Below, piece after piece: positions 1 to 64,000 of a stretch of DNA of 64,000 bases. Position 1 is the first letter of the stretch, and every line of letters begins with the position of its first letter. Position numbers and translations under genes: made by a program. Origin of the DNA: Synechococcales cyanobacterium C42_A2020_086 (GTDB taxonomy: Bacteria; Cyanobacteriota; Cyanobacteriia; Elainellales; Elainellaceae); contig JACYLU010000002.1 in NCBI GenBank assembly GCA_015272325.1, positions 62,001-126,000 on the forward strand. Direction: 5' to 3'. The notes beneath the pieces were generated by a model. The model ran no database searches, was not told the origin of the DNA, and saw only the letters and a list, made by a program, of their open reading frames with translations.

Positions 1-12
1 GACTTAATGCAG

Positions 13-80
13 TTGCCCCCAACGCTGGTTGATCGCGGCAAGTCGGGGGCAATGTGTTATGGGTTAGTGTTATGGGTTAG
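13..80. repeat. inverted repeat and tandem 13-bp repeat upstream of cruG
   Basis: TTGCCCCC at 13-20 is the exact reverse complement of GGGGGCAA at 45-52. Just after it TTATGGGTTAG occurs twice in tandem (57-67 and 70-80, 13-bp period). The inverted repeat has a 24-nt loop and no T-run, so it is a poor terminator; it may belong to the 3' end of a gene outside the window. Confidence 0.5.
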
Positions 81-114
81 AAGTTACTAGGCACAGTTCC
101 TGGCTATCAACGCT

Positions 115-1374
115 TTGCTGAATTGTTTACTCGCTCTTGTGCAACAGCCACTCACGATTGCGACCGTTGCCTCTCCTTCAGTAATCTGTACCGGTTTTGC
201 AGCCTTGGCGCTGCTACTGCTGTTGGTGCAACTGCCAGCTGCAGCGATTCTGCTATCTCGCTTGCTGCAAGGACCGCGTCGCCACCCACCCCTGATTCCC
301 GAATTGGCTACACCCGATTTATTGGGTAAAGTCAGCGTGGTCGTACCAACCCTCAACGAAGCTGCCCGGATTGCGCCCTGTCTGGAAGGGCTAAGCCGTC
401 AAGGCTATGAACTGCGGCAAGCAATTGTAGTCGATAGTCGCTCTACCGATGGCACTGTCGAGCTTGTGAAAGCTGCCCAGAACCGCGACCCGCGCCTGCA
501 ATTAATCATCGATGACCCCTTACCTCCTGGCTGGGTAGGACGCCCTTGGGCTTTACACACCGGATTTCTACATAGCTCTGAGGAGAGTGAGTGGATCTTG
601 GGCATCGATGCCGACACTCATCCACAGCCCGGTCTCATTGCTAGCTTAGTTAAAACGGCGGAGCAACAGGGCTACGATTTGGTGTCGCTGTCACCGCAGT
701 TTATCCTGCGAGATCTAGGGGAGTTTTGGTTGCAACCGGCTTTGCTCATTACCCTCGTGTATCGCTTTGGTCCGGCGGGTGGCAGTGCTGCTGGAGCGGA
801 GCGGGTCATGGCTAATGGTCAGTGCTTCCTCTGTCGCCGATCGCTGCTGGCTGAGCTAGGTGGATATAGCAGTGCTCGCAAGTCCTTTTGTGACGATGTA
901 ACCCTGGCTCGTAATGCGGCTCGGATGGGAGCAAAGGTTGGCTTTCTCGATGGTGCTCGGGTGCTGAAGGTCCGGATGTACGAGGGAATGCTGGAAACCT
1001 GGCGCGAGTGGGGGCGCTCCCTAGACCTGAAAGACGCCTCTTCAGCTCCTCAAACATGGGGCGATCTTGGCTTTTTGATTGCTGTGCAAGGGCTGCCCTT
1101 GTTTGCCACATTACTCTTCCTAGGCAGTATAATCAGCGGCTGCACTGCGCTGCCCATAGAAGTGGCGCTAGGGCTTAATCTGGGACTTCTGGGCATACGG
1201 ATTGCCCTGCTGTGGGCTATTGCCCCTTCCTACGACTTTACTCAGGCCCAGGCTGCCTGGAGCTTTTGGCTGTCGCCACTTGCCGATCCCCTGGCTGTAT
1301 ATCGAATTTTTCTGTCGTCCTGGCACACTCCAACTCAGTGGCGCGGGCGTCGCTACGAGGATCTCATGCATTGA
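115..1374 (+). CDS. cruG: GT2 glycosyltransferase, CruG-like carotenoid glycosyltransferase
   Basis: A 419-residue membrane-bound family 2 glycosyltransferase. Hydrophobic segments lie at about residues 20-50 and again near the C-terminus (about 320-380). The GT2 core begins near residue 72 (VVVPTLNEAARI), with the DxD-like pair in GIDADTHPQPG and an acceptor-region motif GWVGRPWALHTG. This layout fits the cyanobacterial CruG family, which glycosylates myxol-type carotenoids; the enzyme would act in the membrane. The first usable start is a TTG at 115 with no clear ribosome binding site, so the N-terminus is uncertain; no ATG occurs before residue 230. The GT2 call is firm, the CruG assignment is from family resemblance and a hopanoid- or lipid-modifying relative is possible. 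Confidence 0.72.
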   Translation: MLNCLLALVQQPLTIATVASPSVICTGFAALALLLLLVQLPAAAILLSRLLQGPRRHPPLIPELATPDLLGKVSVVVPTLNEAARIAPCLEGLSRQGYELRQAIVVDSRSTDGTVELVKAAQNRDPRLQLIIDDPLPPGWVGRPWALHTGFLHSSEESEWILGIDADTHPQPGLIASLVKTAEQQGYDLVSLSPQFILRDLGEFWLQPALLITLVYRFGPAGGSAAGAERVMANGQCFLCRRSLLAELGGYSSARKSFCDDVTLARNAARMGAKVGFLDGARVLKVRMYEGMLETWREWGRSLDLKDASSAPQTWGDLGFLIAVQGLPLFATLLFLGSIISGCTALPIEVALGLNLGLLGIRIALLWAIAPSYDFTQAQAAWSFWLSPLADPLAVYRIFLSSWHTPTQWRGRRYEDLMH

Positions 1375-1439
1375 AACAAATGAACTGAAGCAAAAACTTA
1401 AACCATAAAAAAACATAAAAAACTTAAACAGCAAAGAGA

Positions 1440-1459
1440 GGTGCAGTCTCACTTGCACC
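1440..1459 (-). terminator. possible terminator after ybaB
   Basis: GGTGCA (1440-1445) and TGCACC (1454-1459) form a 6-bp hairpin with an 8-nt loop. Read on the minus strand it is followed by a T-rich tract (TCTCTTTGCTGTTTAAG), about 30 nt after the ybaB stop. The U-tract is interrupted, so this is tentative. Confidence 0.35.
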
Positions 1460-1489
1460 CCCTGGTTCAACTGGAAACAGATCAACCGC

Positions 1490-1840
1490 TTAAAGTCCGG
1501 GCAGATTCAGCCCCTCGGTCAACTCTTCCATGCGTTGCCGCATTGTGGCGGTTGATTTGTTGTAAGCGTCTTTCATAGCTGCGGTGACCAGATCCGACAA
1601 CACGTCAGCCCCTTCGCCTATTGCATCCGCTGAAATTTCGACTCGACGAGGTTCTTGGTTGCCACTGAGGACAACCTTCACGAGTCCGCCTCCAGACTCG
1701 CCCTCGATTTCCATGACTTCCAGTTCTTCTTGCAGCCGCTTAGCACCTTCTTGAACCTGCTGGGCTTTCTTAAAAGCTTCGGTCAGTTCCTTCATTTTGC
1801 CCAAACCGAAGCCGAAGCCTTGACCTTGACCTTTTGACAT
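1490..1840 (-). CDS. ybaB: YbaB/EbfC family nucleoid-associated protein
   Basis: At 116 residues this is the usual size for YbaB/EbfC, a small dimeric DNA-binding protein that coats the nucleoid. A Gly/Gln-rich N-terminus ([13 protein letters not shown]) leads into a long helix (about residues 15-45: [20 protein letters not shown]), then the beta-rich middle with the family pattern [20 protein letters not shown] and a C-terminal helix [14 protein letters not shown]. It lies upstream of and faces the same way as murB and murC but is separated by 117 nt, and its start is a clear ATG. In many bacteria this gene sits beside dnaX/recR; here it does not. Confidence 0.9.
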
Positions 1841-1957
1841 AATGTTTTTATCGAGTGTGGGTCGAATGCTATCTTAACAACGATCGCTGCTATCCGATGC
1901 GGATATTACCGATTGCCTTCCCCGATCTGCCCCGGCAAAATGACACCTAGAGCGGAT

Positions 1958-2995
1958 TCACGCGCCCTGAAATTCGCCCAGCATCTTCACCTCGGGTTCT
2001 AGCCAGAGCGACCACTGCTGCTCTACTTTTTGCTGAATCAGATGGATCAAGGACCAGATATCGCTAGCTTTAGCGCCACCGCAATTCAGGATAAAGTTGG
2101 CGTGGCGTTGGGCAATTTGAGCACCACCAATCTGATGTCCCTTCAAGCCGGTTTGCTCGATCAGCCAGCCCGCTTTGTAGGGTGTGGGGTTGCGGAACAC
2201 GCTGCCACAGCTAGGCAGGTGATAGGGTTGGGTGGTGCGTCGCTGATTAAGATGGGCAATGGTTGCAGCCATAACCTGCTGAGGATCGCCTCCTGGCTGG
2301 AGTTGAAAAGTTGCCTGCGTCACCAAGCGAATAGGCTGTGAATTGCTAGACTGAGGCGTGCCCTGTAATACAGAGGTACGATAACCATACTGCAATTGCT
2401 CAGGAACCCACAAAGCACCTGTGCCATCCTCGTTTAAGACATGAGCAGCCACCAAAATATCGGCTGTACAGGACTGGTGAGCACCCGCATTCATCACGAC
2501 AGCACCACCAACGGTACCCGGAATCCCAACAGCCCACTCTAGCCCCCGCCATCCTCGCTCAGCTGCCTGATAGGCAAGACGGGCCAGCGATACTCCTGCT
2601 GCCGCCGTCACTTGACCTGTTTCCTCGTCAAAGTGGGTATGCCGCAAATGACGCGTGCAGATCACTAAACCGGGAAGCCCTCGATCGCTGATGAGCAGAT
2701 TGCTGCCTGCCCCCAGCAAGGTAATGGGTAATGCCTGCTCAGTTGCCCAATCCAGGCTAGCTTGCAGATCCTCAATTCGCCGAGGAGCGACATAAAGCTC
2801 TGCTGGTCCCCCTACTCGAAAGGAGGTGAGTGTCGAGAGAGGCACCTGCGGTTTAATGAGACAGTCTGTGCCGGGAAGCCGCATAGGGTATGGCTGTTGA
2901 CCTAGGGGCGAAAACCAAGCATATCCCATCTCTGAACCGGAACTGTTTGCTCGTAGAGAAACGGCGTGAGTGCTGGGATCTTGGGAAAGTGTCAT
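1958..2995 (-). CDS. murB: UDP-N-acetylmuramate dehydrogenase MurB
   Basis: MurB reduces UDP-N-acetylglucosamine-enolpyruvate to UDP-N-acetylmuramate with NADPH and FAD in the cytoplasm. The FAD-binding PP-loop region is visible ([16 protein letters not shown], then [11 protein letters not shown]), followed by the conserved [17 protein letters not shown] stretch and the C-terminal CGSVFRNP with its catalytic-region Ser, and ending with [12 protein letters not shown] chose the ATG at 2995 (345 aa); an open frame continues upstream to 3091 but that extension overlaps murC and has no family resemblance. murC lies 80 nt upstream on the same strand, so the two probably form an operon, consecutive steps of peptidoglycan precursor synthesis. 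There is a roughly 40-residue N-terminal extension before the FAD domain. Confidence 0.95.
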
Positions 2996-3075
2996 GATAC
3001 GCTTGCAGAAGGATGGATAAATAACACAGCAAATTGAGCTCGTACCGTGAATCAAGGAGTATGGTTGAACAAGTC

Positions 3076-4581
3076 TCAAGCTGAACCGCAATAGGCATGG
3101 GATTTCTGCTCGACCTGCTGGTAAAAGGCAACCAATTCGGGAATGACCCGGTTCAGATTTCCAGCTCCCAAGAACAGCACTAAATCGCCTGGCACGAGAG
3201 ATTCCATCAGGTAGGCAGACACCGTTTGCAGAGTTGGTTGATAGGTCACATTGGCGTGGTGAGTGGCGATGGCCTCCGCAACTTGCTGTCCTGTTACCTG
3301 ACCTTTTGTCTCTCCAGCACTGTAGATATCCGTGGTGATGACCAGATCGGCATCGGCAAACGAGCGAGCAAACTCGTTGAGGAATGCCGCCGTGCGGCTA
3401 TAGCGATGCGGCTGAAATACGGCAACAATGCGCTTCTGAGCCGCTAGGGGAGCATGAACCCGCAAGCGTGCTGCCGCCAAAGTTGCTTGAATCTCGCTGG
3501 GGTGATGAGCGTAATCGTCTATAAATAGAATCTGGTTTGCCTCGCCTCGATGCTCAAACCGGCGACGAGCGCCTTCAAAATTGGCTAAAATTGCCGCAAT
3601 CTGATGAAACTCTAGCCCCACTAACCGCCCCACTGCCACAACCGCAAGGGCATTGCTGAGGTTGTGCCGACCCAACAAGGCGAGAGAAAGCTCTCCCAAA
3701 ACTACACCCCGCTCCCAGACTCGGGCACTGGTTCCTTCAGCATGATAGTGAACCTGATCAACCGTGTAATCTGCTTGACGTTCAGGAAAGAGACTGTAGG
3801 TAATAGACGGCTGTAGATGCTCATGCACGGCTGGACTATCTATACAGCCCACCAAGGTAGAGCACTGCCTAGCAAACCTTTGGAACGTGGCAATCACTTC
3901 CTCTAGGCTGGTGTAATGATCGGGATGATCCAGCTCAATGTTAGTCACAACGCCAATTTGGGGCGCAAACTTCACGAGCGAACCATCAGACTCATCGGCC
4001 TCAGCGACAAAATAGGGACCTTCACCGACTCGGGCATTGCCTTCCCAAGCCCTGACTTCACCTCCAACAACTATCGTGGGGTCAAGGTCGGCTTGCAGCA
4101 GTAAGTACCCAATCATGCTGCTGGTAGTGGTCTTGCCGTGGGTTCCAGCTACCGCAATGCCCTGATATTGCTGCATTAAAGCCGCAAGCAGATCGGAGCG
4201 ATGAAAAATAGGACAACCCAGTTCTAGGGCTGCCCGATATTCCACATTAGTAGCGTTGATGGCAGTAGAACAGATAACCTGCGGCAACCGCCCAACAGGA
4301 ATAGCTTCTCGAGGAATGTCTCTTAGCAACGGCTTTGCTGTATCTGGTGCAGAGGCTTCAGGGTATTGCCTTTGAAACGCCTCAAGGTTGGCAGCATCTT
4401 GGTTCCAAAAAATATGGGCTCCCTGGTCTTGCAAACGTTGCGTTATATGGTTAAGACACAGATCTGAGCCAGAGACGGGCAGTTTGCGCTTGGTCAATAC
4501 ATACGCGAGAGCCGACATGCCAATTCCACCAATGCCGATGAAATGAAATGGTCTCCCGCTGAAATCTACAGAATTCAGCAT
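3076..4581 (-). CDS. murC: UDP-N-acetylmuramate--L-alanine ligase MurC
   Basis: MurC adds L-alanine to UDP-MurNAc using ATP. The Rossmann N-domain opens with [15 protein letters not shown] (about residues 13-27); the ATP P-loop is [13 protein letters not shown] (about 143-155); Mg/substrate residues appear in [13 protein letters not shown] and [10 protein letters not shown]; the C-terminal domain has [16 protein letters not shown] and FQPHRYSRT. The length of about 501 aa is normal for cyanobacteria. Two adjacent starts exist, GTG at 4584 and ATG at 4581; a GGAG motif five bases before the ATG favours 4581. It is the upstream gene of a murC-murB pair. Confidence 0.96.
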
Positions 4582-4936
4582 CACAGCTCCTTAACACACA
4601 CCACACCACACAACACGCGATATCATAGCAAGAATTGCTTTTCGTGCGATATATTTTTGTTTTCAAACTTGCTGACCTATGCTATACACCTCCGCGTCAG
4701 CGATGGATTAATCTTAATCAGTATCCTGGATCTAGAGCAGACTTTTCAGTATTTTTGCCGGGCAAACCGCTTAAGTCGCTCTGGATCTTACCGAATTCGT
4801 TGAATAAATCATAGATTCAGCCTCAAGCTGGTATTCCGAAACAAAGTTGCACGAAATCAGACAGTAGCTTCACAGGAAATAGGTCGCATTCCGGAAAGCA
4901 GTCTCGGCTATTTATGCTTTATACAGAAATCACCCT
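4582..4936. other. non-coding stretch between divergent murC and nadD
   Basis: About 355 bp between two divergently transcribed genes. The half next to murC is AT-rich and presumably carries both promoters. A TTTATACAG sequence 20-odd bases before nadD could be a -10 element but no good -35 was found. No RNA gene or repeat was recognised. Confidence 0.5.
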
Positions 4937-5692
4937 ATGCAAAAGTTGGGAATTTTCGGGGGAGCCTTTAATCCTGTTCATTGGGGGCATCTGTTAATTG
5001 CCGAAACCGCTCTGACTCAGCTGAGTCTGGATCGGGTGATTTGGGTTCCCTCCTATAACCCACCTCACAAAGCAACCTCTGGACTGCTGGCAGATTTTCA
5101 TCATCGGCTGTCTATGGTGGAGCAGGCCATTGCGACGCATCCTCAGTTTGCCCTTTCTCCTTTAGAAGAAGAGCACCCCGGCTGGTCCTATGCTCTAGAT
5201 ACGCTACGTGCCCTGCAGCACCGCTGGGGAAAAAACCAATGGTACTGGATTACTGGGCTAGATGCGTTCCGCTCACTGCCGCGCTGGTACGGTCGCCGCA
5301 CTCTGATCAGAGAATGCTATTGGCTAATTGCTCCTCGATTAGCCAATGCTAGTACCCCAGCGCTAGAACTCCTGGAGTCTTCCAGTTCTGACCGCCTCTC
5401 TGGGTCTATGAGCGACTCCATGGCTGACTCTTCGACGATGTCCTGCCTCCGATCTAAGAGCCAAGATTGGGTTCACCAAGTAGAGCAAGACCTCCTATCG
5501 GAGCTACCGGCAGATGCTCGCCTGCACTGGCAGTGGTTAGATATGCCGCTCATACAGATTTCTTCCAGTTTGGTGCGTCACTATTGTAGGCAGCAGCGCT
5601 CGATCCGCTATCTCGTACCTGAGTCAGTTCGCCACTACATCCTGACCCACGAGCTTTATCGGTCAACCAAAGGACAGAACGATGCATCGTGA
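4937..5692 (+). CDS. nadD: nicotinate-nucleotide adenylyltransferase NadD
   Basis: NadD joins nicotinate mononucleotide and ATP to give deamido-NAD in NAD synthesis. The nucleotidyltransferase signature GGAFNPVHWGH is at residues 8-18, the substrate-contact segment PSYNPPHKA near residue 40, and the second ATP motif ISSSLVR near residue 213. At 251 residues it is 40-60 residues longer than typical NadD; the excess sits around residues 135-185, a Ser-rich low-complexity stretch (LESSSSDRLSGSMSDSMADSS) between the core and the C-terminal motif. The reading frame is uninterrupted and both catalytic motifs are intact, so the enzyme is probably active. Confidence 0.9.
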   Translation: MQKLGIFGGAFNPVHWGHLLIAETALTQLSLDRVIWVPSYNPPHKATSGLLADFHHRLSMVEQAIATHPQFALSPLEEEHPGWSYALDTLRALQHRWGKNQWYWITGLDAFRSLPRWYGRRTLIRECYWLIAPRLANASTPALELLESSSSDRLSGSMSDSMADSSTMSCLRSKSQDWVHQVEQDLLSELPADARLHWQWLDMPLIQISSSLVRHYCRQQRSIRYLVPESVRHYILTHELYRSTKGQNDAS

Positions 5693-5820
5693 GCTTTGGG
5701 TTTATAGGTGTTTTCAATAGGTACTTTTACTTATGATTGAAAACTTAAAACTGATCCCGCTAGCGCTTCTGGGACATCATCTTCCCGCTCATTCCTGATC
5801 CCCGGATCCTGGCTTTGCCC

Positions 5821-5849
5821 TTGAGAGGCATACTCTTAAGCGGTATGAT
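5821..5849 (+). promoter_or_regulatory. sigma-70 type promoter for gap2
   Basis: TTGAGA at 5821-5826 and TATGAT at 5844-5849 are separated by 17 bp, a near-consensus -35/-10 pair that ends about 48 bp before the gap2 start codon. Called from pattern only. Confidence 0.6.
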
Positions 5850-5897
5850 CGGGTTCATTACTATCGATCTATTTAGTACTACAGAGGGCAAGACGCA

Positions 5898-6911
5898 GTG
5901 ATTAGAGTAGCGATCAACGGCTTTGGACGTATCGGGCGTAACTTTTTACGCTGTTGGCTCACCCGGCAAAGTAGCCACATCCAGGTTGTCGCCATCAACG
6001 ACACCTCCGATCCTAGAACAAACGCCCATCTGTTGCGATATGACTCAATGCTGGGGAAGTTGGATGCTGACATCAGTGCAGACGACGACACCATTACCGT
6101 GAATGGCAATACTATTAAATGCACGTCCGATCGAAATCCGCTCAACTTGCCCTGGGGAGCATGGGATATTGATCTGATTATTGAATCAACGGGAGTCTTT
6201 ACCTCGCGAGAAGGTGCATCTAAGCATCTAGAAGCGGGAGCCAAGAAGGTGCTGATTACTGCTCCGGGCAAAGGAGATGATGGCACATTCGTCGTGGGCG
6301 TGAATCACAACGAATATGACCACAACAAGCACCACATCATCAGTAATGCTAGCTGCACTACGAACTGTCTAGCGCCTGTCGCTAAAGTGCTACACGAAAA
6401 CTTTGGCATTATCAAGGGGACGATGACCACCACCCACAGCTACACCGGCGACCAACGGTTGCTCGATGCGAGTCATCGTGACCTGCGCCGCGCTCGGGCT
6501 GCTGCGCTCAATATTGTGCCCACTACGACCGGAGCTGCCAAAGCTGTGGCGCTGGTTCTCCCTGAACTCAAGGGCAAGCTCAATGGTATTGCGCTGCGGG
6601 TGCCAACCCCCAACGTCTCGATCGTAGACCTTGTCGTACAGGTCGAAAAACCGACGATTGTGGAGCAAGTGAACGAAGCGCTAAAGCAGGCCGCTGAAGG
6701 TCCGCTAAAGGGTATTCTTGCTTACAGTGATCTGGAGCTAGTGTCGTGTGACTATCGCGGTACCGATGAGTCTTCCATTGTGGATGCCAACCTGACTATG
6801 GTCATGGGGGGTGACATGGTGAAAGTCGTGGCATGGTATGACAACGAGTGGGGCTACAGCCAGCGCGTCGTGGATTTGGCAGAGATTGTTGGCCAACACT
6901 GGCCGGCTTAA
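5898..6911 (+). CDS. gap2: glyceraldehyde-3-phosphate dehydrogenase, Calvin-cycle type Gap2
   Basis: This 337-residue GAPDH shows the Rossmann start [16 protein letters not shown], the catalytic cysteine in [12 protein letters not shown] (about residue 152), the active-site His region [19 protein letters not shown], and the C-terminal [17 protein letters not shown]. Of the cyanobacterial GAPDH types it matches the dual-cofactor Gap2 ([36 protein letters not shown]) and not glycolytic Gap1, so it should work in carbon fixation and gluconeogenesis with NADPH. Translation starts at GTG 5898 with a GAGGG ribosome site about 9 bases upstream. It is preceded by a good promoter and converges on a response-regulator gene. 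Confidence 0.95.
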
Positions 6912-7149
6912 GTGCTCCTTTGTCTGTCTGAACACTGAGTAGTACTCAAAGATCATTAATTGAGCATTATTGAGATTCATAACGCGCAACGAGGATGGGA
7001 GTGGAGAGCATTCCTGTCCTCGCTGCTTAGAAGGGCTTAGAGCCAAATTCTGATCTGGCTTAAGCCGCCCTCTAGCTTGGCTTTCCTACAATCTCTGGAA
7101 TGGCTCAGGTTGAGCAAGTAGGCAGCCCTAAGTTTCTAGCCAAAAGTCT

Positions 7150-7869
7150 CTAACCAAGGTTAGCTTCACCCTGGTCACCCTGGGGAGCTTCAAACTTGTA
7201 GCCCACCCCCCGAACCGTTTGAATCAGAGCGGGTTGTGACGTGTCAATTTCGATCTTTTTGCGAATTTGCCCGATATGCACATCTACAACTCGCTGATCG
7301 CCTACATAATCGTAGTCCCAGACTTTTTGGATCAATTCTGCCCGCCGCCAGACTCGACCTGGGTGGCTCGCCAAGAAATGCAGCAGATCAAATTCCAACG
7401 CCGTCAGCGGCACAATGTCACTGTTGAGCGTTACTTCCCGCCGCACCGGGTCGATCATCAAGCCATTGAAGGTGAGGCACTGCTGCTCTGCCGTAGTCAC
7501 CGGACGCTGTCGCTTTAGAATTGCTCCGACCCGACCCTTCAGCTCTTCTAAGCTAAAAGGTTTGGTGAGATAATCGTCTGCTCCCTGAGAAAATCCTCGA
7601 ATCTTGTCTGCCTCATCGCTGCGGCTGGTCAACATGAGAACAAACACATTGGTACGGCTTTGCATCTCCTGACAGAGATTGTAGCCTGTGGCGTCAGGCA
7701 GGTTGACATCGAGAATGACAAGATCAGGGTTGAACTGTTCAAAGAGTGCCAAGGCGCTCTTTCCGTCTTCTGCCGATTCTAGCTGATAATTTTGCTTGGA
7801 GAGAAAACGATGGATCAGTGTCCGGATCGAAGGATCATCATCAACCACAAGGATTTTGGCTGGAGCCAT
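7150..7869 (-). CDS. OmpR/PhoB-family response regulator
   Basis: A 239-residue two-domain response regulator. The receiver domain (about 5-118) has the acidic pair VDDDPS, the phosphoacceptor Asp in LVILDVNLPD (about residue 54), the Thr/Ser switch MLTSR and Lys in YLTKPFS. The winged-helix DNA-binding domain (about 135-230) has LTALEFDLLHFLASHPGRVWRRAELIQ in two halves and the recognition-helix/wing pattern RVVDVHIGQIRKKIE and IQTVRGVGYKFE. It is not RpaA or RpaB, which have different receiver sequences. No partner kinase is adjacent, so it is an orphan regulator and its targets are unknown. A stretch of 457 bp lies upstream. Confidence 0.88.
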   Translation of the reverse strand: MAPAKILVVDDDPSIRTLIHRFLSKQNYQLESAEDGKSALALFEQFNPDLVILDVNLPDATGYNLCQEMQSRTNVFVLMLTSRSDEADKIRGFSQGADDYLTKPFSLEELKGRVGAILKRQRPVTTAEQQCLTFNGLMIDPVRREVTLNSDIVPLTALEFDLLHFLASHPGRVWRRAELIQKVWDYDYVGDQRVVDVHIGQIRKKIEIDTSQPALIQTVRGVGYKFEAPQGDQGEANLG

Positions 7870-8326
7870 AGCGATACCCTTAGCGATAAGTCAGTGAGTG
7901 CGAACAGAGGGGGACATCCGTCAGAAAATCTTTAAACCTAAATGAAAAATTGCACCTAGGCGACTATCTTAGCCAGGAATGGATTCACAATAAATATATA
8001 CTCAGCATGTTAGGTGGCTATTGAAACAATTATCGATCGTCTGATCGGGAAACGGCATAGTTCGCGCCAATGAGTTGACTACCGAGTTGACTAATGCTGT
8101 TTAGGGTAATTGCCGTGGAAGCATGATCCTGGGTTAATGTGCAGTCTGCCAGAGCTAGAGGCGGTTACACTATTGGCTAGAGACATATGGTTAAAGACAT
8201 AATTGACCCGGGGCACAGGGTAAACACCTGGGATGGAGTAGGTCTGTACTCCATTTCTAATATTCCCGAATTTTCTTACGCCGATCATAATCGAATTATG
8301 CAGAGGGAGTCTTCTGGAGGTTGTAG
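7870..8326. other. non-coding stretch between response regulator and CPP1-like gene
   Basis: About 457 bp between two divergent genes. Its one clear structure is the perfect inverted repeat at 8233-8254, listed separately. Open frames here are short and show no protein-like composition. Confidence 0.5.
8233..8254. promoter_or_regulatory. perfect 8-bp inverted repeat
   Basis: ATGGAGTA (8233-8240) and TACTCCAT (8247-8254) are exact reverse complements with a 6-bp spacer. It lies 72 bp before the CPP1-like start. It may be an operator or a leader hairpin; no T-run follows, so it is not a terminator. Confidence 0.5.
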
Positions 8327-8932
8327 ATGAGCGACAAAAGTCCCTATGAGAGACTTGGGGTAGACGAAAGTGCCTCATTTGATGAAATTCAGGAGGCTCG
8401 AAGTCGATTGATGCAGGAGTATGCTGGCGATCGCAAGCAGGTCGAAGCTATTGAAGCAGCCTACGATTCTATCTTGATGGAACGTCTGCGCCTGCGGCAA
8501 GAGGGCAAGATCAAAGTCCCCGATCGGATTCGCTTTCCTGAGCGTTTGGCAGAACCTCCTCCTGAATTTACTCCAGCTCCGCCGAAGCAAGCTCCGGATT
8601 GGCTGCAACGTCTGATTGACACCCCGAGTCGGTCTGATATTCTGCTGCCGGCAGGGTTATTTCTCGGATCTGCTCTTCTGAGTTTGACGGCTCCTGCTCT
8701 GGCGCTGGCAATTGGAGTGGGCTTGAGCCTCTACTTCCTCAATCGCAAAGAGCGCAAGTTTGGGCGGGCATTCCTGTTAACGGTCATTGGGTTGATCGTG
8801 GGAGTAGTGCTCGGTCTGCAATTCGGTCGCTTGCTGCTGCCGCAACTGCAGCAAATTTCCCTATCCCTTGATTCGTTTGCGGCGCTAATCACCTTCTTCA
8901 TCCTCTGGCTGATCAGCAGTTTCCTCCGCTAG
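8327..8932 (+). CDS. CPP1-like family protein (J-like domain plus membrane segments)
   Basis: A 201-residue protein of the CPP1-like/DUF3353 family shared by cyanobacteria and plastids. Residues 1-60 resemble a degenerate J domain (SPYERLGVDESASFDEIQEA, then AIEAAYDSILMERLRLRQEGKI) without the HPD tripeptide of true DnaJ proteins. The C-terminal half (about 105-200) has three or four hydrophobic segments. The plant relative CPP1 stabilises protochlorophyllide oxidoreductase; that role here is inference from the family. The ATG at 8327 has a GGAGG ribosome site nine bases upstream, which supports the start. A HIP1 octamer lies in the gene at 8427. Confidence 0.82.
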   Translation: MSDKSPYERLGVDESASFDEIQEARSRLMQEYAGDRKQVEAIEAAYDSILMERLRLRQEGKIKVPDRIRFPERLAEPPPEFTPAPPKQAPDWLQRLIDTPSRSDILLPAGLFLGSALLSLTAPALALAIGVGLSLYFLNRKERKFGRAFLLTVIGLIVGVVLGLQFGRLLLPQLQQISLSLDSFAALITFFILWLISSFLR

Positions 8933-9163
8933 CAGCCAGTTGGGTATGGATCTCGCTTCTATCTAATCTCAACCTGAGTCTGTGGCCATGCTACAGACTT
9001 TTTTCTTTATCTTCGTGTCTATCTCAAGCGAGCTGTTCACCGGGCAGGCAAGAAATAGAGTGATGATGGATGATGATAGAACGATGAATAGATTGAATCC
9101 GTGAATGGACTCGGAGTGTGGGCCTAGCGAGAGCCATAGCACACCCTCTGGGCAGCCCATGAC

Positions 9164-9613
9164 CTAGGAATCCGAGCGAAGAACATCGCGCTGAGCTTGA
9201 CGTTTCCGTTGCTGAGTCGAGCTAAAGAGGGCTGACTTCACGGTAGAGTCAATCTGAGAGGGCAAGACTGTTGAAGAAAGGGTGCTGCTGCTCACGGCAG
9301 AGGAGGGAAGCACCGTTTGATGGCAAAGCACTGTCAGCACACAAGAGCAAATCGCCAACAGACAAAAGTCCAAATTTTTGCCCGTTCGCAGCCACTGTAC
9401 AGGGTAAGGCACAGCTGCGACAGCAGTAGCAGGTTTGGAGGAATGTCTAGGGTGAAGCACAAGTAGAGAGGGTGTCGGGCGAGGCATGAACAAAACCGGA
9501 TCGGACTGATTCTCTATAGCGAGAACCTCAGTAAGGGTTTGATCTTGAAATTTGGTGTTTCGGAATCGTCGTGTTGCCTTCGCCACCGCATTTAGCCTCA
9601 ATTGGTTCAACAT
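9164..9613 (-). CDS. hypothetical protein with one membrane segment
   Basis: A 149-residue open frame that I do not recognise. It has a basic N-terminus (LRLNAVAKATRRFRNTKF), one hydrophobic stretch at about residues 84-102 (DFCLLAICSCVLTVL), and a Ser/Thr-rich tail (SSAVSSSTLSSTVLPS) that ends in basic residues. This would fit a small single-pass membrane protein, but low complexity and the lack of a clear ribosome site leave open that it is not a gene. It faces the same way as the downstream HAS-barrel-like gene but 214 bp upstream of... its neighbour on the other side, so operon membership is unclear. Confidence 0.4.
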   Translation of the reverse strand: MLNQLRLNAVAKATRRFRNTKFQDQTLTEVLAIENQSDPVLFMPRPTPSLLVLHPRHSSKPATAVAAVPYPVQWLRTGKNLDFCLLAICSCVLTVLCHQTVLPSSAVSSSTLSSTVLPSQIDSTVKSALFSSTQQRKRQAQRDVLRSDS

Positions 9614-9827
9614 AGACTTGCTATAGACCTTGCTATAGACTGAGACTGCCCAGCTTTACTGCTGCAGTTGCCATCTTCAAGCTACCAGTCTAATGAAAAA
9701 CACGACAGTTGCGCGGTAAATGTTTCCGGTACGGGTGTGGGGCAAAAATTGAGGCTGGTCCAAATCTGCTAACCGAACCATGCCGGCAATCGCAATCAAC
9801 GCCATCCCTACTCAGCATCAGTCTGCA

Positions 9828-10520
9828 TCAAAGATGAATCTGGCTCAAGATTACCCGTAGCCGGTCATAGTCATCTTTTAATAAAACGCTAAGAGTTCGT
9901 CCGGCAGCAACTAACCAGTCGCGGTCGGCTTGCCGCAAACGGTAGATTTCCCGAATGGCAGCCGCTGCCAAGCTATCCACCGGAGCACCCGTCACCTGCA
10001 GCAGAGTCCGCAGAAAGTCGAGTTGCTCGCTAAAGCGAATTACATCCTCTGGTTCGCAGTAGTACACAGCCTGGTGAACCTGCGGAGGACGAGGCGGTAG
10101 ATGCTGATAGATAGTATTGCTCAGAGTATTGCTCGGTGCTGATGGGTCCTGCCTAGCTCCATTCTGCGGCATTTGGAGCGGTTGAAACCCCACTATAGCC
10201 GCTCGAAATTCTGTCTTGAGCATGGCAAAAATCTGCGGCTGCTGCTCCTGAAGCTCTTGCAGCGATAGCCCCAGCGCCCTTGCCCGATGCACCGAGTCGA
10301 TGGGGCTAGTGGTGGCATGATAGACGACCGCATAGATACAATTGCCAGACTCTTCATCCGTCGCTTTTACCCAACTGCCAAAGGGGGGCATCACCGCAAA
10401 GCTGAGATCATCCGGCTCTAAGCACTGTGCCAAGAATTCGCTCGTAGCCGTTTCAATCACCTCTGCAATGTGGTCAGGGCGGCGATTCTGCGAACTAAAC
10501 TGAGGCAGCGGCAAGCGCAT
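9828..10520 (-). CDS. conserved cyanobacterial protein, HAS-barrel-like
   Basis: A 230-residue soluble protein. The N-terminal 85 residues resemble the HAS-barrel that precedes HerA-type ATPases (LSFAVMPPFGSWVKATDE, then IYAVVYHATTSPIDSVHRAR), a small beta-barrel used for protein contacts. A Gln/Pro-rich linker (about 118-145) follows, then a helical C-terminus (VIRFSEQLDFLRTLL, AAIREIYRLRQADRDWLV). No ATPase motif is present and no herA/nurA gene is nearby, so a role in DNA-end processing cannot be assumed. It lies 90 bp upstream of... in transcription order ndhS is downstream in coordinate but upstream in reading, so rodA-ndhS-this gene run on the same strand. Confidence 0.6.
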   Translation of the reverse strand: MRLPLPQFSSQNRRPDHIAEVIETATSEFLAQCLEPDDLSFAVMPPFGSWVKATDEESGNCIYAVVYHATTSPIDSVHRARALGLSLQELQEQQPQIFAMLKTEFRAAIVGFQPLQMPQNGARQDPSAPSNTLSNTIYQHLPPRPPQVHQAVYYCEPEDVIRFSEQLDFLRTLLQVTGAPVDSLAAAAIREIYRLRQADRDWLVAAGRTLSVLLKDDYDRLRVILSQIHL

Positions 10521-10610
10521 GAAGACTAGTTAGTGCTTGTCTGAATGATTTGAGTGATTGCAGCAACTGGCTAGCCATATTGGCTATGAAGTTAGCTTAT
10601 AACTGGTTGA

Positions 10611-10805
10611 CTATTTCTTGGCGCGGCCAGCAGTAGCGTCTACCAGTTCTAGCTCTGAGAGCCGGAACGTGACGAGCTTATCCCAGTTGCCGCCCTCAAA
10701 CAGGACAGCTGCCGTACCGCTGCTGATGCGCTGCACCAATCCCTGATATCCATAGTAGATATCGTTTCTGTTTTTAACTCGAACTGCTGAACCCGGCAGA
10801 ATCAT
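10611..10805 (-). CDS. ndhS: NAD(P)H-quinone oxidoreductase subunit NdhS
   Basis: A 64-residue protein matching NdhS almost end to end: [18 protein letters not shown], then [18 protein letters not shown] and [17 protein letters not shown]. NdhS has an SH3-like fold and forms part of the ferredoxin-docking site of the photosynthetic NDH-1 complex on the thylakoid membrane, where it supports cyclic electron flow. The length is typical. It is a stand-alone small gene between rodA and the HAS-barrel-like gene, all on the minus strand, with 171 bp separating it from the rodA stop. Confidence 0.92.
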
Positions 10806-10976
10806 GACATCGGCTATCCTTCATGTTGTCTTTCCTTAGCTTAAAGCATCCGTTACCCCAGACGCGATAGGAATTCACGATGCCCGCAATAGGTCATGGT
10901 TCACAATCCAGGTTTTGGGAATGAACCAGCCGCCAACCAACCGGCACGGGGCTAAGATCAACCAGCGATTCCCAGT

Positions 10977-12233
10977 TTAAAACTTCAGCCGATGACGGTA
11001 GTTGTTGACCGATTCCACAATTCCTAGGGCAATAAAATTGGTCAGCAGTGCAGAGCGCCCATAGCTGAGCCAAGGCAGCGGAATCCCCGTTACGGGAGCT
11101 AGTCCAATGGTCATGCTGATATTGATAAACACCTGAAACACAATCATTGACAATACGCCAATAGCCAGCAGCGAACCAAAATTATCCTTAGCGTTTTGGG
11201 CAATCATCACTAGCCGCAGACAAATCAGCCAAAACACCAGCAGCGTAATCATACAACCGACAAACCCAAACTCTTCCCCAATCGCTGAGAAGATAAAGTC
11301 GGTATGCTGCTCAGGAATGAAGTTGAGCTGGGTTTGCGTGCCTTGATTTAAGCCGCGCCCAAACAGCTTGCCAGCACCAATCGCAATGCGGGACTGAATC
11401 AGGTGGTAGCCTCCTCCAAGGGGATCTTTGTCGGGATCGAGAAACAGGGTCAGGCGGTCCCGTTGGTAGGCTTTCAAGACATGATCCCAGACAAAGTCAC
11501 CCAAGCCACCGGCAATCAAGTTGATCACAGCCACCGTGAAGCTACTCGTCAACGGCCAGGGCAAGGTTCGCCAAGCAATGAGCACCATGAGAGCAACCCA
11601 AGCAAACCAGCCCGGCAGAAATACACTAAACAGAATGGCGGAGGCAATCGGTGCAATTAATAGGATCAACCAACCCGGATTAGCATTGCCCCAGTAGAGC
11701 ATTCCTAAGGTAATGGCACCAAACACAAGCGACGTTCCCAAATCGGGCTGTAGCAAAATCAGTATCCAGGGCACTGCCACAATAGCTAGGGTTTTACCAA
11801 CCATCGGCAGCGACTTGGCTCCCTGCTCATGCAGGACTGCCGCCAGTGTAATGATCATGGCTACCTTGGCGAACTCGGATGGCTGGAGGTTGAAGTTACC
11901 AATTGTGATCCAGCTTTGGGCACCATTAGCCGTAGTGCCAATGAAAATCACTGACAGCAAGACAAGATTGGTGACGATATAGATAATCCATCGCCACTGC
12001 ATCAGGTTCTCGTAGCGCCAGCGAGCAAGGATGAGGGTCAAAATCACTCCAATTCCCCCCGTAATCCAGTGCTGCCACCAAATCGTTGTTCCCAGATGCA
12101 GCTCTGCACTGCGAATGGCAATGCCGCCAAAACACGTTAAGCCAATCGGCAGCAAGAATAACAACCAGTCCAATTCCTGCCAGGGCTGGAGGATAGCCTT
12201 CCAACTAATGCGACTGAGAGATTTATGCAGCAT
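10977..12233 (-). CDS. rodA: peptidoglycan glycosyltransferase RodA (FtsW/RodA/SpoVE family)
   Basis: A 418-residue polytopic membrane protein with about ten hydrophobic segments. SEDS-family landmarks include GAQSWITIGNFNLQPSEFAK (about residues 103-122), the periplasmic loop YQRDRLTLFLDPDKDPLGGG with QSRIAIGAGKLFGRG, the IPEQHTDFIFSAIGEEFGF motif, and the C-terminal TGIPLPWLSYGRS. RodA polymerises glycan strands for lateral wall growth together with a class B PBP; the DPDKDPLGGGYH form favours RodA over FtsW. No PBP2 or mreBCD gene is adjacent. The upstream neighbour on the same strand is the Mrp ATPase, 194 bp away. Confidence 0.92.
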   Translation of the reverse strand: MLHKSLSRISWKAILQPWQELDWLLFLLPIGLTCFGGIAIRSAELHLGTTIWWQHWITGGIGVILTLILARWRYENLMQWRWIIYIVTNLVLLSVIFIGTTANGAQSWITIGNFNLQPSEFAKVAMIITLAAVLHEQGAKSLPMVGKTLAIVAVPWILILLQPDLGTSLVFGAITLGMLYWGNANPGWLILLIAPIASAILFSVFLPGWFAWVALMVLIAWRTLPWPLTSSFTVAVINLIAGGLGDFVWDHVLKAYQRDRLTLFLDPDKDPLGGGYHLIQSRIAIGAGKLFGRGLNQGTQTQLNFIPEQHTDFIFSAIGEEFGFVGCMITLLVFWLICLRLVMIAQNAKDNFGSLLAIGVLSMIVFQVFINISMTIGLAPVTGIPLPWLSYGRSALLTNFIALGIVESVNNYRHRLKF

Positions 12234-12427
12234 GGACTCCGGAGAAAGCGTGAGTTGGATTCAGGATGAAATTCCCGTTGGGGGAAGGATTCTGTTAACG
12301 AGGACTCTGATAATCCTTACGTGATTGCAGAAGAACGCTCCACAATCAGACCCTTGCACTCAGGATACACCGTGCCCAACCTGGCACATCCTCAGTGTCT
12401 AGGGAAGTGAGACTACCGTGCATGCCC

Positions 12428-13498
12428 TCATGCCAGTGCAGCGACAGACACCCGAGCTGCAATCTGCTGTGCGATAGCTGTAAGCGCTTTTGCAGAGGCA
12501 GAATCAGGACGTTCCACCACAATTGGGATTCCCCGATCGCCACCTTCACGCAGGGGCATTTCTAACGGTACACAGCCAAGCAGCGGCAGCCCAAGCTCTT
12601 GAGCGGTTTTCTCTCCGCCGCCTGAACCAAACAGGTCATACTGCCGATCGGGTAAATCGGGCGGTACGAAGTAGCTCATGTTTTCTACAATGCCTAGCAC
12701 AGGAACCTGCATCTGCTGAAACATACGCAGCCCACGACGAGCATCCATCAGAGCTACCGTTTGCGGTGTAGTCACAATCACCGCCCCAGCCATGGGCACC
12801 GCTTGCGCCAGCGTTAGCTGAGCATCTCCTGTCCCAGGTGGCATATCGACAATTAGATAATCAAGCTCGCCCCACTGCACTTGGTAGAGAAACTGCCGAA
12901 TGATGCCATTTAGCATGGGTCCCCGCCAGATGACCGGTTGATCCGGGTCTATTAGAAACCCCATTGACACCAGTTTGACCCCATAGTTAAACGCCGGTTC
13001 TAGGACTTCGCCTTGAGCGCCCTGCTGGACCATTACCTTTGCGTCGGCTAGTCCGAGCATCGTAGGGGCGTTGGGGCCGTAGATATCAGCGTCAATGAGT
13101 CCTACTTTGGCTCCAGCCTGGGCCAAGGCAACGGCGACATTGACAGCAACCGTGCTTTTGCCAACACCACCTTTACCGCTAGAAACTGCCAAAATATTTT
13201 TTACCCCTGCCACGCCTGTCCGATCGGGTAATGCCTTCTGCTGAGGGGTTTCGGCCGTGACGTCAACCGTTACCGTTTCTACACCAGGCAGGGTTTTCAC
13301 AGCGCGCTCGCAGTCTTCTACGATAAACTGCCGTAGCGGGCAGGCAGGAGTCGTTAACACGAGGGTAAAGCGGATATCCCCTCCTGTGACTTCGACATTC
13401 CGGATCATGTTCAGCTCCACCAAGCTCTTCCGGAGTTCAGGATCTTGGACAGGACGTAAAACCTCCAAGACCGCACTGGCATCAAGCGTTTGCAGCAT
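12428..13498 (-). CDS. mrp: Mrp/ApbC family iron-sulfur carrier P-loop ATPase
   Basis: A 356-residue member of the Mrp/NBP35 family, which binds and passes on Fe-S clusters in the cytoplasm. Residues 1-90 are an MIP18/DUF59 domain (VLEVLRPVQDPELRKSLVEL, with the TTPACPLR cysteine). The deviant Walker A is AVSSGKGGVGKSTVAVNVA (about residues 104-122), with Walker B DYLIVDMPPGTGD. The CxxC that normally holds the cluster near the C-terminus is not evident. The ATG at 13498 is preceded by GGAG eight bases upstream; an 18-residue longer frame to 13552 is less likely. Unrelated to the Mrp antiporter genes at 27-31 kb despite the shared name. Confidence 0.92.
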   Translation of the reverse strand: MLQTLDASAVLEVLRPVQDPELRKSLVELNMIRNVEVTGGDIRFTLVLTTPACPLRQFIVEDCERAVKTLPGVETVTVDVTAETPQQKALPDRTGVAGVKNILAVSSGKGGVGKSTVAVNVAVALAQAGAKVGLIDADIYGPNAPTMLGLADAKVMVQQGAQGEVLEPAFNYGVKLVSMGFLIDPDQPVIWRGPMLNGIIRQFLYQVQWGELDYLIVDMPPGTGDAQLTLAQAVPMAGAVIVTTPQTVALMDARRGLRMFQQMQVPVLGIVENMSYFVPPDLPDRQYDLFGSGGGEKTAQELGLPLLGCVPLEMPLREGGDRGIPIVVERPDSASAKALTAIAQQIAARVSVAALA

Positions 13499-13567
13499 CG
13501 TGTTCTCCACCCTGGCAGCTTTACCTAGGGATAGTTGAGTATTAATTCTCAATCATTCATTTTAGCT

Positions 13568-14167
13568 TTAGCCCAGGCCCGAGAAACGCGGCACAGTGGT
13601 CAGCAAAGGTGCAATCTGTTCAAGGGTAACGATTAGTAGCAGCCCAACCAGCCAATCTAGGCCGGGGGAGTAGCGAGATTTGGGCGCAGCATCTGGTAAA
13701 GCTTGCTCCTGCTCTACTGCGTGGGCCAACTCGCTGGCAACGCGCGCAGCATAGGGGCGGATAATAGACCAGATTAACGGCGAGAGCCAGCCTCGTAACG
13801 TCACTGAGTAGGAAACCCGAGTACCGCAGACTGTAGATTCAATTCGATACGTCACTCGCTCCTCGACCCCTGGAATCGCCAAGACCCGCACGCTCAACAG
13901 CTCGTTGGGGAGTACTCGCTCCACGAAAATCTTGATGGGAATAGGAAACAGGCGGCTGACTGCGCGATAAATTAAACCGGGTTTAGGAATTAACCCATAG
14001 GGAACATTAGTTCTGACCAAGAGAGGATGCCAGGACACATCAGCCAAATTCACCACTTTGCCCCACACATCATCCGCTGAAGCAGAGCTGAGAACCTGAT
14101 AGGTTCCTACTAGAGGAGGAACTTGAATGGGGTTGTAATGGATGAATCGAGACCAGAAGCTCAGCAT
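13568..14167 (-). CDS. SRPBCC-family protein with C-terminal membrane anchor
   Basis: About 199 residues. The N-terminal 150 resemble the START/SRPBCC hydrophobic-ligand fold: YQVLSSASADDVWGKVVNLA and VSWHPLL at the start, a beta-rich middle (LLSVRVLAIPGVEERVTYRI, TRVSYSVTLRG), and a long closing helix (RPYAARVASELAHAVEQEQA). A hydrophobic stretch at about 170-190 (DWLVGLLLIVTLEQIAPLL) could anchor it in a membrane. The ligand is unknown. I chose the ATG at 14167 because AGGAG lies ten bases upstream; the ATG at 14185 is an alternative. It lies 69 bp upstream of mrp on the same strand. Confidence 0.68.
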   Translation of the reverse strand: MLSFWSRFIHYNPIQVPPLVGTYQVLSSASADDVWGKVVNLADVSWHPLLVRTNVPYGLIPKPGLIYRAVSRLFPIPIKIFVERVLPNELLSVRVLAIPGVEERVTYRIESTVCGTRVSYSVTLRGWLSPLIWSIIRPYAARVASELAHAVEQEQALPDAAPKSRYSPGLDWLVGLLLIVTLEQIAPLLTTVPRFSGLG

Positions 14168-14399
14168 CGCAAAGCATCTCCTCATAGCCGACCAAGGGGT
14201 GCATGCCGTAGCGCATGCTCAACGTTCATCAAAATCGTCAGATTCAGTAGATTCAGTTTAATTTCGGCTGCAGCAACGATCTTGCCTGAGAAAGGCATTT
14301 TGACGAGTTTCTAACAGGTTTAGCAAACTCACTACGACCAAGTAGATCCTACTATTCTAATCTACGTAATCTGAAATACACGCAATACAAAGCAAGTCC

Positions 14400-14430
14400 T
14401 TTACATTCAGCTGGATACAGCTTCTATAAT
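14400..14430 (+). promoter_or_regulatory. promoter for rpmB
   Basis: A perfect TATAAT at 14425-14430 follows a -35-like TTTACA (14400) or TTACAT (14401) at 18-19 bp, 44 bp before the rpmB ATG. The -10 is strong, the -35 weak. Confidence 0.55.
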
Positions 14431-14474
14431 GGGAGATTGTGTCCATCCACCGCAGAAGAATCCTGAAGAATCCT

Positions 14475-14711
14475 ATGGCTCGCAAATGTGATTTGACCCA
14501 TAAGCAGGCAAACAATGCCTACGCAATTTCCCACTCTCATCGTCGTACGAAGAAACTCCAGGGGGCAAACCTACAGGAGAAACGAGTTTGGTGGCCCCAG
14601 GGTAAGCGCTGGGTTAAACTGCGGCTCTCGACCAAGGCTATCAAAACCTTAGAGCGCAATGGCTTAGCAGCGATGGCTAAAGAAGCAGGAATCGATCTGA
14701 GCAAGTACTGA
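14475..14711 (+). CDS. rpmB: 50S ribosomal protein L28
   Basis: A 78-residue L28, the normal bacterial length. It starts [20 protein letters not shown] and continues with the basic [19 protein letters not shown] segment and [18 protein letters not shown], ending in LSKY. It sits on the large ribosomal subunit near the E site. I chose ATG 14475; the frame is open for 12 more codons upstream but that part contains the promoter and no L28-like sequence. Cys4 is present but the paired cysteines of zinc-binding L28 forms are not. A terminator candidate lies 205 bp downstream. Confidence 0.96.
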
Positions 14712-15742
14712 TTCTCTGAGAAAGCACTGAAACCAGCATCCCAGAACTTCCAGAATGCCTCAAGTGCAGCTCAGCTAGCAGCAGGGGACTGACACTCCTT
14801 GGTCATCTTTCAGAATTGAGAAGAGACTCGAACTCAATCTCAGCTGCTCTATTCTAGATGCAGCTCTTGCTTGGCTCCACTAGGGGCAGTGATTTTGATC
14901 ATAACCAATCGCGTTGGAGGCAGGCAATTTGCGCTTGCCTCTTTTAGCAGGTCTTTTTGCAGTAATTTCTTGCCTAACTACTCGTTTCTCCCCATGCTCC
15001 GTCCTTTCTTCCGCTAATCACTTCGAGAGCAAAGGGACCTTCAAGCCAAACGTTGCAGCGAAAACTCCTCATCTGCTTTGGGTTGGGGTGTAGATTGCTT
15101 CTGCGTAGCGGTGGGCAATTCGGGTAGGGTCCGTCGCGCGGAAACATCAAACTAATAGAGTTAGGACAAATAGGTTAAATTTAGTTCAAAGAAGGAAAAA
15201 TTCATCCTCACTTCCTGATCGGTTTTAGCCAACAGATGGGCATTCTGGAATCCTGAGATCAGTGTGTTCTTACGAAACAGAAAATACCGAGTTGGCAAGG
15301 TTACAAATTCAAGATAGATTCAGGGTGCCTCGTCTTTGCTAAGAATGTCGCTTTGTGCAGTCAGGTGTATTTAGGTTCGGTGTCCCCCAAGGCGTTTAGC
15401 CTAAGCGTATCTAGCAGTCCAACTAGAGTAAATCAACTGGTGATGCAATTGGAACGTAAAGCAATTAGCAAGTAATGCAACTTTAGGGATTGCTGCGGTG
15501 GGCTAAGTCCAGAACCGAGTCGGCCACTCGTCCTGAGTCGGTTTGATAATCTGGCTGTTTTCCTGTTGATACAGTGTGCTGCGAGTTGAGATGACTCCAA
15601 CCCATCAGTTTAATCTATCGATTTAATCAATTAGTTCAGTCCATCCATTGCTAGCAACTTCTGGCACCCTCAAGAACAGTGCCAATGCGTTGACTCTGCA
15701 TCTCGCATCTTTCTTCGAGCAGATAAGACAGGTAAAGCTGTT
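14712..15742. other. 1-kb non-coding stretch between rpmB and hpsA
   Basis: About 1,030 bp with no convincing open frame on either strand. It contains a terminator-like hairpin at 14917-14945. A TTGACT at 15690 could be a -35 for hpsA, but no -10 follows at proper spacing. I checked by eye for tRNA, RNase P, tmRNA, SRP RNA and riboswitch landmarks and saw none. The length before a developmentally regulated cassette suggests a long leader or complex regulation; that is inference. Confidence 0.5.
14917..14945 (+). terminator. Rho-independent terminator after rpmB
   Basis: GAGGCAGG (14917-14924) pairs with CTTGCCTC (14934-14941), 8 bp with one G-T pair and a 9-nt loop, followed at once by TTTT. 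It is 205 bp after the rpmB stop on the same strand. Confidence 0.6.
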
Positions 15743-18700
15743 ATGTCCACCCCCAAGATAATCAGGGCCGCTCAAATTCTCATGCGGCAGGTTCATCGAG
15801 GTACCCAAACCGTCCTGAAAGGGCTGGTTCGCTGGCTGTTGCGAGGTTTGTTGACCCTCGGTAAAACCATTGGTCAACCGCCGTTTGTTTCCAAGGCAGG
15901 GTTTGTCTTGCCCACCACCGTGCTGCTGTTGCTGGTCGTCGTACTCACCGTGGGGGCCATTAGCTACCGCACCTTCACCCGATCTCAGCAGGCCATCACT
16001 GAGCGACAACAGCAGGTGATCTACAATGCGGCAACTCCGGCAATCGATCGCGCCAAAGCCAAAATTGAGTTTTTGTTTGATCCCAAAAAAGATCCCCGAG
16101 GGGGCGGGGTCCCCTCGCAGCGGCAGTTGCTGGGCATGATGCTCAACGATGGGCGCGATCTAGGGGGCGGGTTCCGGGTGCGCCCTTACCCCAGCCCAGA
16201 GGTTAACCCGTACCGCTTCCCAGATGAAACGCCTCTCGACCTCAATGGTGACGGCGCAACAGACACGGCCTGGCGCTACCGAGTGGATCTCAACGGCGAT
16301 GGGCAGATAGATCCGGAAGGTCCTGAGAGTCGCGATGGGTGGGCAGCCTACTCGATCATTTTTGAAGCTCCGCGTAACGCCAGTGCGCTGCGCGATTCAC
16401 GCAATGACCCGAACCGTCCTAACCAGGGTTGGCAACAGCGGGCACGCTTGCTACAGGTGAGGAATGCTCCTCTCAGCAACGCTACTCAGGTCAATGCCAC
16501 CTGCCAGCGAGGAGATGCCGGTCGAGAAGTAGTTCCGGCAATTAACGGAGACGGCTGGTTTCCTGATCAGCGCAACACCACCAAGGTGCGGAAAAACTTC
16601 CAGGTCAATGCCTATGTGGTGCCTGACAATCCCACGGGTACAATTGCCACCTTGGAGTTTCAGCAAGATCGAGAAGCTACCCAAGGCTTCAAATGGGCAG
16701 CTTGGTTCCGCAATGACCTCGAAATTTATCCCGGTCCTCAGTTCAACTGGAATGGGGCCATGCACAGCGAGGGGAACCTGATCATCGGTGCTGGCGATAT
16801 CCGCTTCCGTGGATTTCTGATCAGCTCGCCCAACTCCTGTATTAACAGCAAAGATGCGTCTGAGATCACGGTCCGCAAGATTGAGCAGGGAAACGCAGAA
16901 TCTGACATTCCTGCCTTTAGTGGTCGTTTCATTACCGGCACTATTCGAGATAACACGTTTGCAGGCGAACCTCGATTTGATATTCAGGATGGGACGCAAA
17001 TTCAAACATTAACCATGCGGCCCAATCAAGACTCGGTGGAACCGAATGGGCTGGACCCTATTGATTTTGCGCTAGAGCCAGTCGCCTTACAAACGCAAGA
17101 TATCTCGAAGCCTCGTAACCCAGATGTTACGCCAGATACGAATATTGACGGTGCCTGGGTGGCAGGACAGCTCAATAGCAATGGTCAAGGACGGATGCGC
17201 TCAGCAACTGAGGTATCTACCCCCTATTTGGATGACAGCTTCCGAGCCGATAACCGCTGGGGGCCCTATCCCCGCTGGGGACGCGAGCGCAAGAAGATCA
17301 ATGCCGATGGTGATGTCAAAATTGGCTTTCAGATCGAGGGCAACCTAGAGCTGATTGGTAACGACCCAGCTCCTGGAGCAGATAGCGAAAATGTCGGCTT
17401 GGATGGTTACTGGGAGCGCCGTGCTCGTCGTGAAGGTCTGCGTCTGATTGTCGGGCAGCGGCTCGAACTAGGTGATCCGGCTGGATGGGGTGGTCCTGGC
17501 GGCGGTACAGGCAGTGTGCCCATTAGTTTAGAGAATGAACCGCTTCGGCCTTGGCAGGCAGGCTGCACTAGCGGTCGTTGCAATGAAGAGCGGCAGCGCA
17601 AAACCCTTTGGGATAACCTAGCGGCAGTGCAAGCCACGGCGGTCTACCACAACGCCACCGACACCACCCCGGAAGCCCGAGACTTCCCCGATGCTTGCCT
17701 AGTAACCACAGTTCATCCCGGTACGCCGACCACCCTGGATCGCAGTGCCACCTTCGAGAACCTGGCCTTTGGTTTCGACGCAGCGATTCCTGGCTACCCC
17801 AATCAGGTGATCACCGACTTTTTCCGAGGACGCGGCACCAACGGCTGGGAGTTTAGCGTGCCACCCGAATCTGAATTCCGCAACCCCAGCAGTAACCTGA
17901 TGACCGCACTGAAGAATCTGGCCTACTTCGCTGGCGATCCCAAGGGAGGTGCTCCCTCCTTTACCCCGGAACAGGTCGGTGGGGATGTGCATCCCTTCCC
18001 AAGTATGGCCATGTGGGGCGACTTCTCGATGCTGCGTCGTGTGTTGCAGGAGCTGCAAACCACTAGCTATGACCAGCTCAGCCCTGCCGATAAAACAACT
18101 CTGCACACCGCAGGCTGTACCCTCGGCATGTTGGCCTACAACCTGGACTACTTGGAAAAACTGGATTTGGCCAATCCTGCTCTGCGGCCGCTGCTCGGCT
18201 TCAAAGACAGCGAACTTTCTGCCCCTAATGATCCCAACGCTAGTATTGGGCTGCGGGGCCGCATTCGCGTGCTAGATGCCATCATCAACGCACCAACCGC
18301 AGCAGCAGTGACCACCCTGGTGAACGCGCTGCCTGTTGATTCTCGACCGCCTACAGCACTACGCAACAACATCCGCAATACGGCTACCCAAATGGGAATT
18401 CTGGCTTGGAATCTTAAGGGATCTAATAATCCAGAAACCTATGTGCGGCTGCTAGAGCGCTGGCGAGATGATGCCGAGACGTCCGCTGCCGCGAAAAACC
18501 AGCTCAACCAGGAGATTTTGCTAGCGCAGCTCATCATCACCAAGCAGCAAGTGGCTCGGGACCGTACCTTTGGATTTAGAGGCAGCTATGGGGATGCGAC
18601 AGGTATCGGTATTGCCGACAACCTCTACTCTATTGCTCCGCTAGGCGATTGCGGTGGGTTGAATACAACCGGCTGGTTGACTGAAGCTCCTGTTCCAGGC

Positions 18701-20683
18701 ATTACTCCGCCAGCCGTAGTTGCCTCCGGACTGGGAGGGGAGCCATTGGGGCGCTTGTGCTCAAATCGACCCCGCTACCCGATTCTCTATTCCCTATTCC
18801 CGGCTGCTATTTCTGATCCAAGTGCTCTACCTGCCACGGTGGAGGATGGATATGCAGGCGGCTTCCAGAGCCATGGCGATATCTCTGACCCCACGCAGCG
18901 ATTTGTCGCTCGCGATGCCGAAGATAGCCGGGCACCACTGCGGGGCTTCTTTGTCAGCGAGAATGCTGGCGTTATCTACGAGGTAGTCCGTCCAGAGCAG
19001 ATTGCAACTCGTCCCCGAGTTCTTAGCGAATCGGGCATTACCCTGGGCGGCGGCGGCAACTGGATTCTACCCTACGAAGCCGGTTCGCCCAGCGTCGGAC
19101 CCACCCCCAATAGCAACCAGTTCAACCTGATCAAAATTTGCAACCAGCCTTGCTCACAGCCAGCAAACGTTGCTACCACCTTTCAACTCGCCAGCAACGG
19201 AACGCTGGTGCGGATTCCCCTTAAGGATGCCGCCTTCTACAACGGTCGGGAAATGATGACTGTGCGGACGCTGGATCTGGATCTGGATCTAATGCGACGC
19301 AGTCCTCACAATGGCGATCTCTGGCTTCCAAAATCCGGGATTATCTATGCCTTCCGCGAGGATGCAGTTTCAGAAGCGAATATTGTGCGTCCCACAAACG
19401 CTATTTGGGAGAGCTGCGACACTGATGCTGAGCTGCAGTCCAGCATTTGCGCCATGAACACGGCACAAGTCTCAGCGTTTGAATCTACCGATCCACCCCT
19501 CAACGAAGAAAACCTGATTACTCCGAAGCCGGTGGACTACTACCCGGATCCGGACCGCCGACCCTATGGGTTCCGACTGCGGCAGGGGGCTAGCATCCGT
19601 CGCGATGGCGATGAGGGGCGCGGCGTATCGTTCCTCAGCTACAACCCGGTGTATGTGCAAGGCAACTTTAACCTGCACCAGGATGGCAATGGCCAACGCC
19701 TAGAAGAATTTACCCAGTTTCTCAACGATAACTTCTCCAACTTCTATACGCGCAGCGATCTGGATTTGGCCTTCGCAGACCGCAACCAAGACCAATGGCG
19801 ACCGAGTGAAGTGCTAGCAGATTCGGTAACGCTGCTGTCTAGCAATTTCTGTGATGGCAGCATTGAGGACGGCTTTGCTACCGTGGGTCGAACGGGAAAT
19901 GTGGACATTCCCAATAGCTTACGGGGACGTTATGGCTGCCCAGGCATCAACCGGACCTCATTCCTCAATCAAAACCGTCCCGCACAAGCTGTCAATAATA
20001 CGGCTACAAGCTCCAAGAATGTGCTTTGGGTGCGCTCGAACATCGCTGATAGTTTTCCAGCGATACTACGAGGGGCACGGGCACCCAACCGCAACCCCGA
20101 TGAAGGTGAATCTCCGATATTTATTGCTCGGCAGGGTCAGCCCACGCAATGGAATGATGCTACTGGCACCAGCGCCTTCTACAGCGGCACCTATATCCAA
20201 ACGCAGGACACTAAATCCTTGATTGATGCAACGGACAATACCCGCATGAACATGATTATGGTCAGCGGACTAGTGCCGTCGCGAGTTGGGCAATCCTATG
20301 GCGGGTTACACAACTTCCCCCGCTTTATTGAAGATTGGGATGACCCTGGCAAGACGCTGCATATCGCTGGTGCTTTCCTGCAGCTTACGTTCAGCACCTA
20401 TGGCACCGCCCCCTTTGATCAAGAAGCCTGGGAACCGAATGCCCCTGCCCCGACGACAGGAAGCGGAGGGGCAAACCAGTGGATTCGCTACTACGGCCCC
20501 CCTCGCCGTCGCTGGGGTTACGATGTCGGCTTGCAGTATGCCCCTGCTGGTCCCGTCGCCCAACGCTTCCAGTTTGCGGAGGATATTCGCAGCGAGTTCT
20601 ACAGTGAGCCGCCCGCAAATGATCCTTATATTCGCAATCTCTGCCTGAAAGTGCGCAATGACGAAAGGGATTGCCCAACCTAG
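15743..20683 (+). CDS. hpsA: hormogonium polysaccharide biosynthesis protein HpsA
   Basis: A very large (1,646 aa) protein typical of HpsA from filamentous cyanobacteria, needed for polysaccharide secretion and gliding. After about 50 basic residues comes a pilin-like segment KAGFVLPTTVLLLLVVVLTV, then QQVIYNAATPAIDRAKAKIE, characteristic of the family. The would-be position +5 after the Gly-Phe is Thr, not Glu. Two close D-x-N-x-D-G-x-x-D loops (residues 166 and 182) look like dockerin/EF-hand calcium sites. The rest is a long Asn/Pro/Gly-rich extracellular region with scattered Cys. A short GGATCT microsatellite near 19,270 encodes LDLDLDL. It heads a cassette with three other pseudopilins (20 bp to hpsB). 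Expected location is the cell envelope; exact biochemical role is unknown. Confidence 0.9.
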   Translation: MSTPKIIRAAQILMRQVHRGTQTVLKGLVRWLLRGLLTLGKTIGQPPFVSKAGFVLPTTVLLLLVVVLTVGAISYRTFTRSQQAITERQQQVIYNAATPAIDRAKAKIEFLFDPKKDPRGGGVPSQRQLLGMMLNDGRDLGGGFRVRPYPSPEVNPYRFPDETPLDLNGDGATDTAWRYRVDLNGDGQIDPEGPESRDGWAAYSIIFEAPRNASALRDSRNDPNRPNQGWQQRARLLQVRNAPLSNATQVNATCQRGDAGREVVPAINGDGWFPDQRNTTKVRKNFQVNAYVVPDNPTGTIATLEFQQDREATQGFKWAAWFRNDLEIYPGPQFNWNGAMHSEGNLIIGAGDIRFRGFLISSPNSCINSKDASEITVRKIEQGNAESDIPAFSGRFITGTIRDNTFAGEPRFDIQDGTQIQTLTMRPNQDSVEPNGLDPIDFALEPVALQTQDISKPRNPDVTPDTNIDGAWVAGQLNSNGQGRMRSATEVSTPYLDDSFRADNRWGPYPRWGRERKKINADGDVKIGFQIEGNLELIGNDPAPGADSENVGLDGYWERRARREGLRLIVGQRLELGDPAGWGGPGGGTGSVPISLENEPLRPWQAGCTSGRCNEERQRKTLWDNLAAVQATAVYHNATDTTPEARDFPDACLVTTVHPGTPTTLDRSATFENLAFGFDAAIPGYPNQVITDFFRGRGTNGWEFSVPPESEFRNPSSNLMTALKNLAYFAGDPKGGAPSFTPEQVGGDVHPFPSMAMWGDFSMLRRVLQELQTTSYDQLSPADKTTLHTAGCTLGMLAYNLDYLEKLDLANPALRPLLGFKDSELSAPNDPNASIGLRGRIRVLDAIINAPTAAAVTTLVNALPVDSRPPTALRNNIRNTATQMGILAWNLKGSNNPETYVRLLERWRDDAETSAAAKNQLNQEILLAQLIITKQQVARDRTFGFRGSYGDATGIGIADNLYSIAPLGDCGGLNTTGWLTEAPVPGITPPAVVASGLGGEPLGRLCSNRPRYPILYSLFPAAISDPSALPATVEDGYAGGFQSHGDISDPTQRFVARDAEDSRAPLRGFFVSENAGVIYEVVRPEQIATRPRVLSESGITLGGGGNWILPYEAGSPSVGPTPNSNQFNLIKICNQPCSQPANVATTFQLASNGTLVRIPLKDAAFYNGREMMTVRTLDLDLDLMRRSPHNGDLWLPKSGIIYAFREDAVSEANIVRPTNAIWESCDTDAELQSSICAMNTAQVSAFESTDPPLNEENLITPKPVDYYPDPDRRPYGFRLRQGASIRRDGDEGRGVSFLSYNPVYVQGNFNLHQDGNGQRLEEFTQFLNDNFSNFYTRSDLDLAFADRNQDQWRPSEVLADSVTLLSSNFCDGSIEDGFATVGRTGNVDIPNSLRGRYGCPGINRTSFLNQNRPAQAVNNTATSSKNVLWVRSNIADSFPAILRGARAPNRNPDEGESPIFIARQGQPTQWNDATGTSAFYSGTYIQTQDTKSLIDATDNTRMNMIMVSGLVPSRVGQSYGGLHNFPRFIEDWDDPGKTLHIAGAFLQLTFSTYGTAPFDQEAWEPNAPAPTTGSGGANQWIRYYGPPRRRWGYDVGLQYAPAGPVAQRFQFAEDIRSEFYSEPPANDPYIRNLCLKVRNDERDCPT

Positions 20684-20703
20684 TTGAGCTTGAGGAAGGA
20701 ACA

Positions 20704-21459
20704 ATGCCAGTCTTTGCATCTCGTCCACGTTTAGCGCTCATGGTTCTACGGCGACTGCCTAATCCACCAGCGGTTGCCTCAGAACTAGCCGGGCTGACAA
20801 TCCTAGAGTGCCTAGTTGCAATTTTGCTCGTGGGCTTGACCGTCGCGATGATTACGCCGCCGCTACTAGTTGCCACTGCCACACGGGTGCAGAGCCGTCG
20901 TGCTGAGCAGGCGCTACAGCTAGCGCAAGCGGAGGTAGATCGGATTAGTACGCTAGTGGCTCAAGGGGATCACCGCAGTAATCTTCTACCGAATACGGTT
21001 GCCAATTTGCAAACTGAACCACCTCCCTCCGCGACTGCTGGCAACTTCCTCAAGTCACCTCGTCGCGATCCGTGCGGCGGTTACACGCAGTACAACAACG
21101 AGCCGCTCAACCCAGCGCAAGCGCTAGAGGTCGATGTGGACGGCGACTGCAAACCAGACTTTCTGATGCAGGTGTTTCGTACGGAAGGGGTGACTAGCAA
21201 CGAAGAGCGGAATCGTCCAAACCCTCGTCCGTCTAGGTTTGATCTGGGTGTGCGCGTTTATTCCATCCTGGCAAAAGATAACTGGGACAACTTGGCTAGC
21301 GATGCTGCACCTGCCTCGCTGCGAGTGCGCGAAGGTGAAGGCAATCAGCGTACTAACCCGCTGGCGGTCATTTACATTCCGCTATCTTGGAGCGAACGCG
21401 CCGATGTGATTTGTGCACAGCAAGGTGAGAATGCGTCCAATATCCCCTCTTGTAATTGA
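20704..21459 (+). CDS. hpsB: hormogonium polysaccharide secretion pseudopilin HpsB (GspI-like)
   Basis: A 251-residue type IV pilin-like protein. A long leader (about 36 residues) ends in the prepilin peptidase site ELAG/LTILECLVAILLVG, with Glu at +5, followed by a hydrophobic helix and a coil rich in A/E/Q (RAEQALQLAQAEVDRIS). The globular part holds a DVDGDCKPDF loop at about residue 144 that resembles a calcium site. The ATG at 20704 has GAGGAAGGA just upstream; a TTG 11 codons earlier overlaps the hpsA stop and is less likely. Spacing of 20 bp to hpsA indicates cotranscription. Position +1 is Leu where most pilins have Phe or Met. Confidence 0.87.
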   Translation: MPVFASRPRLALMVLRRLPNPPAVASELAGLTILECLVAILLVGLTVAMITPPLLVATATRVQSRRAEQALQLAQAEVDRISTLVAQGDHRSNLLPNTVANLQTEPPPSATAGNFLKSPRRDPCGGYTQYNNEPLNPAQALEVDVDGDCKPDFLMQVFRTEGVTSNEERNRPNPRPSRFDLGVRVYSILAKDNWDNLASDAAPASLRVREGEGNQRTNPLAVIYIPLSWSERADVICAQQGENASNIPSCN

Positions 21460-21531
21460 CGTTTGATTAACGTTACATGGACACCCAATGGCCGCCTGTC
21501 ATTGATGCATTTTTCAAATCTTATAAATCCT

Positions 21532-22617
21532 ATGGCTAAGCCTGTTTCATCTTGGTTTCAGCAGTTCATCAAGCATCGCTGGCTGGCATCACGTCGCCAT
21601 CCGCATCAGGGCTTCACGCTGCTGGAGTTGCTCGTGGTTGTCACCATTGCTGGAGGCATTGTCGCGGGCTTGATGTATGTCGTGGTGCAACTCATGACCA
21701 CCGACCAACGGGAAGCATCTCGTACTGAAACGCAGCGCGAAATGCAAATGGCGCTGGACTATATCAGTGCTGACTTGCGAGAAGCCGTTTACATCTACAG
21801 CGGCGACTACTTGCGTTGCACCCGGACCGATTCCAGCCAAGCCTGCCGCGGCAGTTTCACTCAATTCCTACCGCCTGCCGTTGCCGCAAACAGCGTGCCT
21901 GTTCTCGCCTTCTGGAAGCAGCAGGCACTGCCTCAAGCCGTTAGGGAGCGCTGTGCCACCCAAAGCGCAGCTGCCCTGGCCAATATTCCCTGTTTGGCGG
22001 GGCACTCCTATGCACTGGTGGTCTATTCGCTGACTCAAAATACCAATACTCCAACCTGGAGGGGCAAAGCTCGCATCACCCGCTACGTGCTCAGTCAGTT
22101 CGACGCCAATGGTAACCCCAATCCAGGCTATGTCAATCCGGGAGATGCCCGCAACTTCGAGACCTGGCCCTTTGGGATTGCCAGCAGCGGCGTGTTTGAG
22201 GATCTGCAAGCTAGTGTAGGACGACCTACAGGAACTCCGGCTACGCTAGTTGATTTTGTGGATTTTAGCGCCACCATCGATAATCCGGGTGAAGCCGTAG
22301 TAGCCGGACAAACTGGAGCCTGCCCCACGGGTGACTATAGTATTTCTCCAGACCCCGCCGTTTTGACAGGAGACTTTGCTAACGTGCGCAGTTTCTATGC
22401 CTGCGTTTTTGCCCCAACCCGCAACGTGCGTCAGGGAAGTACAACAGTTTCACTGCCCGACCCTAGTCGCTATCGAGATGTGGTGCTCTATTTGCGAGGC
22501 AATGCCGCCGGTAGACCCGGCATTCTACCGACCGTTAATAACGATGCCGATCTCTTGCCAACCCTGCAAACGCGAGTTCTCAGCCGCAGTGTGCTCGGTC
22601 GTACCCCCACCGAATGA
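21532..22617 (+). CDS. hpsC: hormogonium polysaccharide secretion pseudopilin HpsC (GspJ-like)
   Basis: A pseudopilin of 361 residues from ATG 21532. The cleavage site is HQG/FTLLELLVVVTIAGG with Glu +5, followed by the GspJ-like pattern QLMTTDQREASRTETQREM and ALDYISADLREAVYIYSG. The C-terminal part is globular with scattered Cys (YLRCTRTDSSQACRG). The start is not certain: TTG 21463 and ATG 21505 are in frame and none of the three has a strong ribosome site; all leave a basic leader before the cleavage site. It follows hpsB by about 70 bp and precedes a GspH-like gene by 99 bp. Confidence 0.86.
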   Translation: MAKPVSSWFQQFIKHRWLASRRHPHQGFTLLELLVVVTIAGGIVAGLMYVVVQLMTTDQREASRTETQREMQMALDYISADLREAVYIYSGDYLRCTRTDSSQACRGSFTQFLPPAVAANSVPVLAFWKQQALPQAVRERCATQSAAALANIPCLAGHSYALVVYSLTQNTNTPTWRGKARITRYVLSQFDANGNPNPGYVNPGDARNFETWPFGIASSGVFEDLQASVGRPTGTPATLVDFVDFSATIDNPGEAVVAGQTGACPTGDYSISPDPAVLTGDFANVRSFYACVFAPTRNVRQGSTTVSLPDPSRYRDVVLYLRGNAAGRPGILPTVNNDADLLPTLQTRVLSRSVLGRTPTE

Positions 22618-22716
22618 GGGGGCTCTATTCTGCCCAACTCAGCCTACCTGACCCATTGCTGCCCTTGATGTCTTGATACCCCATGCGCTGTCCTTGCAGA
22701 TGAAAGTGAGCTTCCC

Positions 22717-23277
22717 ATGAGCAGAAACAGCAAATCACCACTCTATCGCGATACCGCCGGATTTACCCTGGTAGAAATGATAGTGGTGCTAATTATCATT
22801 TCGGTTTTGGCGCTGATTGCGGCTCCTGGCTGGCTGAGTTTTATGAATAACCGGCGAGCGGAAGCAGGGCGAGAGCAAATTTTTCAGCTGCTGCGGCAAG
22901 CTCAGGATCAAGCGATTCGCAGTCGGCAGACGCAGGTTGTCAATTTCATTAATACCACGAACCCACCCACGGTTCAGGCGTTGGGAACCACCCAAGAGCT
23001 AGACGACGGTCGGGCGGAGCGCTCTCCTGACGATCAGCCGTTTCTCGGCTTGCAGGTGATCAACAGCAGTGGTCCTTGTGCTGCCAACGCGGCTGGCTGC
23101 GTTATTTTTGACGAAAAAGGTAACATCAAGCATGAAAATAATAATCTCGGCGATAATGACGGCGGCATTAAAATAGTTGTTACCTCTCCTCCTGAAGGTG
23201 GCAGCAAGCGCTGTGTCATTGTGCGGACCTTGCTGGGTGCCTTGGCAAAGGGCAGTGGTGAAGATGAGTGCAGCTAG
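22717..23277 (+). CDS. GspH/FimT-like pseudopilin, fourth gene of the hps cassette
   Basis: A 186-residue protein with a prepilin site TAG/FTLVEMIVVLIIISVLAL and Glu +5, then the GspH/FimT-type helix (NNRRAEAGREQIFQLLRQAQ, with DQAIRSRQTQVV next). The soluble part has two Cys near residue 123-128 (GPCAANAAGC) and two near the C-terminus, possibly disulfides in the periplasm. Being last in a run of four pilin-like genes it may be the counterpart of HpsD of Nostoc, but I cannot confirm orthology and leave the symbol empty. ATG 22717 follows a GAAAGTGAG stretch. Confidence 0.85.
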   Translation: MSRNSKSPLYRDTAGFTLVEMIVVLIIISVLALIAAPGWLSFMNNRRAEAGREQIFQLLRQAQDQAIRSRQTQVVNFINTTNPPTVQALGTTQELDDGRAERSPDDQPFLGLQVINSSGPCAANAAGCVIFDEKGNIKHENNNLGDNDGGIKIVVTSPPEGGSKRCVIVRTLLGALAKGSGEDECS

Positions 23278-23413
23278 GCTGAGACTAGAGCCGCGATCCC
23301 CCTCTAGATAGAAGAAGAAGTAGCGTTCGACTCAGTAAGATTCTCCCCAATTCGCTGAATCAGCAGCGGATTTCACTGTTCATCTATAAAAGAAATTCAG
23401 GCGAGGGAATCTT

Positions 23414-23743
23414 ATGACATCGAGAATCGTTACATCGTTACACACTATTCATAAATCGGTATGGGCAGTGTTGCTGGTGGGGGTGATTAGCCTGGCCGGT
23501 TGGTTGGGAATCATGCCCACTAGTTATGCGCTTGAAGCGTCGGATCTGGAGCCAGCACCTGAGAGCGTCGAAGCACGGGAAGCAGCCTATGATGAAGCTA
23601 AAGACATTGCCAGCGATCCCAAGATGGGCGTGGAGAAAGAATACGAGCGAAACATAGAAGCCTATCGGGAAGAACATGCTGACGAAACGGGAATTGTAGG
23701 AGAAGTGAAAGAACTCGTCAATAAGGTAACTGGCAACGAGTAG
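23414..23743 (+). CDS. small exported acidic protein
   Basis: A 109-residue protein of unknown function. An N-terminal signal or anchor (about residues 14-40, SVWAVLLVGVISLAGWLGIM) ends in an SYALEAS site that could be cut by signal peptidase. The mature part (about 70 aa) is highly charged and helical, rich in Glu/Ala (EAREAAYDEAKDIASDP, EKEYERNIEAYREEHADE). Similar small lumenal or periplasmic proteins in cyanobacteria are sometimes annotated as low-temperature- or stress-induced; I cannot confirm that link. The ATG has GAGGG upstream and a TATAAA lies at 23385. Convergent with cobD. Confidence 0.7.
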   Translation: MTSRIVTSLHTIHKSVWAVLLVGVISLAGWLGIMPTSYALEASDLEPAPESVEAREAAYDEAKDIASDPKMGVEKEYERNIEAYREEHADETGIVGEVKELVNKVTGNE

Positions 23744-23797
23744 CGGTGCTAGCGGTGTGATCTGAGCCAGCTAACTGAACGTAGCGCTTAAAACTGC

Positions 23798-24772
23798 CTA
23801 GAGGAGCAAGCCCGTCCAGCCCATTACTAAGCCCATCACTAACCAGAGTAGAAAGCAGCGTCGTGTTAAATCTAGCGCTTGCTCAATGCTGGTACTGGTA
23901 ATGGGCTTTAAGGGATCACCAAGCAGCGGTTTTTGCTTGACAATCCCTCGGTAGCTATTGGCTCCACCAACCTGGACACCCAGTATGGCGGCATAAACGC
24001 ATTCACTCCAGCCAGAATTGGGGCTAGGATCCTGGGGGGCATCACGGCAGCAGATGCGCCAAACCGCTCGTGGGCGACCCGAAAGAAAAGCCAGGGTAAT
24101 AACGGCAAGTCGACAGGGTAACCAAGTGACGCCATCTTCGAGACGGGCACTACACCATCCCAACTCCGTGTAGGGTGCTTCTCGATAGCCCACCATTGAG
24201 TCTAGGGTGCTGAGGGCTTTGTATCCTAGGGCAAGGGAGGCACTTCCGAGCGGCAGCAAAGCGCCAATTAGGGCATAAAATAGTGGAGCCAAAACGCCAT
24301 CAACCGCATTTTCAGAGACTGTTTCTAGCACTGCCCGTCGGATTTCCAGTTCAGACAAGGCTGCGGTATCTCGACCGACATAGCGGCTGAGGTGAGTCCG
24401 GGCGGCCACTAAATCGCAAGCTGCTAGAGGACGCAGTACGTCATGGGCGGCATCTCTCAAACTACGACCGGCGAAACAGCTTGCAAGCAGGGCACTTTCG
24501 GTCACAACCCCTAATCCCGGATGCAGGAAGCGAGCCGTCCAAACAAGGAGTCCGCTGATCCCTACCGTTAACCCAATTGTGCTAAGGGTCAGCCCAACTC
24601 CGGCCCACCGCAGAGCAACCGGATGCTGCAATCGCTTAAACGCTACTTGGGTGTAGCTGTTGATCCACCACCCCATGACCTGAACTGGATGGAGCCAATT
24701 CCAGGGATCGCCAATCCAAAAGTCGAGCAGGGCAGCAACGCCTAAGACAGCAGCAGAGTAAATGAATGGCAT
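23798..24772 (-). CDS. cobD: adenosylcobinamide-phosphate synthase CobD/CbiB
   Basis: A 324-residue membrane protein of the CobD/CbiB family, which attaches the aminopropanol arm to cobyric acid in (pseudo)cobalamin synthesis. Family landmarks: LLDFWIGDPWNWLHPVQVMG near the N-terminus, DLVAARTHLSRYVGRDTAAL and VETVSENAVDGVLAPLFYA in the middle, and LGYKALSTLDSMVGYR. Several hydrophobic segments span the protein. It is a single gene here; the other cobalamin-related gene in the window, cobA at 37.5 kb, is not adjacent. It converges on the small exported protein with a 54-bp gap. Confidence 0.93.
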   Translation of the reverse strand: MPFIYSAAVLGVAALLDFWIGDPWNWLHPVQVMGWWINSYTQVAFKRLQHPVALRWAGVGLTLSTIGLTVGISGLLVWTARFLHPGLGVVTESALLASCFAGRSLRDAAHDVLRPLAACDLVAARTHLSRYVGRDTAALSELEIRRAVLETVSENAVDGVLAPLFYALIGALLPLGSASLALGYKALSTLDSMVGYREAPYTELGWCSARLEDGVTWLPCRLAVITLAFLSGRPRAVWRICCRDAPQDPSPNSGWSECVYAAILGVQVGGANSYRGIVKQKPLLGDPLKPITSTSIEQALDLTRRCFLLWLVMGLVMGWTGLLL

Positions 24773-24973
24773 AGCATCATTGATTGACTCTATGCAGTTT
24801 AGCGATACCCGGCGAACCGCTTCAATGAGCCTTTCGATAGCTACACCGCAACGGAGTCACCTTTTAAATTCTTTTAACGACCCCGCTCACCAGACGCTAG
24901 TAACCTCTCAAACTCAACGAAAAGACTTTGTACGGTCGGTGTGCAACGGGATTGTTAGACCGATTTAACTACG

Positions 24974-25180
24974 CTACTGTCCGCGTCCTGGTTTGCAATC
25001 CGCAAAACCCAACGCTTCCGTATCCAAAAAACTCGCGATCGCCATTTCAACAACGGCTTCAATGGGATACTCAATTTCTGCCGCCCGCGCAATCAGAGCA
25101 GCACGAATCCGCTCAGGCAACCGTCCTAAAATCACCTCTGCATCTGCCAGGGAAAGTTGCTCTTGAAGTTTGGCTTGCAT
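24974..25180 (-). CDS. small RHH/CopG-like protein paired with a GIY-YIG gene
   Basis: A 68-residue protein. The middle (LPERIRAALIARAAEIEY then PIEAVVEMAIASFLD) has the spacing of a ribbon-helix-helix DNA-binding protein or a related small regulator, though the beta strand is weak. Its ATG follows the GIY-YIG stop by 4 bp, and the GGAG ribosome site lies inside the end of that gene, so the two are translationally coupled. Function is not known; a partner or antitoxin-type role is conceivable only from the arrangement. Confidence 0.62.
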   Translation of the reverse strand: MQAKLQEQLSLADAEVILGRLPERIRAALIARAAEIEYPIEAVVEMAIASFLDTEALGFADCKPGRGQ

Positions 25181-25184
25181 GGCT

Positions 25185-25562
25185 TTACATCTCCGTTGGG
25201 ATTTGAACGTTGTAAGGAGGGTCAGTCGCTCTGAGAATAATGGATTCTAGCTCCAATAGTAACGCAGGGTTTCCCCAATGCGAAATGACCTGCGCTGCAA
25301 TGCGAACATCCTCATCATCGTATTTGTCGAGCCATGCCCAAAGAAAAGCTTTGTGTCCACCACTGAATCGACCTCGCAAGCTCTTTGTTTTACCGATGTA
25401 GAGTAATCCATGTTTTTTATGCCGAACTGCATAGATGCCGGGACGGGAAGGAATACTCTCAAACTCACGGGTCAAAGGTTGGCATTGCTCAAAGGGGATG
25501 AATGCGATTGCGTCTAAAATCCTTCGGGCTTGGATTTGCAAATCAGAATCATTCGTTGGCAT
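25185..25562 (-). CDS. GIY-YIG family nuclease
   Basis: About 125 residues from ATG 25562. The GIY-YIG core is clear: RPGIYAVRHKKHGLLYIGKT gives the GIY and YIG elements, followed by SLRGRFSGGHK with the catalytic-type Arg, and the Glu in LLLELESIILRATDPPYN. This domain alone is the size of stand-alone GIY-YIG proteins of unknown role. The frame is open 13 codons further to 25601, but that region has no domain similarity. It is cotranscribed with the small RHH-like gene, and lies 52 bp after a broken acetyltransferase gene on the same strand. Confidence 0.82.
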   Translation of the reverse strand: MPTNDSDLQIQARRILDAIAFIPFEQCQPLTREFESIPSRPGIYAVRHKKHGLLYIGKTKSLRGRFSGGHKAFLWAWLDKYDDEDVRIAAQVISHWGNPALLLELESIILRATDPPYNVQIPTEM

Positions 25563-25614
25563 GAAAGTAAAAAGGGAGTTGCACAGGAGCCATGCTCTCA
25601 CAAAATCTGCACCC

Positions 25615-26088
25615 TCATAGCTTTCGCCTCATCTCGATCTGAAAAGCTTCAAACCCCAAACCTTCATACAACGATTTTGCTGGCGAATTTTGCAGAATAT
25701 GAAGGTCAGCTTCTGTGCAACCCTTGTCTCGCCCCCATTGAAAAGCTGCTTCCACCAGCGATCGTGCAACTCCAGATCGTCGATACGTAGGGACAACATA
25801 AATCGCGTGGATGTGAAGGGATGACCTTGGTAAGAACGGAGGAGGTGAATGAACAATGCTGGCTTCGAGGATACCAATCAATTGACTGGGTGCAACATTC
25901 ATTTCTACACCAAGAAAAAGACAATCAGGAGAGTCGATCTGAGACTAGATAGAATCGCGCAGCCAGGTTGAACCAGAATCGGAGCCTTGAAAAACATGAC
26001 CACCGAAAGAAGCCATATCACTGAGCATTGCTTGAAGATATTCAACAATGATCTCGATCTCTTGGTGAGAAAGCTTTCGGATTTGCAT
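25615..26088 (-). pseudogene. GNAT acetyltransferase interrupted by one amber codon
   Basis: Two halves of one GNAT N-acetyltransferase lie in the same reading frame, split by a single TAG at 25945-25947. The first half runs from ATG 26088 (MQIRKLSHQEIEIIVEYLQA to TWLRDSI); the second continues directly with SQIDSPDCLFLGVE and holds the acetyl-CoA motif A (IHAIYVVPTYRRSGVARSLV) and motif B (LHILQNSPAKSLYEGLGF). Together they give about 157 residues, a normal single-domain GNAT. The simplest reading is a recent nonsense mutation, for example from a Gln or Trp codon; suppression or a sequencing error is possible. Substrate unknown. Confidence 0.8.
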
Positions 26089-26645
26089 ATCAAGATTTAC
26101 TTCACAAATACAGCATTCCCTTGTGTGGTGAGGTACAGCCTGCTGCCTCAGGACAATAGTCTCATGGCGATCTATGTACCTCACTAGCTTCAAAAACGCT
26201 GTATCGGGCTAACTATGTATTAACCAGTACTATCTCTAATATTGCCCCTAATATTTCCCAAGCGTTGCATAAGCGTTAAAGGCTCTAATAGCTATCATTT
26301 GTCAGAGTTTACAATCTGAGCGATACAAGAAATCTATTATTTGTCATACCAACATTACTTCCATGTTGCTAATTTGTCACAGATGACAGCACTCACTTTT
26401 GGTAGTAGCGACCGCCCTGTATCGAATTCCTAATTATGGCGCCCCCGCAGCAAAATGACTTGACCTCTCTATATTCGCAAGTGATATTCACAAGCTAGTG
26501 CCAGCACCACCTTATTTTTTGCCCATGCCACTCTCGAGACGCTGGGCTAATGGGCAGAACAATCGGGTGGGTTGTCTGCTGATCTTCAGCTAGCTGCCCA
26601 ATTACCGCTATTATCCTCTCCAGAGCCATCGTTGCTTGTCCGCTT
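26089..26645. other. 557-bp non-coding stretch with TTTGTCA repeats
   Basis: AT-rich DNA between the broken GNAT gene and the IMPase gene. It holds three TTTGTCA copies and a TGTCA/TGACA inverted repeat, listed separately. No convincing open frame or RNA gene was seen. Confidence 0.5.
26298..26388. repeat. TTTGTCA direct repeats and palindrome, possible transposon-end relic
   Basis: TTTGTCA occurs at 26298, 26340 and 26373, with 42- and 33-bp steps. The third copy begins a TGTCA-CAGA-TGACA inverted repeat (26375-26388). On the minus strand the same DNA reads TGTCATCTGTGACAAATTA followed by two TGACAAAT copies, a style of repeat known from TnsB-binding ends of cyanobacterial Tn7-like elements. 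No transposase gene is present, so this may be a solo end or a regulator site. Confidence 0.45.
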
Positions 26646-27518
26646 ATGTCCTTCTCAGCGACCCCACGGCACATTTTGGCAGCACTGTTGCCCCATCTGC
26701 GGGTAGCAGCCGCCTACGCTCGCCAAATTCAGTCTCGGATCGCCGCCCAGCCCGCCAAAACAGCAGATAACCTGTTTGGGGCAGCGCTAAGTGATGCAGA
26801 CCTTTCAATCCAAACCTTTGTGGAAGTGGCACTGCTAGGACTATTTCCCCAGATTCGCTTCTACGGCGAAGAGCATGAGCAATCCTACAACACCAAGTAT
26901 TTTCGAGGCATTGAGCTGGGAGACCATCAGGGAGACTATCTGGTTACCCTAGATCCGATTGACGGTACGCAGTTTTACCTAGACGGTCACTCCAATTACC
27001 AAATTATTTTGAGTGTGCTGAATTGGGACGAATTTGAAGCGGTGCTAGCGATTACGCCTGCCCAAAACACCTACTGCTACGCCCTGCGGGGTGAAGGCTG
27101 CTGGCAGGGCACCTTAGATCAGAACCTCGATGCCTGCGAGCCGTTGCGAGTTCGGGAGCCGCAGCCAACGATTCTGCTAGGGTGGGGCATGGAAACGCTA
27201 GCGCCGCAGTTGGAACCCCATTACACCGTTCTGGCAGTGGCAACGTCCTATTCCACACACACGGAAATGCCGAATGTGAATGGCATGCTGAGTGGAGCGC
27301 TGGCAGGAGCCGTAATCCGAGCGGGCAACTGGATTGATAGCGCGGCCCTTGCTTTTATGGCTCAGGAGGCGGGCTGCATCGTCACAACACTAGACGGGGA
27401 ACCCGTACCGCCGCTCTACACCTGCACTCACTATCAGCGTCCTGGTTTAATTATTGCAGCTTCGGTGAGTGTCCATCGGCATTTGCTAGAGGCAGTGGCT
27501 CATAGCAACCCGCGATAG
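26646..27518 (+). CDS. inositol monophosphatase family protein
   Basis: A 290-residue member of the Li+-sensitive phosphatase superfamily (IMPase/FBPase/CysQ). The metal-binding signature LDPIDGTQFYLDGHSNYQI is at about residues 100-118, an upstream acidic residue lies in GEEHEQS, and a late Asp occurs in the GNWIDSAALAFMAQEAG segment, so the active site looks complete. Substrate could be inositol phosphate, PAP or a sugar bisphosphate; the sequence does not decide. Its last 19 bp overlap the convergent mrpB gene, so the two transcripts would be antisense at their 3' ends. Confidence 0.87.
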   Translation: MSFSATPRHILAALLPHLRVAAAYARQIQSRIAAQPAKTADNLFGAALSDADLSIQTFVEVALLGLFPQIRFYGEEHEQSYNTKYFRGIELGDHQGDYLVTLDPIDGTQFYLDGHSNYQIILSVLNWDEFEAVLAITPAQNTYCYALRGEGCWQGTLDQNLDACEPLRVREPQPTILLGWGMETLAPQLEPHYTVLAVATSYSTHTEMPNVNGMLSGALAGAVIRAGNWIDSAALAFMAQEAGCIVTTLDGEPVPPLYTCTHYQRPGLIIAASVSVHRHLLEAVAHSNPR

Positions 27519-28162
27519 CGAATAAAGATCAGCACCGCCGCCCAGGATCCCAAAGTCACTTTAATGGCTACCAAAATGTTGAGCAGAGGTACTGCACCAC
27601 CGCTAAACAGGGTGCCCAATTCACCGTGAGGCAGCTCTAGACCTACCAGCGTCAGCACCGACAGCACGATAAAGATCAGCACCGATACTTTTTCCCAGGT
27701 CGCGGCGTGCCAGCGCTTGTAGATGGCCTGCATCCATTCCGAGGAAGAGGTAATGGCGATCAGCCCAATAGCAGTGCCACCTGCTACCCCAGCCGCAAAG
27801 CCACCCCCCGGACTGAGATGTCCACGAATCGCCAGCTCAATGCCCACCAGAGCCGAAATCGTCGCTCCTAGACGCGCCAGCACAATCGACGGCTGATCGG
27901 TGAATTGGCGAATGCGGTTGGAGGGTGGCTCGTTCGCCAGCAGAAATTTGCAGCCTAGAATAGCGATTGTGAATACTACAACCTCAAAAATCGTGTCGTA
28001 GAGCCGGTTACGAAAGATAATTCCCGATACAGCATTGGGGACACCGCTGTCTTGGACCACCGCCTCCACAATTGAGGGTTGAATCGGATCGGGTGAAGGG
28101 TTGGCGATCAGCAGCATTTTGACAAACAGCGCAATACCGGCGGCAACGTAGAGCCATCTCAT
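27500..28162 (-). CDS. mrpB: Na+/H+ antiporter subunit MrpB/MnhB
   Basis: A 220-residue membrane protein and last gene of the Mrp operon. The MnhB domain occupies about residues 75-215: RLGATISALVGIELAIRGHL, SPGGGFAAGVAGGTAIGLIA with the conserved HLSPGGGF motif, then FSGGAVPLLNILVAIKV. An N-terminal part (about 1-75) contains two further hydrophobic segments and the DTIFEVVVFTIAILG stretch found in the MrpA C-terminal region of other bacteria. Start ATG 28162 overlaps the stop of the DUF4040 gene by 4 bp (ATGA), indicating translational coupling. Part of a secondary Na+(Li+)/H+ antiporter for alkali and salt tolerance. Confidence 0.88.
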   Translation of the reverse strand: MRWLYVAAGIALFVKMLLIANPSPDPIQPSIVEAVVQDSGVPNAVSGIIFRNRLYDTIFEVVVFTIAILGCKFLLANEPPSNRIRQFTDQPSIVLARLGATISALVGIELAIRGHLSPGGGFAAGVAGGTAIGLIAITSSSEWMQAIYKRWHAATWEKVSVLIFIVLSVLTLVGLELPHGELGTLFSGGAVPLLNILVAIKVTLGSWAAVLIFIRYRGLL

Positions 28163-28917
28163 GGCTGCTCCTCCAGAGGTTGGACAGAAACGGGAATCGC
28201 GTGAGAAACAGATGTGGGTGCAGAGCGGCCAACCGCCGTCAGAGTCAGGGTTGTGCTAGACGAGGCAAGCTCAGCGTTCATGATGTCGTAGAGGCGGCGT
28301 AGGCGAGTGATCGTTTGATAGGGCGCAGGTTCAGACTGCCAATCGGGTTTTCGGTACAACGACTCGCGATCTCCCTGAGCAGAGACAGCTTCCTGAAGTG
28401 CCGCCGTTGGCAAGCAGATGGCATGAACGTCTCTATCCATCAAGGCTTGCTGCAGAGCTTCTGAATCAGCGTAGGCATACAGCTCGATCCGCATGTGATG
28501 TCTGCGAAATACAGTCCGCAGATCGCTCAGCAGGGTTTCAAATGGGGGGGGCGGTTGGGCAGAGGAGGCAACCGTTTCCTCGGCGGGGGCGGGTTCCAGG
28601 ACAGGCTCAGGGGTGGGCTGGTCCTTCTGCTGATCTTTTTCTTTTATGTGGTCTGATAGGTAATCTTTGAGAATACCCAGCCGCATGACCATCGAGGACC
28701 GCACCGCCACCGCGTAGAGCGTAATGGCCAGCATCGTTCCCACTAGGGCTTCAGTGAGAGCCACATCGGCCGCGCCCAGCACAGCATAGATCAGGGCTGA
28801 CATAGCACCCAACACGCCGCGAATAATCAGAGCATGGTAGGGATTCGTCTGAAAGACCAGCATGGCCGCCGATAAGGGCATCAGGGCAACAATGATGTAG
28901 AGATAGCTATCCGTCAT
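28159..28917 (-). CDS. DUF4040 subunit equal to the MrpA C-terminal membrane part
   Basis: A 252-residue protein. The first 90 residues form three hydrophobic segments with the DUF4040 pattern (YHALIIRGVLGAMSALIYAV then LGAADVALTEALVGTML), which in classical Mrp antiporters is the C-terminal part of the large MrpA. The remaining 150 residues are soluble: a Pro/Glu linker (PTPEPVLEPAPAEETV) and a small folded-looking domain (VFRRHHMRIELYAYADSEAL, CLPTAALQEAV). Overlaps of 4 bp downstream and 11 bp upstream place it within the operon. Function of the soluble tail is unknown. No MrpA NuoL-like N-terminal part exists in the window. Confidence 0.85.
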   Translation of the reverse strand: MTDSYLYIIVALMPLSAAMLVFQTNPYHALIIRGVLGAMSALIYAVLGAADVALTEALVGTMLAITLYAVAVRSSMVMRLGILKDYLSDHIKEKDQQKDQPTPEPVLEPAPAEETVASSAQPPPPFETLLSDLRTVFRRHHMRIELYAYADSEALQQALMDRDVHAICLPTAALQEAVSAQGDRESLYRKPDWQSEPAPYQTITRLRRLYDIMNAELASSSTTLTLTAVGRSAPTSVSHAIPVSVQPLEEQP

Positions 28918-29194
28918 TCTCGCTCCCCGGACTCGAGCAGTAGGCCAGTACGTATCCCAACACGGTATTCCAGAGCGCCAAAGAGATAATGGCTAAGAGC
29001 AGCAGTGGCCACTCATTCGGGATCCTCAGGAGTAGCCCGACCACAATGGCCATCGATCCTAGAGTGTCTGCAACCGACAGGGTATGCAGCTTGAATAAGA
29101 CGGAACGTTTGCCGAGCAGGGGAAAGGTGCCCCAAAACCAGAACACTAACCCGCCGCCAATACAGAGATAACTCAGTACGCTAATTAGATCCAT
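28907..29194 (-). CDS. mrpG: Na+/H+ antiporter subunit MrpG/MnhG
   Basis: A 95-residue protein with three membrane segments. The MnhG pattern is visible: YLCIGGGLVFWFWGTFPLL, then KLHTLSVADTLGSMAIVVG with the conserved H-x-x-x-x-x-D-T-L-G block, and a final helix LLLAIISLALWNTVLGYVL. It overlaps the next gene by 11 bp and the previous gene (mrpF) by one base. It is a small subunit of the Mrp antiporter complex in the cytoplasmic membrane. Confidence 0.88.
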   Translation of the reverse strand: MDLISVLSYLCIGGGLVFWFWGTFPLLGKRSVLFKLHTLSVADTLGSMAIVVGLLLRIPNEWPLLLLAIISLALWNTVLGYVLAYCSSPGSENDG

Positions 29195-29445
29195 CAGGCC
29201 TCACTCAATCGTTTGATCACATGAGCTAGCAGCATCAAGGCTGCATTTCCGACACTCAAGATGATGACGCCAACCACCCCAATCATCCAATCATCTCGCA
29301 GAACCGATACCACTAAGATCATCACCGATGTCTTGGTGGCAATACTGGCAAAGGCTAACATCGTCTGCCAAATATCTTCATCTTTCCAGGCTTCACACAT
29401 CGGTATGAGTAGCGCCAGGATCATGGCAATTAGAACTAAAGTCAT
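29194..29445 (-). CDS. mrpF: Na+/H+ antiporter subunit MrpF/MnhF-like
   Basis: An 83-residue hydrophobic protein with three predicted membrane segments (LVLIAMILALLIPMCEAW; TSVMILVVSVLRDDWMIGVV; VIILSVGNAALMLLAHVIK). Size, topology and position between mrpE and mrpG identify it as MrpF, though the sequence itself diverges from the Bacillus type. Start overlaps mrpE stop by 4 bp. Confidence 0.8.
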   Translation of the reverse strand: MTLVLIAMILALLIPMCEAWKDEDIWQTMLAFASIATKTSVMILVVSVLRDDWMIGVVGVIILSVGNAALMLLAHVIKRLSEA

Positions 29446-29831
29446 GGGTTTCTTCGCCGCTGCACTCGGTGGACTTCATACCAACCGTCTTCTCGATATC
29501 GCAAGACGATGGTTTTCGGAGTAAACGTGATCAGGAACACGTCTAGAAAAATGAGACCAGGGGTGCGGCCCGGAGGCACTCGTTCCAGGGTGACTTCTTC
29601 GTAGCGATGGGGATAGATGATCATTTCCACCGCCTCTACATAGGCTTGGGGAATCGCCACGATGATTTCGTAAAAGGCCCGTATCCAATCTCTTAGCGCC
29701 CCCAACGATTTGGGCCCTCCCGGCATCAGCAGCGCCACAGTAACCCCAATGATGATATTGGCAATGCTGAGATTCGCCGTGAGTAGAAACCAGATGATTA
29801 GTCGCAATATCAGGCTGAGATATCCTGTCAT
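29442..29831 (-). CDS. mrpE: Na+/H+ antiporter subunit MrpE/MnhE
   Basis: About 129 residues. Two N-terminal hydrophobic segments (LSLILRLIIWFLLTANLS; IANIIIGVTVALLMPGG) are followed by the soluble MnhE domain (LRDWIRAFYEIIVAIPQAYV; PGRTPGLIFLDVFLITFTPK with TIVLRYREDGWYEVHRV). I chose ATG 29831, which overlaps the mrpD stop as ATGA; an ATG five codons upstream is possible. Part of the Mrp operon, with a 4-bp overlap to mrpF downstream. Confidence 0.88.
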   Translation of the reverse strand: MTGYLSLILRLIIWFLLTANLSIANIIIGVTVALLMPGGPKSLGALRDWIRAFYEIIVAIPQAYVEAVEMIIYPHRYEEVTLERVPPGRTPGLIFLDVFLITFTPKTIVLRYREDGWYEVHRVQRRRNP

Positions 29832-31294
29832 GCCAGTACCATCCAAAAGAGTAGAATTGCCATCACACTCATCATTCCGACCAAATGTTCAAATTGCTCC
29901 AACATCCTGGGAAGCCGAAACGCCGTGCGTCGAGCCAGAAGGAAGTAGACTAACCAGCCAGCGCCAATGATCGCGACTGCCTTGACGATATTAGCCAGGG
30001 TATAGGCCTGCAAATAGCCAAGATTGGCAATCAGCAATCCGGCAATTAGGACAGCCACCGCCCCCAAAAACCCTGAGTTCAGGTTGCCCTGCTTCTCGTG
30101 GGGCAGCGCTATGAATTTGGCGTACACAATAGCCGTTCCCACTGCCGCCAAGTTCATGGCTATTGTCTGGAAGGGCAAGAGGTGTTCCAGAGTGGACATT
30201 TTGGCGCCAAATCCGGCTAGCAGCGGCAACCCAGAAATCGAAAGCCCAGCCATGACGAAAACTATCCACAAGCCACTGTTGATGGGCTGCTGTTGTAGCT
30301 CCTTAAAGTCCCGGCTAGGCAGTGTACCCGCGGCCAGGAACATAGCTGCCTTTCCCAGCCCATGCGCCAGGGCATAAAAGCCGCCCACGGCCGGAGCTGC
30401 TAGCACCCAACCCAACTGAGAAATCGTGCTTAGCGCCAGGGTGCGTTTGGTGTCCTTTTCAAAGACGGCATAAAAAACCCCCAACAGCGTCGTTGCTACA
30501 CCAAAAATGCGCACAACCGGATCCACAGACTCGACCATCAGCGCACAGCGCAGCAGGGGATACACGCCAGCCTTCACCACCACGCCCGAAAGCATTGCCG
30601 AGACGGGAGTCTCCGCTTCGGAGTGAGTCAAGGGTAACCACAGCCCCGAGACAAACACCCCTCCTTTAACCAGCAATCCCATAAAAATCAGGGCAAAGGC
30701 TTCAGGTGGAGCTGCACCTAAGCCCGCAAAGCTAAAGGAGAGAGTAGCTTTGTAGACCAGCACTGCTCCTATCAGGTAGAACAGCATCGCCGTATTGCTG
30801 ATAAACAAGTAGCGCAGCCCAACCCAGATCGAGCGGTCGGTGCGGGGATGGGCGATCAGCAGAAAGGCGGCAATACCGCTGACTTCTAAGGCGACGTAGA
30901 GGCTGATAAAGTCGGCACAGGCAAAGGCGGCATTGACACTGCCATGCATCATCAGCATCTGAGCATAAAAAAATGCTGTTCTGCCGCTGTTCCAGCAGTA
31001 AACCACCACCGCCAAGGTGACTAGGGCATTGGTCAAAATAAAGTAGCCGCTGAGTTCATCGATCACGAGAGTGACGCCAAAGTGATCGAGCAATCGCAAG
31101 GTCAGTGGCTCGGTTGACAGCTGACCCAGCGTGTTGTAGCCGGTCAAGATCAGCATCGCATAGGCGATAGACGCCAACGCTCCAACCAAGGCCAGAGCGC
31201 GATCGAGCTGGGGCAACAGATAGATCAGAAATCCTGCGAAGAACGGCAGGGCGATCCAGATGATCGTCGTACTGAGACTCATGCTCAAACTCAT
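29828..31294 (-). CDS. mrpD: Na+/H+ antiporter subunit MrpD (NuoN/NuoL-like)
   Basis: A 488-residue polytopic protein of the proton-translocating NADH-quinone oxidoreductase membrane family, with about 13-14 hydrophobic segments. The segments FICADFISLYVALEVSGIAA, GLLVKGGVFVSGLWLPLTHSEAE in two parts, and AGVYPLLRCALMVE carry the family's Glu and Lys residues (for example the Glu in YVALEVSG and the Lys in LLVKGGVF). This is the ion-translocating core of the antiporter; it is the only NuoL/N-like subunit in this operon, where classical Mrp has two. Seven bp separate it from mrpC upstream. Confidence 0.9.
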   Translation of the reverse strand: MSLSMSLSTTIIWIALPFFAGFLIYLLPQLDRALALVGALASIAYAMLILTGYNTLGQLSTEPLTLRLLDHFGVTLVIDELSGYFILTNALVTLAVVVYCWNSGRTAFFYAQMLMMHGSVNAAFACADFISLYVALEVSGIAAFLLIAHPRTDRSIWVGLRYLFISNTAMLFYLIGAVLVYKATLSFSFAGLGAAPPEAFALIFMGLLVKGGVFVSGLWLPLTHSEAETPVSAMLSGVVVKAGVYPLLRCALMVESVDPVVRIFGVATTLLGVFYAVFEKDTKRTLALSTISQLGWVLAAPAVGGFYALAHGLGKAAMFLAAGTLPSRDFKELQQQPINSGLWIVFVMAGLSISGLPLLAGFGAKMSTLEHLLPFQTIAMNLAAVGTAIVYAKFIALPHEKQGNLNSGFLGAVAVLIAGLLIANLGYLQAYTLANIVKAVAIIGAGWLVYFLLARRTAFRLPRMLEQFEHLVGMMSVMAILLFWMVLA

Positions 31295-31301
31295 GGCAGG
31301 T

Positions 31302-31637
31302 TTACGGCGTGTTATTCTGTTCGATTTCGCTGCTTTCCAGGGTGGGATTGTCGCGCGACAGCTTCATGACGCCCACCAGCATCAGGGCTTGAATCGAGAA
31401 GCCAATGACAATAGCGGTTAAAATCACGGCTTGTGGTACCGGGTCGGCGTAGGTTAATGGTCGGTCGGAGAGAATAGGTGTAAACAGTCCGTCTCGCCCT
31501 GCCACCAGCACGTAGTAGGCGATCACGCCGGTGCTCATCACATCCATAGCGATGATTTTCATCACCAAATTTTTCTTGAAGATGATGCCAAAAAAGCCAC
31601 ACAATACCGTTGCCAATACGCAAGCTTCTAGAAACAC
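31302..31637 (-). CDS. mrpC: Na+/H+ antiporter subunit MrpC (NuoK-like)
   Basis: About 111 residues if translation begins at GTG 31637, matching the normal MrpC length. Three membrane segments (LEACVLATVLCGFFGIIF; MKIIAMDVMSTGVIAYYVLV; PQAVILTAIVIGFSIQALML) and the PVPQAVILTAIVIG block with family Pro/Gln/Leu/Thr residues identify it. The frame stays open to ATG 31751 but the added 38 residues are basic and soluble and do not look like MrpC. It is the first gene of the seven-gene Mrp operon; a strong palindrome lies about 195 bp upstream. Confidence 0.86.
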   Translation of the reverse strand: MFLEACVLATVLCGFFGIIFKKNLVMKIIAMDVMSTGVIAYYVLVAGRDGLFTPILSDRPLTYADPVPQAVILTAIVIGFSIQALMLVGVMKLSRDNPTLESSEIEQNNTP

Positions 31638-32039
31638 GGGAATTGCCTGTGGGGTAAGGGATGACAGAGGTCTTCTTAACCATTCACGCTGTCGCGCTCT
31701 TATTGCATGAAGTCGCGGGATACAAAGTCCCTCCGACCTTGTAAGAAACACACCTCATCAAGCCACGAAGTCACAAACTCAGGGAATTGGCGCCGCTAGC
31801 TTGGATTGCGGTTGCGGTCCTGTACGACCTGTCAAGGTGTATACATTGAGTATATATACCTTGTCTATAGATTAATATTAATGGTTAAGTAAGATTGGAT
31901 AGTGATTTTATGATACTTGATTCGGTGCATTCTGACGAGAGGGTGCCCTAGAGAAATCTTGGCAAAATCAGTGCCGGTGATTCTGCTTCATGCCGCTCTC
32001 GCCCATAATGAAGGTAAAGACGCTTTACATTGCTTCATC
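31638..32039. other. divergent control region between mrpC and ubiD
   Basis: About 400 bp between two divergent genes, with an AT-rich centre (31,830-31,920) containing the palindrome at 31833-31863. Promoters for both genes are likely here but no -35/-10 pair stood out. No open frame of interest. Confidence 0.5.
31833..31863. promoter_or_regulatory. 11-bp inverted repeat in mrpC/ubiD intergenic region
   Basis: CAAGGTGTATA (31833-31843) and TATATACCTTG (31853-31863) are reverse complements except for one G-T position, with a 9-bp spacer. Its size and AT-rich core are typical of a dimeric repressor site. Which gene it serves is unknown. Confidence 0.55.
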
Positions 32040-33551
32040 ATGGCAAAGGATCTGCGGGATTACTTAAAACTGATTGAGCAGCGGGGGCAATTGCGGCGGA
32101 TCAGCGCCTTGGTCGATCCCAACCTAGAAATTGCCGAAATCGCCAACCGTTTGTTGCAGCGGGGTGGGCCAGCACTGCTGTTTGAAAACGTCAAGGGGTC
32201 GCCCTATCCGGTTGCCATCAACGTGATGGGCACAGTGGAGAGAGTCTGCTGGGGGTTGGGGATGGAGCATCCCGCTGAACTAGAAGCGCTCGGCAAAAAG
32301 CTGGCAATCCTCTATCAGCCGCGGCCACCTAAGACACTGTCGCAGGCGGTAGAGTTGGGGAAAGTGCTATTTGACGTAGTGAAGGCCAAGCCGGGACGCG
32401 ATTTTCTGCCGAGCTGCCAGCAGGTGGTGCGGCGAGATCAGGAGGTGGATCTGACGCAACTGCCGCTGCTGCGGGTATATCCGGGCGATGCCGAGAAGGT
32501 GATCACCCTGGGGCTGATGATTACAAAAGATCCAGAAACCAAGATTCCCAACATTGGCGTCTATCGCTTGCAGTTGCAGTCTCCGACCACTATGACGGTG
32601 CAGTGGCTTTCGGTGCGAGGGGCAACGCGGCATCTGCGTAAGGCGGCAGAACGGGGGCAAAAGCTAGAAGTTGCCGTGGCGATTGGGGTGCATCCGCTGG
32701 TGGTGCTAGCCGCAGCCACGCCCTTACCAATCGATCTATCCGAATGGCTATTTGCCGGACTGTATGGTGGTTCTGGGCTGCCCCTGGCCAAGTGCAAAAC
32801 AGTGGATCTCGAGGTACCGGCAGATTCAGAATTTGTGCTAGAGGGGACGATTACTCCTGGCGAGACCGGCGTGGATGGTCCAGCGGGCGATCATATGGGC
32901 TACTACGGCGGGGTAAACGAGCAGGCGCCGCTGATTCATTTTCACTGTGTAACGCATCGCCGCGATCCGATCTACATGACCACGTTTAGCGGTCGCCCAC
33001 CCAAAGAAGACGCCATGATGGCGATTGCCCTCAACCGCATCTATACGCCGATTCTGCGACAGCAGGTCCCGGAGATTGTGGATTTCTTTTTGCCGATGGA
33101 GGCGTTGAGCTATAAAGCGGCGGTGATTTCGATCGATAAAGCCTATCCGGGACAGGCGCGACGGGCGGCGCTGGCGTTCTGGAGTGCGCTGCCGCAGTTT
33201 AGCTATACAAAGTTTGTGATTGTGGTGGATAAAGACATTAATATCCGCGATCCGCGGCAAGTCGTATGGGCGGTGACGTCGAAGGTGGATCCCGCTCGGG
33301 ATGTGTTTATCTTGCCGGATAACCCGTTTGATGCGCTGGATTTCGCTACAGAGAAGCGGGGACTAGGCAGCAAAATGGGCATTGATGCGACGACGAAGGT
33401 GTATCCGGAGACCGATCGCCCGTGGGCAGAGATGCTGCAGCCCGATCCAGAGACAGCAGCTTTGGTGGATCGCCGCTGGGCAGAGTATGGGTTAGCGGAT
33501 TTGCAGCTAGGAGAGGTAGACCCAAATTTGTTTGGGTATGACCTTCGCTAG
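32040..33551 (+). CDS. ubiD: UbiD family decarboxylase
   Basis: A 503-residue prenylated-FMN decarboxylase. Typical stretches: KDLRDYLKLIEQRGQLRRI at the start, NPHR-type region replaced by NIGVYRLQLQSPTTMTVQW, the catalytic E-(R)-E region ADSEFVLEGTITPGETGVDG, HMGYYGG, and the C-terminal KMGIDATTK. In cyanobacteria UbiD is needed for plastoquinone synthesis, decarboxylating a 4-hydroxybenzoate-derived intermediate with cofactor made by UbiX; other aromatic substrates are possible. I chose ATG 32040; the frame is open to 31917 but without family similarity. Converges with the flippase-like gene 13 bp downstream. Confidence 0.93.
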   Translation: MAKDLRDYLKLIEQRGQLRRISALVDPNLEIAEIANRLLQRGGPALLFENVKGSPYPVAINVMGTVERVCWGLGMEHPAELEALGKKLAILYQPRPPKTLSQAVELGKVLFDVVKAKPGRDFLPSCQQVVRRDQEVDLTQLPLLRVYPGDAEKVITLGLMITKDPETKIPNIGVYRLQLQSPTTMTVQWLSVRGATRHLRKAAERGQKLEVAVAIGVHPLVVLAAATPLPIDLSEWLFAGLYGGSGLPLAKCKTVDLEVPADSEFVLEGTITPGETGVDGPAGDHMGYYGGVNEQAPLIHFHCVTHRRDPIYMTTFSGRPPKEDAMMAIALNRIYTPILRQQVPEIVDFFLPMEALSYKAAVISIDKAYPGQARRAALAFWSALPQFSYTKFVIVVDKDINIRDPRQVVWAVTSKVDPARDVFILPDNPFDALDFATEKRGLGSKMGIDATTKVYPETDRPWAEMLQPDPETAALVDRRWAEYGLADLQLGEVDPNLFGYDLR

Positions 33552-33564
33552 GTTGACTAGGGCA

Positions 33565-34551
33565 CTACCGTTCTCTCGCCTGGGAATCCCCGCTCTGCCG
33601 CTGGGCAGTGTTGAGGGTAGCAAGGTAATGATTCAAGAAGGGAATACCGCCAATCGCGGGTAAGAGATAGCGGGAGGTGCAGAGGAGTCCGAGGGCAGCG
33701 GCGGTGGGGGCATCGAAGTAGGGCTGATAGAAGGCAATGAGGGCGGCATCGCGGGTACCCACCCCGGCGAAGGTCAGGGGCAACAGACCAGCAAGGATGG
33801 CCAGCGGCGACAGGGCCAAGTTAACGAGGAAGGGGACCCAGGCGTTGAGGGCGAGAATAAACAGCCAGATTTGCAGCAGGTGCAGCAACCAAATCGCGAT
33901 AGAGGTGACCACGATAACCAGCAGGTGGCGTTTGTCGCGCCAGAAGTAGTCATGCATCTCCTGCCAGGAGTAGCTAAGTTTGCCGAGTTTGGCTCGTAGG
34001 GCTTTGGGAGCGATGATCTGGCCAAGGCGAAAGAAGAGTCGTGCAAAGCGAGGAAAGCTCAGAAGCAGGATGCCTAGCACCAGTCCAGTGGCGACACAGA
34101 TAGTCATCAGCCCAAACAGCCAGTCGTGACGCGGGTAGAGCAGCAGCCCAAAAGCACACCAGAGCAGCAGCGAGAGCATATCACAGGCTTTCTCGAAGAC
34201 AACTAGCGAGAGGGCGAGAGAGCCGCTGAGGTGGCCACGGTCGCGCATGAAGTAGGCTTTGGCAATGTCGCCCATTTTGGAGGGCAGCACCATATTCAAA
34301 ACGCTGGCCGCCAGAATCAGCGTGTTGGCTTCCCCGAATCCCAGCCGCCCGCTGACTGGCATGAGCTGCTGCAACCGCCAGGCGGTGATCAGGGTGATCG
34401 GCACCACCATACCCAAGCTGACTGCCATCCACACAGGGTTACTGTTCCGAAACACCTGAATCAGCCCAGCAAAGTCAATCTGCCAATAGATTGCCGCCAG
34501 GATCAGTCCGCTCACCAAGATGGAAATCAGCCGTTTCATTCTGCTCGCCAC
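33565..34551 (-). CDS. lysylphosphatidylglycerol synthase TM-like / flippase-like membrane protein
   Basis: A 328-residue protein of the AglD/MprF transmembrane family (UPF0104). Seven to eight hydrophobic segments; family features include LQQLMPVSGRLGFGEANTLI, LPSKMGDIAKAYFMRDRG with the conserved G-D-x-x-K/R, SLVVFEKACDMLSLLL, and LPLTFAGVGTRDAALIAFY (P-L-x-x-x-G-V-G-x-R/W-E/D) near residue 265. Members move or sense membrane lipids; the actual substrate is not predictable. It lacks the soluble aminoacyl-transferase domain of true MprF. Confidence 0.86.
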   Translation of the reverse strand: MASRMKRLISILVSGLILAAIYWQIDFAGLIQVFRNSNPVWMAVSLGMVVPITLITAWRLQQLMPVSGRLGFGEANTLILAASVLNMVLPSKMGDIAKAYFMRDRGHLSGSLALSLVVFEKACDMLSLLLWCAFGLLLYPRHDWLFGLMTICVATGLVLGILLLSFPRFARLFFRLGQIIAPKALRAKLGKLSYSWQEMHDYFWRDKRHLLVIVVTSIAIWLLHLLQIWLFILALNAWVPFLVNLALSPLAILAGLLPLTFAGVGTRDAALIAFYQPYFDAPTAAALGLLCTSRYLLPAIGGIPFLNHYLATLNTAQRQSGDSQARER

Positions 34552-34722
34552 TCCTCAATGCCTTTGACCATCCTACGGCCCACCTTGCATGGCTCAACCC
34601 AACCGCAGGGGACGCAACTCTAGATGCTAGATATCTTCATCTTTCTTAAACTTTTTCCTACACTAGAGGTAGGGTCGCTTTATCCCTCGTTTTGCTAAAA
34701 CTTTCCTGCGTTTTTGAATCCT

Positions 34723-35193
34723 ATGCCTGCTGCCGATGCTGCTCTCTCCTCCGCGACGGAACCAACCCCAACTTGGCAGATCAAGCTGCTCTACGACGGC
34801 GAATGCCCACTCTGTGTGCGAGAAGTTAATTTCTTGAGAAAACGCGATGCAGGGCGCGGGCTGGTGGAGCTGGTCGATATTGCAGCGGATGATTACGATC
34901 CGGCAGACCACGGCGGCATTGATTTCGAGACGGCTATGGGGCGGATTCATGCCCTGCTGCCCGATGGCACGATCGTCAAAAACGTCGAGGTGTTTCGCCG
35001 CGTTTATGAGATTCTTGGCATGGGCTGGATCTATGCCATCACCAAACTGCCGGTGGTTGGGGCTTTGGCAGACGCGCTGTATGGGCTATGGGCAGACTGG
35101 CGGCTGCGACTAACGGGGCGGCCGGACTTGGCAACTTTGGTAGCAGAGCGGCAACGGAGGGGTTGTGAGTCCGAGCGCTGTCGGCTAGACTAA
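34723..35193 (+). CDS. thiol-disulfide oxidoreductase DCC family protein (YuxK-like)
   Basis: A 156-residue protein of the DUF393/DCC family. The signature DGECPLC is at about residue 28-34 (KLLYDGECPLCVREVNFLRK), followed by LVDIAADDYDPADHGGIDFE and GRIHALLPDGTIVKNVEVFR, and a C-terminal hydrophobic stretch. DCC proteins have a predicted thioredoxin-like fold with a CxxC pair, here Cys-Pro-Leu-Cys. ATG 34723 is preferred over TTG 34714. Two extra cysteines lie at the C-terminus (RRGCESERC). Its last 9 bp overlap the convergent 529-aa gene. Confidence 0.85.
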   Translation: MPAADAALSSATEPTPTWQIKLLYDGECPLCVREVNFLRKRDAGRGLVELVDIAADDYDPADHGGIDFETAMGRIHALLPDGTIVKNVEVFRRVYEILGMGWIYAITKLPVVGALADALYGLWADWRLRLTGRPDLATLVAERQRRGCESERCRLD

Positions 35194-36774
35194 CCGCTCC
35201 ACCTTCAGCGGTTGATCGGGTGCAAGCTGGTTGATTTCTGCACTGAGATCCAACCAGTCTTGCAGTTGTCCAATTTGAAACGTGCGGCTCATCACCACAT
35301 AAATCGAGGTCTGATCACCGCCGATGCCTGCAGCTACGACGCTGTCCCAAGCATTTGCCCACAGCTCATCGCTGATTCGCCACTGTCCCTGCTCCCAGCG
35401 AAGGCGACGGCTAAATTGAAATGGCGCGGCTTGCTTGCCAATGATCAGCAGTTTTTGCAGAATCGTGCGGATCAGATTGGGAAAAAAGCGTCCGATTGTC
35501 AGCATCACAACGCGCAGGATCAGCAGATTCAGCGGCGTCATTTGCTTTTGCTTGGCCCAGCCGAGCTGACCACGAATCCAGATTTCATCGGGGGTTGTTT
35601 CCACGGTGTAGTCGCCCACCAGATGCCCAACGGCGTTTTTGAGGCGGTTGCCCTGCCGCACCAGTAGCGAGAACTGCGTGTCGGAGAGTAGCAGCTTGCC
35701 ATTGCGAAACAGTTTGAAAACGCCGCCTTTATTTAACGCTAGATACAGTTCTGTGCCCTGTCGCCGGTCGATCAGCATTCTTGCCTGCCGCAACCAGATG
35801 CGACCGTCAGAACGAGGAGGGACCGGAGGGCGTTCTTCGACAAAATCCTGCCAAGCCAGCAGGTAATTCCAAGTATGGTGCCCGATGATGTGATCGTCGG
35901 CGTAGCAAGGGGCTTTGCCGGCAGCCAGTCCGGTGAGAACGCGGTCGTTCACGGCCAGCGCCTCAGGAAACCAGCGCCCGATCAGCTCGAAGCCGTGGGG
36001 GAAGAAATTATAGGTGTTGCGGCTAGTGTATTCGCCGCCGAAGGAACCATCGGGATGCACAAAATGCGCCGCCAATTCCACCGCCTGAATCAACGATTCC
36101 CGCAGACGCGGATTGGGGTCGAGCTGATTCAGCCATGCCAAGCAGGAAATCGTCAGAGTGTGATAACCCGGATCGCAGCCTTCGTATTCCTGAAACCAGC
36201 CTTCCTCGTTTTGCCAGGAAAACACCTGCTCGAGCCGCTGCGCTTTCGCCCGGTCCCAGCGGTCGGTTTGCAGCAAACGCGACAGCAGTTCCAATGCCAG
36301 CACAATCAGCGCCTGATGGTTGGTCAGCCGTCCGCTTTCCTGGTGGTGCGCCAGCCAGTCGGCTCGCCGCATCATAAACGCTAGCAGCCGTGAATCGTTC
36401 AGTTCTAGCCGCCTGTAGCTCTCGACGCAAGCCAATAGCGAAAACGCCGCCGCGCCGCCTGCTCGCTCAAAAGGGAAATAGTCATCGCAGGAGCCGTCGG
36501 CATGGGCACTGATTGCCGCATAGCGAATGCCTGCCTCGACCCAGCGCTTGATCATTGGCTGCTGGTAGAAAGGGTTATCGGCGACTGGCGTACTGTAGGC
36601 TAGCGCCAAGGGCAGCACAAACTCCTGCGCCATACCGCTGGGAAAATCAATGATCTTGTAGTGCCAGAAGTTGCGGTCGAAGCAGCCATAGGTAGGACTG
36701 TGGGGATTGCGGTCTAGCAGCGTCAGCAGTTTGGGGATTTGGGCGAGGGCTTCGCGAGCAAACAGGTCTTTCAT
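35185..36774 (-). CDS. unidentified protein, probable alpha/alpha-toroid carbohydrate-active fold
   Basis: A 529-residue soluble protein I do not identify with certainty. The first 330 residues are repeated helical hairpins with aromatic/acidic inner positions (ADGSCDDYFPFERAGGAAAF; EEGWFQEYEGCDPGYHTLTI; HPDGSFGGEYTSRNTYNFFP), as in six-hairpin glycosidases, polysaccharide lyases and heparinase-like enzymes. Residues 350-529 are beta-rich (KGGVFKLFRNGKLLLSDTQ; RWEQGQWRISDELW), comparable to the beta-sandwich of heparinase II/III-type lyases. No signal peptide is visible. Catalytic residues cannot be assigned, so the enzyme class is inference. Confidence 0.65.
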   Translation of the reverse strand: MKDLFAREALAQIPKLLTLLDRNPHSPTYGCFDRNFWHYKIIDFPSGMAQEFVLPLALAYSTPVADNPFYQQPMIKRWVEAGIRYAAISAHADGSCDDYFPFERAGGAAAFSLLACVESYRRLELNDSRLLAFMMRRADWLAHHQESGRLTNHQALIVLALELLSRLLQTDRWDRAKAQRLEQVFSWQNEEGWFQEYEGCDPGYHTLTISCLAWLNQLDPNPRLRESLIQAVELAAHFVHPDGSFGGEYTSRNTYNFFPHGFELIGRWFPEALAVNDRVLTGLAAGKAPCYADDHIIGHHTWNYLLAWQDFVEERPPVPPRSDGRIWLRQARMLIDRRQGTELYLALNKGGVFKLFRNGKLLLSDTQFSLLVRQGNRLKNAVGHLVGDYTVETTPDEIWIRGQLGWAKQKQMTPLNLLILRVVMLTIGRFFPNLIRTILQKLLIIGKQAAPFQFSRRLRWEQGQWRISDELWANAWDSVVAAGIGGDQTSIYVVMSRTFQIGQLQDWLDLSAEINQLAPDQPLKVERLV

Positions 36775-37113
36775 GGCGGGTCAGCGAGAGTCTTTGTAGA
36801 GGAGCAATGGGGAAGCATCATCGAGCCGCAATCCCCTACGATACCAGCAAGATGAGGACCTGTTACATCCATGTTCGAGATCAACCCCAGCGAGTCGAGC
36901 AGTCCCGGATCAGTGCAATTCATGCGTAATTCGCATGGTCTCCATGCAATCGATTCATTCGTCATCGCATTCTGTAGCGAAAACTACGAGTTTTCTCGAT
37001 TGACCCTTCTACCGTGGAGTCAGTGAGAAACCCCCGACTAGCTGCCGATTGAATGTACGCTTTGATTTTCTGAATCAACGCCATTGTTCCTAAACTTGCT
37101 GTTCTAATTGACT
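36775..37113. other. non-coding stretch before the Mo-nitrogenase-like gene
   Basis: About 340 bp between divergent genes. CATGCG (36921-36926) and CGCATG (36932-36937) form a 6-bp inverted repeat with 5-bp spacer that could be an operator. Nothing else was recognised. Confidence 0.45.
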
Positions 37114-37380
37114 ATGCCTCCTGCTAAGCAACTTCGCGCTACCGTTCACCAGTGGATTAGCCAGATCGACATTCACAATTCCCAAATTGCGCATCTGCTG
37201 TGCTATTTGATTCCAGCTCAATGTCCCTTTGCTCGCACAATTGGATTAGGGCGCTTCTCGATCACCATTCCGCCACTCTGTCACCTGAATCCCTTTTACG
37301 AGTCTCTGATGACGCTGCGATTTCGGGCGCTTTTATTTTTGACAGAATCTGGTGAGGATATTGCTCGATACTGTTGTTAA
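37114..37380 (+). CDS. Mo-dependent nitrogenase C-terminal-like small protein
   Basis: An 88-residue protein resembling the short cyanobacterial family named for similarity to a C-terminal piece of Mo-dependent nitrogenase. Typical sequence: SQIAHLLCYLIPAQCPFART, IPPLCHLNPFYESLMTLRFR and a closing RALLFLTESGEDIARYC. It has several conserved-looking Cys but no nitrogenase catalytic domain, and its presence does not show nitrogen fixation. ATG 37114 is preferred to TTG 37108. It lies 122 bp before cobA on the same strand. Confidence 0.78.
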   Translation: MPPAKQLRATVHQWISQIDIHNSQIAHLLCYLIPAQCPFARTIGLGRFSITIPPLCHLNPFYESLMTLRFRALLFLTESGEDIARYCC

Positions 37381-37502
37381 CTCGATCTCTGTTCGATCTC
37401 TGTTCAATCACGGTTCAATCGCGCGAACAACGCAAACACAGAATTGCACAGAGTTCCGAGGCTATTATTTAACCAACTTCTAATTAAGGCTGCAACATCG
37501 GA

Positions 37503-38297
37503 ATGAATACCGCTGCAATGATTGCTGAACGTTCAACCTGGATCGGCAAAGTGTATCTCGTGGGTGCTGGACCTGGAGATCCCGGTTTACTCACCCTCAA
37601 GGGCAAAGTGCTCCTCGAACAAGCCGATGTCGTGATTTATGATGCCCTGGTGAGCGAGCCGATTCTGGCGATGACCAATCCCAACGCCGAGCGCATTAAT
37701 GCTGGCAAGCGCAGAGGCAACCATTCGCTGCTGCAAGCCGAAACCACCCAACTCCTGATTGAGAAAGCACAAACCCACGCGGTGGTGGTGCGACTGAAGG
37801 GTGGCGATCCCTTCGTGTTTGGGCGCGGCGGCGAGGAAATGGAAGATCTGGTGAATGCGGGAGTGCCGGTGGAAGTGGTGCCGGGCATCACATCAGGCAT
37901 TGCAGCTCCTGCCTATGCTGGCATTCCTCTGACCCATCGGCAGTACAGCTCGTCGGTCACCTTTGTTACCGGGCATGAAGCGGTAGGCAAATATCGCCCC
38001 GAGGTGAACTGGCAGGCAATTGCCCACGCCTCAGAAACGATCGTGATTTACATGGGGATTCACAACTTGCCGCATATCACCCAGGAACTGCGAGCAGCTG
38101 GCTTAGCGGATGACACACCCGTCGCCCTGATTCGCTGGGGCACCCGACCGGATCAAGCGCAGTTGCTAGGCACCCTAGCCACCATCGTCGAGCAGGCTCA
38201 GCAGACGGGGTTTGAAGCGCCCGCCATTGCGGTAATTGGCAAGGTCGTTCACTTGCAGTCGGTGTTAGCAGGATGCCAGCCGGCACTCTGTGCTTGA
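37503..38297 (+). CDS. cobA: uroporphyrinogen-III C-methyltransferase CobA/SumT
   Basis: A 264-residue SAM-dependent enzyme that methylates uroporphyrinogen III at C2 and C7 to precorrin-2, the branch point to sirohaem and cobalamin. Landmarks: VYLVGAGPGDPGLLTLKGK (about residues 17-35), ADVVIYDALVS, RLKGGDPFVFGRGGEE, VPGITSGIAAPAYAGIPLTH, and the later TVIYMG-type segment ETIVIYMGIHNLPHI. Length is normal for the single-domain form without CysG or HemD fusion. It starts at ATG 37503; a second ATG five codons later is possible. Confidence 0.94.
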   Translation: MNTAAMIAERSTWIGKVYLVGAGPGDPGLLTLKGKVLLEQADVVIYDALVSEPILAMTNPNAERINAGKRRGNHSLLQAETTQLLIEKAQTHAVVVRLKGGDPFVFGRGGEEMEDLVNAGVPVEVVPGITSGIAAPAYAGIPLTHRQYSSSVTFVTGHEAVGKYRPEVNWQAIAHASETIVIYMGIHNLPHITQELRAAGLADDTPVALIRWGTRPDQAQLLGTLATIVEQAQQTGFEAPAIAVIGKVVHLQSVLAGCQPALCA

Positions 38298-38393
38298 TCG
38301 GAAGCTGCCTTGATGACTCGTCAGTAACCGTGCCAGGGTTGCCAGTGCGCGTAGTGGCAGGGCGAGGCAGGTGGGCTATCACCAGAAGTTAAG

Positions 38394-39020
38394 TTAGCGC
38401 AGCGCCTGACAGCCCAAGCGCCAGCGGTTTGCCTCTTGAGGATCAGTGGTGGTAAAGGCAACATTGCCGTTAGCGTCGTAGCAGGCAAAGGCGTCGCCTT
38501 CTAGCTGCGACAGTACCGTCTCGCGATACCGTACCTCTCGACAGCCAGGGTTCCAGCCAAAGGTATCCTGCGCAAAGCTGGTGGTAAAGGCGAGACTACC
38601 GTTGGCGTTGAAGCACTCGTAGTGAACCGGGCGAGAGGGCACTGGCGTGCTGATGCGGAAGCCAATTTCGCGGCAGTTGAAGTCACTGCTGCGGGCCAAC
38701 TGCCGATCAATCGTGGTGAAGGCAATGGCACCATTGACATCAAAGCACTGATAGTAGGTCACCGGAGCCGCCGCCGGATCGGCACTTTCGTAGAGCACCT
38801 CACGGCAGCCCAGATCCCAGCCGATGGTTTCTCGCGGCGTAATCGTAGTGAAAATCACATTTCCGGCGCGGTCGTAGCAGGCAAAGGGAATCACCCGCCC
38901 CGAAATATCCTCTGACGTCGCTTCGGGTTGCCCTGCCTGAGCGCGAGGAGCAAGCAGCGTGCTGCCCACAATCTGAGTTGCAGCAAACAAGGCTGTACAG
39001 AAAGCAAGTTTGAGGCTCAT
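38394..39020 (-). CDS. secreted protein with four cysteine-containing repeats
   Basis: About 208 residues from ATG 39020. Residues 1-30 are a signal peptide ending in PRAQA/GQ. The rest is four repeats of about 40-42 residues, each with the pattern C-[FY]-[DN]-x-[AN]-G-x-[AVL]-x-FTT, then 9-12 residues, W/F-x-x-x-C-[RQ]: for example CYDRAGNVIFTTITPRE..GCREV and CFNANGSLAFTTSFAQ..GCREV. Each repeat has exactly two Cys, suggesting one disulfide per repeat in the periplasm or outside the cell. I know no named function. The upstream 459 bp contain two strong inverted repeats. Confidence 0.78.
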   Translation of the reverse strand: MSLKLAFCTALFAATQIVGSTLLAPRAQAGQPEATSEDISGRVIPFACYDRAGNVIFTTITPRETIGWDLGCREVLYESADPAAAPVTYYQCFDVNGAIAFTTIDRQLARSSDFNCREIGFRISTPVPSRPVHYECFNANGSLAFTTSFAQDTFGWNPGCREVRYRETVLSQLEGDAFACYDANGNVAFTTTDPQEANRWRLGCQALR

Positions 39021-39124
39021 AGGTGGTTCACAGAAACATTCAAACACAGGGGATACAGTGGCACTGGTACCAGCGTGGCATAAATTTTCTTCATTGTCTC
39101 AATACAGACAGCGAGGCGCTAGTA

Positions 39125-39155
39125 CCGGAAAAGTCATTCCTGACTTTTTCTCCGG
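39125..39155. promoter_or_regulatory. 12-bp stem-loop with 3-nt bulge
   Basis: AAAAGTCA (39129-39136) and TGACTTTT (39141-39148) pair around a TTCC loop; CCGG (39125-39128) pairs with CCGG (39152-39155) beyond a TCT bulge. It may be a leader hairpin or a protein site about 105 bp upstream of the secreted protein start. Confidence 0.5.
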
Positions 39156-39388
39156 AATAATTCTGGCAGATGAGGCAGTCCCAGTTGTTGCATGAACTGC
39201 TGGTTGAGCAAGGCCCTTCCGTTGAGCACATCTGCCCACCTCTGAACCTCCGTATTTTCCTCTGAAAGCTACTGTAGCAACCCTGCCTGAGAAGTTTGTA
39301 AATTTATGCGAAGCTCGGCTCACGCAACGATGCCAGCGTGCGGGGTTCCGATATCATTCTGAAATTTGGTTGCCCCAAGTCGTGCCCT

Positions 39389-39412
39389 TTGATCACTGGA
39401 TCCAGTGATCAA
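39389..39412. promoter_or_regulatory. perfect 24-bp palindrome
   Basis: TTGATCACTGGA is followed directly by its exact reverse complement TCCAGTGATCAA with no spacer. It ends 67 bp before the glycosyltransferase ATG. Uninterrupted 12+12 symmetry suggests an operator for a dimeric regulator. Confidence 0.65.
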
Positions 39413-39479
39413 GTATCTGATTCAAGCACCTTTGAGCTACCCCAATGCCATAGCCCCCTTCATTGTCCTTGCTCATCCT

Positions 39480-40688
39480 ATGGATGTTCTGCTTCACCTC
39501 AGCCTTTCCCTAGGTCTCGCTAGTCTCTGTTGCGGAGCACTGGGATTTTACGGCTATGCCCTCTACAGCACCCTTAACTATTGGTTGCAGTCTGAAACAG
39601 TTCCCTATAGCGAATTTCAGCCACCCGTCACGCTATTGAAGCGGCTGAGGCGGTTGGATCCCGCCACCCAAGCTAGTCTTGTTTCGCTCTGCCAGCAGCA
39701 CTACCCCACCTACCAGATTCTGTTTCTGGTTGAAGACGGAGCCACCGCAGCCATAGATACCGTTGGCAAGCTGATTCAGCAATTTCCGGAGCGCGACATT
39801 CAGCTCATCGTCAGCTCTCAGCCACTAGACAATCATGCGTGGGGACCTGGACTCATCCAGGCAACCACCCTGGCTCGCTATGATCTGTGGGTGCTAATCG
39901 ACCCCGATATCCAGGTTGGACCCGATTATCTGCATCAGCTCGTGCAGCCTTTCCGCTATCCAGGTGTTGGGATTGTGACCTGCCCTTCGCGCTGGCAAAG
40001 CCACGATTGGGCAACGGCTCTTGCAGCAATCGGCACTGTTACTGATCTTTATCCGGGGCTGCTGGTGACTCGCCAACGTGAAGGGGTCCACTTTACCCTC
40101 AGCGGCACCCTTGCTCTGCGGCGAGCACTGCTCGACCAACCCGCGTGTCTAGACAGCTTAGCAGCCCAACAATCTCAACACATTAGCGATTTACGCTTGG
40201 GGCGGCTCCCCGCGATCCACGGCTACCGGGTTGTGCTGTCTGGGTATGTCGTTGAACAGATTGGGGAACGGCCCACCGCTGACTCCTGGATAGAAGGGGT
40301 GCGACGCCACTTCCGCTCTATCCAAGACCTACATGCCACGCGACCGGAACTGTATTGGCTCAAAGGCATCACCTACGGCACCCTCAGCAGCAGCCTGCTT
40401 CTGCTCGTTACCCACGGCGCTGCATTAGCCTGGGCACTCTGCGGTCTCACCTGGATGCTGCGCCTTCTCCTGGGCAGCGTGATGAGTTTCGTCCTCTGCG
40501 ACCGCACTATTCGCCGCTATTTCTGGCTGCTGCCGGTGTGGGATCTGCTCAGTTTCGGTGTCTGGTGCTGGCTGAGTGTCCCATCTGCGGCATTGAGGAC
40601 ACAACATCCTTCGCCGTCTGGGCTAGCGAAACCCAGCGCATCCCCAGCCCTAGGGTCAACTACCCTGCTCGATGCTGGAGTTCGCTGA
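39480..40688 (+). CDS. membrane GT2/GT21-like glycosyltransferase
   Basis: A 402-residue protein resembling ceramide-glucosyltransferase/HpnI-type enzymes. An N-terminal hydrophobic helix (about 1-30) precedes the GT domain: PPVTLLKRLRRLDPATQASL, YQILFLVEDGATAAI, VLIDPDIQVGPDYLHQLVQP with the DxD-like DPD, and a Q-x-x-R/W-like late motif in WIEGVRRHFRSIQDLHATRP. Three hydrophobic segments follow (about 300-375). Lipid acceptors such as hopanoid or sphingoid bases are likely from the family but unproven. A GTG at 39405 is in frame but lies inside the palindrome, so ATG 39480 is preferred. The last 29 bp overlap the convergent kinase gene. Confidence 0.8.
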   Translation: MDVLLHLSLSLGLASLCCGALGFYGYALYSTLNYWLQSETVPYSEFQPPVTLLKRLRRLDPATQASLVSLCQQHYPTYQILFLVEDGATAAIDTVGKLIQQFPERDIQLIVSSQPLDNHAWGPGLIQATTLARYDLWVLIDPDIQVGPDYLHQLVQPFRYPGVGIVTCPSRWQSHDWATALAAIGTVTDLYPGLLVTRQREGVHFTLSGTLALRRALLDQPACLDSLAAQQSQHISDLRLGRLPAIHGYRVVLSGYVVEQIGERPTADSWIEGVRRHFRSIQDLHATRPELYWLKGITYGTLSSSLLLLVTHGAALAWALCGLTWMLRLLLGSVMSFVLCDRTIRRYFWLLPVWDLLSFGVWCWLSVPSAALRTQHPSPSGLAKPSASPALGSTTLLDAGVR

Positions 40689-43600
40689 CTAGAGTCGTGA
40701 TCACCTGTACTAGCTCGGTCGGCTCAACGGGTTTGGCAAGATGGCGTTGGAACCCAGCAGCCAAAGCGCGGCGGTGATTGGCTTCGCCGGCATAGGCGGT
40801 CAAGGCAATGGCAGGGATGGGGCGTTGTTCTGGTCGAGAGGCATTCACCCATTGGAGGAGCGTATAACCATCCACCTCCGGCATACCGATATCACTAATC
40901 AGCACGTCCGGTGAGCGTTGCCGTATTTGATCAAGCGCCTCAGCGGCAGATGCTGCCAAACGGACTTGGGCACCCGCTAACTGCAAAATGCAGGCTAGCA
41001 GCTCTCGCATATCGGCTTCATCGTCCACGATCAGAATATCTAAATCCGTGAGCGGCATCGCCTGGGAGAGAACCGCATCCGGTGGCATCACCTCTGGTGA
41101 GTCTGTCTGGACCTGCAGCAGCGGCAGTCGCACCGTAAAGCACGCGCCTTGGTTGGCTCCCGCACTGGCAGCGGTTACTGTGCCGCCGTGCAGCTCAGTC
41201 AGGTGGCGCACAATGGCCAGCCCCAAGCCCAAACCACCAAACTTGCGGGTAATGCGACCATCCTCCTGCCGAAAGGAGTCAAACACGTAGGGTAGAAACT
41301 CAGGATCGATGCCTTTGCCGGTGTCGTTGATGGTAATTTGGGCGTAGGAGTGGGGAGTGGAGAGTGGGGCGTCATCCCGATTCCCGATTCTCGATTCCCG
41401 ATTCTCCACCTCTTCCAGCCGCACTTCCACCCGTCCCCCTGCCGGCGTAAACTTGATGGCATTTGAGAGCAAATTCCAAACAATTTGCTGTAGGCGAGCG
41501 GCATCACCTAAGATCTGCTCGGGCATCGGAGATAGAAAAGGCAGAATCTGGATACCCTTGGCTTCGGCAGACAGGTGCACGGTTTCGATGGCAGCTTCGA
41601 TCACGGTCGGCAAGTGAACGGGAGCTACATTCAGCACTAGCTTGCCGCGCAGAATCCGCGACACATCCAGCAAGTCTTCGATGAGCTGAGTCTGGAGTTT
41701 GACATTACGCTCAATAGTCTCCAGGGCCCGTTCAGTGGTATCGGGATCAAAGCTGCGGCTGCGCAGGAGTTGGGTCCAGCCCAGAATTGGGTTCAGCGGC
41801 GAGCGCAATTCGTGCGACAGCACCGCCAAAAACTCATCTTTGATGCGATTGGCAGCTTCAGCCTGTTCGCGGGCGGCTTGTTCGCGGGCCAAGAGCTGCT
41901 CGCGTTCTGCTTCCGCTTGCTTCCTCACTGTCATGTCCAGGATGGTGCCCAAAAAGCGGGTTGCTTGCCCTGCGGCATTAAAGAACACCCGGCCTCGCGT
42001 TACCACCCAGCGTTCAATGCCGTCCTCAATCCCGATCGTGCGGTACTCTAGGCTGTATTTGCCGCCGTTGGCAGGATCCAAACAGCGCTGCACGGTCTGC
42101 TGGAGTCGCTCCCGGTCGTCGGGGTGAACCCCGGCTAAATGCGTCTCAAAGGTGACCTCTGCCTCGGGCGACAGCCCAAATATCGCTTTGCAGCGGTCAT
42201 CCCATTGCAGTTCGCCGCTGATTGGGTTCCAGTCCCAGGTTCCTATTTCCGCCGATTCCAGAGCCAGCCGCAGCCGCGCTTCAGCGTCCCGCACGGCGGC
42301 CTCAGCCTGCTTGCGATCGGTGATTTTTCCAAAGGAAATGGCCACCCCATCGTCGAGTTGCACCACCGTAATCCGAAACCAGTCGCGAATGCCATCGGCT
42401 TCGTAGAACAGTTCAAACTGGCTCGGCTGACCGGTTTCTGCCACCCGTACGTAGGTTTCAAACACCGTGGTGCGATTGCCCGGCACAATCTCGAGCAGCC
42501 GTTGCCCCACGAGTTCCGTTACCGGGCGACCCACAATCCGAGCAGCGGCAGGGTTGGCATACAGCCATTCAAAATCGATAATTCGCCCCGAGGCATCGCG
42601 AATACTTTGCAGCAAAATGAAACCATCGATCGACAGCTCCTGCACCGCCCGGAAGCGCTGTTCGCTCTGGTACGACCGTATCTCTGCCTGCTTGCGCTCG
42701 GTAATGTCTTGCGAAATGCCGATAGTTCGCATCGGCTGCCCCTGAGCATCGTAGTCTACCTGCCCCATTGCCAGAATCCAGCGCAGGCTGCCGTCTGGGC
42801 AGAGAATTCGATACTCACAGGTATTTTGCGTCGGATCGGCAATCAAGCGGTCAATCGACTGGTGGACCCGCTCGCGGTCATCGGGATGGATCAGGTCGCT
42901 AAAGGTGGCATAGCTTACTTCATCATCGACCGATAGCCCATACAGTGTTTTACAGCGATCGGTCCAGTATAGCTCTCCCGACTGCAAGTTATACTCCCAT
43001 AGCCCTAGCCCAGCTCCCTCCACCGCTAGCCGCAACCGCTCCTCACTTTGCCGCAGGGCCGCCTCAATATGTTTGCGCTCGCTAATATCGCGAAAGAAGA
43101 TACCCAACCCGACCTCGGCTGGGTAGGCATGCACCTCGTACCACGTCATGGTCGGCTCGTAGAGAAACTCAAAATGAGCTGGCACTTGCTCTGCCACCGC
43201 CCGCCGATATTCAAACTCGATGCTTCTGCCTACCGACCACGGCCAGACCTGCCACTGCGTTTTGCCTAGCACCTCCGCTAGGGTTAGGTCCGTCAAGCGC
43301 ACCGCCTGCGAATTCATGTAAGTGATCCGCCAGTCCTGATCCAGAGCGACAAAGGCATCGGTCATGTTCTCCAGCAGTGCCGTGATGCGCTGATTCGCCT
43401 GAGACAGATCCCGCTCGATACGCTTGCGCTCGGTGGTTTCCTGCACCATGGCATTCACTCCTAGCACCTGCCCCTTTTCTCCCTTGAGGGGATAGTAGCT
43501 AACAAGCCAGTGGCGTATGACTCCCGGACGAGCTGAGTTAGACCCAGTGACCTCTAGATTCAAAATCGGCTCTCCCGAGTCCAGCACCTGTTGAAACAGC

Positions 43601-44025
43601 GGCACAAGCTGGTCAGCCATCTCAGGCAATACCTCGCTGAGGGTATGCCCCAAATGCTCCGCGACCGGTACACCATTGATCGCCGCTAGGTGTTCGTTGA
43701 TCCGCACAAAACGCAGGTTGCAATCAACAAAACATAGCCCGATTGGAGCAGTCGTATAAATTGCTTCCAGTTCGGCCAACTGCTGTTGAGCGTCGTTTGA
43801 GCTAACTGTCGCAGCCATGTTCGGTGGCTGGGGAGAAGCAGCTGTTGATAGGTCTTGAACCCATTGCTCGATTAGGTGTTCCAGCAGCTCAGAGGAAGAA
43901 AGCCCCCTTTGCTGAGCCTGAGCTTCAAGACGGTGTAGGGCAGTAGGAGTCAACGAAACGGTGATCTGCTGCGATGGCGCTCCATGTTCTGAATTCACCC
44001 GTGGTTCCCCTACGTTGTGTTGCAT
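40660..44025 (-). CDS. hybrid histidine kinase with N-terminal RHH domain and five PAS domains
   Basis: A 1,121-residue multidomain sensor. Residues about 20-60 look like a ribbon-helix-helix DNA-binding domain (QITVSLTPTALHRLEAQAQQ, then GLSSSELLEHLIEQWV). Five PAS modules follow (about 85-200, 205-325, 326-450, 451-575, 576-705), several ending in the TERK/DRK linker. HisKA has the phosphorylated His at about 738 (VLSHELRSPLNP); HATPase_c has N box WNLLSNAIKFTPAG, DTGKGI and GGLGLGLAIV; a C-terminal receiver (995-1121) has VDDEAD, Asp about 1045 in ISDIGMPE, and LAKPVE. No membrane segment is seen, so it is cytoplasmic. Heptanucleotide arrays insert about 20 residues at 873-893 in the ATPase domain. 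Signal and partner are unknown. Confidence 0.9.
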   Translation of the reverse strand: MQHNVGEPRVNSEHGAPSQQITVSLTPTALHRLEAQAQQRGLSSSELLEHLIEQWVQDLSTAASPQPPNMAATVSSNDAQQQLAELEAIYTTAPIGLCFVDCNLRFVRINEHLAAINGVPVAEHLGHTLSEVLPEMADQLVPLFQQVLDSGEPILNLEVTGSNSARPGVIRHWLVSYYPLKGEKGQVLGVNAMVQETTERKRIERDLSQANQRITALLENMTDAFVALDQDWRITYMNSQAVRLTDLTLAEVLGKTQWQVWPWSVGRSIEFEYRRAVAEQVPAHFEFLYEPTMTWYEVHAYPAEVGLGIFFRDISERKHIEAALRQSEERLRLAVEGAGLGLWEYNLQSGELYWTDRCKTLYGLSVDDEVSYATFSDLIHPDDRERVHQSIDRLIADPTQNTCEYRILCPDGSLRWILAMGQVDYDAQGQPMRTIGISQDITERKQAEIRSYQSEQRFRAVQELSIDGFILLQSIRDASGRIIDFEWLYANPAAARIVGRPVTELVGQRLLEIVPGNRTTVFETYVRVAETGQPSQFELFYEADGIRDWFRITVVQLDDGVAISFGKITDRKQAEAAVRDAEARLRLALESAEIGTWDWNPISGELQWDDRCKAIFGLSPEAEVTFETHLAGVHPDDRERLQQTVQRCLDPANGGKYSLEYRTIGIEDGIERWVVTRGRVFFNAAGQATRFLGTILDMTVRKQAEAEREQLLAREQAAREQAEAANRIKDEFLAVLSHELRSPLNPILGWTQLLRSRSFDPDTTERALETIERNVKLQTQLIEDLLDVSRILRGKLVLNVAPVHLPTVIEAAIETVHLSAEAKGIQILPFLSPMPEQILGDAARLQQIVWNLLSNAIKFTPAGGRVEVRLEEVENRESRIGNRDDAPLSTPHSYAQITINDTGKGIDPEFLPYVFDSFRQEDGRITRKFGGLGLGLAIVRHLTELHGGTVTAASAGANQGACFTVRLPLLQVQTDSPEVMPPDAVLSQAMPLTDLDILIVDDEADMRELLACILQLAGAQVRLAASAAEALDQIRQRSPDVLISDIGMPEVDGYTLLQWVNASRPEQRPIPAIALTAYAGEANHRRALAAGFQRHLAKPVEPTELVQVITTLVSELQHRAG
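41347..41403. repeat. two heptanucleotide tandem arrays inside the kinase gene
   Basis: GGAGTGG occurs three times in tandem with one change (41347-41367), and CCCGATT four times with one change (41376-41403). Heptamer arrays like these (STRR type) are normally intergenic in cyanobacteria. Here they lie in frame in the HATPase region and encode the segment around ENRESRIGNRDDAPLSTPHS. Confidence 0.8.
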
Positions 44026-44371
44026 CCCAAAACCCGTCCCTGGAGACGCTTACTGCTCTATTAAATCTAACTTTCTAGAGAGCTTGAGTAAGCCCTAAGG
44101 AGGAATTAGGACATCGGGTTGCGAGCTGAGGGCAAGACCAGAGCCAGCTCTGCCTATCTGATATAACTTGTTCCATTCGATAGAAGACAGCAAGCACCCT
44201 TGCAAGCACAGTGCAATTAGGCGATCGACCCGTCAGGATTGGACGCAAAAAAGCACGGCCCATCCCGATTGTATCGTCAGGGCGGTGCATTACTACACCT
44301 AGAACGGTTTAGAGAACCAAGAGGTTTAGAGAACTAAGATAGTTGTCTCCAGTCTCAAGCGTAATGGATAA
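44026..44371. other. non-coding stretch between kinase and AI-2E-type gene
   Basis: About 346 bp between divergent genes. Contains a tandem 17-bp direct repeat (GGTTTAGAGAACCAAGA at 44306-44322 and the same with one change at 44323-44339), close to the next start. No other structure recognised. Confidence 0.5.
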
Positions 44372-45403
44372 ATGGATAAACCACCTTCAAATCTATGGCA
44401 CCAGCTCAGCAACGCCAAGCTTGTGCGCTACCTGTTGCTATTTGCCCTAGCCTGGGTCATCGTCCGAGTCTTGGCGTATTTTGAAACCGTTCTAGTGATT
44501 TTCATTTTTGCTGCCATCCTGGCATTTTTGCTCAACTATCCAGTGCAATGGATGAAACGATTTCTGCCGCACTGGGCAGCCGTAATTCTCATATTTTTAA
44601 GCAGTTTACTGCTGCTCGGCGGATTAATCGCGACCCTAGGTTTAGCAGTGATCTCTCAGGCACAACAGCTACTAGAGCAGGCACCACAGTTAATCAACTT
44701 TGCCATTGAACTCCTCGACGACCTGCAATCCCTATTGACAGACTGGAATTTCAACGTAGACTTCAGCACCGTAGAAGCCCAGCTCAGAGATCAAGCGCTG
44801 TCTACATTGGGATTTGGTTTCGCAACGTTACAAAATCTGCTCTTTGGCCTTCTAGATTTAATCTTAATTGCTGTTGTTGCCTTTTTTATGCTGCTAGATG
44901 GCGAACGGCTGTGGAAATTTATTGTTCGTATTTTCCCTCGCCACTTGCAGAGTGATATTACAAATGCCATTCAAAAGAACTTCTTAGGATTTTTCTGGGG
45001 ACGCTTTTTGCTTTCTCTCTTCTTTGGCATTTCTGCTTTTTTTGTTTTTATTCTGCTCAATATTCCTTATGCACTGGTCATGGCAGCCATTGTTGGCGTG
45101 TTTGATCTCATTCCAGGCATCGGCGCTACTCTGGGCATTAGTTTAGTTGGTTTGATTTTGCTGCCGCAAGGCGTGCTGCTAAGCCTCAAGGTGGTTATCG
45201 GCTGCATTGTGCTGCAACAAATTGAGGAAAATCTGCTGATGCCGCGAATCATGCAAGGCTCGATCAATATGAATCCCGTTGTAATGTTCTTTGCGTTGCT
45301 CGTTGGGGCCAGAATTGCTGGATTGGTCGGCGTGTTTCTCTCGATTCCCATTACTGGGGTTTTGATTAGTTTGCTGGACGTGGATGAAATGCGGAGCGAA
45401 TAG
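44372..45403 (+). CDS. AI-2E/PerM family permease
   Basis: A 343-residue membrane protein of the AI-2E (TqsA/PerM, UPF0118) family, with about seven or eight hydrophobic segments. The conserved PGIGATLGI block is in GVFDLIPGIGATLGISLVGL (about residue 245), followed by QQIEENLLMPRIMQGSINMN (about 290) and GARIAGLVGVFLSIPITGVL. Substrates of this family are diverse (AI-2, Na+, small metabolites) and cannot be read from sequence. Its ATG at 44372 is preceded by a second, out-of-frame ATGGATAA copy at 44364. A short gap (97 bp) leads to the iron-enzyme gene on the same strand. Confidence 0.87.
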   Translation: MDKPPSNLWHQLSNAKLVRYLLLFALAWVIVRVLAYFETVLVIFIFAAILAFLLNYPVQWMKRFLPHWAAVILIFLSSLLLLGGLIATLGLAVISQAQQLLEQAPQLINFAIELLDDLQSLLTDWNFNVDFSTVEAQLRDQALSTLGFGFATLQNLLFGLLDLILIAVVAFFMLLDGERLWKFIVRIFPRHLQSDITNAIQKNFLGFFWGRFLLSLFFGISAFFVFILLNIPYALVMAAIVGVFDLIPGIGATLGISLVGLILLPQGVLLSLKVVIGCIVLQQIEENLLMPRIMQGSINMNPVVMFFALLVGARIAGLVGVFLSIPITGVLISLLDVDEMRSE

Positions 45404-45500
45404 CCGCAGCTAGCGGTTAGATGATTGGTACTACCATGGGTTCAATCATCCGTATTACTTTCATTCACGTCATTCGCGCTACTGAGAGTTCTGCCTAAAG

Positions 45501-46862
45501 ATGGACGGAGTTGCTCAACGACTTATCTACGCTGATATTTGGGCTGATTATCAAGCTACCGCTCACGAACAGCCAATGCTGTCCTCTCTGTGGGCAGCCG
45601 TTTGTCACCCTTCACTATTTCGATTTCTATCGAATTCCGATAGATTCAGCGTACTCGTTAGGCACCTCCCTATGACTATGGCATTGCGTCCTGAGCAGCA
45701 GCTTCAGGATCGATTGGAACATGTTGTTTCGGCTAGTCAACCAATTGACTATGGTGAAGCTGAGCAGCAGTTTATTCATCTTTTAACCCTTGAGAATCTA
45801 GATCAGCACATCGCCACTGAGCCAAGCTCCGTGAGCGCGTTCGAGGTTGCTCTGTCTGCCGCCTTGACCACAGCGTACTTGTCTGATGAACTCACGCCTC
45901 TGCTTGAAGTCACAGAAGGATCTGAGGTCTCAGAAGAGCGCCAAGCCGCCCATCGGTTTTTGCAGCGGATTCTCTATCGCATCAATCGGCTCAACTTTTT
46001 CTGGTACAGCGATTTGCAGCAATACCAAAACGAGCGGGCCTTTTACGTGCAGTGGGTGCGGGAACGCATTGAGCAAGCCTGGCAACCCTGGGAGTTAGCT
46101 CAGCTGGCGGCTGAAGTTGATTTAGCTACCCTGCAACAGTTATCGCTAGAGCAGGTCAAGCAAGGCTTGATCGAGCGCTGCGAGCGAGACTTGAATCCAC
46201 CTCTAACGGATTACAAGCAGTATGTGCGCGAAACGATGACCTTGGCTGGCTATCGGCAATTGATTGCTCTGGTTTCTTTAGATGGGCTGGTGGAATCAAG
46301 CCGGCTGTGCCACATCCTGGGCGGAGCTAGCAATGAAGTACAGGCTACCCTGATTCGCGTCTTGCTCGAAGAGTATGGCAACGGTCGCCTCAGCCGCAAG
46401 CATTCTACCTTCTTTGCCCACATGATGCAGGAACTGGGATTAAACGCAGAACCCGAAACCTATTTTGACCTAGTTCCCTGGGAAGGCTTAGCTTCAATCA
46501 ACCACAACTTTTTGCTCACCGAGCGTAAGCGCCACTTTCTGCGCTACAACGGTGGCTTTACCTACTTTGAAATTGTTGGTCCTTCGATCTATCGAGACTA
46601 TATGCGAGCCGCCCAACGTCTAGGACTTTCGGATACAGCCATGGGATATTGGGAACTCCATATTCGAGAAGACGAACGTCACGGTCAGTGGATGCTGCAC
46701 AATGTTGCTCTCGCCCTTGCCGATTATTATCCTCAGGACGCTTGGGAACTTTTGTGGGGATATGACCAGGAACGCTGGATGGGAGAGCGCGCTGGCAAAG
46801 CAGCAATGCAGGCTATATTGCGAGCGGACGCAACGCAACCTGAGCTACCTACAAGCATTTAG
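45501..46862 (+). CDS. haem-oxygenase-like iron-containing redox enzyme
   Basis: A 453-residue protein whose C-terminal half (about 225-440) matches the iron-containing redox enzyme / haem-oxygenase-like diiron oxidase (HDO) family. Candidate metal ligands are spread over helices: RVLLEEYGNGRLSRKHSTFF (Glu and His), YFEIVGPSIYRDYMRAAQRL (Glu), and HIREDERHGQWMLHNVALAL (His, Glu, Asp, His). The N-terminal half is a separate helical region (YADIWADYQATAHEQPML) without a recognised domain. HDO enzymes carry out O2-dependent oxidations or N-oxygenation in small-molecule pathways. A methyltransferase gene follows 95 bp downstream on the same strand. Substrate unknown. Confidence 0.78.
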   Translation: MDGVAQRLIYADIWADYQATAHEQPMLSSLWAAVCHPSLFRFLSNSDRFSVLVRHLPMTMALRPEQQLQDRLEHVVSASQPIDYGEAEQQFIHLLTLENLDQHIATEPSSVSAFEVALSAALTTAYLSDELTPLLEVTEGSEVSEERQAAHRFLQRILYRINRLNFFWYSDLQQYQNERAFYVQWVRERIEQAWQPWELAQLAAEVDLATLQQLSLEQVKQGLIERCERDLNPPLTDYKQYVRETMTLAGYRQLIALVSLDGLVESSRLCHILGGASNEVQATLIRVLLEEYGNGRLSRKHSTFFAHMMQELGLNAEPETYFDLVPWEGLASINHNFLLTERKRHFLRYNGGFTYFEIVGPSIYRDYMRAAQRLGLSDTAMGYWELHIREDERHGQWMLHNVALALADYYPQDAWELLWGYDQERWMGERAGKAAMQAILRADATQPELPTSI

Positions 46863-46957
46863 CAAAATTCAGCAAACCAAGGTGGATACTACCTATCCCT
46901 AAACCGTGATGCCCCAAATCACGATTATTTGACGCGCTCTAGACAGATTCTAAACCA

Positions 46958-47770
46958 ATGCAAGAAACGCTTTTGACCTCTACATCACGCTCTACCGCAG
47001 CTCAGCCGATGACAATTCATCCTGTGTCCGAGCAGGCTAATACTCCTCCGTCTCACCTCGCTGCTGTTGGGACTCATTCACCTAAAGACGTGTTTTTCTG
47101 TCCGGAAGAATCGCACTTCTATGCCCAGTGCATTGAGAAAATGGTGGTGAGCCAGTGCCAGCCCTCAGACGTCGTGATTGAATTTGGTGCTGGAGATGGC
47201 AGCCCGGTGATTCATTGTCTGTTGAAATCGCGATTTAACGCCATGATTCATGGCTATGAGCTAAACGCTGCCGCCTGTGAACTGGCTCAGTCTCGAATTC
47301 AGCACTATGGGCTGCAACATCAATATGCGGTTCACAATCAGTGCTTTTTTAGTCATTTTCCTGCTACCGCGAATTACTTGATTGCGAATCCGCCCTATTT
47401 GCCGGCTCCTGATAGTGATCTCTACCTGCCAGCTTTGCACGGCGGCACCGACGGCGCGACCATCACCAAGCGACTGCTGTCGCTGGGCTGCGAGAACTTA
47501 ATGCTGATGATTTCGGCCTACTCGAATCCAGTGGAGACGGTTGAGCATGCGTTGCAGCAGGGTTATCGGGTGGCAGACTTTGCCGTTTCGCCACTGCGCT
47601 TTGGCTACTATAGCTGCGAGCCGAAGGTGAAACGCACCATTGCTAAGCTGCGAGAACACTACAAAGCTTTCTACTCTGCTAATATCTACTTCTTAGCTGG
47701 AGTATTGTTTAAGCGCCAGAGTGACGTTAACTTGGCAACAGAACTTCTGAAGGTAATGACGGTCCTGTGA
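46958..47770 (+). CDS. class I SAM-dependent methyltransferase with NPPY motif
   Basis: A 270-residue Rossmann methyltransferase. Motif I is VVIEFGAGDGSPVIHCLL (about residues 73-90), followed by HGYELNAAACELAQSRI, and the catalytic-type NPPY in YLIANPPYLPAPDSDLYLPA, as in enzymes that methylate planar amide or ring nitrogens (HemK/PrmC and DNA adenine methylases). It lacks the target-recognition domain of DNA methylases and the N-domain of PrmC. The first 45 residues are Ser/Thr-rich and probably disordered. Coexpression with the upstream iron enzyme is plausible from strand and spacing; the substrate is unknown. Confidence 0.8.
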   Translation: MQETLLTSTSRSTAAQPMTIHPVSEQANTPPSHLAAVGTHSPKDVFFCPEESHFYAQCIEKMVVSQCQPSDVVIEFGAGDGSPVIHCLLKSRFNAMIHGYELNAAACELAQSRIQHYGLQHQYAVHNQCFFSHFPATANYLIANPPYLPAPDSDLYLPALHGGTDGATITKRLLSLGCENLMLMISAYSNPVETVEHALQQGYRVADFAVSPLRFGYYSCEPKVKRTIAKLREHYKAFYSANIYFLAGVLFKRQSDVNLATELLKVMTVL

Positions 47771-47842
47771 TAACCGTTTCTTAACCTAATGCTCTGTGGG
47801 GGTCAGCTAGACTGGAGGCGTCCTGTTGATTCCTTACCCGTC

Positions 47843-48820
47843 ATGGCGAAAGGCACGAATGAGACTCCAGTGCTCGTGCTAGCTCTGCTGATTACGTTGG
47901 GGTTAATTGGAGGCGGATTCTGGTTTTTCCGACGCGCCTTTACCGCCGATTCGACCTCCTCACCTATAGTTTCTCCTACCGCCCAACCCACTGAAGTAGG
48001 GGGCAGCACCGGCGATGCAGGCAGCGGTCCTACCCTCGATGTCTCGTTGCCCAACCCTAGCGTGCTAACCATGGACGGCAGCGTGACCCTGGTTGCGCTC
48101 ATGAAGCAACTGCAATTGGCTTACACGCAGGTTAACCCCGCACTGCCCACTACTTATGGAGTTCCCGACGGGCAACCCAATGGCACCAATGCCGGTATTC
48201 AGAATTTGCTCAACGGTACAGTCCTATTGGCGGCCAGCTCGCGACCGCTGACAGCCGAAGAAAAGAATGCCGGGTTGCAGGCGTTCCCAATTGCCAGAGA
48301 TGCTCTAGCGGTTGCTGTGGGTATTGACAATCCCTTCAAAGGCGGACTTACGCTCGATCAGCTCAAGCAAATCTATCAAGGGCAAATTACCAACTGGTCG
48401 CAGGTAGGGGGGCCTGATGTGCCGATTAAAGTGATTAACCGCGCCGTTGACAGCGGCACTCGGACCTTTTTTCAGGATGTGGTGCTGCTCGAAGAACCCT
48501 TTGCCCCCGATGGTCCTAACTTTATGACACTGGAGCGCGATGAGACAACGCCGATGTTACGCGCTCTTGGCACCAACGGCATTGGCTATAGCACTGTGCA
48601 GCAAATCGAAAATCAGCAGACCGTGCGCTTGGTGCCTATTAATGGTGTTTCCCCAGCCGACCGCGAGACCATCCGCAACGGCTCTTACCCAATTACCCGA
48701 GTCACCTATCTGGTCACTCAACCCCGAACCAGTCCTGCTGTGCAGCAGTTTATTGATCTTGCCCGCTCGCCTCAGGGCCAGCAGATTGTGGAACGTATGG
48801 GGTTTGTGGCCTTGCCGTGA
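47843..48820 (+). CDS. PstS-like phosphate-binding protein, membrane anchored
   Basis: A 325-residue periplasmic-binding-protein type II domain of the PstS-like 2 family. A single N-terminal helix (about 9-32, VLVLALLITLGLIGGGFWFF) anchors it, followed by a Ser/Thr/Pro linker. Ligand-region motifs: AGIQNLLNGTVLLAASSRPL, FKGGLTLDQLKQIYQGQITN, WSQVGGPDVPIKVINRAVDS and GTRTFFQDVV. No pstCAB genes are adjacent, so it may be an orphan phosphate sensor or binding protein. I chose ATG 47843; the frame is open 18 codons upstream. Confidence 0.84.
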   Translation: MAKGTNETPVLVLALLITLGLIGGGFWFFRRAFTADSTSSPIVSPTAQPTEVGGSTGDAGSGPTLDVSLPNPSVLTMDGSVTLVALMKQLQLAYTQVNPALPTTYGVPDGQPNGTNAGIQNLLNGTVLLAASSRPLTAEEKNAGLQAFPIARDALAVAVGIDNPFKGGLTLDQLKQIYQGQITNWSQVGGPDVPIKVINRAVDSGTRTFFQDVVLLEEPFAPDGPNFMTLERDETTPMLRALGTNGIGYSTVQQIENQQTVRLVPINGVSPADRETIRNGSYPITRVTYLVTQPRTSPAVQQFIDLARSPQGQQIVERMGFVALP

Positions 48821-49106
48821 AGGGTTGCCCCGTTCCCCGGGTTGATCAGCAGCGACTAAGGATGGCTCCTCCTGAAATTCAGGGGGTCAGGCTCTAGAAC
48901 TGGTCTAAATCGAGTCTAGGATGACTCCAATCCGGGTCTATGATGGATATCTCACGCCGTTCGTGGGTGAAAACACGCCCTAGCCGTTGCTTAGGAATGG
49001 CCTATCCTAGGGTAGAGAGTGGGCTGCATCTCGGGCTGGCATGATTTCTTTTTAGATTTGTTCCTTTCGGGTCTGGGTTTCTAGGTTGCAGTGGGAAGCG
49101 GAAGGC

Positions 49107-50627
49107 ATGAACACGCTGGTGGGTAAAACATTACAGGGGGGTAAATATACCCTGAACGAGTTGTTGGGTCAGGGCGGCTTTGGGGTTACCTTCAAGGCGG
49201 CTCATCACTACCTAGGGCAACCGGTGGTGATCAAAACCCTCAACCCCTTGAACCAAACCCATCCCCAGTTTGAGAAACTGGAACGGCAGTTCCACGATGA
49301 AGCCCGACGGTTGGCGCTGTGTGTTCATCCCAATATTGTGCGGGTGAACGACTTCTTCATCGAAGACAATGTCCCCTATCTGGTGATGGACTACATTGAT
49401 GGGAAAACCTTGGAGCAGATTGTCTTTCCCGATCAGCCGCTTCCCGAAGCACAGGCAATCAATTACATCCGGCAGATTGGGGCTGCCCTGCAGGTGGTGC
49501 ATCAGAACGGGCTGCTGCATCGAGACATCAAACCCCAAAACATCATGCGCCGCAACGGGACTGATGAGGTGGTGCTGATTGATTTTGGTATCGCTCGGGA
49601 ATTCACGTCGGGCAAAACCCAGACCCACACCAGCTTGATTTCAGAAGGCTACGCGCCGATTGAGCAGTATGTGGCTCAGGAAAAGCGTACCCCTGCTACC
49701 GATGTGTACGGACTGGCGGCTACCCTGTATGCCCTGCTCACGGCTCAAGTACCGCTAGCGTCCATTCTGCGCGAGCGTCGCCCAATGCCCTCACCGCGCG
49801 ATTTGCAACCACAGCTCAGTATTGCGGTGGATCAAGCCGTGATGCGCGGCATGGCAATCGATCGAGACTATCGCCCGGCTACCGTTGCCGACTGGCTGGC
49901 GCTGTTGCCCACCGAGGAGGCGACCTATGTGACGGTTCCCCCGGTGGGTTCTTGGCGACCCAACCAGACCTCGGGGCTGTCTCGGGCAGCAACGGTGGCG
50001 GTCAGCCCACGCCATATCACCCGTTCGTCACGCCCCTCGTCTCGGATATTACCCAGAGGCTATGCGGCCAGCCTTCCTCCCGTTGCGGTTGGCTCTGCCC
50101 CTACGACCCCGCCGCCGGTTCGCCGCCCCTGGAGAGGTGGGCTAGTGTTTGGACTGTTAACTATCGCTACGGTAACGGCAATGGCTCTCTGGGCACTTAC
50201 GCAGGCACCGGAGTCGTCCCCGCCTGAGGAGGTCCAACCCGAAGTTCCGGCTGACCCAGGGCAACCCCGCCGTCGTCGCTCGTCGCCCGCTCCCGAAAGC
50301 GATGCCAACCCTCTACCCGACTCAGTCAACCCCGAACCCGACTCCCAGGAGACGCCGGAAGACCCGACTGAAGCCAATGAAGCCACGGAAGACGAGGATG
50401 CTGAAGCGACAGAATCACCGTCTTTAGAACCAGAATCATCCCCTATTCAAGAACCGCCGCCTGTAGTTGTCCCTCCCCGACCTGCTCCACAGCCACCCCG
50501 TGCCCGGGAAGACAGCCCTGCAGCAGGTTCCTCAGCTCAAGACAATCCACCGAAGAGCCGCCGCCGCGAGCGCTTGCTGCCTAATCCTCTGCGGCGAGAG
50601 CTACAAGAACGCGGGTCGCGCAACTAG
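49107..50627 (+). CDS. serine/threonine protein kinase with C-terminal membrane segment
   Basis: A 506-residue Hanks-type kinase. Kinase motifs in order: GQGGFG (about residue 18), VVIKTL with the catalytic Lys, Glu in the [17 protein letters not shown] region, HRDIKPQN, and DFGIAREF, all in residues 9-275. A Ser/Arg-rich linker follows, then one hydrophobic segment (about 350-370, [20 protein letters not shown]), and a Pro/Glu-rich tail (about 375-506) that would lie outside the cell or in the lumen. No PASTA or sensor domain is seen in the tail. ATG 49107 has GGAAGCGGAAGG just upstream. Substrates unknown. Confidence 0.92.
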
Positions 50628-50693
50628 TTGAGCTAAATCGAGTTCGCATCGCCTAGGATGATAGGGTTGTCAAGAATTCTCGCCCGTAGTGTC

Positions 50694-51557
50694 ATGTCAG
50701 CACCTCCCATCCAGTGGTATCCCGGTCACATTGCTAAAGCAGAACGCCATCTACTGGAGCAGCTCAAGAAAGTCGATGTGGTGCTGGAAGTCCGGGATGC
50801 TCGCATTCCCCTGGCAACGCGCCATCCTCAGGTAAGCGAGTGGATTGGCTCTAAAGACCGGGTGCTGGTGCTCAATCGGGTCGATATGATTCCACCCTCC
50901 GCCCAGCAGGAGTGGCAGGCTTGGTTGCGGGCTGCAGGGGAAACTCCCTACTTCACCAATGCCAACCAAGGACAGGGCATTGGGGCCGTGGCGCAGGCTG
51001 CCAAAACGGTGGGCGACCGCCTCAATCAGCGGCGACGGGAGCGGGGAATGTTGCCGCGTCCGGTACGGGCCGTGGTGATCGGATTTCCCAATGTCGGCAA
51101 GTCAGCATTAATCAATCGGCTACTAAAGCGGCGCGTAGTCGAGAGTGCTCGCCGAGCCGGAGTGACTCGTCAGCTACGCTGGGTGCGCATTTCGGACCAG
51201 CTAGAACTGCTAGACGCGCCGGGTGTGCTGCCCTCCAGACTAGCTGACCAAGATGCCGCCCTGAAGCTAGCCATTTGCGATGATATTGGCGAAGCGGCCT
51301 ACGATAATCAGCGTGTAGCGGCCGCCTTCGTCGATTTGCTGAAACAGCTCCAAACTTCTCCCGCTGCCGAGGATGCCTTCCAAGCCCTACAGTCGCGCTA
51401 TGGGCTAGACCCCGACCCCCTGACTGGCGAAAGCTACATTGCCGCTCTGGCTGAACAGCGCTATCAGGGCGACAAGGAACGTGCAGCTCGCCAAGTGCTC
51501 AACGACTTCCGCAAAGGCAACTTGGGAGCGATTGCTTTGGAACTACCGCCTTCCTGA
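50694..51557 (+). CDS. ylqF: ribosome biogenesis GTPase YlqF/RbgA
   Basis: A 287-residue circularly permuted GTPase needed for late assembly of the 50S subunit. The N-terminus IQWYPGHIAKAERHLLEQLK is typical. Order of G motifs is permuted: G4 as LNRVDM (about residue 66), then G1 as VIGFPNVGKSALINRL (about 122-138) and G3 as LLDAPGVLPSRLADQDAA (DxPG, about 176). The C-terminal helical region follows. I chose ATG 50694; an ATG at 50658 would add 12 residues without family similarity. A flippase gene follows 120 bp downstream. Confidence 0.93.
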   Translation: MSAPPIQWYPGHIAKAERHLLEQLKKVDVVLEVRDARIPLATRHPQVSEWIGSKDRVLVLNRVDMIPPSAQQEWQAWLRAAGETPYFTNANQGQGIGAVAQAAKTVGDRLNQRRRERGMLPRPVRAVVIGFPNVGKSALINRLLKRRVVESARRAGVTRQLRWVRISDQLELLDAPGVLPSRLADQDAALKLAICDDIGEAAYDNQRVAAAFVDLLKQLQTSPAAEDAFQALQSRYGLDPDPLTGESYIAALAEQRYQGDKERAARQVLNDFRKGNLGAIALELPPS

Positions 51558-51677
51558 ATCTGAGGCACTATCTGTGGCACCATCTGTGGCGCTAACCTGT
51601 CTTGCTGACGCTGCGGCGGTCGAGTAATTGTGATCCAGCCCGCCATCTGTCCGCTATCTGTCCGCTATCTGCTGTGC

Positions 51678-53021
51678 ATGGAACCCCCTCTCACCTCGAA
51701 TCCCATCTCCACTCTCGTGCGCGGAGCCAGTGCGGCCCTGGTGACACAAACGCTGAGTGTTGGCATCACCTATCTCGCTCAAGTTCTGTTTGCCCGCTGG
51801 ATGGGAGTGGCTGAGTATGGCATCTATGAGTACGTCGTGACCGTTAGCACCATGCTCGGCTTCTGGGCGGGATTGGGATTGCCCAACGTCGTGCTGCGGT
51901 TCGTTCCCGAATATAGCGTTAAGCAGGACTGGGCCCATGTGCGAGGGGTACTGCTGGGAAGCTGGTGGCAGACTCTGGTCACCAGTCTCATCATCTCGAC
52001 GCTAGCTGCCGTGGTGATTCTGAATCTGGCTGCCCACTGGAGCCTGCCCTACACAACCCAGCTCTTGCTGAGTATGGCCGGCGTACCGCTGATTGCTCTG
52101 ATTAAGCTGCAACAGGAAATGGCACGGGCTATTCGCCGCATTACCCTGGCTTACGCTCCGTTGCTGGTGGTCTACCCGCTGCTGTTGATCCTGGGAGCGT
52201 TCGCTTGGTGGGGGTGGCGGGGAAATTTCACTAGTACCACGGCGATTGGACTATCGCTGCTGGCGATGCTGCTGGTTTTGGTGGCTCAGTTGCAAGTGTT
52301 CCAGCGTAACCTCAGTTCCGAAGTGCATACCGCCCGCCCAGCCTATGCAGTCAAGCAGTGGCTTTCTGTGGCGCTGCCGTTGCTGTTGATCGACAGTTCC
52401 TTTTTGATCCTCAACCAAACTGATACGCTGATGCTGGCAGCTCTGCTCAACACTGAGGCCGTGGGGCTCTACACCGCCGCTTTCAAAACGGCAGGCTGGG
52501 TGAATTTTATCCTGATTGCCGTTAACGCCATTGCCGCACCGATGTTTGCTTCGCTCTATGCCCAAGGCGACCGAGCCGCGTTGCAACACCTAGTATTTAC
52601 CATTGCCCGCTGGATGTTTTACCCTGCCCTGATCGTGGGGGTAGGGTTAGTCGTTTGGGCTGAGCCGGTGCTGTCGTTGTTTGGTCCCGAGTTTGGGGTG
52701 GCTCAAGCCGCACTGGCAGCCCTAGTGGTGGGGCAATTCGTGAACGTAGGAGCAGGTTCGGTCGGGTATTTGCTGACCATGACCGGACATCACAACCAAT
52801 GTGCGTTTGTGGTGGGCTGTAGCGCTGGGCTGAATATTCTGCTCAACTTAATCGGCATTCCTTGGTTGGGGATCTTGGGGGCTGCCCTAGCGACGGCTAT
52901 ATCGATGGCCGTTTGGAATATTTGGCTAAATCGGCTGGTGGTCAAGTATTTAGGTGTGGATCCGTCGATTGTAGCGGCGGTGGCTGCCCAGCTCAACCGC
53001 AAGTTGAATAATTCAAAGTGA
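51678..53021 (+). CDS. polysaccharide/oligosaccharide flippase (Wzx/MATE-like)
   Basis: A 447-residue polytopic membrane protein of the MOP exporter superfamily, with 12-14 hydrophobic segments. Features: SVGITYLAQVLFARWMGVAE at the start (family RxLGxxxYG-type motif as RWMGVAEYGIYEY), LNQTDTLMLAALLNTEAVGLY near residue 240 (position of the N-x-x-D-x-x-x-L motif), and TMTGHHNQ..NILLNLIGIPWLGILG late. Likely moves lipid-linked sugar units across the membrane for exopolysaccharide. Chosen start ATG 51678; the 16 codons upstream of it are part of a CTGTCCGCTAT tandem repeat. Confidence 0.87.
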   Translation: MEPPLTSNPISTLVRGASAALVTQTLSVGITYLAQVLFARWMGVAEYGIYEYVVTVSTMLGFWAGLGLPNVVLRFVPEYSVKQDWAHVRGVLLGSWWQTLVTSLIISTLAAVVILNLAAHWSLPYTTQLLLSMAGVPLIALIKLQQEMARAIRRITLAYAPLLVVYPLLLILGAFAWWGWRGNFTSTTAIGLSLLAMLLVLVAQLQVFQRNLSSEVHTARPAYAVKQWLSVALPLLLIDSSFLILNQTDTLMLAALLNTEAVGLYTAAFKTAGWVNFILIAVNAIAAPMFASLYAQGDRAALQHLVFTIARWMFYPALIVGVGLVVWAEPVLSLFGPEFGVAQAALAALVVGQFVNVGAGSVGYLLTMTGHHNQCAFVVGCSAGLNILLNLIGIPWLGILGAALATAISMAVWNIWLNRLVVKYLGVDPSIVAAVAAQLNRKLNNSK

Positions 53022-53108
53022 GATAATCCTCGCTGAAGGCACAGAGTTGCTCAGCGGATGACAACAACTGGTTACGATAGTTGCAAATTATGTGCATATG
53101 CAATCGAT

Positions 53109-53655
53109 ATGATTCAAACGGCTAGGCTCTCACTCGAAAAATATCACCGGATTGTAGGCACCGGTATTCTTCGCGATCGGCAGCTTGAACGGATTGAAGG
53201 ATTACGTGTTGAACTGAGCCCAGAGACGCCTTATCACGCAAATCAAAATAACAAAGTCTACAAATATTTGCTTTTATTTGCTTTCTCGGTTTGACGGGCC
53301 AGCGGATGTGTGCTCTGGGCATCCCATCACCCTGACGGCATCAGAGCCTCAACCCGATCGGGTTCTAGCTCGATTGCCTGAGTCCCTTGACGAAACTCGT
53401 CATCCGCAGCCCAATGATATTTACCTGCTGATAGAGATCTCCACGCTAGAGCATAACTTAAACGCAAACAAACACCTCTATGCTCAAGCCAAAATTTCTG
53501 ACTATTGGATGATCGATCTGCAGAATCGCCGCGTCATGGCGTTTAGAGCGCCTGAAAGAACCAACTACACACAGGAAAGCAAATTAACACCAGGAGTCAT
53601 TAGCGCCCTTGCTTTGCCCAAGATCGATGTGGAGGTGAAACGGTTACTCGCCTGA
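53109..53655 (+). pseudogene. Uma2-family (DUF820) endonuclease gene with frameshift
   Basis: Two frames together form one Uma2-family protein. The first (from ATG 53109) has MIQTARLSLEKYHRIVGTGI and RIEGLRVELSPETPYHANQN, then stops at 53294. The second, shifted by one base, picks up around 53280 with RFDGPADVCSGHPITLTASEPQ in two parts, the PD-(D/E)xK-type core DIYLLIEISTLEHNLN and AKISDYWMIDLQNRRVMAFR, and ends at 53655. A one-base insertion (or equivalent) in the T-rich stretch 53266-53288 explains it. The rest is well preserved, so the break is probably recent or a sequencing error in a homopolymer. Such genes are abundant and often redundant in cyanobacteria. Confidence 0.82.
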
Positions 53656-53752
53656 GATGCAGCCGCCGTCTGCGTGATATCCTGAAAGCGTTAAGCCGTG
53701 AATGATCCTGGGCAAGCAGGGATCAATTCAGGAGGATTTCGAAGAGCAAGGC

Positions 53753-54451
53753 ATGAATGTTGGCGTAATTGTGTTTCCCGGTTCCAACTGCGACCGCGAT
53801 GTGGCGATGGTAACTCGCGATTTGCTGCAGCAGCCAACCCGGATGGTATGGCACGAAGACAGCGATTTGTCGGATCTGGATCTGGTGATTGTACCGGGCG
53901 GCTTTAGCTACGGCGATTATCTGCGCTGCGGGGCAATTGCTCGCTTTTCGCCGGCCATGCAGGCAACGCGGCATCATGCTGAGCAAGGCAAGTTGGTATT
54001 AGGGATCTGCAACGGCTTCCAGGTGTTGACAGAAGCAGGACTGCTGCCTGGAGCCTTGATGCGCAATCGGGATCTGCATTTTATTTGCCAGCGGGTGCCG
54101 CTGCGAATCGAGCGTACCGATCTGCCCTGGACGCAAGCCTATCAGCCCGGACAGGTGATCACGCTGCCAATTGCCCACGGGGAAGGCTGTTACTATGCCG
54201 ATGCCGACACGCTGGCCGCCCTCGAAGACCACCAGCAGATTGTGTTTCGCTATTCCACCCCTGACGGGCAACTCACCGACGCTAGCAACCCCAATGGCTC
54301 ACTGCACCACATCGCCGGCATCTGCAACCGTCGCGGTAACGTGCTGGGTATGATGCCTCACCCGGAACGCGCCTCAGATCCAATGCTGGGTCACACCGAT
54401 GGTTTGGGGCTATTCAAAAGCGTCTTGCAGGCTGTAGCTGCCATTGCCTAG
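53753..54451 (+). CDS. purQ: phosphoribosylformylglycinamidine synthase subunit PurQ
   Basis: A 232-residue class I glutamine amidotransferase that supplies ammonia to PurL in purine synthesis. [18 protein letters not shown] at the start is typical; the catalytic Cys is in [20 protein letters not shown] (about residue 87); His and Glu of the triad are in [11 protein letters not shown] near the C-terminus. ATG 53753 is chosen; an AGGAGG lies 18 bases upstream and the frame is open 17 more codons, so a longer form is not fully excluded. purL and purS are not in the window. It converges with mlaD with an 8-bp gap. Confidence 0.94.
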
Positions 54452-54459
54452 TCTTTTGC

Positions 54460-55800
54460 CTAATTTGCTTGCCGCAGTCCATGATTTGGAAGCTGCAAAT
54501 CTGCGGCTCCGGCCGATGATTCTGGCGTCGCGGCTTTTGGCGCTGCTGAGTTATCTGGGGACGGTGCAGCCAATTCGGCGGTTGCCGGAGTCACCGCTGT
54601 TGGGCTGGGCGATTGTTCTGGCGAGGACGCGGCAGAAGCTGGAGCCGACCATGGAGCGGGTTGTCCCTCTAGGGTCCTGGTGGCGGGAGTTAGCATTTGG
54701 GCAAGCTGGGCTTGCTCTTGCAACTGCTGAGTCGAGGAGACCAAGCCACTCAAGCCATTGATCAGAAGGCGGATATTTTGCCGGAAGGCAGGATCGCCAG
54801 TGAGTTCATCTAGGTCGGCGGTGATTTTCTGGGCGTTCTGGAAGGTGGCTCGCGCCGAGTCTAGGGTTTGCTGCAACAGCAGCAGATTTTCCGAGGTGCC
54901 CACGGCTTGGGAGAGGTTGCGCAGATTGGTGGAGGCTTCGGCAGCATTGGCGGAAAGAATTTCCAGGTTTTGCAAAAATTCGCCTTCTTCCACCATGGGT
55001 GCCAAGTTGTCTACGACGAGCTGGATGCGCTGGGCCGTTTGATCAATGGAATTGAGGGTGCTGATTAGCGTTGTGCGGTTGTCTTGCAGCAGCCCCTGCA
55101 CCTCGCCTGCCGTCAGCCCGATCTGGTTAGCGGCAGTGCCGATGGAATTGGCAGACTGGGCCGCCGAACGCGAAAAGGTGGACAGCTCCTGGCGCACCGA
55201 GCGCGAGAGGGTCGTGACTTCGCCGGCTAAAACGCCTACATCCTCAGCCGTATTGGAAAAATTGCGCGTTAGCGTCCGCACTTCTCCAAAAAACTCGGGG
55301 CTAGAAAACAGATCGGTAAATTGAATGACCGATGCCAATAGTTCGGTGAGCGTAATGCTAGCCGTACCTTCTAGATAGGCACCATTACAGACAATCAGCT
55401 CGTTGTTGCAGTCCCTCGCTAGGGGATTGGCAGCCGTCGCTTCCTGCGTCAGGACTTGGTTCGGCGTGATATTAATAAACGTTTCGCCAACCAAGCCCGA
55501 CTGCCGCGCCTCAATGGTGACATCCCGAGGAATCACAACTGTGGAGGGCGTGATCCGCACATCCACCTCGGCATAGTTGGGGCTGACGCGAATAGCTGAA
55601 ATTTTCCCCGCGACAACACCCCGATATCGCACCGGTGCCCCTACCTGCATACCTTCCGCATTGGGAAAGCGAATCGTGATATCGTAGCTGCGCTGTCCGG
55701 GACTCAGCCCCCGCAACCACAGCAACAACCCGGTAAACACACCAATGCCCAGCAGGATGAGTAAACCAACGGAGCCTTCTCGAATGGTTCGCGAGCGCAT
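54460..55800 (-). CDS. MlaD/MCE family lipid-transport protein
   Basis: A 446-residue protein with an N-terminal anchor (about residues 10-30, GLLILLGIGVFTGLLLWLRG), one MCE domain (about 35-115: YDITIRFPNAEGMQVGAPVR, GVVAGKISAIRVSPNYAEVD, LVGETFINITPN), a long helical region of heptad-like repeats (TLSRSVRQELSTFSRSAAQS; LSANAAEASTNLRNLSQAVG), and an Ala/Pro/Ser-rich tail (about 375-446). This is the periplasmic substrate-binding part of an MCE lipid importer. The ATPase gene (mlaF type) lies 73 bp upstream on the same strand, while the permease is about 6 kb away on the other strand. Close relative in Synechocystis systems is involved in envelope lipid traffic. Confidence 0.88.
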   Translation of the reverse strand: MRSRTIREGSVGLLILLGIGVFTGLLLWLRGLSPGQRSYDITIRFPNAEGMQVGAPVRYRGVVAGKISAIRVSPNYAEVDVRITPSTVVIPRDVTIEARQSGLVGETFINITPNQVLTQEATAANPLARDCNNELIVCNGAYLEGTASITLTELLASVIQFTDLFSSPEFFGEVRTLTRNFSNTAEDVGVLAGEVTTLSRSVRQELSTFSRSAAQSANSIGTAANQIGLTAGEVQGLLQDNRTTLISTLNSIDQTAQRIQLVVDNLAPMVEEGEFLQNLEILSANAAEASTNLRNLSQAVGTSENLLLLQQTLDSARATFQNAQKITADLDELTGDPAFRQNIRLLINGLSGLVSSTQQLQEQAQLAQMLTPATRTLEGQPAPWSAPASAASSPEQSPSPTAVTPATAELAAPSPDNSAAPKAATPESSAGAADLQLPNHGLRQAN

Positions 55801-55873
55801 ACTCTCCTCCTACATCCTGCCTAGTCATTGCGTGTCCCTCAGCGGTGTAGCGGTTTCTTTAACTTCAACTTCT

Positions 55874-56653
55874 TTAACCGATGACCTGAATCGGACCTTC
55901 GGTAGCGCCGCTGAAGAACTGCCGCACCATCGGGTGGTTGGTGGTATCAATCTCGGAGATGCTACCCTGCCACTGGACTTTCCCATGATAGAGTAAGACC
56001 ACGCGATCGGCCGTACGGCGAATGGTGCTGTCTTGGTGCGTCACAATCACGTAGGTGCTACAGCCTCCCTCACATTTCAGCTGACGGATCAGGTCTTCTA
56101 CAACGGTCGAGGCGATGGGATCCAGTCCAGCGGTGGGTTCGTCGTATAGAATTACTTCCGGGCTACTGCTGGGATCCTCTGGGTTTTCCATAATGGCACG
56201 GGCAAAGCTGACTCGCTTTCGCATCCCGCCCGATAACCCGCTCGGCAGCAAGTCCATGATGCCCGTCAGCCCAACCATTTCTAGCTTTTTCTCCACAAGC
56301 TGCCGGATATACTGCCGGGGCAGTTTCGAGTGCTGATACAACAAAAAGCCGACATTTTCATCGACAGTGAGTGAATCGAATAGCGCCGTGTTTTGAAACA
56401 CCATGGTGATGCCAATTGGATCTTTACGATCTTCCGCCAAGCCCTGCCGCTGCTGACCCTGGATGTAAATTTCTCCGGCATCAGGGGCTTCAAGACCCGC
56501 GATCAGCCGCAGGGTAGTCGATTTGCCGGTGCCCGAAGGACCGATGATGGCCAGGGCTTCTCCTTGGTAGACCGTAAGGTCAACATTGTCTAGGATCACC
56601 CGATCATCAAAGGCTTTGGTAACGCCCTTCAATTCGATTATTGGCTTCGCCAT
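55874..56653 (-). CDS. MlaF-type ABC transporter ATPase
   Basis: A 259-residue ABC ATPase. Walker A is AIIGPSGTGKSTTLRLIAGL (about residue 33-52), the Q loop is ITMVFQNTALFDSLTVDENV, the signature is LSGGMRKRVSFARAI (GGM in place of GGQ, as is usual for the Mla/MCE subgroup), Walker B is EVILYDEPTAGLDPIAS and the H switch is VIVTHQD. The SGGM signature and the MCE gene downstream place it as the energy-providing subunit of the lipid transport system. Length is normal. Confidence 0.92.
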   Translation of the reverse strand: MAKPIIELKGVTKAFDDRVILDNVDLTVYQGEALAIIGPSGTGKSTTLRLIAGLEAPDAGEIYIQGQQRQGLAEDRKDPIGITMVFQNTALFDSLTVDENVGFLLYQHSKLPRQYIRQLVEKKLEMVGLTGIMDLLPSGLSGGMRKRVSFARAIMENPEDPSSSPEVILYDEPTAGLDPIASTVVEDLIRQLKCEGGCSTYVIVTHQDSTIRRTADRVVLLYHGKVQWQGSISEIDTTNHPMVRQFFSGATEGPIQVIG

Positions 56654-56945
56654 AATACGCCTCGGACCGTCAAAATAGCATCAAACACGCAGCAAACTAA
56701 TTTATTACTAATTTATGCAAGAGTTGCTAAAGTTACTCAGGGACATGATTGTGCCTAGCCCCATCCTCAGGGTGTTTCAGGATGAACATTTAGTGCACTG
56801 AGTCCGTCCTGCACTGCTGCTGCACTGTACTGCTACTGCACAACGGATTGGTAAACGGATGGTTGACTGGATGGTTGACTGTTGACCGGTCTGGGTACTT
56901 CGTGAGAGTACCGTGTTGTTTCTGCCGTTACTGCCCTTAGCTCCT
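56654..56945. other. non-coding stretch upstream of yvcK-type gene with short repeats
   Basis: About 290 bp between divergent genes. GGATGGTTGACT occurs twice in tandem (56857-56880) followed by a partial copy. CTGCACTG-type triplet-rich repeats precede it. No promoter pair stood out. Confidence 0.5.
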
Positions 56946-58337
56946 ATGTCAATGGGTTTACTGAAACAAGCCTTTCAAGCCCTCACCCAAGAGTCTCGCT
57001 ATCGCACTCCGCCTCGGGTCAATCAGTGGTTCAAGTGGCTAGCTCCCGGTTTACTGGTGAAACGCTGGCTGCTGATCAGCGCTGCAGGCGTGGTTTGCGT
57101 CGCGCTAGGGCTGGCGATCTGGTCCAACCTGACGCCCATTTACTACCTCAGTGAGTTTACCAGACAACTCTTGCGAACCATTACCCGCTTAATTCCCAAC
57201 TACGTCAGCGGTCCGCTGGTGATCATCACGGGAATTCTGCTGATCCTCTGGGGGCAAACGCGCAGCCTTGGTTCGATTACGGAAGTGCTGATGCCCGAGG
57301 GCAACGGTGAACTCGTGGATGTGCTGATTCACCATCGCAAGCTGCACCGTGGTCCCAAAATCGTGGTGCTGGGGGGCGGTACCGGGCTTTCTACTCTGCT
57401 GCGGGGGCTGAAAACCTACAGCGCCAATATTACAGCCATTGTCACTGTAGCCGATGACGGCGGCTCCTCGGGGCGATTGCGGCGAGAAATTGGGGTTTTG
57501 CCTCCGGGCGATATTCGCAACTGTTTGGCGGCACTAGCAGACGAGGAAAAGCTGCTGACCGAGCTGTTTCAGTATCGCTTCCAAGCGGGCGACGGGCTGG
57601 CAGGGCATAGTTTTGGCAATTTGTTTCTAACGGTGATGAGCGAGGTGACGGGCGATCTGGAGCGGGCAATTGCGGCCAGTTCCAAGGTGCTGGCGGTGCG
57701 CGGCCAGGTGCTACCCTCAACCCTCAGCGATGTGCGGCTCTGGGCAGAACTCGACGACGGGCGGCGCATCGAAGGTGAATCCAACATTACCGAAGCCAGG
57801 GGGAAGATTGTCCGCATTGGCTGCATTCCGGCAAATCCGCCCGCTCTGCCTAAAGCTATCCAAGCAATTGCAGAAGCCGATTACATTATTATTGGGCCGG
57901 GGTCGCTCTACACGAGCATTATCCCCAACCTCCTCGTGCCAGAGATTTCTGAAGCCATTAGTCGCTCGCGGGCCGTTCGGCTCTACGTCTGCAACATCAT
58001 GACTCAGCCGGGCGAAACCGATGGCTACACGGTGTCGGATCATATCCGGGCCCTCGATCGCGTTACCACGGCACCCCTATTTGATGCAGTGCTGGTGCAA
58101 AAAACCTCGCCTTCAGCCCAATCCCTGATTCGCTATGCCCAGGAAAACTCCCATCCGGTGTTCTTCGACCGTGAAGATGTGATGAAGCTGGGGCGGCGGG
58201 CGATTGTAGCCAACGTCATGGATGAAGACGAAACCACAGGCTATGTGCGCCATAACCCCGATCGCTTAGCCCGCGTGCTGCTGCGTTGGTATAGCCGAGC
58301 GGCAGGGGGTGGGCTAGCGTCTCGCCAGCAGGGCTGA
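56946..58337 (+). CDS. YvcK/CofD-like family protein with N-terminal membrane segments
   Basis: A 463-residue protein. Residues 35-120 contain two hydrophobic segments ([37 protein letters not shown]), and residues 140-455 form the YvcK domain: [64 protein letters not shown] and [20 protein letters not shown]. In Bacillus YvcK binds UDP-GlcNAc and coordinates central metabolism with wall synthesis; that role is inferred here. The membrane extension is common in cyanobacterial members. ATG 56946 is chosen over GTG 56913. Confidence 0.9.
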
Positions 58338-58397
58338 AACGGCATCAGTAAAGAATAAAACCCTGCCTTGCTTTTTCCCGCGTTAGGGCTGCTTTCG

Positions 58398-59900
58398 TTA
58401 TGCATCTGGTGGCGGAATCGTAATATCCACTAGGGTCACGGGCGTACCGGGGGTCAGCGTACTCAGCGGCGGATCGATAGCGGCTCCATTCCCCACTACT
58501 AGCGTCACAAACTGCTGCGGCTGCAGATAGGTCTGGGCAACTCGCTGCACATCTGCGGTGGTCGTGGCCGCAACCTGTTTTTGGTAGCGGAAAATAAAGT
58601 CTTGAGGATAGCCGTAGTAGTCGTAGCGCATGACCCGCGACAGAGTTTGGTAGGGGGTCGCGAAATTAAAAACGAAGGCGTTTAGCACGGAATCTTTGGC
58701 TCGTTGCAATTCCGACTCACTGATCGACGTAGTGCGGATTTGCTGCAACTCCTTGAGGGTCGCTTTGATGAAGGGCACTGTGGCATCGGAGCGGGTTTGC
58801 CCACCGGCAATGAACAACCCTGGATAGTCAAACTGCGGCGACCACAGGGCATAAACCGAGTAGGCTAGTCCCTGCCGCGAACGGACTTCGTTCACCAATC
58901 GTCCACCCAAACCATTCAAGACTTCGTTCATTACCGACAGTGCTGCGTAGTCGGGGTTGTCAAGTTTGCCGCCTAGGTGCCCCATTTGAATATTGCTCTG
59001 GCTGAGCTGCGGCTGATCCACCAAAAAGACACCGCCCGTCCGAGCTTGCTTAACCTGGGGTAACTCCGACAGCAGGGCCCGCCCTACTGGATTTGCTGTG
59101 GGTTGCCAGTCGCCGAGCCGTGCTTCGATCTGGGATCGCATGGTCGCAGAATCAAAATCGCCGATGATGCCCAGTAGTATGTTATTGGGATAGTAATAGC
59201 GCCGGTAGAATTCCAAAACATCTGCCCGGGAAATATTGTCCAGCGTTTTATATTCCGTTGTGCGGGCATAGGGGCTGGTGTCACCGTAGATCAGCTTCTG
59301 GAATTCCCGCCCGGCGATCTCTTCGGGATTATCGTTGCGGCGAGCGATCGCACCACGCCACTGATTCTTATAAAAATCAATTTTCTCCTGAGGAAAGGCA
59401 GGCTGGCGCAGCACCTCAGTAAAAAGGCTAAAGACTTCTTCAAGATCGTCGCTTAGGGCATTAAAGCTGGCGTTGCCGGCCGTCACATTGATGCTGGTTT
59501 CAATGGCTGCCGCCTTGCGCTCCAAAATCTGATTCAGCTCGTCGGCAGGATGAGTTTGGGTGCCGCCGCTGCGCATTACTCCCCCTACGATACTGGCCAG
59601 TCCAACTTTGTCTGCCGGTTCCAGCCGATCGCCTGTGTAGATTGTGGCCACACCGCTCACCAGAGGCAGTTCGTGGTCTTCCAACAGGTATACCTTCAGC
59701 CCGTTGCTCAATTCGAAGCGTGTATAGTTGGGAAGCTGGATTGCGGGCAGTGGCGAAAACTGCAATTCCGTATAGTGACGTGGCGTGACGGCCAAAGCCG
59801 GCGAGCGTCCTAACCCCAGTACCAACAGCGTCATCACGACCGCCACTAGCCCATACCGAACCAGCGTGCGACTCGCGCCCCAGAATTTAATCGATGGCAT
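58398..59900 (-). CDS. M16 peptidase-like protein without zinc site
   Basis: A 500-residue secreted M16 family protein. After a signal/anchor (about 12-36) come two M16-type halves (residues about 55-275 and 280-475). The position of the HxxEH zinc motif reads VGLASIVGGVMRSGGT, with neither His nor Glu, while the rest of the fold is kept (NASFNALSDDLEEVFSLFTE, NILLGIIGDFD, QGLAYSVYALWSPQ, AGGQTRSDATVPF). The loss means it is catalytically inactive by itself and likely partners with the active M16 protein encoded 139 bp upstream on the same strand. Confidence 0.86.
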   Translation of the reverse strand: MPSIKFWGASRTLVRYGLVAVVMTLLVLGLGRSPALAVTPRHYTELQFSPLPAIQLPNYTRFELSNGLKVYLLEDHELPLVSGVATIYTGDRLEPADKVGLASIVGGVMRSGGTQTHPADELNQILERKAAAIETSINVTAGNASFNALSDDLEEVFSLFTEVLRQPAFPQEKIDFYKNQWRGAIARRNDNPEEIAGREFQKLIYGDTSPYARTTEYKTLDNISRADVLEFYRRYYYPNNILLGIIGDFDSATMRSQIEARLGDWQPTANPVGRALLSELPQVKQARTGGVFLVDQPQLSQSNIQMGHLGGKLDNPDYAALSVMNEVLNGLGGRLVNEVRSRQGLAYSVYALWSPQFDYPGLFIAGGQTRSDATVPFIKATLKELQQIRTTSISESELQRAKDSVLNAFVFNFATPYQTLSRVMRYDYYGYPQDFIFRYQKQVAATTTADVQRVAQTYLQPQQFVTLVVGNGAAIDPPLSTLTPGTPVTLVDITIPPPDA

Positions 59901-60039
59901 GATTCAGGCTCCTGCAAGGAAAAATCTTAGAAAAATCAAAAACATAGAGAATAGAGAAAGGCAGAGCAATCGCACTCTTTAAGCGAATGAGTGAAACCCG
60001 TACCATCGCAAGACTGATGCGGGGCAGAAACCGTCTGCC

Positions 60040-61662
60040 TCAACCGCCTGTCCCGATGGACAGCAGTTTGCCCACGGTGCGATTCTGCGGCTGAAATAGC
60101 TGATTGGCGACGCGCTGTACGTCTGCCGCCGTTACCGCATCAATGGCAGCGAGCTGAGTAAATAGATTACGCCAGTCGCCGGTCTTGGCTTCGTATTCCG
60201 GCAGCAGGCTAGCCATGCCTTGATTCGACGCCAGCGTTTGTAATAGACCCGCCCGCGTCTGGGTTTTGACTTGATCCAACTCGTCCTCAGACACCGGCTC
60301 GGTCTTCAGGCGGGTCAGCTCAGCTTCTAGAGCAGTCGCCACTTCATCGACGCTATGGTCGGGCGCGGTCTGGGCATAAAGCAACAGCAGATTCGAGTAG
60401 CGGTTGCCCGGAAAGGAATCAGCAATATTCACCGTTAGGGCGATCTGCTGCTGCTCCACCAGCGAGCGGTACAGGCGAGAGGTGCGCCCTCCATAGAGCA
60501 AGCGGCTGATCACCTGATACACCGGATCGTTGGGGTCGGTCAGGGGCGCCCGCTGGTAGCCTTCAATGTACCAGGGTTCTGCCGGCAGCCGCAGCGTCAG
60601 CTCTCGCGGTTCGGTTTGGGGAGGAGCTGTCACCGTTAAATCGGCTGCTCGCGTTCGTGCTTGAAATCGCCCGAAGTAGGCTTGGGCTAGCTGCTTCACC
60701 TGTGTTGGATTCACATCACCGACAATCCCAATAATGATGTGATCGGGCGTGTAGTAGGTGGTAAATAGCTGCTGGATGTCGGCGCGGGTCAGGTCGCGGA
60801 TATCAGTTTCGTAACCAATTACGGGGCGTCCGTAGGGGTGATCCGGCAGGGCCACCTGCAGAAATTCCTCCAGCATCTTACCGATGGGGGAATTATCGCT
60901 GCGCAGCCGCCGTTCTTCCAAAATCACGTCTTTTTCTTCGTAAAACTCGCGAAATACTGGCTCGAGAAACCGCTCCGACTCCAGCGACATCCACAGCTCT
61001 AGCTTATTGGCGGGGAAGCTGTAGAAGTAGCGGGTGGCATCGGCTGAGGTGGTAGCATTTAGCCCAACACCCCCAAACTGCTGCACAATTTGCCCAAACT
61101 CGTTTTGCTTGACGTAGGCGGCGGCCTCCGCCTTGAGCTGGTTGAACTGCACCTGGAGTTGCGCCACGGTTTCCGGTTGCCCAGCAGCTTGGGCTGCTTT
61201 GATTTGATCAAACAGCGCATCTAGGCGGTCTAGCAAAGGTTTCTCGGCTTCATAGTCGCGGGTGCCGATGCGGGTTGTACCCTTAAACGCCAAATGCTCC
61301 AGAAAATGAGCAGCACCCGTTTTACCAGGCTGTTCGTGAGCAGCCCCGACATCCACATAGGTCATAAAGGACACCACCGGAGCCTGATGTCGCTCCATGA
61401 CGATGAACTTCATGCCGTTATCGAGGGTAAATTCTGTGATCTGCTCAGCAACCCGGTCTAGATAGGGCTGAATGCTGCCCGCCCGATTGCTGGGCATGCC
61501 GCGAGCCAAGGCTACGGCTGGCAACCCTCCCCAAAGCAGAATGATTAAACCAAGGAGTACAGTCAGGCGCTGCCATGTAGCTGGGCGAGGGAGCCGATGG
61601 GGAGACAGTCGGGCAGGAGCAAAACCGATCAACAAGCCAACAAACAACTGGAGCAAAGGCAT
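60040..61662 (-). CDS. M16 family zinc peptidase
   Basis: A 540-residue secreted or periplasmic M16 metallopeptidase. An N-terminal membrane/signal region (about 1-55) is followed by the active half with HFLEHLAFKGT (HxxEH, about residue 114-118) and the distal Glu in the later EERRLRSDNSPIGKMLEEFL region, and an R/Y-containing second half. This pairs with the downstream inactive partner, as in heterodimeric processing peptidases and PqqL/YmxG-type systems. Substrates are unknown; peptide or signal-peptide processing is possible. Confidence 0.88.
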   Translation of the reverse strand: MPLLQLFVGLLIGFAPARLSPHRLPRPATWQRLTVLLGLIILLWGGLPAVALARGMPSNRAGSIQPYLDRVAEQITEFTLDNGMKFIVMERHQAPVVSFMTYVDVGAAHEQPGKTGAAHFLEHLAFKGTTRIGTRDYEAEKPLLDRLDALFDQIKAAQAAGQPETVAQLQVQFNQLKAEAAAYVKQNEFGQIVQQFGGVGLNATTSADATRYFYSFPANKLELWMSLESERFLEPVFREFYEEKDVILEERRLRSDNSPIGKMLEEFLQVALPDHPYGRPVIGYETDIRDLTRADIQQLFTTYYTPDHIIIGIVGDVNPTQVKQLAQAYFGRFQARTRAADLTVTAPPQTEPRELTLRLPAEPWYIEGYQRAPLTDPNDPVYQVISRLLYGGRTSRLYRSLVEQQQIALTVNIADSFPGNRYSNLLLLYAQTAPDHSVDEVATALEAELTRLKTEPVSEDELDQVKTQTRAGLLQTLASNQGMASLLPEYEAKTGDWRNLFTQLAAIDAVTAADVQRVANQLFQPQNRTVGKLLSIGTGG

Positions 61663-61790
61663 GGAATTCTGTCAGGGCATTACCAGTACTCCAGCATGGT
61701 AGTGCAGCCGAGCCACTTTTGGCGCGAACTCATCTAGGTTGCCCTATCAGGGACTAGGGCATCGAGACTAGCTGAGGACGCTGCTGAACG

Positions 61791-62084
61791 CTAATGGTCG
61801 CGCAGGTTTTGCAACCGGTAAAAGGTGTAAGTGTCGAACAAAACGCCGACTACGCTGCAAACCAGTCCAATCACTGTCAAGCCTTGCAGCGTGCTGCCGC
61901 TGCCGAAAATCTGGAGGAAATGCGAGAGTTGCTCTACACCGCCGGTTCCGATCGCCTCTAGAGGCGGCAGATAACGAATCAGAACGAAACTAGCCAACAG
62001 CAAACCCACCAGAAATACCGGAGCCAAAAAGCTGAAGATACAGGTCAAGAGCAGAGAGCGCAATAAGTTGGGCAGGGTGCTCAT
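61791..62084 (-). CDS. small membrane protein, conserved-looking
   Basis: A 97-residue protein with two clear hydrophobic segments (LLLTCIFSFLAPVFLVGLLL at about 10-30; LTVIGLVCSVVGVLFDTYTF at about 68-88) joined by a hydrophilic, Gly-rich loop. No function recognised. It lies 128 bp upstream of... on the same strand as the M16 pair but separated from it by non-coding DNA, so it is probably transcribed separately. Confidence 0.65.
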   Translation of the reverse strand: MSTLPNLLRSLLLTCIFSFLAPVFLVGLLLASFVLIRYLPPLEAIGTGGVEQLSHFLQIFGSGSTLQGLTVIGLVCSVVGVLFDTYTFYRLQNLRDH

Positions 62085-62510
62085 GTTAGCGAAAAATCCT
62101 CCAACAACTGAACGTCAGACCATCAGACAGCGCGTATCCGCATCGCCATTTGCAATCGCTATGTGCAATCGTCATATGCGATCGCCATTTCCAAGATAGA
62201 GGGCTGGTGCTGTATGGTCCAACGAGATGTGAAAAATCTTAAGTTAATATTAAAAAGCTTATTGAAGACCCGTAAATAGGAGTCTCAGAAAAGAAGCAGC
62301 CTTGGTGGGGAACAAGTACCTGAAAGTGCTATTCCATCTGAAATTTCTCTCCTCATTTAAGTGGAACCCAAAAGCCAATCTTCCGAGTAGACTCCAGACG
62401 CGGATGTTGCAAAAATTCGCTATGGTTTACAGTGACCCAGCACATCCTTCACCAAGCTATGATGGCCGTCTCGCCTACCGCCACCACTTGCCGCTACAAG
62501 GACGAAGCGC
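62085..62510. other. non-coding stretch upstream of mlaE with 13-bp repeats
   Basis: About 426 bp. It holds four tandem 13-bp units (62138-62189), listed separately. A 70-codon frame at 62302-62514 overlaps the mlaE start by 4 bp (TTGA) but lacks features of a protein. Confidence 0.5.
62138..62189. repeat. four 13-bp tandem repeats containing a HIP1 octamer
   Basis: CCGCATCGCCATT, TGCAATCGCTATG, TGCAATCGTCATA and TGCGATCGCCATT follow one another without gap. The fourth contains GCGATCGC (HIP1). The degenerate copies suggest an old array or repeat expansion seeded by HIP1-like sequence. Confidence 0.65.
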
Positions 62511-63287
62511 TTGAATAAATCGGTTCAAAAGTCGCCGTTTAGGGCATGGAGTCAGCGGGCACTGGCAGCCGCACTGCTCGGAGGACAAGTCATCGTTCAC
62601 CTGCTGAGGGGCAACATTCATCGCCGCAATACCTTAGAGCAACTCACGGTTGTTGGTCCAGATTCGCTGCCCATTATTCTCCTCACTGCTACGACGATCG
62701 GCATGGTGTTTACGGTCGAAGTCGCGGCTGAGTTTTTGCGCTTTGGCGTTGGCTCGGCAGTTGGCGGTGTGCTGGCGATTGCGTTGGGACGGGAACTGGC
62801 CCCGTTGGTGACGGCAGTGGTGTTGGCAGGTCGGGTCGGGTCGGCCTTTGCGGCAGAATTGGGCACCATGCAAGTTACTGAGCAGATCGACGCGCTCTAT
62901 ATGCTCAAAACAGACCCGATTGACTACCTTGTGACTCCCCGCGTTATTGCCTGCTGTGTCATGACTCCCGTGCTCACGATTCTCTCGTTTGTCACAGGGA
63001 TGTTTGGCGGCATGCTGCTGGCAGATTGGCTGTTTAACATCTCGAATGCGGTCTTCTTAGATTCGGCACGTTCGCTGCTCACCTTGCGCGATCTCATCTG
63101 CGGCATGATTAAAGGAGCGGTGTTTGGCTGGCTGATTGCGGTAATTGGCTCAAGCTGGGGCTTGACTACCAAGGGAGGTGCTAAAGGGGTCGGGCAATCT
63201 ACGACAACGGCCGTGGTGACTTCCCTACTGATGATCTTTATCAGCAATTTTTTCCTGTCCTGGCTGATGTTTTCTGCCCTGAAATAA
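62511..63287 (+). CDS. MlaE family lipid ABC transporter permease
   Basis: A 258-residue permease of the MlaE/TGD1 family with five hydrophobic segments. Typical sequence: LPIILLTATTIGMVFTVEVA, LGRELAPLVTAVVLAGRVGS (the conserved ELxPxLxAxxxxGRxGS block) and AAELGTMQVTEQIDAL (E-x-G-T-M-x-x-x-E-Q-x-D-A-L), followed by TPRVIACCVMTPVLTILS. It should pair with the MlaF-type ATPase and MlaD-type protein encoded at 54.5-56.7 kb. The start is TTG 62511 with AAGGA nine bases upstream; this fits a protein beginning near NKSVQKSPF. Confidence 0.91.
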   Translation: MNKSVQKSPFRAWSQRALAAALLGGQVIVHLLRGNIHRRNTLEQLTVVGPDSLPIILLTATTIGMVFTVEVAAEFLRFGVGSAVGGVLAIALGRELAPLVTAVVLAGRVGSAFAAELGTMQVTEQIDALYMLKTDPIDYLVTPRVIACCVMTPVLTILSFVTGMFGGMLLADWLFNISNAVFLDSARSLLTLRDLICGMIKGAVFGWLIAVIGSSWGLTTKGGAKGVGQSTTTAVVTSLLMIFISNFFLSWLMFSALK

Positions 63288-63521
63288 ACGCTTGCAAACT
63301 TCAGGCTGGTCAACTGCCAGCAGGGCGAGTCTATCCTAGGGCAGCTCCCTCTGTCCTCAGCCCTTAAAATAGGGATAGGCTAGATCTCAACTTTTCTTAA
63401 GCAGCTCTCGGGGGCAGACTCCTGAGCCTGTGTTTAATCTGTGTTGAGTGAACCTGTATTGAGCGTTTTTCAAGCAGCTGTTGCTAGCTGGCTTTAGTCG
63501 AATTCTTAGAGAGACAACCCA

Positions 63522-63920
63522 GTGACCACGACACCCACTTCCAGTGTTCCGGCTACCACCGACGTTGTACAGCTTGCTCCAAGCTACGCCATCCCAATCA
63601 CGCTGGCCCTAGTTGCCCTGCCGGTATTTCTGTTGCAGCCTTGGGTGAGCGCCGCACTAGCCATATTTGCAGTGTTTTTGCTGTTTCAAGCAGCTACTTT
63701 GCGGCTCTACTTTACCGAAACTGCGCTCGATATCTACCGAGGGCAAACCTTGATTCGCCACTTTCCCTACCAAGATTGGCAAAACTGGCGGATCTTCTGG
63801 TTTAATGTGCCCATCCTGTTTTACTTCAAGGAAGTGAAGAGCATTCATTTTCTACCTATCCTGTTTGATCCCAAGCTGCTGAAGGTCTGTTTAGAGCAGC
63901 GTTGCCCATACAGAACTTAA
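63522..63920 (+). CDS. DUF3119 family protein
   Basis: A 132-residue protein of a cyanobacterium/plastid family. Hydrophobic segments at about 22-55 (YAIPITLALVALPVFLLQPW; ALAIFAVFLLFQAATL) are followed by the PH-like beta pattern RLYFTETALDIYRGQTLIRH and FPYQDWQNWRIFWFNVPILF. It follows mlaE on the same strand, an arrangement common in cyanobacteria, and may assist envelope lipid transport; the function is not established. The start is GTG 63522 with AGAGAGA upstream. Confidence 0.8.
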   Translation: MTTTPTSSVPATTDVVQLAPSYAIPITLALVALPVFLLQPWVSAALAIFAVFLLFQAATLRLYFTETALDIYRGQTLIRHFPYQDWQNWRIFWFNVPILFYFKEVKSIHFLPILFDPKLLKVCLEQRCPYRT

Positions 63921-64000
63921 AGGAGACTTTCTTTTGATCCAACCCGTAGCCCAAGAGTAGCCCAAGATGAGTTTTGATTTGGTTCTATGAATTCCGACGA

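Follow-up and report, generated by a model that had tools for sequence, protein, structure and literature searches.

A ribbon-helix-helix head on a cyanobacterial hybrid histidine kinase, and a putative own-gene operator in its family

The window, by which we mean the whole 64,000-nt stretch of DNA that was analysed, contains an open reading frame whose ATG is the earliest start its frame allows and which encodes a hybrid histidine kinase, with both phospho-acceptor residues present and its domains scoring above the cut-off (Table 1). The initial annotation had described five PAS domains, a terminal receiver and no membrane segment, and this description was confirmed by Pfam and by a Kyte-Doolittle analysis, in which no membrane segment was found in the kinase and the top 19-residue mean was 1.49, at residue 1009, within the receiver. 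The encoded kinase is of the cytosolic hybrid type and bears a ribbon-helix-helix (RHH) domain at its N-terminus.

Table 1. Positions in the window of the RHH-headed kinase gene, its domains and its upstream elements
Feature	Positions	Strand	Evidence or remark
Hybrid histidine kinase gene, 1121 aa, RHH - PAS x5 - HisKA - HATPase_c - receiver	40660..44025	-	
Ribbon-helix-helix head, residues 18-62	43840..43974	-	Pfam RHH_1 21-56; helices 27-40, 44-63
PAS 1, residues 93-202	43420..43749	-	PAS_4 match
PAS 2, about residues 206-320 (outer limits approximate)	43066..43410	-	PAS_8 match 212-262
PAS 3, residues 329-441	42703..43041	-	PAS match
PAS 4, residues 485-561	42343..42573	-	PAS_9 match
PAS 5, about residues 588-705 (outer limits approximate)	41911..42264	-	Pfam search
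HisKA, residues 729-791, phospho-acceptor His738	41653..41841	-	Pfam
HATPase_c, residues 840-969	41119..41508	-	Pfam
Receiver (Response_reg), residues 997-1109, phospho-acceptor Asp1045	40699..41037	-	Pfam
Operator-like GCGTCTCCAGGGACGG, close to where the family has its operator	44034..44049	-	-3.0 bits, weak
Promoter block GTTAGATTTAATAGAG, common to the RHH-headed kinase family	44056..44071	-	19.2 bits
CCTTAGGG, same promoter-region columns as the family's conserved CTTAAGG	44093..44100	-	
Family operator-type DNA CCGTGTATGCATACGG			Predicted target of family heads, e.g. L108, L110

The proposal that residues 20-60 form an RHH domain was borne out by Pfam, an independent profile, an AlphaFold2 model and structural neighbours. 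On the full protein, RHH_1 (PF01402) scored 20.5 bits, which is exactly its cut-off, and on residues 1-100 it scored 25.6 bits. A profile of 76 heads from which the window head was excluded matched the same 100 residues with 36.0 bits (E 1.1e-10, 505 sequences searched), whereas the best of 500 shuffles of those residues reached 6.4 bits. The window head aligns gap-free with the family heads over its first 58 residues and has the same length from the start codon, and CopG is among its weak sequence matches (E 0.1). The two helices were modelled by AlphaFold2 (37 rows) with a block mean pLDDT of 90-97 over residues 21-60, the model being poor outside the head (mean 70.3, pTM 0.42). Residues 20-25 are extended, and DSSP gives no strand there in the lone monomer. 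RHH domains fold as intertwined dimers that contact DNA through a two-stranded sheet, and the partner strand for residues 20-25 would come from a second chain.

Foldseek comparison of the head model, a tiny domain, with the PDB gave nothing at E <= 1e-3. Its best 50 rows comprised 39 RHH proteins by title, nine other proteins and two uninformative titles, all 11 of the latter two kinds being at rank 25 or below. With VIA-align the best Z was 5.8 (the PutA DNA-binding domain, tied with others, rmsd 2.1 over 45 residues), and a Z below 8 on its own may, as the tool warns, reflect a common arrangement; all 50 informative titles were RHH proteins and three were uninformative (9kkd, 7vp6, 7vp3). 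A full-length Pfam score that merely equals its cut-off and the weak Foldseek E-values might favour a chance match or a signalling helix over an RHH domain, but we consider this most improbable in view of the distance between the profile match and the best shuffle, the confident two-helix model and the RHH structural neighbours. A coiled coil, the outcome that the initial annotation had set against its own reading, is rejected, as is a chance match, on the basis of the 76-head profile, the AlphaFold2 model and the VIA-align neighbours.

Judged by its sequence, the window protein is one of a set of RHH-headed sensor kinases that is widespread in cyanobacteria. A genome scan kept 80 loci, 75 of which have an RHH head on a histidine kinase, all in cyanobacterial records, and a receiver is present in 72 of the 75; among the rows listed, at least 56 open frames of 582 aa or more carry the head, in at least 37 of 388 genomes of the class. 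An RHH domain before PAS and HisKA is therefore not unique to the window, and the initial annotation, which knew of no described example of this layout, can be supplemented: such kinases recur across cyanobacteria, and an RHH-HisKA-REC layout is in print, in one passage at least, for Lokiarchaeum (PMC5847659). No paper describing the cyanobacterial RHH-headed kinases was found in the open-access literature, searched partly among the top matches listed.

No close relative that keeps the window head was seen, including when one genome per species was scanned with only the window head as query, and head matches were about 26-45% identical in 36 family genomes. The closest relative over PAS 1-2 (L089, 56% over query residues 16-276) is headless, as is the kinase whose kinase domain is most like the window's among 94 tree rows (L238, own genome, 74%). 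An AU test on 40 rows, hand-picked after inspection of the 94-row kinase tree (which excludes L161 and headless rows below 45% identity), rejects a single clade for 20 headed kinases (p 0.0004), and heads have therefore been gained or lost repeatedly. No single partner gene is shared beside the heads, as the largest cluster holds 25 of 254 neighbour ORFs at 78 loci. This cluster is kinase-like, judged by its first member.

Most head genes are preceded by a near-palindrome of 16 bp, CCGTRTAYRYATACGG. A match at 12 or more of its 16 positions was found in 78 of 86 distinct headed upstreams, which are related sequences and not independent draws, compared with a single headless kinase out of 61; among 1720 shuffles there were 19. 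The 86 are the upstreams of 90 headed kinases minus the window, L222, L224 and one duplicate upstream; the script did not place the starts of L222 and L224 at the head, and L230 was unscored. Among the 76 upstreams with a match of 13 or more, 65 have the site 10 or 11 nt before the start. The headless starts are the first possible start of the frame, and perhaps precede the true one; the wider span from -140 to +450 was therefore run on both sets, and a match of 13 or more occurred in 77 of 86 headed versus one of 62 headless kinases. The eight headed upstreams scoring below 12 include L085, L074, the Gloeobacterales-like L226 and L227, and heads on other kinase classes (L225, L228, L229).

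In 388 genomes the loose operator pattern occurs at 74 places and the strict centre at 25, of which, compared by eye with the positions of head genes, 22 lie at head genes, two at head relics and one elsewhere. Since 24 of the 25 strict sites are at head genes or relics, own-gene control is the likely role, as in PutA. A second operator form was found at seven places, all seven at head genes (control 0). Conservation of the operator columns is 1.54 bits, a value partly built in by the choice of sites by match, and anchored on the start codon alone it is blurred to 0.45 versus 0.20 further upstream. The forms of the operator centre differ with strand residue 22 of the head, with G7 in the operators of all eight heads that have K or R at that residue and of one other head (L125). 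This link was not counted because it goes back to a single event in the head tree and to two events in the kinase tree, on branches with good support. Binding of DNA by the family heads is well supported computationally.

Possibly, the palindrome is instead an RNA or core-promoter element of the head genes, as it lies just 3' of the TTNAAT box, close to where the transcript is predicted to start and probably within the leader, and is missing at heads on the other kinase classes. We regard this as improbable, however, because the link between head and palindrome is kept on kinase cores from more than one clade, two head-gene relics retain the palindrome, and headless kinases, with one exception, do not have it. 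In addition, the forms carrying A3 and C14 have lost the pairing of columns 3 and 14, and the centre of the palindrome varies with the head's strand residue, though not independently.

The window gene itself shares the promoter of the family. Its TTTAAT ends 34 nt before the ATG, the commonest family spacings giving 34-35, and none of 5000 shuffles scored as high as its promoter block, versus a best of 7.8 bits among 61 headless kinases. The 38-nt upstream part containing CCTTAGGG scored just -1.7 bits, yet only 59 of 20,000 shuffles were as high. By contrast with the promoter, the window operator appears at best degenerate: GCGTCTCCAGGGACGG has outer CGT and ACGG as in the family and a different centre, and its score is weak against the CCGTRTAYRYATACGG-type operator, being matched by 234 of 5000 shuffles.

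The window head is also unlike those of the family in composition. At residues 2, 3, 8, 18, 44 and 53, where 75 or 76 of 76 family heads are basic in each column, it has no basic residue, and it lacks the family's basic arm MKRDxxGKF; its net charge is -3 versus a mean of +3.5 in the 76 heads. DNA binding by the window protein is doubtful because these six near-invariant residues are lost and no recognisable copy of the family operator lies upstream. The suggestion that such a sensor could act directly on DNA through its own head is well supported for the family, by the predicted cognate operator at its own genes, and is in doubt for the protein that gave rise to it. Phosphorylation or dimer state, also raised by the initial annotation, may control such binding.

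It is about an even question whether the window head, or that of any headed kinase, instead does not bind DNA and only clamps two intertwined chains together as a dimer, thereby setting the register of its PAS and HisKA domains. RHH domains are dimers and kinases also function as dimers, and the loss of the basic residues and the insignificant operator score in the window fit such a role, as do the heads of L074 and L087, which are likewise acidic and without a recognisable operator (L087 by eye). However, a clamp leaves unexplained why 78 of 86 family heads have the operator and why it is almost confined to head genes; L081, whose head is acidic and keeps two of the six basic residues, still has a 14/16 site, and the window strand positions Q20, T22 and S24, which correspond to DNA-facing positions in Arc and CopG, stay polar. 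It is also possible, though we lean against it, that the window head binds DNA with altered specificity and that GCGTCTCCAGGGACGG is a re-evolved operator. Its closeness to the family's operator position, its outer bases, the conserved promoter block and total spacing of 34 nt, and the variation of family operators with strand residue 22 would agree with re-targeting. Against this are the weak shuffle statistics, a palindromicity of the window upstream of 5, which 24 of the 61 headless upstreams reach or surpass, a distance of 10 nt from TTTAAT versus 8 in 57 of 74 family cases, and the lack of enrichment in its own genome, where GCGTCTCCAGGGACGG with up to three mismatches occurs at 43 places versus 54 for the reversed control.

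Several known systems resemble parts of this arrangement. Trifunctional PutA (proline utilisation A), whose RHH domain is among the tied best structural neighbours of the window head, carries that domain at the N-terminus of a large enzyme and is described as an autogenous repressor (PMC5293562). PutA is a flavoenzyme and not a sensor kinase, and repression by the kinases is what we infer; no PRODH or P5CDH domain is among the Pfam matches of the window protein, which is not a PutA member and may work alike. In the hybrid two-component systems (HTCS) of Bacteroides the DNA-binding domain is of AraC type and C-terminal, beside the receiver. These proteins are described as single chains that combine a sensor kinase with both a receiver and a DNA-binding domain (PMC11253607), as the window kinase does with a DNA-binding-type domain. 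The HTCS are membrane sensors with a response regulator's DNA-binding domain, whereas the window kinase is cytosolic, its domain is RHH and N-terminal, and its chain ends with the receiver. The Arc-type proteins of Lokiarchaeum likewise join RHH to HisKA and REC; they are archaeal, and the passage on them is without a PAS array, operator or function. TrcR (All0854) of Anabaena sp. PCC 7120 is a cyanobacterial RHH protein whose own gene it represses by way of a conserved site that overlaps the promoter, a parallel to the role proposed for the kinases, although in the passages on it TrcR is not described as kinase-fused, has other targets and has a different site, an 8-bp consensus such as TGTAGTAT before the trn operon (PMC10272220). 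The CopG, Arc and MetJ repressors and the RHH antitoxins share the fold and the Pfam family RHH_1, but are small free-standing proteins and not the head of a kinase.

Taken as a whole, the explanation we favour, and consider probable, is autoregulation of the family through a promoter-operator-head cassette of which the window gene has a diverged copy. The family head would bind the 16-bp operator, between the promoter-like TTNAAT box and the start codon, as a dimer or pair of dimers, and the headed kinase would repress, or otherwise tune, the transcription of its own gene, as PutA does. The promoter and operator would move with the head as a single 5' cassette, which different kinases have acquired or lost on several occasions. 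The window copy has kept the RHH fold and the promoter, whereas its basic residues are gone and its operator is degenerate or re-targeted, and for that reason its head may be mainly a dimerisation or input-positioning module, or a weak binder of a changed site. The analysis shows the fold assignment, the recurrence of the layout, the association with the operator and the repeated gains or losses; actual DNA binding, repression and any effect of signal or phosphorylation are inferred.

A bolder and rather unlikely version is that the swappable cassette lets sensor kinases repress their own genes in response to a signal. On the operator, over their own transcription start, two kinase dimers would sit head-down, the signal or phosphorylation state would set their release, and the window head and operator would have diverged together. 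The operator is almost nowhere else in the genomes searched, and the head would therefore meter the kinase's own dose. 

Sensor kinases are usually viewed as reaching DNA solely through a response regulator. A large set of cytosolic kinases, assembled repeatedly and having a DNA-binding head and a private operator of their own, would couple sensing directly and testably to expression of the kinase, and the sensor could set its own dose. The head-operator pairs, whose centre varies along with the strand residue, are also a ready set for studies of site choice by small RHH domains.

The kinase encoded by the window carries a ribbon-helix-helix (RHH) domain as its N-terminal head, and comparison with other genomes revealed that this layout is common in cyanobacteria. 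The domains of the protein are listed in the table; its acceptor residues are in place (His738 and Asp1045) and, in agreement with the initial annotation, no membrane segment was found in it. A heptamer array (TCCCGAT, 4.3 copies, window positions 41375–41404) lies in frame within the HATPase_c domain and codes for part of an insert near residues 873–893; heptamer repeats of this kind are known in cyanobacteria.

Features of the window kinase and its Pfam domains
Feature	Position	Strand	Remarks
Hybrid histidine kinase ORF	40660-44025	minus	1121 residues; ATG is the first possible start of the frame
RHH_1	residues 21-56		Pfam
PAS stretches			five; Pfam
HisKA	residues 729-791		Pfam
HATPase_c	residues 840-969		Pfam
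Receiver	residues 997-1109		Pfam

The initial annotation had read residues 20–60 as a CopG/RHH domain and proposed as checks a structure prediction of the N-terminus and a search for similar proteins, and the reading was borne out. The Pfam RHH_1 score was just at the cut-off on the whole protein (20.5 bits) and 25.6 bits on residues 1–100, which also matched a profile of 76 heads from other cyanobacterial proteins, the window left out, at 36.0 bits (E 1.1e-10 among 505 sequences; best of 500 shuffles, 6.4 bits). AlphaFold2, run with a 37-row alignment, predicted two confident helices (residues 27–40 and 44–63), with block means of 90–97 across residues 21–60; the remainder of the model is poor (overall pLDDT 70.3, pTM 0.42). 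Foldseek against the PDB returned no match for the head at E 1e-3 or better, and its top matches were RHH antitoxins, ParG, CopG, MatP, the PutA DNA-binding domain and Arc. By our reading, the best 50 rows comprise 39 RHH proteins, two uninformative titles and nine other proteins, the latter 11 all standing at rank 25 or lower. In a second look with VIA-align, the PutA RHH domain ranked first (Z 5.8, rmsd 2.1 over 45 residues, ties within 1), a Z that small helical folds can reach by chance, and apart from three uninformative titles the rows were RHH proteins. The assignment therefore rests on the uniformity of the structural lists together with the sequence evidence, rather than on Z values.

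Several long ORFs in the 36 genomes of the window's family open with a similar head and continue with PAS domains, and a basic arm, MKRDxTGKFVxNW, precedes the strand in 17 heads found by family and phylum searches. A one-genome-per-species scan with those 17 heads gave 135 stretches, reduced to 91 relatives, of which 80 were kept. In 75 of these 80 loci the head forms the N-terminus of an ORF whose kinase domain resembles that of the window protein, and in 72 of the 75 a receiver was also matched; the other five comprise a contig-cut ORF (L115), an ORF of 67 aa (L161) and, at L184, L185 and L187, three RHH stretches that are short. All 75 headed kinases are cyanobacterial by their record titles, from hosts including Nostoc, Leptolyngbya, Calothrix, Microcoleus, Nodosilinea, many others and one Gloeobacterales bin. 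A search of 388 class genomes with four divergent heads showed at least 56 headed open frames with a length of 582 aa or more, in at least 37 genomes, as counted from the listed rows, part of which were fetched and read. Heads occur on other kinase classes too: L224 and L225 have two receivers and a differently built HisKA and L230 has an HRVKNNL-type kinase motif and no receiver, while L228 and L229 are plain kinases with a head. The layout, for which the initial annotation knew no described example, is thus recurrent, and an Arc-type RHH-HisKA-REC architecture is mentioned for Lokiarchaeum in PMC5847659. Among the top-ranked matches in the open literature, no description of cyanobacterial RHH-headed kinases was found, and the layout may appear in subscription papers or architecture databases; in passages of PMC9679502 and PMC11237479, RHH proteins and kinases are listed or described as distinct proteins.

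At L161 (8001–11413), the 67-aa head ORF and a 1072-aa headless kinase ORF are in different frames, the latter beginning inside the end of the former, which represents either a true split into two genes or a sequence frameshift. Similar heads also open frames of about 290–550 aa (L046–L067 and other rows), many of about 290–320 aa in one family (f6); several of those read (L055, L061, L062, L066, L067) have long coiled-coil-like repeats, with no kinase within the part read.

Most head genes are preceded by a near-palindrome, most commonly CCGTGTATGCATACGG. When each distinct upstream was scored against the 16 positions of CCGTRTAYRYATACGG, matches of at least 12/16 were found in 78 of 86 headed genes, upstreams that are mutually related rather than independent samples, versus 1 of 61 headless kinases and 19 of 1720 shuffled headed upstreams. 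In a wider span (−140 to +450), 77 of 86 headed versus 1 of 62 headless genes had at least 13/16. Sites at that threshold lie 10 or 11 nt 5′ of the start codon in 65 of 76 cases, and a TTNAAT box precedes the site in 74 of 78, with a spacing of 8 nt in 57. Columns anchored on the site averaged 1.54 bits, a figure partly built in as sites were picked by their match, versus 0.36 far upstream and 0.58 after the site; anchoring on the start codon gave blurred values of 0.45 (−27 to −11), 0.44 (−40 to −28) and 0.20 (−60 to −41). Eight upstreams scored below 12: that of L182, where a variant operator form occupies the customary position, those of L085 and L074, and those of L225 to L229, a group with some heads on other classes of kinase. 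The operator centre varies with head strand residue 22 (S, N, or K/R), which would follow from a DNA contact of this residue, but the link comes down to a single event on the head tree and to two on the kinase tree and does not count as independent evidence. At L174 and L181 the head gene is preceded by two tandem operator-like copies, one reading CCGTATATGTATATGG and the other ending in TATATACGG. Family promoters also share a conserved element, CTTAAGG..AGATTC, ~35 nt 5′ of TTNAAT, which is perhaps an activator site.

The operator is nearly confined to head genes. Among the matches listed from 388 genomes, the loose pattern CCGTNTANNNATACGG occurred at 74 places in 61 genomes, 25 of them with the strict centre YRY. 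Comparison by eye with head places put 22 of these 25 directly 5′ of a head (including a contig-cut ORF, an ORF of <400 aa without kinase match and one with a damaged start) and two at apparent head-gene relics (L323, L326), where promoter box and operator are kept and the head frame is absent or broken; the last, G565, is near the start of an EAL-like ORF. No heads were seen, by the same comparison, at the other 49 places. A second form, CCATATGGSCATAYGG, had seven matches, all directly 5′ of a head, and its reversed control had none. This near-confinement points to autogenous control of the kinase gene rather than to a regulon.

Heads have been gained or lost repeatedly, as indicated by a kinase-domain tree of 94 rows (45 headed, 49 headless) on which the head label takes 12 changes, with well supported branches requiring at least three of these, and by an AU test on 40 rows of our choosing that rejected a single clade for 20 headed kinases (p 0.0004). 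Eighteen headed rows fall into a main clade with good support (99); the window kinase lies outside it and groups weakly (80) with two headless kinases from its own genome, but its joining eight main-clade rows was not rejected (p 0.40).

The window gene itself appears to be diverged. Its head aligns gap-free with family heads through the first 58 residues; its promoter block, GTTAGATTTAATAGAG, scores 19.2 bits on a profile whose TTNAAT columns are fixed by construction (none of 5000 shuffles reached this, and the best headless kinase had 7.8), and the distance from TTTAAT to ATG is 34 nt, as in the family. A candidate further upstream element scores −1.7 bits, yet only 59 of 20,000 shuffles were as good. 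The kept block and distance, and perhaps this element, make it likely that the 5′ cassette shares a common origin with that of the family. Positions 2, 3, 8, 18, 44 and 53, basic in 75–76 of 76 family heads, are Q, H, P, S, S and E in the window head, whose net charge is −3 versus a mean of +3.5. An element close to where the operator would lie, GCGTCTCCAGGGACGG, has the family's outer CGT and ACGG, and 234 of 5000 shuffles score as well. The acidic heads L074 and L087 likewise have no recognisable site; L081, with two of the six basic residues, has a 14/16 site. The earlier suggestion of a sensor acting directly on DNA thus gains from the operators of the family, but not from the window, with none of the six basic residues and an operator-like element that is at best degenerate; judged from these features, the window head is somewhat less likely than not to bind DNA specifically. 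No close relative for a selection test was found in the 36 family genomes or the one-genome-per-species scan. A tandem 17-bp pair, GGTTTAGAGAACCAAGA GGTTTAGAGAACTAAGA (window 44306–44339), lies just 5′ of a divergent gene starting at 44372, by appearance presumably an AI-2E family transporter; its copies are the only mismatch-free matches in their genome and are possibly the site of another regulator.

RHH domains such as those of Arc, CopG and MetJ bind DNA as dimers via a two-stranded sheet (cf. the title of 1par). The operator half-sites are 12 bp apart, suggesting that two head dimers, and hence two kinase dimers, would occupy one operator. The operator has a promoter-like box on one side and the start codon on the other, a placement that would suit repression of the kinase's own gene, the mode described for PutA (PMC5293562) and for TrcR, a free cyanobacterial RHH repressor (PMC10272220). 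In Bacteroides HTCS, according to PMC11253607, a receiver can restrain a fused DNA-binding domain. The finding is real, and the window protein is a diverged member of a recurrent, probably self-regulating set of cyanobacterial kinases.
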